Part shown: positions 1-34,135 of the stretch, piece after piece
How positions within the stretch are numbered: the first letter of the stretch is position 1
How the letters are laid out: every line of letters begins with the position of its first letter
Source of the DNA: Alteromonadaceae bacterium
GTDB taxonomy: Bacteria; Pseudomonadota; Gammaproteobacteria; Pseudomonadales; Cellvibrionaceae
DNA length: 34,135 bases
Reading direction: 5' to 3'
NCBI GenBank assembly: GCA_002746115.1
Contig: NVXL01000217.1
Coordinates: forward strand, 1-34,135
The notes under the pieces: generated by a model
Database searches by the model: none
Seen by the model: only the letters and a program-made list of their open reading frames with translations
Told to the model about the DNA's origin: nothing
Made by a program: the position numbers and the translations under genes

Positions 1-39
1 AACGCCCTACGAATTGAAGACTTAAAAAAGCTCTTTTGA
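1..39 (+). CDS. Possible C-terminal tail of a gene cut by the window edge
   Basis: Frame 1 is open from the first base and reads NALRIEDLKKLF before a TGA at 37-39. The composition looks like a real protein tail. Twelve codons are too few to be significant, so this is only a hint that a plus-strand gene ends here. No family can be named. Confidence 0.25.
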   Translation, partial: NALRIEDLKKLF

Positions 40-52
40 CACTCATCCATAA

Positions 53-281
53 AAAAAATACAAGCAGGGTACTGTATTTACAGTGAAATTTATTGCTCAT
101 GGTAGTGTTGTTGAGTATGAATCTAATGATAATAAAGTCCCCTATGTTCATCAGGGGGCTTACTTCAAGCTAAGTAACTACACTCGGTACTCATAGTGGT
201 ACTGCGCCGAATGAATCCGATGAGGCTTATGCTGAGACCTATGTGCATGACTACTATATTAAGCACATTGAATACCCTTAA
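53..281 (+). pseudogene. Frameshifted remnant of a small protein gene
   Basis: Two protein-like reading frames abut. Frame 2 is open from 53 and reads through KFIAHGSVVEYESND and HQGAYFKLSNYTRYS to a TAG at 194-196. Frame 3 picks up at about 189 with THSGTAPNESDEAYAETYVH and ends DYYIKHIEYP at a TAA (279-281). Joining them with a single one-base shift near 188-194 would give one continuous acidic, aromatic-rich chain of about 75 residues. There is no convincing ATG or ribosome site, only a GTG at 83. This fits a decayed fragment of a larger gene. The family is not recognised. A sequencing error is an alternative explanation for the shift. Confidence 0.35.
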
Positions 282-318
282 CGGTGATTTTCGTTCGGTG
301 TTAGGAATTAGTGCTTAA

Positions 319-347
319 TTCCGGGGTGCTTTAAGGGCGCCCCGGAA
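319..347. terminator. GC-rich hairpin, possible terminator
   Basis: Arms TTCCGGGGTGC (319-329) and GCGCCCCGGAA (337-347) pair over 11 positions (one T-G wobble) around a 7-base loop. It lies downstream of the gene remnant and about 130 bases beyond the end of the minus-strand CBM2 gene. Neither strand has a clear T-tract after the stem, so it could be a factor-assisted terminator or an RNA-stabilising hairpin rather than a classical intrinsic terminator. Confidence 0.4.
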
Positions 348-478
348 ATCAATTGAAAAGATAAAGAGACGCCCGTTAATTTATATTGAACACGGGGTAT
401 CTAACATCAGCTGAATAGAGTGATTGATTTCTCGTCATTATCTAAATTTAAAAACAGTGACTCAATAGCCGTAGATGA

Positions 479-1279
479 CTAAATATCTTCAATAATAAAC
501 GTTACTACGGCACTTTCCGGCACGCCATACTCCATGCTGTAATCGATCATCCGAATCTGCATCCCTAAATACCCAAAATGCTGCTCCGTCGGGCCGTTTT
601 GATGAAAGGTAATGCTATGGCCGGACGCTATCTCGTTAATCCGCATATCAGCGGTAAAATACAAAATTGCAGGGCAGGCAGCGATTGGAGGGGAGCCGCC
701 GCAATCACCTGTGAAATCCGCGTCTCGTAGGCTGAAGGTGACGGGGGGAAAGCCTTCATCGACCTCAAATATCGCTGCTTGCTCGCCAACATGTAAGCTA
801 AACGGCACGTTCGGGGTAACAACTATATCCCAGGGGAATTTACCGGGAATATACCGCTCAACAATACACGAGCCGCCAAGTTCGGGTATAGCGTTTACGC
901 CAGAATAGCTGCCGATAAAGCCGAATGAGGCTTGCCCGGAGGTGGGAATATGGCTATTCCATGCTGCGGGGTCAGCTGTTATCTCGTTACCCAATTGCAA
1001 TATGTTGCTGCTCCAAAAAGTATCGATTTGTTGGTTTCCTGGGAAGGTCCAGTTGATTTGCCAGTCGCTTAAGTCATTAAATTCTGCTGTGATACTGACC
1101 TCAGCTTGGAACCCGGTGCCCCAGTCGCTGATAATTCGGTAATCACAGATGTTTTCCAGAACGGTGTTCCCAGGAGGCGGGGATAAAGCGGATGCGCCAG
1201 TACTTGTTAAAAAACAGGCGGCACCCACGGATAGAAAGAACGACTTTACAGTGTTCATTTTTTTTGTTGTTAGGCTCAT
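479..1279 (-). CDS. Secreted protein with family 2 carbohydrate-binding module
   Basis: From the chosen start the protein has 266 residues. An N-terminal signal peptide (basic MSLTTKKMNTVK, then a hydrophobic core ending near ASA) implies export. Residues about 40-140 look like a CBM2 (cellulose/xylan-binding) domain: flanking cysteines (C45 and C138, the family's usual disulfide), SDWGTGF, DWQINWTFP, a tryptophan in DTFWSS, AAWNS and FGFIGS. The roughly 125-residue C-terminal part (VTPNVPFSLHVGEQAA onward) is beta-rich and could be an Ig-like domain; I do not recognise it. No glycosidase catalytic domain is visible, so this is probably an accessory or adhesion protein for polysaccharide surfaces. 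The reading frame extends upstream to 1345, but I chose the ATG at 1279 because AAGG sits about 9 bases before it, and the longer version would add a non-signal HEHAHDDH segment encoded by an inverted repeat. Surface-polysaccharide binding is inference. Confidence 0.7.
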   Translation of the reverse strand: MSLTTKKMNTVKSFFLSVGAACFLTSTGASALSPPPGNTVLENICDYRIISDWGTGFQAEVSITAEFNDLSDWQINWTFPGNQQIDTFWSSNILQLGNEITADPAAWNSHIPTSGQASFGFIGSYSGVNAIPELGGSCIVERYIPGKFPWDIVVTPNVPFSLHVGEQAAIFEVDEGFPPVTFSLRDADFTGDCGGSPPIAACPAILYFTADMRINEIASGHSITFHQNGPTEQHFGYLGMQIRMIDYSMEYGVPESAVVTFIIEDI

Positions 1280-1305
1280 ATTATTGACCTTATATAAAGC
1301 ATGAT

Positions 1306-1327
1306 CGTCATGAGCATGTTCATGACG
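1306..1327. promoter_or_regulatory. Inverted repeat upstream of the CBM2 gene
   Basis: Perfect 8-base arms CGTCATGA and TCATGACG flank a 6-base spacer, 27-48 bases upstream of the CBM2 start at 1279. The position suits an operator or a 5'-leader hairpin. Its presence inside the longer possible reading frame supports the shorter start. Confidence 0.4.
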
Positions 1328-1345
1328 GGGAGCATTGATTTTCAT

Positions 1346-1774
1346 GCTGAAAATTTATAATGTCAACGTGCTTACTGCGAGGAAGTGCTCTTGTTCAAAT
1401 TACCGAATAGGCCAATTTGGGTGTGCCTATTAATGGTCGAATCTGTCGGTGAAAAAATGTAATCTGGCGGGTTTTTTAGAGTCGTTGCTGAGGGGTGTCG
1501 GTCATGCCTGACCAAGTATATGGGGTATATCTGAGCTTTAAAAAATATAAAATCCTCGGCGTGACAATGTCGCACCGAGCCTATTAGTGAAACACTATTT
1601 TGCACTGGCTTACGGCATGTTTTGCCACTGACTGCGCAAGGCGGAAAACGCAGACTTTTCCTTAAATATAGGTACATCTATTGTTACGTCCATTTCGATA
1701 ATGCCAAACCATTCTTCAGGGGCTGTTTGATCATGGGATTGGCTTGTAGGAGGATGAAAAACGGGATAGCTGAC
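1346..1774. other. Intergenic stretch without a convincing gene
   Basis: About 430 bases between the divergent CBM2 and ATPase genes. The only sizeable open frame (minus strand, 1372-1677, 101 codons) has a cysteine/serine/arginine-rich composition, no ribosome site and no recognisable domain, so I do not call it. A nine-codon open frame starts at 1754 directly against an AGGAGG and is not credible as a gene. Confidence 0.5.
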
Positions 1775-1792
1775 AGCTTATGAAAATAAGCT
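1775..1792 (+). promoter_or_regulatory. Small hairpin with GAAA tetraloop
   Basis: AGCTTAT, GAAA, ATAAGCT: a perfect 7-base-pair stem closed by a GNRA-type tetraloop, about 100 bases upstream of the ATPase gene. It may be a leader-RNA structure or a short terminator protecting the module from upstream reading. It is the first of three inverted repeats in this leader. Confidence 0.35.
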
Positions 1793-1823
1793 TGGGGGGA
1801 TTACCAATGATAGGCTAGAATGA

Positions 1824-1837
1824 TGACAAATATGTCA
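1824..1837. promoter_or_regulatory. TGACA-N4-TGTCA inverted repeat
   Basis: Perfect 5-base arms around AATA, 56-69 bases upstream of the ATPase start. The size and symmetry suit a dimeric repressor half-site pair, such as an autoregulatory operator of the downstream module. No regulator gene is visible in the operon, so the cognate protein is unknown. Confidence 0.3.
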
Positions 1838-1846
1838 AAGTTAAGC

Positions 1847-1873
1847 GATAACAAAGCGGGTTTGCTCGTTATC
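1847..1873. promoter_or_regulatory. GATAAC/GTTATC inverted repeat before the ATPase gene
   Basis: GATAAC (1847-1852) and GTTATC (1868-1873), with an inner AGC/GCT pair, flank the region 20-46 bases before the ATPase ATG. It could hide or expose the ribosome site (AAGGTAG at about 1878) as a hairpin, or bind a regulator. Confidence 0.3.
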
Positions 1874-1892
1874 CACTAAGGTAGAATAAGAA

Positions 1893-3065
1893 ATGATCAA
1901 AAAATTTGGTGTTCGTAACTTCTCAAGCATCAAAAGCGGTATCGAAATCAACTTTGAGTTTGACGGCCACGTCCCGGAAGCTATTAGTCAGAACCAGGCG
2001 GTTACTTCGGTTCTAGGCATTAAAGGCGGCAATGGGTCTGGTAAGACTAACATTATGAAAGCTTTGAGCTTTCTTAAGTACTTCTGTTCGACCTCTGCGG
2101 ATTCTGAGATGTCGAATAGCATTCCTTTTAAAACGTTCTCGAATAATAGTGAGCCTACCGAGTTCTATATTGACTTTGAGGTGAATGGGGATAAATATAG
2201 CTACGAACTTGAGCTGACGACTGAGCGGGTATTGCGAGAAGAGTTTTTCCGGACGCGTGAGCGCAAAACGGTGATCTTAAAGCGTCAGGGCGATATCATT
2301 GAGCAAGCCGTTGCTGAGTTAAAGGAGCTTGAATCCGTTCAGTTACGTAGCGACGCTTCTATTATCAGTCTTTATACCAAGTATCGCTTTAAATCTAGCA
2401 TGGCGGATATGGTCAATATTTGGGAATTTTTCAGAGGTATGATTACTAACGTTAACAATGCCGGCTACGTAGAGGTTAACTTTGAGCCGCAATTGTTATC
2501 TAAGATGTATCTGAATGATGATATGTTGTTTGGCTTTATTAAAGATGTTGTCAAAATTGCAGATGAGAGCGTCAAAGATATTGAAATCAAAGAAGCTCAA
2601 AATGAAAAAGGCGAAAAAATTTACTTCCCTGTTTTTTGTCATGAAAACGTTAGCGGTAATTTTTATCTGTCATTAGCGGAGGAGTCTAGCGGTACACGGC
2701 GCTTATTCCAGCGCATGGTGTTTTATTGGTTAACCTTAAAAGCTGGTGGTTTGTTAATTATGGATGAGTTTGATATTCATTTGCATTCCATGGTACTACC
2801 AAAAATATTGGCCTTGTTTTTAGATCCAAATATCAATAGAAAGGGGGCGCAGTTTGTTTTCACTTCTCATAATACTGAAATTATTGATCATCTAGGTAAG
2901 TACCGCACCATACTTGTGAATAAAGAGGAGGGGGAGACCTATTGTTATCGTTTAGATGAAATTCCGGGAAGTATGATTCGTAACGATCGTACGATTATCC
3001 CAATTTATTTGAGCGGGAAAATCGGCGGTGTTCCGAGTAATTTAGCCGATTCGGAAAAAGTCTAA
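1893..3065 (+). CDS. AAA/ABC-type ATPase (RloA/OLD-like), putative defence module
   Basis: This 390-residue protein has the layout of the AAA_15/AAA_21 group of single-domain SMC/ABC-like ATPases. The start MIKKFGVRNFSSIKS is the usual 'I..f.v.NF.si' strand. Walker A is GGNGSGKT (45-52), the ABC-signature-like segment EESSGTRR is at 263-270, Walker B LLIMDEFD at 287-294, and an H-loop at SHNTE (325-329). The middle (about 95-250) is the helical insertion typical of these proteins. No TOPRIM or nuclease domain is fused, unlike full-length OLD. The stop overlaps the next start by one base (TAATG at 3063-3067), so the two genes are translationally coupled. Members of this ATPase group are the sensor or motor parts of two-gene anti-phage modules (AbiL, PARIS, Septu and similar). 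That role here is inference from domain and operon layout. Confidence 0.8.
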   Translation: MIKKFGVRNFSSIKSGIEINFEFDGHVPEAISQNQAVTSVLGIKGGNGSGKTNIMKALSFLKYFCSTSADSEMSNSIPFKTFSNNSEPTEFYIDFEVNGDKYSYELELTTERVLREEFFRTRERKTVILKRQGDIIEQAVAELKELESVQLRSDASIISLYTKYRFKSSMADMVNIWEFFRGMITNVNNAGYVEVNFEPQLLSKMYLNDDMLFGFIKDVVKIADESVKDIEIKEAQNEKGEKIYFPVFCHENVSGNFYLSLAEESSGTRRLFQRMVFYWLTLKAGGLLIMDEFDIHLHSMVLPKILALFLDPNINRKGAQFVFTSHNTEIIDHLGKYRTILVNKEEGETYCYRLDEIPGSMIRNDRTIIPIYLSGKIGGVPSNLADSEKV

Positions 3066-3580
3066 TGGGGAAGTTTGCTAACCCGAGAAAGGATCGTTTT
3101 CTAAAAACACGGCCGCGATCGTCGGTGGAAACTTCCGATATCGCGGCGCGATGTAAGTTCAATTTGTCATTTTTTGATGCTAGCCAAGAGGCTGGGCAAG
3201 ATTTTGCTGATTGGAACAATGTTGAAGGCTTGCATTCGTTGGCGACTTTGATGGAAAAAATCAAAGAGTATACCAAGGAGCCCTTATCGTACTGGCGCAA
3301 TAATCGCAGTGGTTCCGGGGGCTTGAAGATTTTGTCGTATTACGATAGCTTCCCAAAAGACAGTGATTTTATCCATCCTGCGCATGTCCCTCACGATGCT
3401 ATTTGGGCGCGGTTTCGTTTGGGCAATAAAGTACGGCTCATCGGGTTTGTAGTGCCTGAGGTGCTTGTCAGTGAAGATGCGGCGAAGCGTAAAGCTGAGC
3501 AGATTGGTTTGGATGCAAATACTTTCTATGTGGTTTTTTTAGATAAAGACCATCGTTTTTATAAATCTGAGAGCCGATAA
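3065..3580 (+). CDS. Small partner of the ATPase, candidate effector
   Basis: A 171-residue basic protein with no signal peptide or membrane helix, starting inside the stop of the ATPase gene. I know no functional name. Visible conserved-looking blocks are DASQEAGQDFADWN (38-51), LMEKIKEYTKEPLSYWRN (62-79), HPAHVPHDAIWARFRLG (104-120), VRLIGFVVPE (123-132) and NTFYVVFLDKDHRFY (152-166). The last three blocks, an arginine-rich strand followed by hydrophobic strands and a closing DxxHxFY, recall the layout of RelE-fold mRNA interferases. That is only a structural impression, not a homology claim. Histidines 104, 107, 110 and 163 and aspartates 111 and 160 could form an active or metal site. Coupling to an ATPase makes it the likely effector of a two-gene defence or toxin module. 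Confidence 0.6.
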   Translation: MGKFANPRKDRFLKTRPRSSVETSDIAARCKFNLSFFDASQEAGQDFADWNNVEGLHSLATLMEKIKEYTKEPLSYWRNNRSGSGGLKILSYYDSFPKDSDFIHPAHVPHDAIWARFRLGNKVRLIGFVVPEVLVSEDAAKRKAEQIGLDANTFYVVFLDKDHRFYKSESR

Positions 3581-3583
3581 AAA

Positions 3584-3931
3584 ATGAAAGCAGAAAACTT
3601 GTCCCCAAAAAAACAGCCCCTAAAAAAACTTCCCTTAGAAAAACTGTCCAAAGAAAAAATAGAAGAAGAGTTGTTGCAGCTCAATGAGCAGCTGAGTACG
3701 CTTTGGGTATTACGTGAAGGTAAATTATATAAACTATTTAAATTTACTGACTTTGTGGCGGCCTTTGGGTTTATGACAAAGTGCGCATTATATGCCGAGA
3801 AAGTGAATCATCACCCTGAGTGGTTTAATGTTTATCGCAGTGTTGAGGTAAGTTTGACGACGCATGAGGTTGCAGGTATATCGTATAAAGACTTTGCCCT
3901 TGCTCGTAAAATGGAAGCTTACGCCGCGTAA
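3584..3931 (+). CDS. phhB: Pterin-4a-carbinolamine dehydratase (PhhB/PCD family)
   Basis: 115 residues. The family signature is complete: EKVNHHPEW (72-80), Y84, H94 and D103, with the paired histidines 76/77 and H94 forming the dehydratase site. The enzyme dehydrates 4a-hydroxytetrahydropterin in the cytoplasm to recycle the cofactor of phenylalanine hydroxylase. No hydroxylase (phhA) lies in the window. The first 27 residues are a lysine- and proline-rich extension ([12 protein letters not shown]), longer than typical for the family. The gene starts only 3 bases after the preceding stop, so it may be cotranscribed with the ATPase pair, although its housekeeping role suggests the neighbours were inserted beside it. 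Confidence 0.85.
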
Positions 3932-3972
3932 TTTTCTGGTTTTTTAGTATAAATATCAAGATAGAGGTTTTT

Positions 3973-5490
3973 TTGAAATTAACGAATTCATATCTCACAT
4001 TAGGCGAGGCGTTTTATAAGCCGTGTTTACCTCGCCAATTTGAATCCCCAACATTAATGCTTTGGAATAAAAGCCTCGCGAGCGAACTGGGTATTACTGA
4101 GTCCTTAGGTTCAGATGAACAGCGGCTTGCTGAGTTATTTTGCGGTAAACGCTTGTTACCGGGTGTTCAGCCCGTTGCGTTAGCGTATGCGGGGCATCAG
4201 TTTGGGAATTTCTCTCCTCAGTTAGGCGATGGTCGAGCGCATTTGCTCGGTGAGTTAGAGGGGCCGTTAGGGCAGCGTGTTGATATTCAATTAAAAGGTT
4301 CGGGGCCAACGCCGTTCTCTCGTGGCGGTGACGGCTTATGCGCTATGGGACCTGCGCTGCGCGAGTTTGTTATGAGTGAGGCTATGCACGCGCTTGGTGT
4401 CCCTACGACGCGTAGCTTAGCTGTGGTGGCTACTGGAGAGATGCTATATCGGCAAAGCGTTACTCCTGGAGCGGTAGTGACACGTGTGGCTGCGAGCCAC
4501 TTGCGGGTGGGGACGGTACAGTATTTTGCTGCGCAAGGTAGGCATGAGGAGGTTAAACGGTTGTGTGATTATACGATCGACCGTCATTACCCTGAAATAA
4601 TACAAGCAGGCATGTCGTCAGGAGAGAGGTACCTTGCGCTCTTAGATGCCGCTATGGCGCGACAGATTACCTTGGTGTGCCACTGGATGCGCGTGGGTTT
4701 AATTCATGGCGTTATGAATACGGATAATGCTGCACTGTCGGGAGAGACGATTGATTACGGGCCTTGCGCAATGCTTGGGCGCTATAAACCCGATATGGTC
4801 TTTAGCTCTATAGATACCCACGGGCGTTACGCTTTTAATAAGCAGCCGGATATGGTGCAGTGGAATATTTCACGCTTAGCGGAATGCCTGATACCGTTAG
4901 TGGATGACACTGAGCAGTTGGCTGTGGATAAATTAGTGGCAATTATTTCGACATTTCCGCAGCGATTTAATGCGGCTTATCATGACATGATGTCTGAAAA
5001 GTTAGGTTTGGATGTAAAATCTACAGGCATCGGGGAGAATAAAGTATTAATTGATGATTTGTTGAGCAAAATGCAGGAGCATGGTCTTGATTATACCGAT
5101 ACGTTTAACGCATTAACGGAATGGCTTGCTGAAAATAATAATATTGCAAAATTGGATAAGTTAAGTAGGGAAAATAATAAAAATAGGCACGCGCAGATAT
5201 TAGGCCATTTAAGTCAATTTTTGTCAGTATGGCAAGAGCGTGTAATGGGGCAAGATTTACCATTGCAAGCGTGCTATGAAAAAATGCGATTTGCCAACCC
5301 GGTAGTTATTCCGAGGAATCATCATGTTGAAGCTTGTCTTGCGGAATGTATTAGTGCAGGCAGCGCTGATAAGGCCATGCAGTTTTTATCTGTATTAATG
5401 AAGCCGTATGAACGGTGCGAGAATACCGCTTTATACGAAGCCCCGTCAGCGGACGATGATAAAGGGTATAAGACTTTTTGCGGGACTTAA
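3973..5490 (+). CDS. selO: Protein adenylyltransferase SelO (YdiU family)
   Basis: 505 residues, close to the family norm of about 480. SelO is a pseudokinase-fold enzyme that transfers AMP to protein Ser/Thr/Tyr and is linked to oxidative-stress responses. Recognisable motifs are YAGHQFGNFSPQLGDGRA (71-88), LKGSG around K108, GPALREFVMSEAMHALG (126-142), the catalytic-loop HGVMNTDN (245-252) and DYGP (261-264). The C-terminus ends TFCGT, with a cysteine where animal SelO carries selenocysteine. The start is a TTG at 3973, supported by AGAGG 5 bases upstream and by alignment of NSYLTLGEAFYKP with the family N-terminus. It is the last gene of a plus-strand run with phhB 41 bases upstream. Confidence 0.92.
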   Translation: MKLTNSYLTLGEAFYKPCLPRQFESPTLMLWNKSLASELGITESLGSDEQRLAELFCGKRLLPGVQPVALAYAGHQFGNFSPQLGDGRAHLLGELEGPLGQRVDIQLKGSGPTPFSRGGDGLCAMGPALREFVMSEAMHALGVPTTRSLAVVATGEMLYRQSVTPGAVVTRVAASHLRVGTVQYFAAQGRHEEVKRLCDYTIDRHYPEIIQAGMSSGERYLALLDAAMARQITLVCHWMRVGLIHGVMNTDNAALSGETIDYGPCAMLGRYKPDMVFSSIDTHGRYAFNKQPDMVQWNISRLAECLIPLVDDTEQLAVDKLVAIISTFPQRFNAAYHDMMSEKLGLDVKSTGIGENKVLIDDLLSKMQEHGLDYTDTFNALTEWLAENNNIAKLDKLSRENNKNRHAQILGHLSQFLSVWQERVMGQDLPLQACYEKMRFANPVVIPRNHHVEACLAECISAGSADKAMQFLSVLMKPYERCENTALYEAPSADDDKGYKTFCGT

Positions 5491-5537
5491 TTTTGCGACC
5501 TTTACTCTTTTGTGCAAGAGGTGTAATCGCTTTGACT

Positions 5538-6041
5538 TTATTGTTCGACAGCAGGAAGACTTTGTTCGTCGGTAAACGAGATTTCTAAAAGGCCTAACCA
5601 GCGTAGAGGGCCTTCGGTGTTATCAACATTAATAAGCTGGGCGGCATAGCGGTTGTTGGAGATGTTAATGGCGCATTCCATAAGGGCTGCAAAGGGATCG
5701 TTGTTTGAGGCAAGGCAGCTTAATTCTATTGTGCCGCACATGACAGGGATAGTCGATTGCGCTTGTTGTCGTTGGATTGTGCTTAACGGACTGCGGCGTT
5801 TACGGTTGTAATAATCCCCTACCTTTACCCGATTTCTTGGAATGCCAACGGCGTTGTCGGTGGTAAATACTTTACCGCTATAGGTTTGTGATTGTTGATT
5901 AAAATTCTTGCTATACAAGACAAAGCTATATTCTCTCGAGCCAACCTGAATAAAACCACGATAATCTACCGGCGATGACGCTTGCGTATTTTCAAATAAG
6001 GTGACTGCGCTGCCATGTATTGCGTAGTGGTTAGAACCCAT
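5538..6041 (-). CDS. Hypothetical protein
   Basis: 167 residues from the ATG at 6041, which has GGGG about 8 bases upstream. The frame stays open to an ATG at 6092, giving 184 residues, without a good ribosome site. There is no signal peptide, membrane helix or domain I recognise. The first half is polar and beta-rich (GSNHYAIHGSAVTLFEN, YRGFIQVGSREYSFVLYSK), followed by a basic patch (YYNRKRR) and a C-terminal half with three cysteines (MCGTIELSCLAS, MECA). It looks like a cytoplasmic protein of unknown role. It converges on selO with a 47-base gap. A 26-base palindrome lies 100 bases upstream and may regulate it. Confidence 0.55.
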   Translation of the reverse strand: MGSNHYAIHGSAVTLFENTQASSPVDYRGFIQVGSREYSFVLYSKNFNQQSQTYSGKVFTTDNAVGIPRNRVKVGDYYNRKRRSPLSTIQRQQAQSTIPVMCGTIELSCLASNNDPFAALMECAINISNNRYAAQLINVDNTEGPLRWLGLLEISFTDEQSLPAVEQ

Positions 6042-6140
6042 GATTGTACCCCAGTAATTGCTGACTCTAGAATTAATGCAATTTATCATCACTGATTATC
6101 AGTATCTGAATGTCGCATACTTGTAATCTAGAATAGAGCA

Positions 6141-6166
6141 ACTTCAGTGCCAATTGGCACCGAAGT
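6141..6166. promoter_or_regulatory. Large near-perfect palindrome
   Basis: Outer arms ACTTC and GAAGT and inner arms GTGCC and GGCAC surround a central AATT, with a single A/C mismatch pair (6146/6161). Twelve of thirteen pairs match. It lies 100-125 bases upstream of the unrecognised gene that starts at 6041. No T-tract follows, so a dimeric regulator site is more likely than a terminator. Confidence 0.45.
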
Positions 6167-6553
6167 AGTTATATTGGCGCCTAAATTGGGGCGACAAAGT
6201 ATTTTTGTTCTAGTTGAGTGTCTCTCTGTAAAAAAAGCCGACAGAGTTTGACTTGGAGCGAAAATGTTAATGGGAGTTGAGCTTGTCGCCGATGCTTAGT
6301 ATAGAGCGTTGAAATTGATGCCAAAAAACATCTATTTTCCTACGGTGACGCCTAAAATCACTTTATGACGTTAATTATATCATTAATGCTGTGGGAATGT
6401 GATCTAGATCAAGCGGTGGTGTCGAATAGTTTTACGAGATGTTTTTTGTTAATTTAAATAGACTTAACCCATCTATTTGGGAATAGAGGGCTAGGTTTTT
6501 ATAAGTTAATATTTGCGCTAATAACTTAATGTTACAGACGTGATGTCGGTTAT
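6167..6553. other. AT-rich intergenic region with an FNR/CRP-like site
   Basis: No open frame of note. At 6399-6412, GTGAT-CTAG-ATCAA matches the FNR/Anr box TTGAT-N4-ATCAA at 9 of 10 positions and half of a CRP box. It lies about 360 bases upstream of the gene starting at 6041 and downstream of ompW, so its target is unclear. The site call is tentative. Confidence 0.3.
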
Positions 6554-7231
6554 TTAAAATTTATATCCAATGGCGAGGGTGTAAACCCAGGGGTCTATGT
6601 CTACGTCTACTTTTGCGGCAGAGTTACCCACTTTAAATTTAGCGGTAGTCGAAATATCGATATATCGAAGGGAGGTATTGAGTAGCCAGTTGTCGTTTAA
6701 TGTGTAATCAAAACCAAGTTGTGCGGATAAGCCAATTGAGTCGTCTAGCTCTAAGCTATTGAAGCCCTGTGCTTGACGTGTATCGTCGAAAGACTCGTCA
6801 AAGAAGATGGTGTAGTTAATGCCAAGACCCACATAGGGCTGAAACACTGAGTCACTTGCGGAGAAGTAATATAGGGCGCTAAGGGTTGGTGGTAGTTGGT
6901 CGGTTTCCGCAAGTGAGCCGTCCCCTAAACCGAGTGCACTGTTTTCAAGGTTAATGCTGTGGTTAAACGGGGTTGCTGCGAGCAATTCAATCGCTAAATG
7001 TTGATTGATAAAGTATACGAAGTTTAAGCCCAGCTGGGTGCTGTCATCGACAGAGACTTGCATACCGGTATTGCCGCCAAGGTCATTCACTATAACGTTA
7101 CCGCTGCTTTCATCGGGCGATACCTTGGTAAGGCCTGCTCGTATAACAAGATCCCCTGGTTCGTATGCGATGGCATCGGTGATTAAGCCGAGGGATGCAA
7201 TAGCGACGGCACTTGCGATTACTCTCTTCAT
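6554..7231 (-). CDS. ompW: Outer membrane protein OmpW family
   Basis: 225 residues with a signal peptide of about 22 residues (basic MKR, hydrophobic core, ending DAIA before YEPGD). The mature protein is an eight-stranded barrel of the OmpW family: GDLVIRAGLTKVSPDES near the N-terminus, LGLNFVYFINQHLAIELLAATPFNH, LPPTLSALYYF, FQPYVGLGINYT, NWLLNTSLRYID and a terminal WVYTLAIGYKF ending in phenylalanine as barrels do. OmpW forms a narrow hydrophobic channel for small apolar molecules and in enterobacteria responds to oxygen and osmotic stress. AGGAAG lies 6 bases before the ATG. A membrane-anchored AraC regulator and a 29-base palindrome lie directly upstream. Confidence 0.92.
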   Translation of the reverse strand: MKRVIASAVAIASLGLITDAIAYEPGDLVIRAGLTKVSPDESSGNVIVNDLGGNTGMQVSVDDSTQLGLNFVYFINQHLAIELLAATPFNHSINLENSALGLGDGSLAETDQLPPTLSALYYFSASDSVFQPYVGLGINYTIFFDESFDDTRQAQGFNSLELDDSIGLSAQLGFDYTLNDNWLLNTSLRYIDISTTAKFKVGNSAAKVDVDIDPWVYTLAIGYKF

Positions 7232-7324
7232 AAAACGCTTCCTAGTTCCTAATGTAAAATAATCATCATAAGTGATGAGCTAAATGATTTTATTGATATT
7301 AGACAAATAGTCGTGTGTGTACAG

Positions 7325-7353
7325 CATATATACGGATTTTATCGGTATATATG
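7325..7353. promoter_or_regulatory. 29-base palindrome upstream of ompW
   Basis: Arms CATATATAC (7325-7333) and GTATATATG (7345-7353) flank an inner GAT-TTT-ATC; the only flaw is one G/G mismatch (7334/7344). It lies 94-122 bases upstream of the ompW start and about 100 bases past the end of the AraC-type gene. Neither strand has a T-tract after it. Position and symmetry suit an operator for ompW, possibly bound by the adjacent AraC-type protein. Confidence 0.5.
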
Positions 7354-7448
7354 GTTTTAATTATTATTATCTTAACAGGGCAACTGTTTGTAGGAAGGTG
7401 TGCGCGCCAAAATGATGTTTATTGCGCCCTTTATGTTTGAGTGGATGA

Positions 7449-8633
7449 TTAGTTCTTGGGAGCTTCGGTATTTTTCTTTGCGTGTGAACGACGATACTGT
7501 GTTGGCGTCATATCGGTATTCTTTTTGAAAAAGCGATTGAATGCCGATTTACTGTTAAAGCCTGCGTCCGCCATGATGTCGAGAATCGAAAGGCGGCTGT
7601 GCTCATCGCTTAACAGTTTCTTAGCGTGTTCGATGCGATAGTAGTTGGTAAATTCGAAAAAGTTTTTGTTGAAACTCCGATTGATAATAGTTGAAACAAG
7701 GCGGGCGGGAATGTCGGCGCTCTCGGCGAGTTGGTCGAGTGTTAATTCGGGGTTTAAGTAGAGTTGTTTTTGCTCCATCGCGGCGACGATTGTTTCTGCT
7801 TGCGCTGTGCTAAACGGTTCTGGAGGTGCAGTCTTTTCGGCGATGTTTGGCGCGGGTTGTTGTTTTGTATTCGAGGCGTATGAGAGGCTTAGAAACGCGA
7901 GCGCATTAATTAGCATGAATTTAAAGTAATTTCCAAGCACGCCAAGTTTATCGGACAGCATAGCGTTAGTGAATAATAAGCTGGAAAGTTGCGATATAAA
8001 CTCCCAGGCCCATAAGACAAAAAAGCCGCCGACGAGTAGGCGTAACCAAGCACTGTTAATGTCTTCTATATTGGAATAGTTTTTCTCTAGTTCGGCATTA
8101 TGATGGCGAAGCAGCCAGTAACAAATACAGCCATAAGATAGTAGTGAGAGCTTTTGCCCCCAAAGTAGTATTTGGTAAAAAACATTGTTAAACAATATGT
8201 CGTAGGAGTTGACGCTTTTGTGTACATTATCCATACCAAGCGAGCCGTATATGACGAATAGGTACAGGGGAAACAGTGCGGTTGGCAATAGGTGGAAGAG
8301 GCTTTTGCGGGTGATCGTGAAATCTGAATGTATTACCGATTTTGTGTACCAGTACAGCAGTGGGCCTTGCAATAGCGGCATGAACTTGAATACAAAGAAC
8401 AGGTGGGTGTTCTCAGGGAAGAAGTGCACTTTTAAGGGCTGACACCAGTAGATGAGCACATCAAAGGTTTCAATCGCTACAGTGAGTAAGAACGCGCTTA
8501 GGAATAAGTTCTTGTATTGCGAGGGGTTGCTAGATTGGAAAAATAGCACTGTAAGCATTAGGCTTTGCGCAATGATAAGAATCAGTGAAAGGTCGTTAAA
8601 GTTAAATAAAACTAAATCCATAACAGCGCGCAT
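7449..8633 (-). CDS. Membrane-anchored AraC-family transcriptional regulator
   Basis: 394 residues. The first 255 hold about seven hydrophobic helices (roughly 15-31, 44-63, 80-97, 114-131, 150-175, 197-222, 233-253), so the sensor part sits in the inner membrane. After a proline-rich linker, residues 290-385 form the double helix-turn-helix of the AraC/XylS family (LTLDQLAESADIPARLVSTI and SILDIMADAGFNSKSAFNRF, then FKKNTDMTPTQYRR). This architecture is known from a common group of gammaproteobacterial regulators whose ligand is usually unknown. The gene is on the same strand as ompW, 217 bases upstream of it, with a palindrome between. Start choice between 8633 and 8624 is open because neither has a strong ribosome site. 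Confidence 0.85.
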   Translation of the reverse strand: MRAVMDLVLFNFNDLSLILIIAQSLMLTVLFFQSSNPSQYKNLFLSAFLLTVAIETFDVLIYWCQPLKVHFFPENTHLFFVFKFMPLLQGPLLYWYTKSVIHSDFTITRKSLFHLLPTALFPLYLFVIYGSLGMDNVHKSVNSYDILFNNVFYQILLWGQKLSLLSYGCICYWLLRHHNAELEKNYSNIEDINSAWLRLLVGGFFVLWAWEFISQLSSLLFTNAMLSDKLGVLGNYFKFMLINALAFLSLSYASNTKQQPAPNIAEKTAPPEPFSTAQAETIVAAMEQKQLYLNPELTLDQLAESADIPARLVSTIINRSFNKNFFEFTNYYRIEHAKKLLSDEHSRLSILDIMADAGFNSKSAFNRFFKKNTDMTPTQYRRSHAKKNTEAPKN

Positions 8634-8717
8634 CTAAAATAATTTGAATTGATATTAGCATGTGACCTTATCACTCGCTATGTGTCTCTGAGGTCTGAGT
8701 CAAAAATTCTGAAATTG

Positions 8718-9605
8718 TTAGCGAGGCGGGGTTAAGCCGCAGATTGTCATCCAGTGACGAATGCCTGCGCCGAGGTATTTCTGTTTGTGTATCACGCAAT
8801 ACAATTTGCGGGATAAGTCCCGAGAAGGTACCTTAAGTGGGACTAGTGAGCCTCGACTGAAGGCATCTTCTAGAGTGATTTCAGATAAGCATGAGATACC
8901 TAGGCCTTTCTCGACGGCGCGTTTGATGGCCTCGGTATGTTGTAGCTCTAAGGTAATGTTTAGCTCGGGCAATAAGCCATGCATGGCTCGATCAAAGGTC
9001 TGGCGTGTGCCGGAGCCGTGTTCTCGTAAGATCCAGTTGGCGTCTAAAAGTGCTGTGTCGTTTAGGGTGCCGAGCTTTGCCAGGGGGTGCTGGGGGGAGC
9101 AGAAACATTGTAATTGATCGTCTTGCCAAGGAATGGCTTCAATATCGGGGTGGTGATACTCCCCTTCAATCAAACCTAGGTCGATGTCGAAGTTTAGTAT
9201 TTCATTGAAGATGGTTTCGGTATTGGCGACTTCGAGGTTAACTTTTGCGTCGCTGCCGCCTTCTATATAGTGGTTGATCAGATCGACGCAGAGGTAGTTA
9301 CCGATGGTGAGTGTTGCGCCTACTTTGATAGTGCCGATATTTTGATTGCGTGCCAGTTCGCTTTCTAAGGCTTGCGCTTGCGACAGTAAAGCTTCGGCTT
9401 TTACACGTAAGCGTTTGCCGAACTCGTTGGCTTGCAGGCGCTTACCTACGCGGTCAAAGAGCTGTACGTCGAACTGTCGCTCGAGATCTTTCAAGGCGCC
9501 GCTTGCGGCGGATTGCGACAACGATAGGCTTTCGGCTGCTTTGGTGACGTTTTGGAAGTGTGCCGTCGCTAAGAAAACTTCTAGCTGGCGTAAGGTGTAG
9601 CGCAT
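8718..9605 (-). CDS. finR: LysR-type regulator, FinR-like
   Basis: 295 residues. The N-terminal winged helix-turn-helix (MRYTLRQLEVFLATAHFQN, AAESLSLSQSAASGALKDLE) is followed by a two-lobed effector domain. The gene is divergent from fpr, 147 bases apart. In Pseudomonas a LysR protein in the same divergent position (FinR) activates fpr during superoxide or redox stress, and the N-terminus resembles it. The symbol rests on both context and sequence resemblance. A symmetrical ATC-N9-GAT site lies in the shared intergenic region. The leader GAGAG lies 7 bases before the ATG. Confidence 0.85.
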   Translation of the reverse strand: MRYTLRQLEVFLATAHFQNVTKAAESLSLSQSAASGALKDLERQFDVQLFDRVGKRLQANEFGKRLRVKAEALLSQAQALESELARNQNIGTIKVGATLTIGNYLCVDLINHYIEGGSDAKVNLEVANTETIFNEILNFDIDLGLIEGEYHHPDIEAIPWQDDQLQCFCSPQHPLAKLGTLNDTALLDANWILREHGSGTRQTFDRAMHGLLPELNITLELQHTEAIKRAVEKGLGISCLSEITLEDAFSRGSLVPLKVPSRDLSRKLYCVIHKQKYLGAGIRHWMTICGLTPPR

Positions 9606-9629
9606 TACGAGTCTCTCAAAATAAACCGC

Positions 9630-9648
9630 TTATCGGTTTTCCCGATAA
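9630..9648. promoter_or_regulatory. LysR-type binding site in the finR/fpr intergenic region
   Basis: Perfect 7-base arms TTATCGG and CCGATAA around TTTTC. The core is ATC-N9-GAT (9632-9646), a form of the T-N11-A box bound by LysR-type proteins. It lies 25-43 bases before the regulator's start and 105-123 bases before the fpr start, the usual position for a site that represses the regulator and activates the divergent gene. Confidence 0.55.
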
Positions 9649-9752
9649 TGTAAATCATTTATTCCCGTTTTACCACTATAACGTATTGCGCTAAAATTCT
9701 TAACAGTTGAACGCAGGCTCAAGTACAGTAGCCAAGCATAGAGGAATAGATA

Positions 9753-10529
9753 TTGAGCACATTATTGAAAGAGCAGGTCTTATCGGTACACCATTGGACT
9801 GATACCTTATTTAGCTTTACGACAACGCGTAATAGTGGATTTCGCTTTGAAAATGGCCACTTTACCATGATGGGCTTAACGCAAGAGAGCGGTCGCCCTC
9901 TGATGCGCGCGTACAGTTTGACTAGCGCTAACTATGAAGAGCACTTGGAATTTTTCAGTATCAAAGTTCAAGACGGACCGTTGACCTCCCAGTTGCAGCA
10001 TATTAAGCCGGGAGATGAGGTGCTAGTAAGCAGTAAGTCAACGGGCACCTTGGTCAGTGACGCATTGCTGCCTGGTAAGCACCTTTACTTGATTAGTACG
10101 GGCACCGGTTTGGCGCCGTTCATGAGTATTATTAAAGACCCGGAAGTTTATGAGCGTTACGACAAAGTTATTCTGACTCATGGTGTTCGTCACATTGCGG
10201 AGTTGGCTTATCAAGATTTGATCGAAAATGAGCTGCCGAACAATGAATATTTTGGCGATATTATTCGTGAGAAGCTGCTTTATTACCCCACTGTCACGCG
10301 GGAAAGCTATCGTAACAATGGTCGGATTACGGATCTTTTGGTGAGTGAGCGTCTAACGCGAGATCTCGGATTGCCAAGTATTGATCCTGAGCATGACCGT
10401 TTTATGATTTGCGGCAGCCCCAGTATGCTTAAAGACACCTGTAGTATTTTGGATGAGCGTGGCTTTAAAGAGTCTCGTGGAGGAAAGCTTGGGCATTATG
10501 TGATTGAGCGGGCTTTTGTGGAAACTTAA
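9753..10529 (+). CDS. fpr: Ferredoxin/flavodoxin-NADP(+) reductase
   Basis: 258 residues, the size of bacterial subclass I reductases. It passes electrons between NADPH and ferredoxin or flavodoxin in the cytoplasm through bound FAD. Visible motifs are the FAD-binding RAYS (52-55) with PLMRAYSLTSANYEEHLEFF, SIKVQDGPLTSQL, the NADP-binding STGTGLAPFMS (115-125), CGSPSML (220-226) and the C-terminal ERAFVET, characteristic of Azotobacter/Pseudomonas-type enzymes. The start is a TTG at 9753 with GAGGA 7 bases upstream; no ATG is available near the family N-terminus. It is probably activated by the divergent LysR protein. Confidence 0.95.
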   Translation: MSTLLKEQVLSVHHWTDTLFSFTTTRNSGFRFENGHFTMMGLTQESGRPLMRAYSLTSANYEEHLEFFSIKVQDGPLTSQLQHIKPGDEVLVSSKSTGTLVSDALLPGKHLYLISTGTGLAPFMSIIKDPEVYERYDKVILTHGVRHIAELAYQDLIENELPNNEYFGDIIREKLLYYPTVTRESYRNNGRITDLLVSERLTRDLGLPSIDPEHDRFMICGSPSMLKDTCSILDERGFKESRGGKLGHYVIERAFVET

Positions 10530-10624
10530 ACCCTGAGCTTGAACTCGGACATTGAAGCTTAAATCTTGATGCTTTGATCTGAAAACATAAGCGCTGAACA
10601 GCTTACCGGCTAGTATTTATAGCA

Positions 10625-10666
10625 CCAAGTGTGATTGCTTACATTTTTACGGGTAATTGCACTTGG
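10625..10666 (+). other. Long RNA hairpin between fpr and sapC
   Basis: CCAAGTGTGATTGC (10625-10638) can pair over all 14 positions with GTAATTGCACTTGG (10653-10666), using three G-U wobbles, around a 14-base loop. The wobbles pair only in plus-strand RNA, which suggests a structure in the transcript. It lies about 95 bases after fpr and 80 bases before sapC. There is no T-tract after it. It could be an fpr 3'-end structure or a sapC leader element. Confidence 0.4.
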
Positions 10667-10748
10667 AAGTGGTCGTAAAACCCTGCTAGTATCCGGTGCT
10701 CGTGTCGGCATCGCGCTTGAGCGTTGGCTGATTATAGCTTTTTAACTC

Positions 10749-11498
10749 ATGCAGAAAAGTCGCCTTTATATGTCATCGTTAATGTTTTACACAAAACCTG
10801 TTCCTCTCGATAAGTCCAAACATCAAAACCTTAAGCTTAAAAGTAAAAGAAATTTCTCTTTTGCCGGCCAGACCAACTCTGTACCGCTTGGCGCTACCGA
10901 ATTTTTTAACTGCAGTCGCCACCATCCGGTGATGTTTGTTAAAAACAAAGCTGAAGAATATATCCCGATTGCTTTGCTTTCTCTTGCGGCCAAAGGTCAT
11001 GAGCTGGGCGACGATTGGCAAGACGTTTACGTACCGTTCTATGTACGTCGTTATCCTTTCTTTGTTGAGTCATCTAAGCAAGCTGTTGTTATTGATGAGG
11101 AATGCACAGATTTACAAGAAGAAGAGGGCGAGCCGCTATTTACTGAAGCTGGCGAACCGACTGAAATACTGACTAAGGTGATTGAATTCTTAGATATGAC
11201 GGATCGTAGCTATCGTCAAACTGAAGAATATTGCAAAGCATTAAAAGAGAAAGACTTACTTGTTCCGTTTAAAGGAACCGTTAAATTCTCCAATACTGAA
11301 ATGAAGCTTGATCACATGTATGTTGTGGACGAGGTGAAAATGCATAAATCTCTAACGGATGAGGAGATTGTTCAGTGGTACAAAAAAGGCTGGATCACTT
11401 GGACCATTGCTCATCTGCATTCTGTCAGCTCCATTGATCAAGTTATTAAGCGCTTAAAAGCTGCTGCAGCAGCGAAAGAGTCGGCTAAAAAAGCCTAA
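10749..11498 (+). CDS. SapC family protein
   Basis: 249 residues matching the SapC family, named for a gene near a Campylobacter S-layer gene; its biochemical function is unknown. Family blocks seen: VPLDKSKHQNLKL near the start, ATEFFNCSRHHPVMFV (about 49-64), IPIALLSLAAKGHELGDDWQ (72-91), YVPFYVRRYPFFVESS (94-109), EGEPLFTEAGEPTEIL (126-141) and AHLHSVSSIDQVIKRL near the end. No signal peptide is seen. The C-terminus is alanine/lysine-rich. Three in-frame ATGs (10749, 10770, 10782) lack a good ribosome site; family members usually begin close to the third. It is monocistronic, flanked by a hairpin on either side. Confidence 0.82.
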   Translation: MQKSRLYMSSLMFYTKPVPLDKSKHQNLKLKSKRNFSFAGQTNSVPLGATEFFNCSRHHPVMFVKNKAEEYIPIALLSLAAKGHELGDDWQDVYVPFYVRRYPFFVESSKQAVVIDEECTDLQEEEGEPLFTEAGEPTEILTKVIEFLDMTDRSYRQTEEYCKALKEKDLLVPFKGTVKFSNTEMKLDHMYVVDEVKMHKSLTDEEIVQWYKKGWITWTIAHLHSVSSIDQVIKRLKAAAAAKESAKKA

Positions 11499-11528
11499 AA
11501 AGCCTACCAATAGGGCTAAGCGGCTGAC

Positions 11529-11553
11529 GCCAAGGTCTTGCAAAGACCTTGGC
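11529..11553 (+). terminator. Terminator hairpin after sapC
   Basis: GCCAAGGTCTT and AAGACCTTGGC form a perfect 11-base-pair stem with a 3-base GCA loop, 30 bases after the sapC stop. T-rich segments (CTTTTAC, CTTTTTAG) follow 13-25 bases later rather than immediately. It most likely ends sapC transcription and insulates the following operon. Confidence 0.6.
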
Positions 11554-11654
11554 CGATTACATACTTTTACACTTTTTAGTGAAATCCCCGTAGATTACCG
11601 CGTCACCTGTCGTTAACCTAGCTGCTTTAATGTTGCTTGCTGGAGCCTATACTG

Positions 11655-12731
11655 ATGGTGGAATTTGTACCTTTTGATAGGCTTGCACGCACTTTTCTGT
11701 TCGTTTTTTTTATCTTTTTTACGTCTGGCGTTAATGCCGAAGATACACAAAAAGATGCACAAAAAAACGCCAAACAAGATACATCCTGTGACAGTAGTAC
11801 CGCTTGCGCCCCCGTGGGTCAGTGGGAGTTTTCCGTAGGTATCGGGCTTGGAGGTCGCACCAATCCAGTCATTGACGGGGATACCACACCGATTATCGTT
11901 TTACCCTCGCTGAGCTACTACGGTGAGCGTTTCTTTTTTGACACCACAACACTTGGCTTTACCCTAGTCGATCAGCCTAAGCATTTATTGAATGTTATCG
12001 CTACTATTAGCCTTGATCAGAGCTTTTTTAATGATGGCGGCATTGGTGGATTCTTTATCGACCCTGTTGGTGGGGGCGGAGAAAATATCGACATTAACGC
12101 TTGGGCGGAGAGCCCCTCTCGAGCACCTGAGCCCACAGTGCCGCCTGATTTTCCGGTTGGAGCGACGCCTCCGCCATCGGCCACACCAGCCCCTGAACCG
12201 ACGCCTCCGCCAGTAGCCACGCCAACACCTCCCCCTGTGGGCAATGGGGGTGGTGATGTGGCTGACCCAGCGGAAATCAACTTGGCTGATCTACATAAAC
12301 GACGTATGGCGGGCTTTTTGGGGGTCGAATACAGTTATATTTGGTCGAGCAGTTCGTTAAATCTTCAAGCGTTAAGTGATGTGAGCGGTCTTTATTCGGG
12401 CGGACAGGTTCGCGTTTCATATGAGCATTTATGGGCGATCGGGCAGCACGGGTTAAAAACCACTGCTGGTGCGGAATGGCGCAGCGCGCAAATGAACGAT
12501 TACTATTTTGGCATTCGCTTATCTGAGGCGGTTACCGCAGGCCAGTTTTATCAGCCGGATGCCGATATTTCGTCTTTTATAAAAATCAGTTGGCAGCGTC
12601 AATTAACGAAACGCTGGGGCTTGCAGGCCACCTTCCATCATCGTTGGCTGGGCTCGGAAATCGCCAATAGCCCGATTGTCGAAGACGACACAGTAAGCAC
12701 CGCGTTTATAGGAGGGATTTATCATTTTTAA
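11655..12731 (+). CDS. MipA/OmpV family outer membrane protein with Pro-rich insert
   Basis: 358 residues from the ATG at 11655, which has GGAG 9 bases upstream. The open frame also offers an earlier TTG at 11637. A signal peptide (MVEFVPFDRLARTF, long phenylalanine-rich core, ending VNA) is followed by a barrel: WEFSVGIGLGGRTNPVIDGD, IIVLPSLSYYGERFFFD and TLGFTLVDQPKHLLNV are typical MipA/OmpV N-terminal strands, and the protein ends FIGGIYHF. Residues about 152-199 are a proline/threonine/alanine insertion (TPPPSATPAPEPTPPPV) with repeated ACGCCTCCGCCA at DNA level, probably a long external or periplasmic loop. MipA was first described as a scaffold for murein enzymes; many homologues are two-component targets. 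It heads an operon with DUF3019, a response regulator and a kinase. Confidence 0.85.
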   Translation: MVEFVPFDRLARTFLFVFFIFFTSGVNAEDTQKDAQKNAKQDTSCDSSTACAPVGQWEFSVGIGLGGRTNPVIDGDTTPIIVLPSLSYYGERFFFDTTTLGFTLVDQPKHLLNVIATISLDQSFFNDGGIGGFFIDPVGGGGENIDINAWAESPSRAPEPTVPPDFPVGATPPPSATPAPEPTPPPVATPTPPPVGNGGGDVADPAEINLADLHKRRMAGFLGVEYSYIWSSSSLNLQALSDVSGLYSGGQVRVSYEHLWAIGQHGLKTTAGAEWRSAQMNDYYFGIRLSEAVTAGQFYQPDADISSFIKISWQRQLTKRWGLQATFHHRWLGSEIANSPIVEDDTVSTAFIGGIYHF

Positions 12732-12747
12732 ACCCTTACTAAGATAC

Positions 12748-13185
12748 ATGTTGCCCGCTAGGTCTTTGATTAAGACGTTTAATAGGCTTAAGGTGATTGT
12801 GTGTGCCTTGAGTATGCTCATATTGGTAGCTTCAGTTAGGGCGGAACCTCCGCGCGAATTGCCTGGGATTATCTTTAGTGTGAAACCTCGCTTATGTGTT
12901 TTGTCTGAACGTGAACGGCACTGTAGTGATAAATTAGAGCTTAAATGGCAGGCGCCAACGCGGCAATCGCTGTGTTTGCACCGAAGTGATCAAGCCAGCG
13001 CGATTAAATGCTGGACGCGGAAGTTCTCAGGCATCCATGAGGTGGAGATTTCTACGGCGGACGATATTGAGTTCCAGTTAGTTGCCGTTACCGATCAAGC
13101 TCCTCTCGTGACACAAACCTTTGAAGTGGTAAAAAGCGATGTTAAATATCGTCGCCGCCGCCGTAATGCATGGAGTTTTTTCTAA
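12748..13185 (+). CDS. DUF3019 periplasmic protein
   Basis: 145 residues with a signal peptide or anchor (IKTFNRLK, hydrophobic core, ending VRA at about 32). The mature part matches DUF3019: SVKPRLCVLSERERHC (44-59), LKWQAP, LCLHRS, KCWTRKFSG and the C-terminal RRRRRNAWSFF (135-145). Cysteines 50, 59, 76 and 88 could form two disulfides. Function is unknown; its constant company with MipA barrels and two-component genes suggests a periplasmic input or modulator for the kinase. It starts 16 bases after mipA. Its stop overlaps the response-regulator start (TAATG), and its last codons (TGGAGT) supply that gene's ribosome site. Confidence 0.8.
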   Translation: MLPARSLIKTFNRLKVIVCALSMLILVASVRAEPPRELPGIIFSVKPRLCVLSERERHCSDKLELKWQAPTRQSLCLHRSDQASAIKCWTRKFSGIHEVEISTADDIEFQLVAVTDQAPLVTQTFEVVKSDVKYRRRRRNAWSFF

Positions 13186-13877
13186 TGACCGTCATATTAG
13201 TTGCGGAAGATGATGCCCGTTTAGCGGGCTTGGTACAGTCCTATTTACAAGATAATGGTTTTACCGTGGTTATTGAGCCAACCGGGTATAACGTTGAGCG
13301 ACGAGTCACTGATTTAAACCCGGATATTGTTATTCTCGATATTATGTTGCCGGGTAAAGATGGCTTGACGATCTGCAAGGATATTCGGCCAAAATACGAT
13401 GGTGCGATATTAATGCTTACCGCGCGTGACTCCAATATGGATCAAGTGCTCGGTTTGGAATTTGGCGCTGACGACTATATGATAAAACCCGCTGAGCCTC
13501 GTGTGCTACTTGCACGAGTGCGTGCATTATTGCGCCGCTATCAGCGCGGTGCGCAAGTTAATGAGAGTCAGGATTTAACCTTTGGTACTTTGGAGATTCG
13601 TGCCACTGCACGAGAGGTTGTTTGGCAAAACGAAAGTATTAACCTGTCGACACATGAGTATGATTTACTCTTTGAGTTGGCTAGAAAATCCGGTCAGATT
13701 TTAAGTCGAGAATATTTATTTAACACCGTATATTGCCGGCCTTATGATGGTCTTGATCGCAGTGTGGATGTACGTATTTCGCACTTGCGTAAAAAGCTAG
13801 GCGACTCCTCTGACAGGCCTGAAAAAATTAAAACCATTTGGGGGAAGGGCTACTTATTCGTCCCGGACGTGTGGTAG
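13185..13877 (+). CDS. OmpR-family response regulator (RstA-like)
   Basis: 230 residues from the ATG at 13185. An in-frame ATG at 13170 would lie inside the DUF3019 gene and add five residues before the conserved start, so I reject it; GGAG at 13172-13175 is 9 bases before 13185. The receiver domain (1-120) has acidic residues D9/D10, phospho-acceptor D52 (ILDIMLPG), T79 and K101. A winged-helix DNA-binding domain occupies about 130-228 (THEYDLLFELARKSGQILSR, VDVRISHLRKKLGD, IKTIWGKGYLF). The layout with an RstB-like kinase suggests an RstA relative. Likely targets include its own operon. It starts in the stop of DUF3019 and ends 9 bases before the kinase. Confidence 0.93.
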   Translation: MTVILVAEDDARLAGLVQSYLQDNGFTVVIEPTGYNVERRVTDLNPDIVILDIMLPGKDGLTICKDIRPKYDGAILMLTARDSNMDQVLGLEFGADDYMIKPAEPRVLLARVRALLRRYQRGAQVNESQDLTFGTLEIRATAREVVWQNESINLSTHEYDLLFELARKSGQILSREYLFNTVYCRPYDGLDRSVDVRISHLRKKLGDSSDRPEKIKTIWGKGYLFVPDVW

Positions 13878-13886
13878 GCCAACACC

Positions 13887-15191
13887 ATGAATCGCGCGTT
13901 TATTTCCCTCTATGTTTTAATTGTATTATCTGTCGTGCTCCTAGGCTGGGGCGCGGATGCTCTCTGGAAAAACATTAACCCCGAAGCTGACATTCCGGTA
14001 ATGGAGCGGGCGCTAATTGACACCATTAGCGAGGAAGTAAAAGCTTTAAATTCCCCCGCAGCTCAGCTTAAAGTCGCCCACCTTAGTCAGGTTACCTCCG
14101 TTGATATCAAGCTCTATACGCTTGAAGATATTGCTCAATCCCACTTTTTTGATACTTTAAAATCAGGGAAAATACTGCCGATATACGATCAAAATGGCCG
14201 TAAATCGATTTATAAACGCATTCCAGGGCGAGACCTGATTTTACGCATCAGCGTGATGCAGCAAAGCTCTTCCCAAGCCTTGTTAAGCTTAGTTTTGTTG
14301 TGTTTGTTTTATTTGGCCATCGCTGTGGTGGTTTATTTTTGGGTTTGGCCGCTGTCGCGTGATTTAAGTAAGCTGGAGCGACAGACCTACAACCTTGGTA
14401 AGGATGGTGTACCGAAGCCGATTAAACTCTGGCAACGCTCGGCGGTATACCCCCTAGCGGCATCGTTTAATGCGATGTCGGAGCGCATTACGGAATTGAT
14501 CGCTTCGCATAAAGAAATGTCCCATGCGGTGTCCCACGAGTTACGCACACCACTCGCTAGGATGAAGTTTGCTTTGGAGATGGCGCACAGTAGCCGTGAC
14601 GATGCCCAGCGTGAGCTTCAGCTACAAGGCATTAAAATGGATGTTAACGAGATGGACGCCTTGATTAATGATCTGCTTCGTTATGCAGGATACGAGCATT
14701 ACAGTCAGGACCTTGACCTAAGGGCAGGTGACCTTGCTGCGATGGCGCAAGTTTTGTTCACGGCGAATGAGAGCATGCAGAATTCCCATGTGGTGTATCG
14801 CATTGATAACCGCTTGGATAAACAGGGAGTCTATTGTGAGTGGCATTTAATTGAGCGTTGTTTGCATAACCTTGTGCAAAATGCCTTTCGCTATGCCCGC
14901 AGTCAAATTTTGATGACGCTTTGTTACAGTGACGAAGGGCAAAATTATCAAGTGTGCGTTGAAGATGACGGCCCCGGTATTTCTGAGGACGATGCTGAGC
15001 GTGTTTTTAGTGCCTTTGTTCGTCTAAGAAACGAATCCGGCGAGAAAACAAGCGGCTTTGGCTTAGGCTTGTCGATTGTGAAGCGTATTATGAAGTGGCA
15101 CAAAGGCGATGTCAGTTTGGAGCGCTCACCCTTAGGCGGCGCTCGCTTTGTTTTGCATTGGCCAGTGCCTGCGCCGCAAAAAAATAGTTAG
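13887..15191 (+). CDS. Sensor histidine kinase (RstB-like)
   Basis: 434 residues. Two membrane helices (about 4-23 and 131-154) enclose a periplasmic sensor of about 105 residues, in the size range of RstB. A HAMP-like linker follows (160-210), then the dimerisation domain with the H-box SHELRTPLARMKFALEM (H217 phosphorylated), and the ATP-binding domain with N-box NLVQNAFRYA (N332), G1 EDDGPGIS (359-366) and G2 GFGLGLS (390-396). The C-terminus GGARFVLHWP matches the RstB type. It autophosphorylates and passes phosphate to D52 of the adjacent regulator. The periplasmic signal is unknown; DUF3019 and MipA in the same operon are candidates. Its stop overlaps the convergent pip gene by 4 bases. 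Confidence 0.93.
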   Translation: MNRAFISLYVLIVLSVVLLGWGADALWKNINPEADIPVMERALIDTISEEVKALNSPAAQLKVAHLSQVTSVDIKLYTLEDIAQSHFFDTLKSGKILPIYDQNGRKSIYKRIPGRDLILRISVMQQSSSQALLSLVLLCLFYLAIAVVVYFWVWPLSRDLSKLERQTYNLGKDGVPKPIKLWQRSAVYPLAASFNAMSERITELIASHKEMSHAVSHELRTPLARMKFALEMAHSSRDDAQRELQLQGIKMDVNEMDALINDLLRYAGYEHYSQDLDLRAGDLAAMAQVLFTANESMQNSHVVYRIDNRLDKQGVYCEWHLIERCLHNLVQNAFRYARSQILMTLCYSDEGQNYQVCVEDDGPGISEDDAERVFSAFVRLRNESGEKTSGFGLGLSIVKRIMKWHKGDVSLERSPLGGARFVLHWPVPAPQKNS

Positions 15192-16159
15192 CAGGATGGG
15201 GCGCCCTCGCCTGAGATCAGTAGCGACATTGCCGTGGTGCTTTTTATCAAGGCATCTACAATACTAGGTTCGCGCGAAGAATGACCTGCATCGCGAATGA
15301 TGTTTAGCTCTGCATCGGGCCAGGCGCTATATAGTTTGTGGGAATTGTCGAGTCTGCATACCATGTCGTAACGACCGTGAACAATACTTGCTGGGATGCC
15401 ATGTAAGCGTTCGATGTTGTTGAGAATCTGGTTTTCTTCAATAAAAACCTGATTTACAAAATAATGTGCTTCGATCACGGCCAGCGCCAAGGCGATGTGT
15501 GGGTCTGAAAAGGTGGAAACCACTTCTGGGTTCGGGCGTAAGGTAGCACAGTGCCCTTCCCAGAGGGACCAAGCCTTGGCGGCTGACATTTTAGCTAGTT
15601 CGTTATCGCCAGAGAGTTTTTGATAATAGGCCTGGATCATGTTTGAACGATCATTTTCAGGGATAGGTTTTACAAATTCCTGCCAATAATCGGGGAAGAT
15701 TTGATCCGCACCGGATTGATAAAACCAGTGTAGGTCCTGTTGCCGAGCTAAAAATACGCCGCGTAAAATCATCCCGTTGACGTGCTTAGGATAAGCTTGG
15801 GCATAGAGTAAGGCGAGCGTCGCCCCCCACGAGCCACCGAACAATGCCCATTGCTCAAGGCCTAATAATTCCCGGATTGCTTCGATATCATCAATAAGGT
15901 GGGCAGTGGTATTATTTTTGAGTGATGCGTGTGGCAGTGATTGGCCACAACCGCGCTGGTCAAATAAGATAATACGATATTTTTCAGGGTCGAAAAAGCG
16001 CCTATCTTGCGGGCTGCTGGCTAAGCCTGGCCCACCGTGAATGAATACTATCGGAATGCCGTCGGGGTCACCAGACTCTTCAATATAGAGCGTGTGGGTT
16101 TCATCAACACTGAGTTGATGGGTTTTGTAAGGCTTTATGTCGGGATAAAGTATTTGCAT
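15188..16159 (-). CDS. pip: Prolyl aminopeptidase (proline iminopeptidase)
   Basis: 323 residues, the usual length for the bacterial enzyme (peptidase family S33). It removes N-terminal proline from peptides in the cytoplasm. The alpha/beta-hydrolase parts are complete: oxyanion segment FIHGGPG (39-45), DQRGCGQS (67-74), nucleophile S110 in GGSWGATLAL, D265 in VHGRYDMVC and H293 in DAGHSS. W111 and the downstream cap region fit a proline-specific pocket. It is transcribed alone, convergent with the histidine kinase; the two stops overlap by 4 bases. Confidence 0.94.
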   Translation of the reverse strand: MQILYPDIKPYKTHQLSVDETHTLYIEESGDPDGIPIVFIHGGPGLASSPQDRRFFDPEKYRIILFDQRGCGQSLPHASLKNNTTAHLIDDIEAIRELLGLEQWALFGGSWGATLALLYAQAYPKHVNGMILRGVFLARQQDLHWFYQSGADQIFPDYWQEFVKPIPENDRSNMIQAYYQKLSGDNELAKMSAAKAWSLWEGHCATLRPNPEVVSTFSDPHIALALAVIEAHYFVNQVFIEENQILNNIERLHGIPASIVHGRYDMVCRLDNSHKLYSAWPDAELNIIRDAGHSSREPSIVDALIKSTTAMSLLISGEGAPSC

Positions 16160-16284
16160 GACCTACCCATGGTTGAATGTGTCGGTTCGTATAGGAATAG
16201 CGTTTTTGAATATCACTGGGAGCCTTTAAATCTAGAGTGAAACACTTTGCGCAGGCTCCACTGTCAGTAATGCTTAAGTTTAGT

Positions 16285-16908
16285 CTATTCCATGGTGACC
16301 GGTAGGGATTCGCTCGAACAGTGGAAAAAGTTTGCATCGCAGGCGCGAACGGTAAGGTAAACCGTATTGGGGAATACGGGCATGAATTCGTTGATAGATG
16401 CGCCCTGGAGGCTGCCTGATGGGGTTTCGCAGCTAACGAAAAAATCTGCGGTATAGGCGCAGTACTGGTATTGGTAGGTGTCACAGGCTAAGCCTTCGCC
16501 GCAGTATTCACTTGATATGGTGACGGCGTTGCTTAGGTCGTCAGGGTTGTCGTTAATGAGCACATCGACGGTGTAGTCGGTGTAGCTTTCGATATCCCAG
16601 AAGACTTCAAATAACCCGTCATCGATAAAGGGGGAAAGTGCGAGTGGGGTATCTTCAAATTCGCTGTTGGTGCCATAGCTATCGAATATGTTGGCGCTGT
16701 ATAGCATGGTTGAGGCGTCGATAGGGTAGTTATCAACGACTTCTATTACTTCTATTACTTCTACGACCTCGACAACTATTACCGTCTCGGCAGGTGGGAT
16801 ATAGTCCTGGTGGAAGCCGCTGTCTGCTTCGTAGGAGCCACCGCATGCGGCTAGGGTGATGCTGGTAAAAATAGCGAGGCTTAAGCGTAATACCGTTGCG
16901 TGAGACAT
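16285..16908 (-). CDS. Lipoprotein with V-[VI]-E repeat
   Basis: 207 residues. The signal peptide ends in a lipobox LAAC, so C22 would be lipidated; the following GGS carries no inner-membrane retention aspartate, suggesting the outer membrane. Residues about 43-60 are a repeat of V-[VI]-E triplets, encoded by a 9-base tandem repeat (TTCTATTAC on the plus strand, 16741-16776). The rest is acidic with six cysteines (YCGEGLACDTY, YCAYTADFFVSCE, RACDANFFHCSSE), probably disulfide-linked, and may be a fibronectin-like fold (VFWDIESYTDYTVDVLIND, PNTVYLTVRAC). No known family. AAGGA lies 9 bases before the ATG. Confidence 0.7.
   Translation of the reverse strand: MSHATVLRLSLAIFTSITLAACGGSYEADSGFHQDYIPPAETVIVVEVVEVIEVIEVVDNYPIDASTMLYSANIFDSYGTNSEFEDTPLALSPFIDDGLFEVFWDIESYTDYTVDVLINDNPDDLSNAVTISSEYCGEGLACDTYQYQYCAYTADFFVSCETPSGSLQGASINEFMPVFPNTVYLTVRACDANFFHCSSESLPVTME
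16741..16776. repeat. 9-base tandem repeat inside the lipoprotein gene
   Basis: Four units: TTCTATTAC twice, then TTCTACGAC and CTCGACAAC. On the minus strand they encode consecutive V-V/I-E triplets next to the lipid anchor. The two identical copies suggest recent slippage. Confidence 0.6.
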
Positions 16909-17025
16909 GAGATTGTTCCTTTCCTAAAAAAATGAGCTTGGAGCCATTTTAGGGAAGTGCAGCTTAATGCTAACTGAACGGGTTCGCTTTGCTTTGGTTT
17001 TAGTTTGGTTTTTGACGCTACTGTT

Positions 17026-17850
17026 TTAGCTGTCGTTCTCGGTTTCGGTTTTTATTTCAGTTCCAGTTTCTTTTTTGCTTTTATCTTTAATGGCAAGTTT
17101 GCCAAAGAGTAAGCCAACTTCAAAGAGCAGCCACATGGGTACGGCGAGTAAAACCTGAGAGATGACATCGGGCGGGGTTAAAAACATGCCAAATACAAAG
17201 CATGCGGTAAAAACGTAGGGGCGTTTTTTCGCGAGGCTTTCGGCACTGACTAAGCCTGCGGAAATTAATAATACCGTGGCAACGGGGATTTCAAAAGCGA
17301 AGCCAAAGCCAAAAAATATTTTAATTACAAAATCCATATAGCTGCTGATGTCGGTCATCATCGCAACGCTTTCAGGTCCTATGGAAGTAAAAAAGCTGAA
17401 GACTAAGGGGAAGACAATGTAATAGGCGAAGGCTACGCCGGAATAAAATAACAATATACTGGAGACGAGTAGCGGTATCGCGATGCGCTTTTCATTTTGG
17501 TAGAGTGCTGGGGCGACAAAGGACCAAATATGGTAAAAAATAAAGGGGATACTAAAAAATATTGACGTTAATAGCGTGAGTTTGAAGGGGGTTAAAAAGG
17601 GCGATGCCACCTCGGTAGCAATCATTGTGCTGTTTTCAGGTAAGTATTTTTGCAGCGGTGCCGCGACAAACTCATAAATATCGTTAGCAAATCCAAATAA
17701 ACCAGCAAAGATTATCAATACGCACGCTAAGGATTTTAATACGCGTGAGCGTAGTTCCAGCAAGTGCTGCACGAGTGACTGTGTACCGCTCTGCTCTTCT
17801 TCAGCATTGTCTTGCGACGCTTCGGTATTGGTATCAGTTGATGGGAGCAT
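17026..17850 (-). CDS. tatC: Sec-independent protein translocase TatC
   Basis: 274 residues with six membrane helices. TatC is the signal-peptide receptor of the twin-arginine translocase, which exports folded proteins. Family motifs: LVQHLLELRSRVLKSL near the N-terminus, PLQKYLPENSTMIATEV, SPFLTPFKLTL, FYHIWSFVAPALYQNEKR (the conserved F..PAL...E), YIVFPLVFSFF, FGFGFAFEIPV and FGMFLTPPDVISQ. The C-terminal tail is charged and low complexity (TGTEIKTETEN). It lies 28 bases after tatB and ends the his-tat transcription unit. Confidence 0.97.
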   Translation of the reverse strand: MLPSTDTNTEASQDNAEEEQSGTQSLVQHLLELRSRVLKSLACVLIIFAGLFGFANDIYEFVAAPLQKYLPENSTMIATEVASPFLTPFKLTLLTSIFFSIPFIFYHIWSFVAPALYQNEKRIAIPLLVSSILLFYSGVAFAYYIVFPLVFSFFTSIGPESVAMMTDISSYMDFVIKIFFGFGFAFEIPVATVLLISAGLVSAESLAKKRPYVFTACFVFGMFLTPPDVISQVLLAVPMWLLFEVGLLFGKLAIKDKSKKETGTEIKTETENDS

Positions 17851-17878
17851 ATTTCGGCAGGCGCTTTAGTGGAGTGGA

Positions 17879-18409
17879 TTAAGGTTGTGGGGTATTTTGA
17901 TTTTCTGAGCTTGTGCTGGTGGAGCTTGAGTTATCGGCACTTAGATTACTCGTATTCGGCGCATCAGTGCTCAAGCTTGCTTCTGTCGCTTCTGCCGTAG
18001 GGGCATTCTTTTGAGCGACAAGATGCTCGGCAAGTGCTTTCTCTGGGTCATAATCGTGGTTAGCCCATTGATCGCCATATTGACCTTCGTCGTCTTGCGC
18101 GGCCTGTTTATCGAGCTCGATATTTTGAGCCGTTTTGCGCATTTCCTCGTTAATGTCGTCCGAGGTCTTTTGCGCTTGATCCTTAATCACGTTAAGTGAC
18201 TTAAGTGAATCTAAGACTTCTTGATTGTGGATTTCACGACGTATTTCATCCATGCCGAGTTGTTGCTCGATCTCGACACGAGTTTCCGTCATAAGGCGCT
18301 TCATTCGCCCAATCCAGATCATTGCTGTCTTTAAGGCCGAAGGCAAACGCTCAGGTCCAATCACAAGTAAACCAATAACGCCGATGACTACAAATTCTAA
18401 TAAGCCCAT
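17879..18409 (-). CDS. tatB: Sec-independent protein translocase TatB
   Basis: 176 residues. One N-terminal membrane helix (LLEFVVIGVIGLLVIGPERL) with the conserved E and GPERLP, then an amphipathic helix (AMIWIGRMKRLM) and a long charged, coiled tail ending in a Ser/Thr/Ala-rich low-complexity region. TatB passes the substrate from TatC to TatA. The start lacks the common MFDIGF opening; MGLLEF at 18409, with GAGCGAGA upstream, is the only reasonable start. It lies 45 bases after tatA. Confidence 0.95.
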   Translation of the reverse strand: MGLLEFVVIGVIGLLVIGPERLPSALKTAMIWIGRMKRLMTETRVEIEQQLGMDEIRREIHNQEVLDSLKSLNVIKDQAQKTSDDINEEMRKTAQNIELDKQAAQDDEGQYGDQWANHDYDPEKALAEHLVAQKNAPTAEATEASLSTDAPNTSNLSADNSSSTSTSSENQNTPQP

Positions 18410-18454
18410 AGTTCTCGCTCTAATTTTTTTGCTGCTTTTTAGGCCGGCGTAGGC

Positions 18455-18694
18455 TTATTTGGTTTGAACGTTTTCTTGGGTCTTCTGAGCGACGTTTTCA
18501 GTTTCGCCCTCACTGCTTTCAACCTGTTTAGGGTCTTCAGCTGCTTTATCGTCGTCCTTCATGGCTTTTTTAAAGCCTTTAAGTGCGCTGCCAAGGTCAC
18601 CACCAATACCGCGTAAGCGCTTAGTGCCAAAAAGTGCTAGGACGATCACTAGAATTAATACTAATGACCAAGGGCTCATTCCGCCAATTCCCAT
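18455..18694 (-). CDS. tatA: Sec-independent protein translocase TatA
   Basis: 79 residues with one membrane helix ([16 protein letters not shown]), the hinge FGTKRLR, the amphipathic [15 protein letters not shown] and an acidic tail. TatA multimerises to form the passage for folded proteins. GGAG lies 9 bases before the ATG. The position between hisE (33 bases upstream) and tatB is the arrangement found in Pseudomonas and relatives. Confidence 0.96.
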
Positions 18695-18727
18695 GTTATA
18701 TACTCCGCTGCGTTTTTTATCGTGTTG

Positions 18728-19093
18728 TTAATCGTTAGATGTGCGAGCAGCTTTTTCTTCTAGACCTGAGAGGTCGAAGCGCTTAGCTAGCTCGGCAAGT
18801 ACCGCATCACTATTACTGCCAAGGTGCGATAACATTACCATTGAGTGGAACCATAAATCTGCCGTTTCACCAATAAGTTCTTTGAGTTCGCCGCTTTGTG
18901 ATGCGTCTTTTGCGGCGATGATTGTCTCAGTGGCCTCTTCGCCCACTTTTTCGAGAATTTTGTTCAGGCCTTTATGGTGCAATTGTGCCACATAAGAGGA
19001 CTTAGGGTCTGCTTGGGTTTTACGCTCGGCTAGCACGGCATCTAAAGCACCCAAGACATTGTTGTTGCTATTGTTGCTGTTATTACCGTTCAC
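18728..19093 (-). CDS. hisE: Phosphoribosyl-ATP pyrophosphohydrolase
   Basis: 121 residues. It hydrolyses PR-ATP to PR-AMP, the second step of histidine synthesis. The MazG-like helical core is clear: [32 protein letters not shown] and [17 protein letters not shown] hold the metal-binding glutamates and aspartate. The start is GTG at 19093, with AAGGAG about 9 bases upstream inside hisI; the GTGA overlap couples it to hisI. The first 12 residues are an asparagine-rich extension ([11 protein letters not shown]) not typical of the family. Confidence 0.95.
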
Positions 19094-19518
19094 GAGTACA
19101 TCTCCTTTGGGTCTTTAAGCACAGGTGCCTTGGTCTCCCATGTGCCGTCAACCAATTCGCGGTAAAAGCATGACTCGCGACCCGTGTGGCAGGCTATGCC
19201 GCCAATTTGCTCGATATCTAGTACGATAACATCCGCATCGCAATCGAGTTTGATTGATTTTACATTTTGTACATTGCCAGAGCTTTCGCCTTTTGGCCAG
19301 AGGCGTTGGCGTGAGCGTGAGTAGTATATCGCGCGACCTTGTTCGGAGGTGGCGAGCAATGCGGTTTTATCCATCCAGGCCATCATCAGAATTTTACCAC
19401 TGTCGCAATCTTGTGCGATCGCAGGTACTAGCCCGTCGCTGTTCCAACGAACTTCGTCAAGCCAATCAGTATTATTGGGGGTTGAGGCGGTACTCTCAGA
19501 GGCTGAATTGCTAGTCAC
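19090..19518 (-). CDS. hisI: Phosphoribosyl-AMP cyclohydrolase
   Basis: 142 residues. It opens the adenine ring of PR-AMP, the third step of histidine synthesis, as a zinc enzyme. Motifs: [38 protein letters not shown] (catalytic and substrate-binding segment), [10 protein letters not shown] (metal-binding aspartates) and [11 protein letters not shown] (zinc cysteines). As usual in proteobacteria outside the enterics, hisI and hisE are separate genes. It is the first gene of the hisI-hisE-tatABC run. Confidence 0.96.
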
Positions 19519-19575
19519 GATCTATTTGCTCACAAAATGTTTACGTCTATTCTAACGGATTTCAGCCTTAGAGGG

Positions 19576-20508
19576 TTAATAAGTGCGATCAATAATGTAG
19601 TGGGCGAGTGATCGTAAGTGGCTATCGTCCGGTGTGAGATCCGGATTTTGTGGCCTAGTGGTGTGGGGTAGTAGCAGGAATTCATCCAGTGCAGCAATGG
19701 CGCTTTGGTATAAGACTTGGGTTTTATCTTTTGCGCCTTGCAAGCCTAAAAGGGAGACGTAGGTAGGTTTGTTTAATGCTTGGTCAGCACCGGAGGCCTT
19801 GCCTAGTGTTTCGCTATCACCGACGACATCGAGAATATCGTCTTGCACCTGGAAGGCTAAGCCGATAGCGCGCGCATAACGGGTTAAGCATTTTAACTCT
19901 TCGTCAGAGGCTTGAGCGGATATAGCGCCTAGGGCGACGCTCGCCTCAATTAGTGCACCCGTTTTGTATTTGTGCATATTTTCAAGGCTGGGTAAGTCGA
20001 GGGTAGTATTGACTGCTTGCATGTCAATAGATTGCCCTATCACCATGCCCTGGGAGCCGGAGGCCTTGGTCAGCGTCTGTATCGCGAGGATACGCATATC
20101 GGCTGGAGCCTTATCGGCATTAACGATGGTTTCAAGCGCCATGCATTGCAGGGCATCACCAGCTAAAATTGCGGTGGCTTCGTCAAAGGCAATATGGCAG
20201 GTAGGTTTGCCTCGGCGCAGGTCATCGTCGTCCATCGCGGGTAAATCATCGTGAATTAAGCTGTAGGTATGCATGCATTCCACGGCACATGCAAAGGCGT
20301 CCGTGTGTGCGTTGCTGGTGCCCATTACGGCAACTGCCGTGGCATAGGCCAAGATCGGGCGTAGACGTTTCCCGCCATCTAACAAGCTGTGGCGCATGGC
20401 GTTAATGAGCTGGGTGCCGTGGGCGTTTTGGTGTTGGAGTTGCTCTGCTAGCTGGGTTTCCACCTGTGTTTGATGATCGGATAGAAAACTCGAGAAAGTG
20501 TCAGTCAT
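19576..20508 (-). CDS. ispA: Farnesyl diphosphate synthase (short-chain polyprenyl synthase)
   Basis: 310 residues. It condenses dimethylallyl and geranyl diphosphate with isopentenyl diphosphate to give farnesyl diphosphate. Signatures: GGKRLRP (45-51), first aspartate-rich motif DDLPAMD (87-93) followed by RRGKPTCH, GQSIDM (158-163), KTGAL (182-186) and second aspartate-rich motif QDDILD (222-227). It follows xseB by 83 bases on the same strand. In many gammaproteobacteria dxs comes next; here hisI does. Confidence 0.95.
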   Translation of the reverse strand: MTDTFSSFLSDHQTQVETQLAEQLQHQNAHGTQLINAMRHSLLDGGKRLRPILAYATAVAVMGTSNAHTDAFACAVECMHTYSLIHDDLPAMDDDDLRRGKPTCHIAFDEATAILAGDALQCMALETIVNADKAPADMRILAIQTLTKASGSQGMVIGQSIDMQAVNTTLDLPSLENMHKYKTGALIEASVALGAISAQASDEELKCLTRYARAIGLAFQVQDDILDVVGDSETLGKASGADQALNKPTYVSLLGLQGAKDKTQVLYQSAIAALDEFLLLPHTTRPQNPDLTPDDSHLRSLAHYIIDRTY

Positions 20509-20591
20509 TCAAATTCCGTCAGCGGCGCTCAGTACTTTGTGTTCAGTGTTTTGCGCTTGGTGGGCGGTGCTTTGTGTACGGCTCGCTGCTA

Positions 20592-20837
20592 TTAGGCGGA
20601 GCCTGAATGTGGGTCAAAGTCTTGAGTCTCAAGTTGACCGTCTTTGTTTAATAGAATCTGTACGCGCTGCTCGGCATCGTTAAGTGCGCCTTGGCAGTTT
20701 TGCGTCAGTTTGATGCCTTGTTCGAACGTTTTTAGCGAGTCTTCAAGGTTCAAGTCGCCGTTTTCAAGAATAGTTACAATCGATTCTAACTCGGCGAGCG
20801 ATTTTTCAAAGTTAAGTGCTGTCTTTTTTGCCGCCAT
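20592..20837 (-). CDS. xseB: Exodeoxyribonuclease VII small subunit
   Basis: 81 residues, the family size. The core [20 protein letters not shown] followed by [20 protein letters not shown] is diagnostic. XseB assembles on XseA to make a single-strand-specific exonuclease; xseA is not in the window. AGAGGT lies 7 bases before the ATG. The xseB-ispA order is conserved widely. Confidence 0.95.
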
Positions 20838-20947
20838 GTCTGTTACCTCTGAGCCGGGCGATGCATGGGCGTGAGTCAGGATATTTTACATCGGCCAAGG
20901 GCGCTACCCTACCGAAGCGTGCGACTCTGGTCAATGACAAATTGTAC

Positions 20948-20974
20948 TTGATATAAGCCACTTTTTGCCGATAA
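20948..20974 (+). promoter_or_regulatory. Candidate sigma-28 (FliA) promoter for pomAB
   Basis: GCCGATAA at 20967-20974 matches the flagellar sigma-28 -10 consensus in all eight positions. At the correct spacing the -35 reads TTGATATA and matches TAAAGTTT poorly. It lies in the 300-base divergent region between xseB and pomA; transcription would begin near 20980 and leave a leader of about 155 bases. Stator genes are classical late flagellar (sigma-28) targets. The rest of this intergenic region holds no open frame of note. Confidence 0.5.
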
Positions 20975-21137
20975 CTCCGTTAACAAACAACCGAATGGTT
21001 AAACCGGTCTAAACTTAACGGCAGTGGTACGCGTTATTACCGAGGAAAAACTATTAAGTCACTGTTCGCTAAGACATTCGTTTGGCGTCAATTTTGACTT
21101 TGCAAGCGCGGCATTGTAGGCCGTGGGGGAGTGATTT

Positions 21138-21899
21138 GTGGATTTAGCGAGTATTGTAGGTATCATCGGTGCACTCGCATTAATTGTTGTTACGATGTTA
21201 ATGAGTGGCGAGTTAGGCATGTTTGTCAACGGCCCTTCAATGGTCATTGTTTTGGGGGGGACGATCTTTGCTGTTATGGCTAAGTATGGTCTGGGGCAGT
21301 TTTTGGGTGCGTTGAAAGTCGCGGGTAAGAGTTTTAAATATAAGCTGCCTGACGTGAATGAATTGATTGACGAAATTGTTGCGCTTGCTGATGAGGCGCG
21401 TAAAGGCGGCTTGCTGTCACTTGAAGGCAAAGAAGTCAGTAGTGACTTTTTGCAGCGTGGTATTCAGCTACTTGTCGATGGGCATGACCCGGACGTGGTT
21501 AAAACGCTGTTAAATAAAGATAAAGTACAAGCGGTTGAGCGTCACACGGTTGGCTCCTCTATCTTTGCCAACATGACCGACATGGCACCTGCGATGGGAA
21601 TGATCGGTACGCTTATCGGGCTCGTGGCTATGCTTGCTAATATGGATGACCCAAAATCGATTGGGCCTGCGATGGCGGTAGCATTGTTAACGACGCTCTA
21701 TGGGGCGGTTATTGCTAACGCTCTGACCGGACCTATGTCCGATAAATTAAAACTCCGTGCCACTGAGGAGGCGATGATTAAAAACCTCGTCATTGATGCG
21801 CTGTTGGCTATTCAGGGTGGGCAAAACCCTCGTGTGATTGATTCAATGCTGAGAAATTACCTGCCTGAAGGCAAGCGTGAAGTGGATGTGGAAGAGTAA
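21138..21899 (+). CDS. pomA: Flagellar stator protein PomA (MotA family)
   Basis: 253 residues with four membrane helices. With PomB it forms the ion channel whose flow turns the flagellar rotor. Characteristic stretches: MDLASIVGIIGALALIVV, NGPSMVIVLGGTIFAVM, the cytoplasmic loop with charged residues that touch FliG (ALADEARKGGLLSLEGK), HTVGSSIFANMTDMAPAMGM, TLIGLVAML and LLTTLYGAVIANAL. The resemblance is to Vibrio-type sodium-driven PomA rather than E. coli MotA. The start is GTG at 21138 with GGGAG 6 bases upstream. It is followed by pomB after 58 bases. Confidence 0.95.
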   Translation: MDLASIVGIIGALALIVVTMLMSGELGMFVNGPSMVIVLGGTIFAVMAKYGLGQFLGALKVAGKSFKYKLPDVNELIDEIVALADEARKGGLLSLEGKEVSSDFLQRGIQLLVDGHDPDVVKTLLNKDKVQAVERHTVGSSIFANMTDMAPAMGMIGTLIGLVAMLANMDDPKSIGPAMAVALLTTLYGAVIANALTGPMSDKLKLRATEEAMIKNLVIDALLAIQGGQNPRVIDSMLRNYLPEGKREVDVEE

Positions 21900-21957
21900 T
21901 CCACCCATTTTGAATTTTACCTATCGCTAAAAAAACTTTAAATAAGAAGATGCCCTC

Positions 21958-22950
21958 ATGAGCGATGATGACGAGGAAGATAATTGCGACTGCGTCCCCG
22001 GGCTGCCGCCTTGGATGGGAACCTTTGCGGACTTGATGTCCTTATTAATGTGTTTTTTCGTATTACTGTTGTCATTTTCCGAGATGGACGCGATGAAGTT
22101 CAAACGTCTAGCGGGTTCTATGGCGCAAGCGTTTGGCGTGCAAAACAAATTAAGTGTGACCGATATTCCCAAGGGCACCAGCATCATCGCCCAAGAATTT
22201 AGCCCTGCCAGGCCAGAGCCGACAGCGATTAACCAGATTTGGCAAAAAACCGAGGACCTCACCGAAATGTCGTTAGAGGTCGACTGCTCGCAAGAGTATA
22301 ACGTTGAGCAAGGCAGTGAAGGTTACGACGCTGGCGTCAAGCTACGTCTTAAACAGAAGCTAGAGGACTTAATCGAAGAGACTCAAGGTGACGCCCAACA
22401 ATTAGCGGATGCGCTCAGTGAGCAAATCCTCGCAGGGCAAGTCGAGGTGGAAACGCGCGGCCGCATGATTATTATCCGCATCCGCGAAAAAGGTTCGTTT
22501 ATTTCTGGCTCCTCGGTTATGTCGCCGGAATATAAAGACGTGATGTTAGAGGTGAAGTCCGTGCTGGCGCTTAAGCCCGGGCGTATCGCTGTGCAAGGCC
22601 ATACGGATGACATCCCTATTCAAACGTCACGCTTTCGTTCTAATTGGGAGTTATCGTCTTCACGCGCAGTATCTGTCGCTATGGAGCTGATGCTTGGTGG
22701 CGAGGTGCGGGAGGGGCGTTTTGAAGTCTCCGGCTTTTCCGACACCCAGCCCTTGGTGGAGAACAACTCTGCAGTTAATCGAGCGATTAATCGGCGCGTT
22801 GAGATTTTGATTCAGCAAAGCCTTGATGATGAGCTGGAAGACGGTGACCTTGAACTGCTAAAAGAGGATAAAGAAGGCGAAGATATTCTTAAAGAATTAA
22901 ACCTAGAGCCGCAATATTTGTTTAAGCTACAAGCTGATGAAATTTTCTAA
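21958..22950 (+). CDS. pomB: Flagellar stator protein PomB (MotB family)
   Basis: 330 residues. The acidic, cysteine-containing N-terminus (DNCDCVPGLPPWMGTFADLM) leads into one membrane helix with the ion-binding D25, then FFVLLLSFSEMD, FGVQNKLSVTDIPKGTS and FSPARPEPT, as in Vibrio PomB. After a linker, residues about 165-290 form the OmpA-like peptidoglycan-binding domain (VQGHTDDIPI, NWELSSSRAVSVAMEL, GFSDTQPL, NRAINRRVEI). It anchors the stator to the cell wall. The close resemblance to PomB suggests sodium coupling (inference). An ATG at 21952 is followed at once by a stop, so 21958 is the start. Confidence 0.95.
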   Translation: MSDDDEEDNCDCVPGLPPWMGTFADLMSLLMCFFVLLLSFSEMDAMKFKRLAGSMAQAFGVQNKLSVTDIPKGTSIIAQEFSPARPEPTAINQIWQKTEDLTEMSLEVDCSQEYNVEQGSEGYDAGVKLRLKQKLEDLIEETQGDAQQLADALSEQILAGQVEVETRGRMIIIRIREKGSFISGSSVMSPEYKDVMLEVKSVLALKPGRIAVQGHTDDIPIQTSRFRSNWELSSSRAVSVAMELMLGGEVREGRFEVSGFSDTQPLVENNSAVNRAINRRVEILIQQSLDDELEDGDLELLKEDKEGEDILKELNLEPQYLFKLQADEIF

Positions 22951-23000
22951 CAAGCCATTTAACCCCGAGTACGAGTGCACAGTCTTATGAGTAAAGAGCT

Positions 23001-23558
23001 ATGAGCAAAGAACGTAGACGTTATTTTCGTATTGATGAGACCATCGGTATCTCCTATGAAATTTTAAACTACGAAGATGCCACTGCAAGCACTAAAAAAC
23101 ATTATGCGCCAGACGTACTCGATATGGTTTCCAGTCAGGATAAGCAAATACAACAGTTGTTATTAGAGGTTAGCACTGAGAGCCCTAAGGTTGCGAAGCT
23201 GGTCGCCTTGTTCAACCAAAAGTTGGAGCGTGTGGTTAATCAGCTTCTATTAGAGACTAACTTAACGGAAAAAATTGCCCGTAAAGTGAAAGAGGCCAAC
23301 GTTAGCGCTTGTGGCATAGCCTTTGAAAATGACGAAGGCATTCCGTCTGGGTCTAGGCTGAGCTTAGAGTTAACCTTTTACCCCGATGAATTTAGCGTGC
23401 AAACAAGAGCGCTTGTGGTCTCGTGCGAGCCGAGCCGAACGAAAAACAGATGGTACTGGCGCATTGATTTTCTCGATATGAGCCACAATACACAAGAAAT
23501 GCTCATTCAGCATATCGTGCAAAGTCAAAGCGCTCAGTTACGTAAGCGCCGAGGGTAA
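23001..23558 (+). CDS. PilZ-domain protein (c-di-GMP binding)
   Basis: 185 residues, starting 50 bases after pomB. It has the two nucleotide-binding parts of PilZ: an arginine cluster ERRRYFRID (4-12) and NVSACGIAF (about 108-116, the D/NxSxxG motif), followed by beta strands ending WYWRIDFLDM. A helical segment of about 85 residues (ILNYEDATAST to VKEAN) is inserted between the two, unlike a minimal PilZ. No YcgR-type N-terminal domain is seen. The position beside the stator genes suggests it adjusts motor output with c-di-GMP (inference). Confidence 0.85.
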   Translation: MSKERRRYFRIDETIGISYEILNYEDATASTKKHYAPDVLDMVSSQDKQIQQLLLEVSTESPKVAKLVALFNQKLERVVNQLLLETNLTEKIARKVKEANVSACGIAFENDEGIPSGSRLSLELTFYPDEFSVQTRALVVSCEPSRTKNRWYWRIDFLDMSHNTQEMLIQHIVQSQSAQLRKRRG

Positions 23559-24005
23559 TAACACTTAAGTTACCTGATAACAGTGAGCAAATCAGCACCT
23601 GTAAATGTTCGTTCTCTTCTTCTTTTTATTCATTCTTTTGTGCGTGTTTCATACCTATTTTGTATACATTCCACATGCATATAGTATTACCTACTGTAGG
23701 TGTTTAGCTCAAAATAGTAGGTGTTTAGCCTAAAATTAGGGGTTTAGGCATTAAACTTGTCTTCATTAGTACAAAATATGTGATGGCATAGCACTTCTTA
23801 GCATCTGTCTTGGTGCAAAATACCGAAAATATTGGTTTTAAGGTTCTAAAAATATACCTTATGCACCTTACCTTGCCATATAAGCCTGCTAAATGAGCAT
23901 GCGCATCAAGGTATACGTGCACCGAGAAAGACATTTTTAGGGTGTTTAGCTAACCTAGCCTTTGTTGACTCAGCCAGTGCCAACTTTAGTGAGCAAACTA
24001 AATTT
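23559..24005. other. AT-rich intergenic region without a convincing gene
   Basis: About 450 bases between the PilZ gene and the binding-protein gene. It is AT-rich and contains three copies of GGTGTTTAGC (listed separately). The one open frame (minus strand, 23725-23934) has no family features and is not called. Confidence 0.5.
23699..23950. repeat. GGTGTTTAGC direct repeats
   Basis: GGTGTTTAGC occurs exactly at 23699-23708, 23720-23729 and 23941-23950. The first two are spaced by 21 bases (two helical turns) within longer similar units (GTAGGTGTTTAGCTCAAAA and GTAGGTGTTTAGCCTAAAA). The third is about 55 bases before the binding-protein gene. The pattern suits a repeated regulator site on one helix face. 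Confidence 0.4.
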
Positions 24006-25247
24006 ATGTGTCTGCGAATGCCCCGTTACTTCTACAATAAGTCGATACCCTCCATTTGTTTGCTATTGCTGATATTCTCGCCTCTTTCTGCTTTTGCCGA
24101 TTCAAATAAAACGCCAATCGCTATTCTCTCAGAAGCTATTACCTCAGAAGCTATTGCCTCAAGCATAGTTAGCTCAAACGCCCTTACTTCCGATACCATT
24201 AATGTCGCTTTTATCTCACCCTGTTGTACGAGTTTTTGGGGGGATGTACGTGATTTTTCGCAAGATGTTGCCGGTGACTTAGGGATTAATCTGACGCACA
24301 TTTCAGCTAATAGCCGCTTTGAAACCTTAAAAAAAGCTAAAGCTTTATTCGAGCAAAACGAAAAGCCCGATTATCTTGTTTATCATTACCAAGTTCGAAC
24401 GAGCCCGCTCATTTTGCGCCTGGCTGAAGAGGCGGGTATTAAGTCCTTTATACTCAATACCAATATTCCTGAAACGGAAGTACAAGAGCTTGGCCTCCCC
24501 CGTGAGAAAATGAAGCATTGGATAGCCCATCTCTCACCTGACGATACCTACGTCGGTTATCAGCTAGCGGATCTCTTGATACGTGGTAAAAAAGAAAATA
24601 ACAAGTTCAGCAGTGCTGAGAACAAACCTATTAATATCATCGGCATTGGCGGTTTTGATTACCCTGTTGCAGGGCCCTTACGTGAGCGCGGTCTACGTCA
24701 GCGTATCGCCATGGAAAGTGACGTTGTCCTTAACCGTTATATCTTCACCGACTGGAGTGCTGAGAATGCCGCTGCTGGCGTAAGTCATTTATTGCGTATT
24801 TATCCCGATACCTCAGTGATCTGGGCGGCGACCGATAACTTAGCCCATGGGGCTGTGCGGGCAATTCGGGAACACGGTATCGATCGCGGTAAAAGCATCG
24901 CTGTTGGCGGTATCGATTGGACTTCTCAAGGTATTGCAGCTGTTAAAAGTGGTGATATGCAAGTGACTCTCGGCGGCCATTATATGAATGGTGGTTGGGC
25001 ATTAGTTTTGATTAATGATTTTCATCACGGCCTTGACTTTAAGGATGAGCTTGGCACCGTTATCAACTTACCAATGCTGCCGATTACCTCGCGGGAGGTG
25101 GATCAATACATAGAGGTATTTGGCGAAGATAAATGGAAGGATATCGACTTTAAACAGTATTCTAAGTACTTCAATCCATCCTTAACACGTTATGATTTCT
25201 CGCTCTCTAAGATATTCGAACATAATACCATCCAATTAGCGCAGTAA
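24006..25247 (+). CDS. Periplasmic sugar-type substrate-binding protein
   Basis: 413 residues. A signal peptide (core SICLLLLIFSPLSAFA) leads to a linker with a short repeat (SEAITSEAIASS), then a two-lobed type I periplasmic-binding fold similar to ribose/LuxP/TorT-type proteins: INVAFISPCCTSFWGDV, DYLVYHYQVRTSPLILRLAE, YVGYQLADLLI, GFDYPVAGPLRERGLRQR, VIWAATDNLAHGAVRAIREH, VGGIDWTSQGIAAVKSGDMQ and LGGHYMNGGWALVLINDFH. No permease or ATPase gene lies nearby, so it may serve a sensor kinase or a transporter encoded elsewhere. A porin-like gene follows. The paired cysteines in SPCCTSF are unusual for this family. Start at 24006 or 24018; neither has a strong ribosome site. Confidence 0.8.
   Translation: MCLRMPRYFYNKSIPSICLLLLIFSPLSAFADSNKTPIAILSEAITSEAIASSIVSSNALTSDTINVAFISPCCTSFWGDVRDFSQDVAGDLGINLTHISANSRFETLKKAKALFEQNEKPDYLVYHYQVRTSPLILRLAEEAGIKSFILNTNIPETEVQELGLPREKMKHWIAHLSPDDTYVGYQLADLLIRGKKENNKFSSAENKPINIIGIGGFDYPVAGPLRERGLRQRIAMESDVVLNRYIFTDWSAENAAAGVSHLLRIYPDTSVIWAATDNLAHGAVRAIREHGIDRGKSIAVGGIDWTSQGIAAVKSGDMQVTLGGHYMNGGWALVLINDFHHGLDFKDELGTVINLPMLPITSREVDQYIEVFGEDKWKDIDFKQYSKYFNPSLTRYDFSLSKIFEHNTIQLAQ
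24128..24157. repeat. 15-base tandem repeat in the binding-protein gene
   Basis: CTCAGAAGCTATTAC followed by CTCAGAAGCTATTGC, then a partial third copy. It encodes the SEAIT-SEAIA linker just after the signal peptide and so changes only linker length. Confidence 0.6.
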
Positions 25248-25431
25248 TGGCACAATAGGCATAGCGCTACGGTATCGTATACCCCTCCCGTAAGTGCTAT
25301 TCGCGGTATTGAAAACAACGAGTAAGATCCCCTGCAATATTAGGCATAATATACAGCTATGTTAAGTGTTTAATTTTTATGCTTAACACATACCGATGAA
25401 CACACATCGACTAAGGCACACAAGGCACATA

Positions 25432-26703
25432 ATGAACGGTCTCCTCCCTCGTATTCTAATAATGGCCATCGCATCAACCACCTTACCCGTTTTAGCTGAG
25501 GTTGAACCTGGTTTTAATACACAAGTCACCTTGCAAGCTTCTCGTAACAACGGTATGGATACTTGGTTGAATGGTGGTTATGGCCGATTTTCTCATGGTG
25601 ATGATAGCCAATCCGACACTGCCTTTAATGGGCGTATTGACCTCGGTTACAAAGCTCGATTTTGGCAAAATTTCGAAATTTCCACCCACTTACAAGCTCG
25701 CCAAGGGAGCGGAGACGATGAGCGTGACGCGCTTGGTTTAGTCACGATGAAATTGCGCTACGTGCAAGCGACCGCAGAGCAACAGCGTTTAATGGTGACT
25801 TTAGGGCAGTTTTTTCTCCCCACCAGTATGGAAAATACCGACCCTTTTTGGGAGAGCCCCTATACCATTACCTATTCCAGTATGAACAGCTGGATAGGCG
25901 AAGAGTTTCGGCCTATCGGCATTGATTTAGATTACCGCTGGACCTTAGCCGATAAACAACAATTTAAACTCGCCGCCACAGCCTTTCAAGGCAATGACTC
26001 CATGGGTGCCATGCTCGCTTGGCGAGGCTGGAGTTATGGTAATCACTTATCCGTTTATGGTGAGACCTTAGCCCTGCCCGACTTATACTCATTGCAAGAG
26101 CCTAATGCCTTTGCTATCCAAAATGACAGTGGCAGTACACCTGTTACAGGCGATTTTGATGGTGATATTGGCTTTGCCTTACGCGGCTCATGGCGCTTGA
26201 ATAGCGATACCCAAGTGAAATTAACGCACGTCGATAACAACGGTGATAAAGGATTACATAACGATCCAGGTGACGGCGAGTATGCTTGGCGTACCCGTTT
26301 TACCCTTGTAGGTTTTGAGTCAGCACCCGCGCCAAACGTGACATTTTTAGGGGAATATATGAGCGGTAGCAGCATTATGGGCGCCACACCAACCCATGTT
26401 GATATCGACTTTGAGAGCCTTTACTTACTCACATCGCTACGGCAAAACGATTGGCGTTATAGCCTGCGCTATGACACTTTTAGCATTACAGATCGAGATT
26501 TATTAAAGCAAGACCCCAACTGGGACGACGGCGAGAGCCTAACCTTTGCCGTCTTTTGGCAGCAAGCCAGGTCTAAGCTTAGCCTTGGCGCCGAAGTACT
26601 AGCACTCGATAGTGAGCGCAAGCGTGTAATTGTCGACGGAACCTTACTGCAAAACCCGCGAGACCAGCTCCAGTTCAGCCTTCAAGCAAGATACCGTCTA
26701 TAA
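25432..26703 (+). CDS. Outer-membrane porin-like beta-barrel protein
   Basis: 423 residues from the ATG at 25432, which has AAGG 6 bases upstream. An earlier ATG at 25396 would add 12 residues ahead of the signal peptide with no ribosome site. The signal peptide (MNGLLPRILIMAIASTTLPVLA) leads into alternating beta strands throughout: FNGRIDLGYKARFWQNFEIS, LVTMKLRYVQATAEQQRLMV, LGQFFLPTSMENTDPFWESP, FKLAATAFQGN, GFALRGSWRLNSDTQVKLTH, WRYSLRYDTFSI and a terminal LQFSLQARYRL. The GQFFLPTSMENTDPFWE part recalls substrate-specific porins. No specific family is assigned. It lies downstream of the binding-protein gene on the same strand, so the two may act together in uptake. Confidence 0.72.
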   Translation: MNGLLPRILIMAIASTTLPVLAEVEPGFNTQVTLQASRNNGMDTWLNGGYGRFSHGDDSQSDTAFNGRIDLGYKARFWQNFEISTHLQARQGSGDDERDALGLVTMKLRYVQATAEQQRLMVTLGQFFLPTSMENTDPFWESPYTITYSSMNSWIGEEFRPIGIDLDYRWTLADKQQFKLAATAFQGNDSMGAMLAWRGWSYGNHLSVYGETLALPDLYSLQEPNAFAIQNDSGSTPVTGDFDGDIGFALRGSWRLNSDTQVKLTHVDNNGDKGLHNDPGDGEYAWRTRFTLVGFESAPAPNVTFLGEYMSGSSIMGATPTHVDIDFESLYLLTSLRQNDWRYSLRYDTFSITDRDLLKQDPNWDDGESLTFAVFWQQARSKLSLGAEVLALDSERKRVIVDGTLLQNPRDQLQFSLQARYRL

Positions 26704-26749
26704 GCTTTTAAATTTTTAAGCTTCTAGGTTAATAAGCTAGCTCTTCTGG

Positions 26750-27379
26750 CTAGTAATCCACGCCTTGGCGGGCCTTAATGCCCTGCTTAAAGGCGTGTTT
26801 GATCTCTTTTACTTCAGATACTGTATCCATCGCCTCGCGCAGTGCACTGCCGCCCCCGCGACCAGTAATCACCACACTCTGTTCAATCGGGCGACGCTTA
26901 ATCGTATCAATCACATCCGCTTCATCTAGGTAGCCGTAGGCCAGCATATAGGTAAGCTCGTCAAGCACGATTAGCTGATATTCCGGGTTGCCCAGCATTG
27001 GCTCAACAAAAGCCCATGTAGTTTGCGCCGCGCGAATATCCGACTCCCGATCTTGCGTATCCCAGGTAAAGCCTGTGCCCATCTGGTAAAAGTCCACCTG
27101 CGGGCATTGTTGTTGAAGGTACAGCTCTTCGCCAGAGAGTTGCTGCCCTTTAATAAACTGCACAACACCGATTTTATGGCCATAACCCAAGGCACGCATG
27201 ATCATGCCAAAAGCTGAGCTGCTTTTACCCTTGCCGTTGCCGGTAAGCAAAATAGACACGCCACGCTCAATTGAGGCCGCTTCTATATTGGCGTCAACCT
27301 TCGTTTTTTGTTTTTCCATGGCCTTTTTATGCTTTTCTTGTTTACGCTCCTGACCATCTTCTGGAGTCTGTTCACTCAT
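26750..27379 (-). CDS. cobO: Cob(I)yrinic acid a,c-diamide adenosyltransferase
   Basis: 209 residues of the CobA/CobO/BtuR family, which adds the adenosyl group to cobalt in cobalamin or its precursors using ATP. Visible: P-loop LTGNGKGKSSSAFG (45-58), MRALGYGHKIGVVQFIKG, VDFYQMGTGFTWDTQDRE, YQLIVLDELTYMLAYGYL and VVITGRGGGSALREAMD. No other cobalamin gene is nearby and no B12 riboswitch was recognised upstream, so it may serve corrinoid salvage (BtuR role). AGGA lies 8 bases before the ATG. Confidence 0.95.
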   Translation of the reverse strand: MSEQTPEDGQERKQEKHKKAMEKQKTKVDANIEAASIERGVSILLTGNGKGKSSSAFGMIMRALGYGHKIGVVQFIKGQQLSGEELYLQQQCPQVDFYQMGTGFTWDTQDRESDIRAAQTTWAFVEPMLGNPEYQLIVLDELTYMLAYGYLDEADVIDTIKRRPIEQSVVITGRGGGSALREAMDTVSEVKEIKHAFKQGIKARQGVDY

Positions 27380-27592
27380 GAGCTAATCCTGTGGTGTTAA
27401 ACTAATGGTTAATTCATTGCTTGTGTTTGCTAGGGCTAAGCTTGTATAACGAGTTTCACGTTTAGTTCTAGCCTGTCAGTGGCGCTTAGTCTCGCACGTT
27501 TATTTAAGGTCGTGCGTGCTGGTGTAGTTCAGTTGCCAAGACGGGATAAGCCTTAAGCGTTTACTCTTAATCTGAAGTATGTGGAGGCTAGC

Positions 27593-27991
27593 ATGCCTAG
27601 TTATGTATCGGCGTTATATATTGCGCTTTCGACCATTTTTATTCTCGCCCTTGCTTACCGGGTCACCGTGTTCCGTCGTACTTACAAAGTTGGCATTGGC
27701 GCGGGGGATAATCAAGATCTCGATGTCGCGATTCGCTGCCACGCCAACACTATCGAAAACCTACCCCTGGCACTGCTTTTATTGCTAATGGCGGAACTTA
27801 GTGGTCTGCCCGCACTCACAGTGCACGCCGCAGGCTCTGTGTTACTGGTGATGCGTGCATATTATGCCCTTGGTATGACAGGTACTCGTGGAGGATATTC
27901 GCGCGGTCGTTTTATTGGTACACTCGGTACTTGGACTGTGATGTTGGTGTTGTCAGGTTTTATTATATTCCAGTTTATTGCTGCGCAATAA
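27593..27991 (+). CDS. MAPEG family membrane protein
   Basis: 132 residues from the ATG at 27593, with GGAGG 5 bases upstream; the frame also begins at a GTG at 27581, which overlaps that ribosome site. It has four hydrophobic helices and the MAPEG signature around AIRCHANTIENLPLALLLLL. MAPEG proteins include glutathione transferases and peroxidases of membranes; bacterial members are mostly uncharacterised. It is transcribed alone, divergent from cobO. Confidence 0.88.
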   Translation: MPSYVSALYIALSTIFILALAYRVTVFRRTYKVGIGAGDNQDLDVAIRCHANTIENLPLALLLLLMAELSGLPALTVHAAGSVLLVMRAYYALGMTGTRGGYSRGRFIGTLGTWTVMLVLSGFIIFQFIAAQ

Positions 27992-28053
27992 GCCGATACT
28001 AGACATGCCAAGTGTGATAAACAAAAATAAAATAGACCTTATTATTCGTAACT

Positions 28054-29322
28054 ATGAGCGCTAAACCTTGGGTCATCGTCGGCATCCTCGCCGGCTTCGT
28101 AGCTGGCTGGCAAACTCGCAGCGCTATTGTGTCGCCGCCTGTCCCTATACTTGTTAACGTGCCAGCTGTAAATGCCAATTCCTATGATTCTCGCTTACCA
28201 CAGCAATACCAGAATAGCGTACCCGGGCAACAACAGTTCCGCCCAGTGCAAGCACCTTATCGGCCTCAAGCCTTAGCCGAAGAAACTCAGCCAGAAAAAC
28301 CGGATCAAGAAGTGGCCTTTAAGGGCTTGCTGGATACGCATCGTTATCGCGACGCCATGGATCTTTATCGCTTGACTGAGTCGAGTGGTGATATTCCAAT
28401 TGAGCGTTTAAAAAGTACACTAGAGAAATACCTTAAAACCTTAATATCCACAGAAAATACCGAAGACTTTACGGAGTTAACTGATAGGTTCTTGGCCTAT
28501 TATTATGACGATATTGATGTTTTATTATTGCTCGCAGATTTTAATCAAAGCACGGGTTTATTTTTAGAGGCGATTAATGTTTATCAAATTGTTGATAGTT
28601 ATGCTTATACCCACGGTGCTGCGCAAAAAGTATTAACGAAGTTCGAGCGATTTTTACATGAAACCAATGAGGCGCTGGAATATCAAAACGACTGGTTTAC
28701 GCTTAAAATCCTCTATCAGCAAGCGGAAGCACTCGGTTTAATTAAAGACAATCACCGCCTGCGCCAAGCCCAAGTTTATATTAAATCCGGTGAGTCTTAT
28801 TACGCCCGTGAAATTTTGCTCGCTTTGCAAGGTAATCACAGATGGGGTGAGGATGCGAAGGAGCTGCTCACGCAACTCGACGGTGGCGCCGAAGCCACCA
28901 TCGCCAGTGCGCCGCCGCCTAGAAGTAGCGATTTTGATAGCCATGTTGCCTTGCAGAAACACGGTAATCAATTTGTGATTCCCCTCGGTTTGACTGAAGA
29001 CAGTAGTCTGAATTTATTGATCGACACCGGCGCCTCAATGACGACAATCTCGCGTGACCGTTTCGATCAATTATCTCGTCATGATAATTTTACCGAAGTT
29101 GGCCATCGCATGTTCCGCACCGCCAACGGCCTTACTAAAGGCACTGTTTATAATGCCGAGCATATGCGCTTTGGCAGCTACACCTTGCACTCCATGCAAA
29201 TCGCCGTCTTGGAATTTAATATGGGGGGTGATATCGCTGGCTTATTAGGGATGAATATTCTAGGGCGTTTTCGTTTTCAGATGGATCAGGAAAAAAGTGA
29301 GCTTTTGTTGACCCCGCGTTAG
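28054..29322 (+). CDS. Membrane-anchored retropepsin-like aspartic protease
   Basis: 422 residues. One N-terminal membrane helix (WVIVGILAGFVAGW, 6-19), a proline/glutamine-rich linker (25-85), a helical TPR-like region (85-275) and a C-terminal retropepsin-like domain: catalytic LLIDTGAS (321-328, D324) and the companion GLLGMNILGRF (396-406). Such single-domain proteases act as dimers; bacterial relatives are poorly studied. The TPR-like part probably binds partners or substrates in the periplasm (inference). It ends 4 bases before a convergent barrel gene. Confidence 0.82.
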   Translation: MSAKPWVIVGILAGFVAGWQTRSAIVSPPVPILVNVPAVNANSYDSRLPQQYQNSVPGQQQFRPVQAPYRPQALAEETQPEKPDQEVAFKGLLDTHRYRDAMDLYRLTESSGDIPIERLKSTLEKYLKTLISTENTEDFTELTDRFLAYYYDDIDVLLLLADFNQSTGLFLEAINVYQIVDSYAYTHGAAQKVLTKFERFLHETNEALEYQNDWFTLKILYQQAEALGLIKDNHRLRQAQVYIKSGESYYAREILLALQGNHRWGEDAKELLTQLDGGAEATIASAPPPRSSDFDSHVALQKHGNQFVIPLGLTEDSSLNLLIDTGASMTTISRDRFDQLSRHDNFTEVGHRMFRTANGLTKGTVYNAEHMRFGSYTLHSMQIAVLEFNMGGDIAGLLGMNILGRFRFQMDQEKSELLLTPR

Positions 29323-29326
29323 GGGG

Positions 29327-29881
29327 CTAAAACACCCAGCCTAATGAATATTCAATCTTCGCCTCCGGGTCTTCAAACTCGTCATTTATATGCACAAAAT
29401 CACCGCTTGCATCTTTTTCTTCAATCTCACCAAAAGTATTGAGTAGAACTCCGCCGGCAAGGCTCATGTTAAATGACTCCCAGAGCCAAGAGTAACCGAC
29501 CATTAAATCCATTTCGAAGCCGGTCGCATCGCCGGTAGTTTGTGGGCGGAAGAGGTGAGATGATGATGTTTCCATATCCACATAGCGTAACTCACCGGAA
29601 ACAAAAATCCCTTTATAGGCCGTATTTGAAAAATATTTGTTAGCTCTTAATCCAAGCGCAAAACCTTCGCGGTCGCGAAAAATAAAGTTACCGGACTCGT
29701 GATATGTGAATGTGGGGGAGAGGGTGTAGCCTTGGCTGAGCTCAATCTCAAGGTCGGCTTTATATGAGCCGATAATCATATTTATCGGGTCAATTCTGAG
29801 GTTAACATCCGCATAAACCGGTTGAAGCGTGCAAGCTACGCTACCTGCAATGAGAGCTACGAGTAGATTCTTTTTTAACAT
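29327..29881 (-). CDS. Small outer-membrane barrel protein
   Basis: 184 residues from the ATG at 29881, which has AAGGA 8 bases upstream; an ATG six bases earlier (29887) is too close to that site. The signal peptide (MLKKNLLVALIAGSVACTLQ, ending VYA) is followed by strands typical of an eight-stranded barrel: DLEIELSQGYTLSPTFTYHE, GFALGLRANKYFS, GIFVSGELRYVDM, GFEMDLMVGYSWLWESFNMS and a terminal IEYSLGWVF. Substrate and family are not recognised. The cysteine at 18 is not in a proper lipobox. Confidence 0.72.
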   Translation of the reverse strand: MLKKNLLVALIAGSVACTLQPVYADVNLRIDPINMIIGSYKADLEIELSQGYTLSPTFTYHESGNFIFRDREGFALGLRANKYFSNTAYKGIFVSGELRYVDMETSSSHLFRPQTTGDATGFEMDLMVGYSWLWESFNMSLAGGVLLNTFGEIEEKDASGDFVHINDEFEDPEAKIEYSLGWVF

Positions 29882-30028
29882 GCGCATTATCCTTAAATTT
29901 CCTTTGTCTGGAGTACATAATCACTGTGTTTGTTAATCGCTGTATGTGTTGATTTGTGTGAGCGGCTTGATTTTACACATGCGCACTCACATACTAAACC
30001 CCAATTTCTCTATACTGGCTATACGTAA

Positions 30029-30925
30029 ATGAATAGCAGCGACTTAAACCTTATCCGTGCCTTCTGGGCGGTTTCTCAATGCGGTAGCTTCTCAGAAGCG
30101 GCACGAAGCCTCGGCTCTACCCAGCCAACACTGACCCGTCAGATTCAATGCTTGGAGCGACAAAGCGGCTTGCATCTGTTTGAGCGGAGTAATAAAGGCC
30201 TGAAAATTACCGAAGCTGGGGAGCGTTTGGTCGAGTCTGCTGGCGAGGTGATGAAGCAAGTGGATGGCTTTCATCGTAGTATCACGGGGCAGGAAGATAC
30301 AATTGAGGGCAGCATCCGTATTACCTGTAGTGAGCTATTCGGTTTGTATTCTATGCCTGATGCGCTCTGTGCCATGCAGCAATCTTACCCAGAGCTTAAA
30401 GTTGAGTTGGATATTAACGATAATATTGCCAGCTTAAGCCGTCGCGATGCTGATATTGCAATTCGCTCTCCTAAACCCACACAAACAGATGTCGTTAGCA
30501 GGTATTTGTGTGATTGTAGTTTAGGCGTTTACGGCACCAAGGCTTTGTTGGAGCGCTATGATTATCCGGATAATTTGCCTGATATAATAAAGTGCCCCTT
30601 GATTGGTTTTGATAAAAATAAAGTGGCCAAAGAAGAGCTGAAGGCGATGGACTTGGGGATAGGGCGAGAACAATTTAGTATGCTAACCGACAGTATGCTT
30701 CAGCAGTTGGCTTTGGCGCGTGCGGGAGTTGGTTTGTGTATGACTTTTCGCTATGTTGCACAGCGGTTCCCTGAGTTAATTCGGGTGGGAGAGGGTTTGG
30801 CTATGCCGGAGGCTGAATTTTGGCTGGTGTGCCATGCGGATATTCAATACAGTAAAAAAATACGTGCTGTGATGCGATTTTTGGGGGATTGGTTCACTAC
30901 GGGGAATCGCTTCCCCGGTAATTAG
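30029..30925 (+). CDS. LysR-family transcriptional regulator
   Basis: 298 residues. N-terminal winged helix-turn-helix (LNLIRAFWAVSQCGSFSEAA, LGSTQPTLTRQIQCLERQ) and an effector domain in which IRITCSELFGLYSMPDALC and RRDADIAIRSPKP are typical of the AaeR/DsdC-like LysR subgroup. The target is not evident. The divergent neighbour is the small barrel gene, 140 bases away, so that is one candidate target. No strong ribosome site precedes the ATG. Confidence 0.88.
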   Translation: MNSSDLNLIRAFWAVSQCGSFSEAARSLGSTQPTLTRQIQCLERQSGLHLFERSNKGLKITEAGERLVESAGEVMKQVDGFHRSITGQEDTIEGSIRITCSELFGLYSMPDALCAMQQSYPELKVELDINDNIASLSRRDADIAIRSPKPTQTDVVSRYLCDCSLGVYGTKALLERYDYPDNLPDIIKCPLIGFDKNKVAKEELKAMDLGIGREQFSMLTDSMLQQLALARAGVGLCMTFRYVAQRFPELIRVGEGLAMPEAEFWLVCHADIQYSKKIRAVMRFLGDWFTTGNRFPGN

Positions 30926-30984
30926 GGCGGTTAAAAATCAAATCAAGTCAATGTAATAAACGCCCTTTAGCTTTGGTGAGCGTA

Positions 30985-32538
30985 TCACGCACCCTCTTCA
31001 ATCCACTCGCCAATATTTCTCTCTTGATGATCAAAGGCCACGCCTAACAGTGTGATTTTCTTACCTTGTCCTTGGTATTTTTGCGCATACTGCTTGTCTT
31101 TAATTTGCTGTAAAGCGTCATCTTTATTACCTTGCAGCTTAAACTCTATGATGTAGATAGTCTTATCTGTTTCGACAACGCAGTCGATTCGGCCTTTGTT
31201 AGTGCTAACCTCCACCTCTGCTGTAAACCCTAATAACTTACAGATTACAAAAAACAAGGATTGATAATATTTTTCGTTTTTTAAAGTAATCTCATAGGGT
31301 ACACCAGCTAAAAATATTCGTAACTGTTCAATAAACCCTGCGATATTGTTTTGGTTTAAAAAACGATGCATTTTAGCGGCATAGGTCTTAGCAGAGCTTG
31401 GCGCGATGGCGGCGTAATTTGCCACTAAAGACTCATAAAAAGCGTCTTTTACTTCTTTGTTAGGGAAGTCTAAGCAATATAGGGGCGCCTCGTAGCTTTT
31501 TAAGGTCAAATAACCGGTTTGTAATAATACAGCATAGACGTCTAGCTGCTCGGGCTCTACGGCATAAAAAGCGCTTTCGCTCACTTCAACGGATGCGAGT
31601 TCAGATAAATCTGTTTGTTCGCGTTTTAATAAATTAATTAAAAATGTTGGCGTTGCGGTTTGAAACCAGTAATTCTCAAATTTTAAGGTGTCAAATAAAG
31701 ATAGTACTGAGTGTGGGTTGTAAACTCGATTACTTTCTAGGTTAAAACAATAGCCGTTATACCAATGGGCGATTTCTTGCTTTGCTTGCTCGTCAGTGAG
31801 CTGTAATTTATTCGCTAATGCTGCGGTTGGGGCGCTAAAGTATTGGGTCATTTCCTGTTGGGTGTAGCCGCAAAGCGTGGCGTAACGTGCGTGTGTACTA
31901 ATGTCACGCAGGTTATTCATTCCGGAGAAAACGCTCACTTTCGAAAACTTAGAGACGCCTGTGATAAAAACAAAGTGTAAATGCGCATCTAGTGTTTTAA
32001 GCATCGCGTAAAAAGCGTTTAAGGTGTCTTTTACACTGACAAGCTCGTCGCTTTCTAATGTGTTGAGAATAGGCTTGTCATATTCATCAATAAGCAGCGC
32101 AACGCGTTTACCTGTATTTTGGTGTAAGCGGGTGACGATTTCACTGAACTGTCGTTCAAAGTGTGTACTTGTTAGGCTGATGCCGTGGGCTTGCGCTAAG
32201 GATTGAGCTTGCTCGCTAATAAATGCTTCTAAGCTTGGGGCGTCGGTGATTTTTGCTGCGGTAAACTCTAGTTTGATGACTGGAACGGATTCAAATGCGT
32301 AGTCAGTATTGGCGATATCGAGGCCTTTGAATAGCGCTTTTTCACCTAAAAATAGTGACTCTAGTGTCGATACCAGTAGGGATTTACCAAAGCGTCGTGG
32401 GCGGGATAAAAAATACCATTCGCCTTGATCTATTAACTCGTAAATTAGCGCTGTTTTATCCACGTAAACGTAGTTTTGTTGGATAACTTTGCTAAAAGTT
32501 TGTACGCCTAGGGGGTATTTCATCGTTTGTTGCGCCAA
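30985..32538 (-). CDS. AAA-ATPase-like protein with PD-(D/E)XK nuclease domain
   Basis: 517 residues. The N-terminal AAA-ATPase-like domain opens with YPLGVQTFSKVIQQNYVYVD and has a variant P-loop SRPRRFGKS (45-53) and Walker B ALLIDEYD (147-154), followed by sensor-like HFVFITGVSKFSKVS. The C-terminal part is a PD-(D/E)XK nuclease-like domain: GRIDCVVE (449-456, D452) and IYIIEFKLQG (461-470, E466/K468). This two-domain family occurs in many copies in some bacteria; its role is unknown, with suggestions of mobile-element or defence links. It looks intact. It is transcribed alone on the minus strand. Confidence 0.88.
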   Translation of the reverse strand: MAQQTMKYPLGVQTFSKVIQQNYVYVDKTALIYELIDQGEWYFLSRPRRFGKSLLVSTLESLFLGEKALFKGLDIANTDYAFESVPVIKLEFTAAKITDAPSLEAFISEQAQSLAQAHGISLTSTHFERQFSEIVTRLHQNTGKRVALLIDEYDKPILNTLESDELVSVKDTLNAFYAMLKTLDAHLHFVFITGVSKFSKVSVFSGMNNLRDISTHARYATLCGYTQQEMTQYFSAPTAALANKLQLTDEQAKQEIAHWYNGYCFNLESNRVYNPHSVLSLFDTLKFENYWFQTATPTFLINLLKREQTDLSELASVEVSESAFYAVEPEQLDVYAVLLQTGYLTLKSYEAPLYCLDFPNKEVKDAFYESLVANYAAIAPSSAKTYAAKMHRFLNQNNIAGFIEQLRIFLAGVPYEITLKNEKYYQSLFFVICKLLGFTAEVEVSTNKGRIDCVVETDKTIYIIEFKLQGNKDDALQQIKDKQYAQKYQGQGKKITLLGVAFDHQERNIGEWIEEGA

Positions 32539-32599
32539 GTGCTATTCGTATTCAATAAGCGCAGTATACCACTGATCTTGTGGCTATTAGCTTGATAGT

Positions 32600-32628
32600 G
32601 GTAAGACCCCTTTTGAGGAGGTCTTACC
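32600..32628. terminator. Strong hairpin after the LysM-GH19 gene
   Basis: Arms GGTAAGACC and GGTCTTACC pair perfectly over 9 bases, with an inner CC/GG. It lies 32-60 bases downstream of the minus-strand GH19 gene, where a terminator is expected, and 62 bases upstream of the following minus-strand gene. No T-tract follows on the minus strand, so the terminator label is tentative. ACCAGCAAAA is repeated just beside it (32626-32645). Confidence 0.45.
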
Positions 32629-32659
32629 AGCAAAACCAGCAAAAAGTAATTCAGTCGAA

Positions 32660-33484
32660 TTAACCCCCTAATATCCCTTTAAATCTCGCAAGCTTCTCTT
32701 CACGATCTCCAAGGCCGTTATAACCGCCGTTAATTTTCTTAGTAATCTTTTTAACGTCGTCTTCATCGGCTAAAGCGTTGAGTTTATTACTATCCCAATA
32801 CCAACCCGCTACTGCGACGCATAATTCAGGATCCTCTGCGACACGTACTGGCTCGCCTACCGCGTCGGCGCCGTAGGCGTCACTAAAGCTTTGGTAATTG
32901 TTTTTACCGGTTAACTGCATTAAACCTCGACCACGATAGGCCCAACCGTCACCGCTGTCTTCATCGCCGTTACCCATACGGTTAGCGTATACACGGTTGG
33001 CAATTTTTTCTGGCTGACGGGCGTACTCTTCGGCAATCTCGTCGTCTTTAAAGTACTTGCCAAATACACCGCGTAAGGCTTTGGCGCTGTAGTTTAAATT
33101 CTCGCTAACGGCGCGAAAGCTATTACTCTCATGGCAGACTTGTGCCAAGAAGTTGGCCATGCGTAAGCTGGTGTTGATCTCATATTTTGCGCAACAGTCA
33201 TTGAGAGCGCCTAGGTATGTATCGACGCGTTCGTCACTGCCAGAGCCTAAAATTTGACCGAGTTGTTCGGCGCTTAATGTACCGGTACTCGCGCCACTTG
33301 CAGCTGCGGTGCCGCCAGCGCTGTCATCGTCTCCTGGAATGGTTAGCACGGTGCCAACGGAAACGTTGTTCACGTTTTCAATGTTATTCGCTTCTGCAAT
33401 CTTGGTATACAGTGCGGCGTTGCCTAAGGTCGCTTTAGCGATACTACCAAGTGTGTCGCCGGGTTGTACGGTATATTCTGTCAT
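32660..33484 (-). CDS. LysM / glycoside hydrolase family 19 muralytic enzyme
   Basis: 274 residues. A LysM peptidoglycan-binding domain (YTVQPGDTLGSIAKATLGN to LTIPGD, 4-51), an Ala/Gly/Ser linker (52-68) and a GH19 lysozyme/chitinase-like domain. HES at 118-120 gives the catalytic E119; E128, nine residues on, matches the spacing of the two catalytic glutamates in phage GH19 endolysins. YRGRGLMQLTGKNNY (183-197) and AGWYWDSNKLN are also characteristic. There is no signal peptide, so it must reach the wall by lysis, a holin or a dedicated secretion system; phage endolysin cargo and a type VI-type effector are both possible. GGAGG lies 4 bases before the ATG. Confidence 0.88.
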   Translation of the reverse strand: MTEYTVQPGDTLGSIAKATLGNAALYTKIAEANNIENVNNVSVGTVLTIPGDDDSAGGTAAASGASTGTLSAEQLGQILGSGSDERVDTYLGALNDCCAKYEINTSLRMANFLAQVCHESNSFRAVSENLNYSAKALRGVFGKYFKDDEIAEEYARQPEKIANRVYANRMGNGDEDSGDGWAYRGRGLMQLTGKNNYQSFSDAYGADAVGEPVRVAEDPELCVAVAGWYWDSNKLNALADEDDVKKITKKINGGYNGLGDREEKLARFKGILGG

Positions 33485-33918
33485 ACGTCCTCCAAGTGGT
33501 TCACATTAGGTTACTGCATGTTGAGAATAAGTATGAGCGACGCTTGGGGATTAAACCAGCTAGCGTCTGTGATTTTTTTATAACCAAAATGGTCAATTGA
33601 TTAAAAGCCCTTAACCCCCTTGGTTTAAGTGGGTATTTGTTGGCAATTAAGGGGGGTATTAGGCGTATGTAATTTAATGTTTTTAGCGGTTATGTGGAGC
33701 CGCACACGTTTTTTATGTCGGCTAAATCACAGATGCGCGAGCTTCCCGTCGAATTGCTTACAAAGCACCCACATTTAACATATGATCATTATTCGGTGAG
33801 ACTAGGGCAGCAACGGAGAAAGCCTCAGCTCGGTTATTAAGTTACTAACCCCTCCCTTAGTTAGGCCTTTAATTTTGTTCTGTAGGCGGCTAAGTTAAAT
33901 AATAATTTGGACTATGGA
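33485..33918. other. Intergenic region between GH19 and methyltransferase genes
   Basis: About 430 bases between divergent genes. It holds short runs of C and G (CTTAACCCCCTTGG, TTAAGGGGGG) that nearly complement each other, and a 41-codon frame at 33715-33840 with no ribosome site that I do not call. Promoters for both flanking genes must lie here, but none is clear. Confidence 0.4.
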
Positions 33919-34135
33919 ATGATCGCATATCAAAGTTGCCAGGCCTATGAGGCTTATATCCTTGGCTCTCAAGATGAAGAGTATCGTCGCCTCATATTGC
34001 AAGCACGTTACACCAATCGCTTAACCGAGTCGCTATTCGCACGCGCTGGTTTAAGTTCCGGTATGCGTGTATTGGACATTGGCTGTGGCGCTGGTGACGT
34101 TAGCATGTTGGCTGCGGATGCCGTTGGCTCGCACG
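33919..34135 (+). CDS. Class I SAM-dependent methyltransferase, 5' part
   Basis: Starts at ATG 33919 and runs off the window after 72 codons. The visible part ends with VLDIGCGAGDVSMLAADAVG, the glycine-rich SAM-binding motif I, preceded by a helical N-terminal segment (AYILGSQDEEYRRLILQARY). This is the usual layout of small-molecule methyltransferases of the UbiE/Methyltransf_11 type. An ATG at 33914 is followed at once by a stop. Substrate cannot be judged. Confidence 0.8.
   Translation, partial: MIAYQSCQAYEAYILGSQDEEYRRLILQARYTNRLTESLFARAGLSSGMRVLDIGCGAGDVSMLAADAVGSH

Follow-up and report, generated by a model that had tools for sequence, protein, structure and literature searches.

A mipA-DUF3019 operon with an RstA/RstB-like two-component pair in Cellvibrionaceae: a predicted AUU start inside mipA and a candidate envelope-stress circuit

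Genes of the mipA-DUF3019 operon

We analyzed a 34,135-nucleotide stretch of Cellvibrionaceae DNA (the window) in which four closely packed genes on the forward strand form an operon. The genes and two of their internal segments are:

11655-12731, + strand: mipA, encoding a predicted outer-membrane beta-barrel protein of the MipA/OmpV family (PF06629, E 2e-39) with the C-terminus GGIYHF
12069-12257, + strand: Pro-rich insertion in MipA (residues 139-201), modelled as a loop with 10-residue-block pLDDT of about 40-68
12724-13185, + strand: DUF3019 gene (PF11456), re-started here, 153 codons; the ATG version spans 12748-13185
13185-13877, + strand: response regulator of the OmpR family, RstA-like by its best NCBIfam model and best PDB matches
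13887-15191, + strand: sensor histidine kinase, RstB-like by its best NCBIfam model, with two hydrophobic segments by hydropathy
13965-14270, + strand: kinase segment (about residues 27-128) predicted to be the periplasmic sensor, between two hydrophobic stretches

The operon is real, with the open reading frames located where the first-pass annotation had placed them and their domains confirmed with Pfam. MipA passed the PF06629 gathering score (136.4 bits versus 24.2), as did the DUF3019 protein that of PF11456 (94.8 bits, E 5e-27, residues 43-144, versus 25 bits). The regulator combines Response_reg (E 4e-21) and Trans_reg_C (E 1e-21) domains in the OmpR/PhoB architecture, and the kinase carries HisKA and HATPase_c. 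Their likeness to enterobacterial RstA/RstB comes from the best NCBIfam models (RstA, NF007977, 257.4 bits; RstB, NF007898, 249.5 bits), from the RstA domains that were the top PDB matches of the regulator and from a TACA-N6-TACA box upstream; the window proteins differ, however, in scoring under the curated cut-offs of 330 and 478, respectively. The 16-, -1- and 9-base junctions given previously hold with ATG starts, but the 16-base gap between mipA and DUF3019 is probably wrong because the AUU at 12724 is the better supported start and would make the two genes overlap by 8 bases.

The AlphaFold2 model of MipA was mostly beta (pLDDT 79), and all of its Foldseek matches at E ≤ 0.001 were outer-membrane barrels, although their TM-scores, normalized by query length, were low at 0.19-0.36. 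Heading these matches were 2x9k, an E. coli porin (E 2e-5), and OmpG, and a PDB sequence search with MipA returned only two chance-level matches. The Pro-rich insertion differs in length and sequence among relatives.

The start of DUF3019 within mipA

The probable start of DUF3019 in operons of the Cellvibrionaceae is an AUU codon within the final ...GG-x-Tyr-CAU-UUU-stop of mipA, at the following positions in the window:

12711-12715, + strand: GGAGG, the predicted Shine-Dalgarno (SD) sequence of DUF3019, supplied by the Gly-Gly codons at the mipA C-terminus
12724-12726, + strand: proposed AUU start of DUF3019, within CAT-TTT-TAA of mipA, in the +1 frame

The anti-SD duplex in the window was -10.7 kcal/mol before this AUU versus -1.3 before the ATG at 12748. 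Among the 53 loci whose mipA ends in Tyr-His-Phe (YHF loci), every DUF3019 frame was +1 relative to mipA, and the AUU and an SD core were both present in 51. SD energies had medians of -9.9 kcal/mol at the AUU, -2.45 at the best canonical start and -2.4 at random mipA positions, and the SD was stronger at the AUU than at the best canonical start in 50/52 loci; L123 is a locus where the canonical start had the stronger SD. The AUU pattern was also found in 8/8 additional YHF loci, all of one genus.

DUF3019 could instead use a conventional start (the ATG at 12748 or a TTG, GTG or ATG elsewhere), the AUU then being a by-product of a conserved Tyr-His-Phe C-terminus. Some in-frame ATG, GTG or TTG does exist in 50 of the 53 YHF loci, an SD core of at least 4 precedes a canonical codon in nine of them, and the window protein read from the ATG at 12748 begins like a signal peptide. 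Yet protein conservation leaves the third base of the His codon free, and this codon was CAT in 52/53 loci against a background of 535 in 1119 His codons (48%; p 6e-16), whereas the third bases of the Tyr and Phe codons vary. Parsimony on the regulator tree counted a single change at the His third base, compared to 15 for Tyr, 12 for Phe and 12 for the stop codon. Further, three of the 53 loci lack ATG, GTG and TTG within the searched range, and both the SD energies and the invariant +1 frame favor the AUU. We consider a conventional start improbable. As a separate candidate, a TTG at -23/-26 was rejected as a general start; it is missing from some YHF loci, and no SD core is found there.

A pattern scan on a set overlapping the YHF loci, in which the places were sorted by eye from their coordinates into DUF3019-linked and unlinked, recovered CAT in 54/55 places beside DUF3019 and in 2/7 elsewhere; the first Gly codon of the mipA end was GGA or GGG in 54 of the 55 DUF3019-linked family places. 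Two pattern places ending in TGG (no stop) were excluded from the scan counts. From the additional loci, L208, L212 and L217 were left out as duplicates of L234, L237 and L236, judged by their mipA-end sequences, and L260 was excluded as the same place as L240. The two exceptions to the AUU pattern look compensated by ATG starts: L080, whose His codon is CAC, has an ATG one base past the mipA stop with a weak SD (-3.3), and L136, with a weak SD at the AUU, has an ATG at +10 with a 7-base SD.

A +1 frameshift like that of prfB at the mipA stop (CAU UUU UAA) would yield a MipA-DUF3019 fusion, as could be imagined from the +1 frame of all 53 YHF loci and the SD-like run ahead of Phe-stop. However, the Phe codon is TTC in 16/53 loci, which would re-pair poorly after slippage, all three stop codons are used (TAA 26, TAG 15, TGA 12) and slippage does not need CAT. 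The fusion would also be expected to bury the C-terminal signal of MipA and to contain an internal signal peptide, and we regard it as extremely improbable.

AUU initiation is the reading we favor. Ribosomes finishing mipA may restart at the AUU, with the Gly-Gly codons acting as SD and the His-Phe-stop codons (CAU UUU UAA in the window) holding the +1-frame start, and translation of DUF3019 would therefore depend on that of mipA. Because the start would be inefficient, the amount of DUF3019 should be held well under that of MipA. Known AUU- or AUA-start genes, among them infC and pcnB of E. coli, are described as having low output (PMC9410913). For cvfC1 and ccpN of S. aureus, PMC13009471 likewise reports low output and an AUU or AUA start that is directed by a strong SD and conserved among relatives; AUU/AUA starts with strong SDs reach about 10% of the AUG output in poor medium (PMC13009471). 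The DUF3019 AUU resembles these in its fixed position, strong SD and conservation within a clade, including the one-genus loci. Unlike them, it is a predicted start that, together with its SD, is embedded in the final codons of the preceding gene, by the stop codon. This predicted clade-wide arrangement would be missed by start-calling limited to ATG, GTG and TTG.

Two side observations concern the same region. Substitutions in the spacer, counted by codon position in 8 pairs (93, 72, 137), fit coding sequence, although they prove little because the signal peptide is included. The length from the mipA stop to the Pfam start had 37 parsimony changes, all frame-keeping, over a span that likewise includes coding sequence.

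Core and tail of the DUF3019 protein

The DUF3019 gene product begins with what looks by eye like a signal peptide, continues into a predicted Ig-like domain that holds the four invariant cysteines and ends in a basic-aromatic tail. The features of its core and tail are:

12871-13134, + strand: core (residues 42-129 in ATG numbering), predicted as an Ig-like beta-sandwich, with 10-residue-block pLDDT >90
13150-13182, + strand: tail RRRRRNAWSFF-COOH; Trp in 132/133 loci, with basic residues and a terminal F, L or Y common
13172-13175, + strand: GGAG ribosome site of the regulator, formed in the tail by the Trp-Ser codons and preceding the ATG at 13185

The four cysteines pointed out in the first-pass annotation are invariant (C50, C59, C76 and C88 in 133/133 loci). 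The window protein has a fifth, C19, within the hydrophobic N-terminal stretch; the 133-locus alignment contained no conserved lipobox Cys at the N-terminus. VIA-align gave the core Z values of 8-9 with beta-sandwich domains, several of them Ig-like. Its Foldseek match was weak (best E 3e-3). The fold resembled beta-sandwiches broadly, Ig-like ones included, and no family was assigned; a PDB sequence search with DUF3019 gave no match at E 1. The tail was modelled at low confidence (pLDDT of about 52-62).

The tail had been called invariant-looking, which applies to the Trp, as the rest varies: the last residue is F in 110 loci, L in 13 and Y in 3, and the Trp is followed by S in 59, R in 43 and N in 14 of the 133 aligned loci. 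It had also been proposed that the WSF codons supply the ribosome site of the regulator and that this overlap explains part of the tail conservation. The overlap exists, with TGG-AGY providing a GGAG at the proper distance from the regulator ATG in the window and AGY encoding the Ser in 34/34 W-S tails coupled to the regulator. But AGY was also used in 24/24 uncoupled W-S tails, and the codon test is uninformative because AGY and TCN are more than one substitution apart and AGY was retained in both groups. The Trp lies at exactly -4 in 41/41 coupled and 87/92 uncoupled loci, the tail thus being about equally conserved when uncoupled, an outcome that the first-pass annotation had itself named as refuting its proposal. 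Even at regulator distances of 150 bases to 2 kb the Trp persists, and the tail reads ...RRNPWSFF in L086, L091 and L094 though the regulator is about 2 kb away and ...STGWRLF in L089, L095 and L105, which have no two-component genes within 5 kb. We therefore consider it very improbable that the tail is conserved for its role as ribosome site. Selection would act at the protein level, and the simplest guess is that the tail contacts MipA or the kinase. In the same region, the ATG at 13170 is an alternative in-frame start of the regulator, without an SD.

Gene linkage, regulation and proposed function

The genomic comparison establishes a close linkage of DUF3019 to mipA, which was immediately upstream in 132/133 loci and in 26/26 further loci, counts that are not independent because the loci are related and some genomes contribute two or three. 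The association with two-component genes asserted in the annotation also holds: 122 of the 133 loci have a regulator as the next downstream gene, and 130 contain a kinase. Other recurrent neighbors were not general (the largest clusters were in 22, 20 and 15 of the 133 loci), and among the pattern matches in viral contigs none was a DUF3019 relative. The idea of an envelope sensor fits this near-constant linkage to MipA, regulator and kinase and, as a whole, is partly supported.

A predicted regulatory site lies upstream of the operon:

11558-11571, + strand: RstA-type box TACATACTTTTACA (TACA-N6-TACA), a likely autoregulatory site 83 bases ahead of the mipA ATG

TACA-N6-TACA, the "classic RstA box" (PMC4117788), was the most enriched dyad upstream of mipA. 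Exact copies on either strand were present in 65/132 mipA upstream regions, including the window, and missing from 67, compared to a mean of 1.94 (maximum 8) in 50 shuffles and 0-2 of 132 in seven in-locus control stretches. Enrichment of the predicted box before mipA therefore suggests that the operon is autoregulated.

On balance we lean toward an autoregulated envelope-stress circuit in which DUF3019, AUU-started, coupled to mipA and scarce, is the periplasmic partner of MipA. MipA would be the outer-membrane barrel and DUF3019 its dedicated partner, a secreted Ig-like protein that is probably disulfide-bonded. Together they may alert the RstB-like kinase to outer-membrane disturbance, most likely by cationic antimicrobial peptides, after which the RstA-like regulator would activate mipA through the TACA-N6-TACA box. 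The closest parallel is the polymyxin co-sensor MipA-MipB of Pseudomonas aeruginosa, which acts with ParRS; that report (PMC10936184) also places a two-component system beside mipA in most screened cases. Both systems join a MipA/OmpV barrel and an operon partner to an OmpR-type pair controlling the operon. MipB, however, is a beta-lactamase-fold lipoprotein (PMC10936184), whereas DUF3019 is small, its core of about 90 residues is modelled as an Ig-like sandwich, and it has both the four invariant cysteines and the basic-aromatic tail. CarSR (RstAB) of Vibrio cholerae is reported to answer host defensin and to control the MipA/OmpV gene ompV directly, in accessible text that does not mention a DUF3019 partner (PMC9178039). 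Similarly, the RstAB-like BesRS of Burkholderia thailandensis responds to envelope disturbance and has a MipA/OmpV gene in its regulon; that gene is a regulon member, and DUF3019 is unmentioned in the accessible text (PMC9426598).

Alternatively, DUF3019 may be an assembly factor, chaperone or stabilizer of MipA, with the two-component pair merely regulating both and no co-sensing. The near-invariance of the MipA-DUF3019 pair agrees with such a role, as does its persistence in L089, L095 and L105, where the sensor role would not be needed, and downstream of the kinase in L020. Against it stand the regulator and kinase genes that still adjoin most pairs and the report that a mipBA deletion impairs ParRS-dependent activation in P. 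aeruginosa (PMC10936184), and we consider it unlikely, if well worth keeping in mind. The circuit we favor would carry the idea of MipA as a co-sensor beyond Pseudomonas, into an environmental bacterial family. It also gives DUF3019, a family of no known function, a near-obligate genomic partner and a circuit, so that its role is directly testable.

A bolder and quite improbable version makes DUF3019 a tethered mimic of cationic peptides. Its Arg-rich W-x-F-F tail would sit in an acidic MipA lumen until displaced by polymyxin-like peptides, and the freed DUF3019 would activate the kinase. If so, the AUU start would hold free DUF3019 below the amount of MipA available to dock it, and the switch would therefore be off absent the signal and tunable by IF3. 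Separately, an attempt to tie the tail to MipA through L198, the sole MipA-less locus among the 133, was dropped, as L198 still carries basic residues along with the Trp at -4, and only its GSQ end sets it apart. The last tail residue is also not hydrophobic in L018, L022, L161, L166 and L195, yet MipA is present in all five.

The MipA-DUF3019 pair and its two-component companion

The first-pass annotation had described a four-gene operon, and Pfam agrees with it: mipA, the DUF3019 gene and genes for an OmpR-type regulator and a histidine kinase follow each other on the forward strand, with junctions of 16, -1 and 9 bases if ATG starts are taken. The elements of the region are:

10749-11498 (+): SapC-family gene (PF07277, E 4e-59), directly upstream of the operon
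11558-11571: predicted RstA-type box TACA-N6-TACA
11655-12731 (+): mipA
11787-11807 (+): codons of the MipA cysteine pair C45 and C51, just ahead of the first predicted strand
12069-12257 (+): Pro-rich, low-confidence MipA insertion, differing in length and sequence among relatives
12748-13185 (+): DUF3019, ATG version
13185-13877 (+): regulator
13887-15191 (+): kinase
16285-16908 (-): protein of 207 aa that contains Cys, has a secretion-like start and drew no Pfam hit at E 0.1

The top NCBIfam models were RstA for the regulator (257 bits, under the cut-off of 330) and RstB for the kinase (250 bits, under 478), so we named the pair RstAB-like; in sequence comparison, the closest solved DNA-binding domains to the regulator were those of RstA. 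DUF3019 is represented in this genome by one clear gene, with two more matches only at E 0.07 and 0.29. Within MipA, the cysteine pair is retained in many, not all, of 31 aligned proteins, and counting strands back from the C-terminus makes the Pro-rich insertion probably an extracellular loop.

PF11456 (DUF3019) was present in 9 of 369 class-sampled genomes, 18 of 398 phylum-sampled genomes and 68 of 100 Cellvibrionaceae genomes (93 of 144 in another family sample), the window genome counted each time. The class, phylum and 100-genome family samples provided 133 annotated loci. Single-sequence searches located MipA upstream of DUF3019 in 116 of them and called the complete four-gene set in 108; a profile built from those 116 matches recovered a same-strand MipA immediately upstream in 132, locus L198 being the sole exception. 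MipA also preceded DUF3019 in 26 of 26 additional loci. The regulator started less than 400 bases downstream of DUF3019 in 122 of the 133 loci and a kinase was found in 130. In three loci of one genus (L089, L095 and L105), MipA-DUF3019 stands with no two-component genes inside 5 kb, and in locus L020 the regulator and kinase genes precede the pair. Thus, MipA-DUF3019 is the near-invariant unit and the two-component pair its usual companion. The genomes of L089, L095 and L105 additionally carry a full operon (L083, L084 and L096). In L086 and L094 and, judging by distance, in L091, DUF3019 and the regulator are separated by two further genes of about 390 and 241 aa. Upstream of mipA on the same strand, nine loci (L086 and eight others) carry a gene for an efflux-type periplasmic adaptor and eight an ABC permease-like gene; by eye, these genes look MacAB-like.

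Five positions never vary across the 133 aligned DUF3019 sequences (P47, C50, C59, C76 and C88), and W142 occurs in 132. AlphaFold2 (32 sequences) modeled residues 42-129 as a confident beta-sandwich (block pLDDT above 90) with an uncertain tail. Structure comparison revealed resemblance to Ig-like and other beta-sandwich domains (Z up to 9.1; Foldseek best E 3e-3), and no clear family emerged from either search. The open-licence PMC literature yielded neither "DUF3019" nor "PF11456", and among the papers listed for MipA and for AUU starts there was nothing on an AUU start at the mipA-DUF3019 junction.

A proposed AUU start inside mipA

That junction is the finding worth following up. MipA ends in Tyr-His-Phe (YHF) in 53 of the 132 MipA-bearing loci, all Cellvibrionaceae, and in all 53 DUF3019 is in frame +1 relative to mipA; the other 79 loci distribute as 20, 29 and 30 among frames 0, 1 and 2. 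The +1 reading of CAT-TTT yields ATT (position 12724 in the window), mostly 8 nt past a GGAGG or GGGGG contributed by Gly codons. The His codon is CAT in 52 of 53 YHF loci versus 535 of 1119 background His codons of the same loci (p 6e-16). A tree built from the 53 regulators shows one change at the His third base versus 15 for Tyr, 12 for Phe and 12 for the stop codon; relatedness therefore does not explain the fixed T.

A Shine-Dalgarno (SD) core of 4 or more accompanies the AUU in 51 of 53 YHF loci and a canonical start (ATG, GTG or TTG) in 9, while three lack any canonical start within the range covered. Before the AUU, the median anti-SD duplex energy is -9.9 kcal/mol; the value is -2.45 at the best canonical start and -2.4 at random positions in mipA, and the AUU beats the best canonical start in 50 of 52 loci. 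Exceptions are L080 (CAC, with an ATG one base past the mipA stop and a weak SD), L136 (a poor SD for AUU and an ATG at +10 with a 7-base SD) and L123 (an ATG at +46 that scores better). A prediction made beforehand was borne out for frame, CAT codon and SD by 8 of 8 new YHF loci, which belong to a single genus; in the 18 other loci added with them, MipA does not end YHF. Scanning 143 genomes of the family for the pattern returned 64 places: 55 beside DUF3019 and largely the same loci as the survey (CAT in 54, first Gly GGA or GGG in 54), seven elsewhere that are putative gene ends (CAT in two, GGA or GGG in none) and two without a stop.

In 11 of the 29 other frame +1 loci, the same region gives an ATG that lies 11 bases upstream of where the mipA stop ends and arises from Tyr followed by a G-codon. 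In L161 and L166, whose MipA terminates in Tyr-Ser-Phe, frame +1 has ATA at that same distance. Since L166 has no ATG, GTG or TTG start within the range searched, AUA may be the start codon of its DUF3019.

AUU is a rare start codon, with infC and pcnB given as its only two cases in E. coli (PMC9410913). In staphylococci, AUU and AUA starts backed by a strong SD are reported to yield, in poor medium, about 10% of what AUG does (PMC13009471). Excess IF3 is described as repressing initiation at non-canonical codons and re-initiation, more weakly with an SD (PMC2268962). A ribosome finishing mipA would sit over the DUF3019 start site, from which we infer that DUF3019 synthesis is coupled to mipA and low-level.

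The DUF3019 tail and the regulator ribosome site

DUF3019 proteins usually end W-x-F/L-F after a basic stretch. The tail had been proposed to be conserved in part because its codons supply the ribosome site of the regulator. The window does show this overlap, but we found the tail about equally kept when the genes are uncoupled. Dividing the 133 loci by DUF3019-regulator distance (41 coupled, 92 uncoupled), Trp is exactly at -4 in 41/41 and 87/92, the last residue is hydrophobic in 40/41 and 87/92, and the eight residues preceding the last four average 4.2 versus 3.7 Lys/Arg. The ending RRNPWSFF is retained with the regulator about 2 kb off in L086, L091 and L094 (two inserted genes were read in L086 and L094) and with the regulator at +187 and +233 (L093 and L097); L126 ends RRNAWAFF with its regulator at +158. 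MipA-DUF3019 pairs without a nearby two-component system still have the tail, and the Ser codon is AGY in 58 of 58 W-S tails, coupled or not. Thus, the overlap is wrong as an explanation of tail conservation. The MipA-less L198, whose DUF3019 matches profile positions 2-91 only, keeps the basic residues and Trp and ends GSQ; five MipA-bearing loci also lack the hydrophobic last residue, so L198 is not decisive on a tie between tail and MipA.

Predicted autoregulation and likeness to known sensors

We counted spaced tetramer pairs over 310 bases spanning the mipA start (the 250 that precede the longest-ORF start and 60 beyond it). The commonest was TACA-N6-TACA (49 of 132; runner-up 38; shuffled top 8), described as the "classic RstA box" (PMC4117788). 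On either strand it occurs in 65 of 132 regions, versus a mean of 1.94 in shuffles (maximum 8) and 0-2 in seven control stretches taken from these loci; the exact pair is absent from the other 67 mipA start regions.

Pseudomonas aeruginosa MipA is reported to bind polymyxin and co-purify with MipB, its lumen was modeled as negatively charged, and mipBA deletion impaired ParRS-dependent activation; a two-component system adjoined mipA in most loci screened (PMC10936184). V. cholerae CarR reportedly controls ompV, which is up under defensin (PMC9178039). By analogy, the window operon would be an envelope-stress or cationic-peptide circuit, its signal and contacts presumed from these systems. As a sensor module it represents a variation on a known type, in which DUF3019 may take the partner's place, as MipB does beside P. 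aeruginosa MipA.
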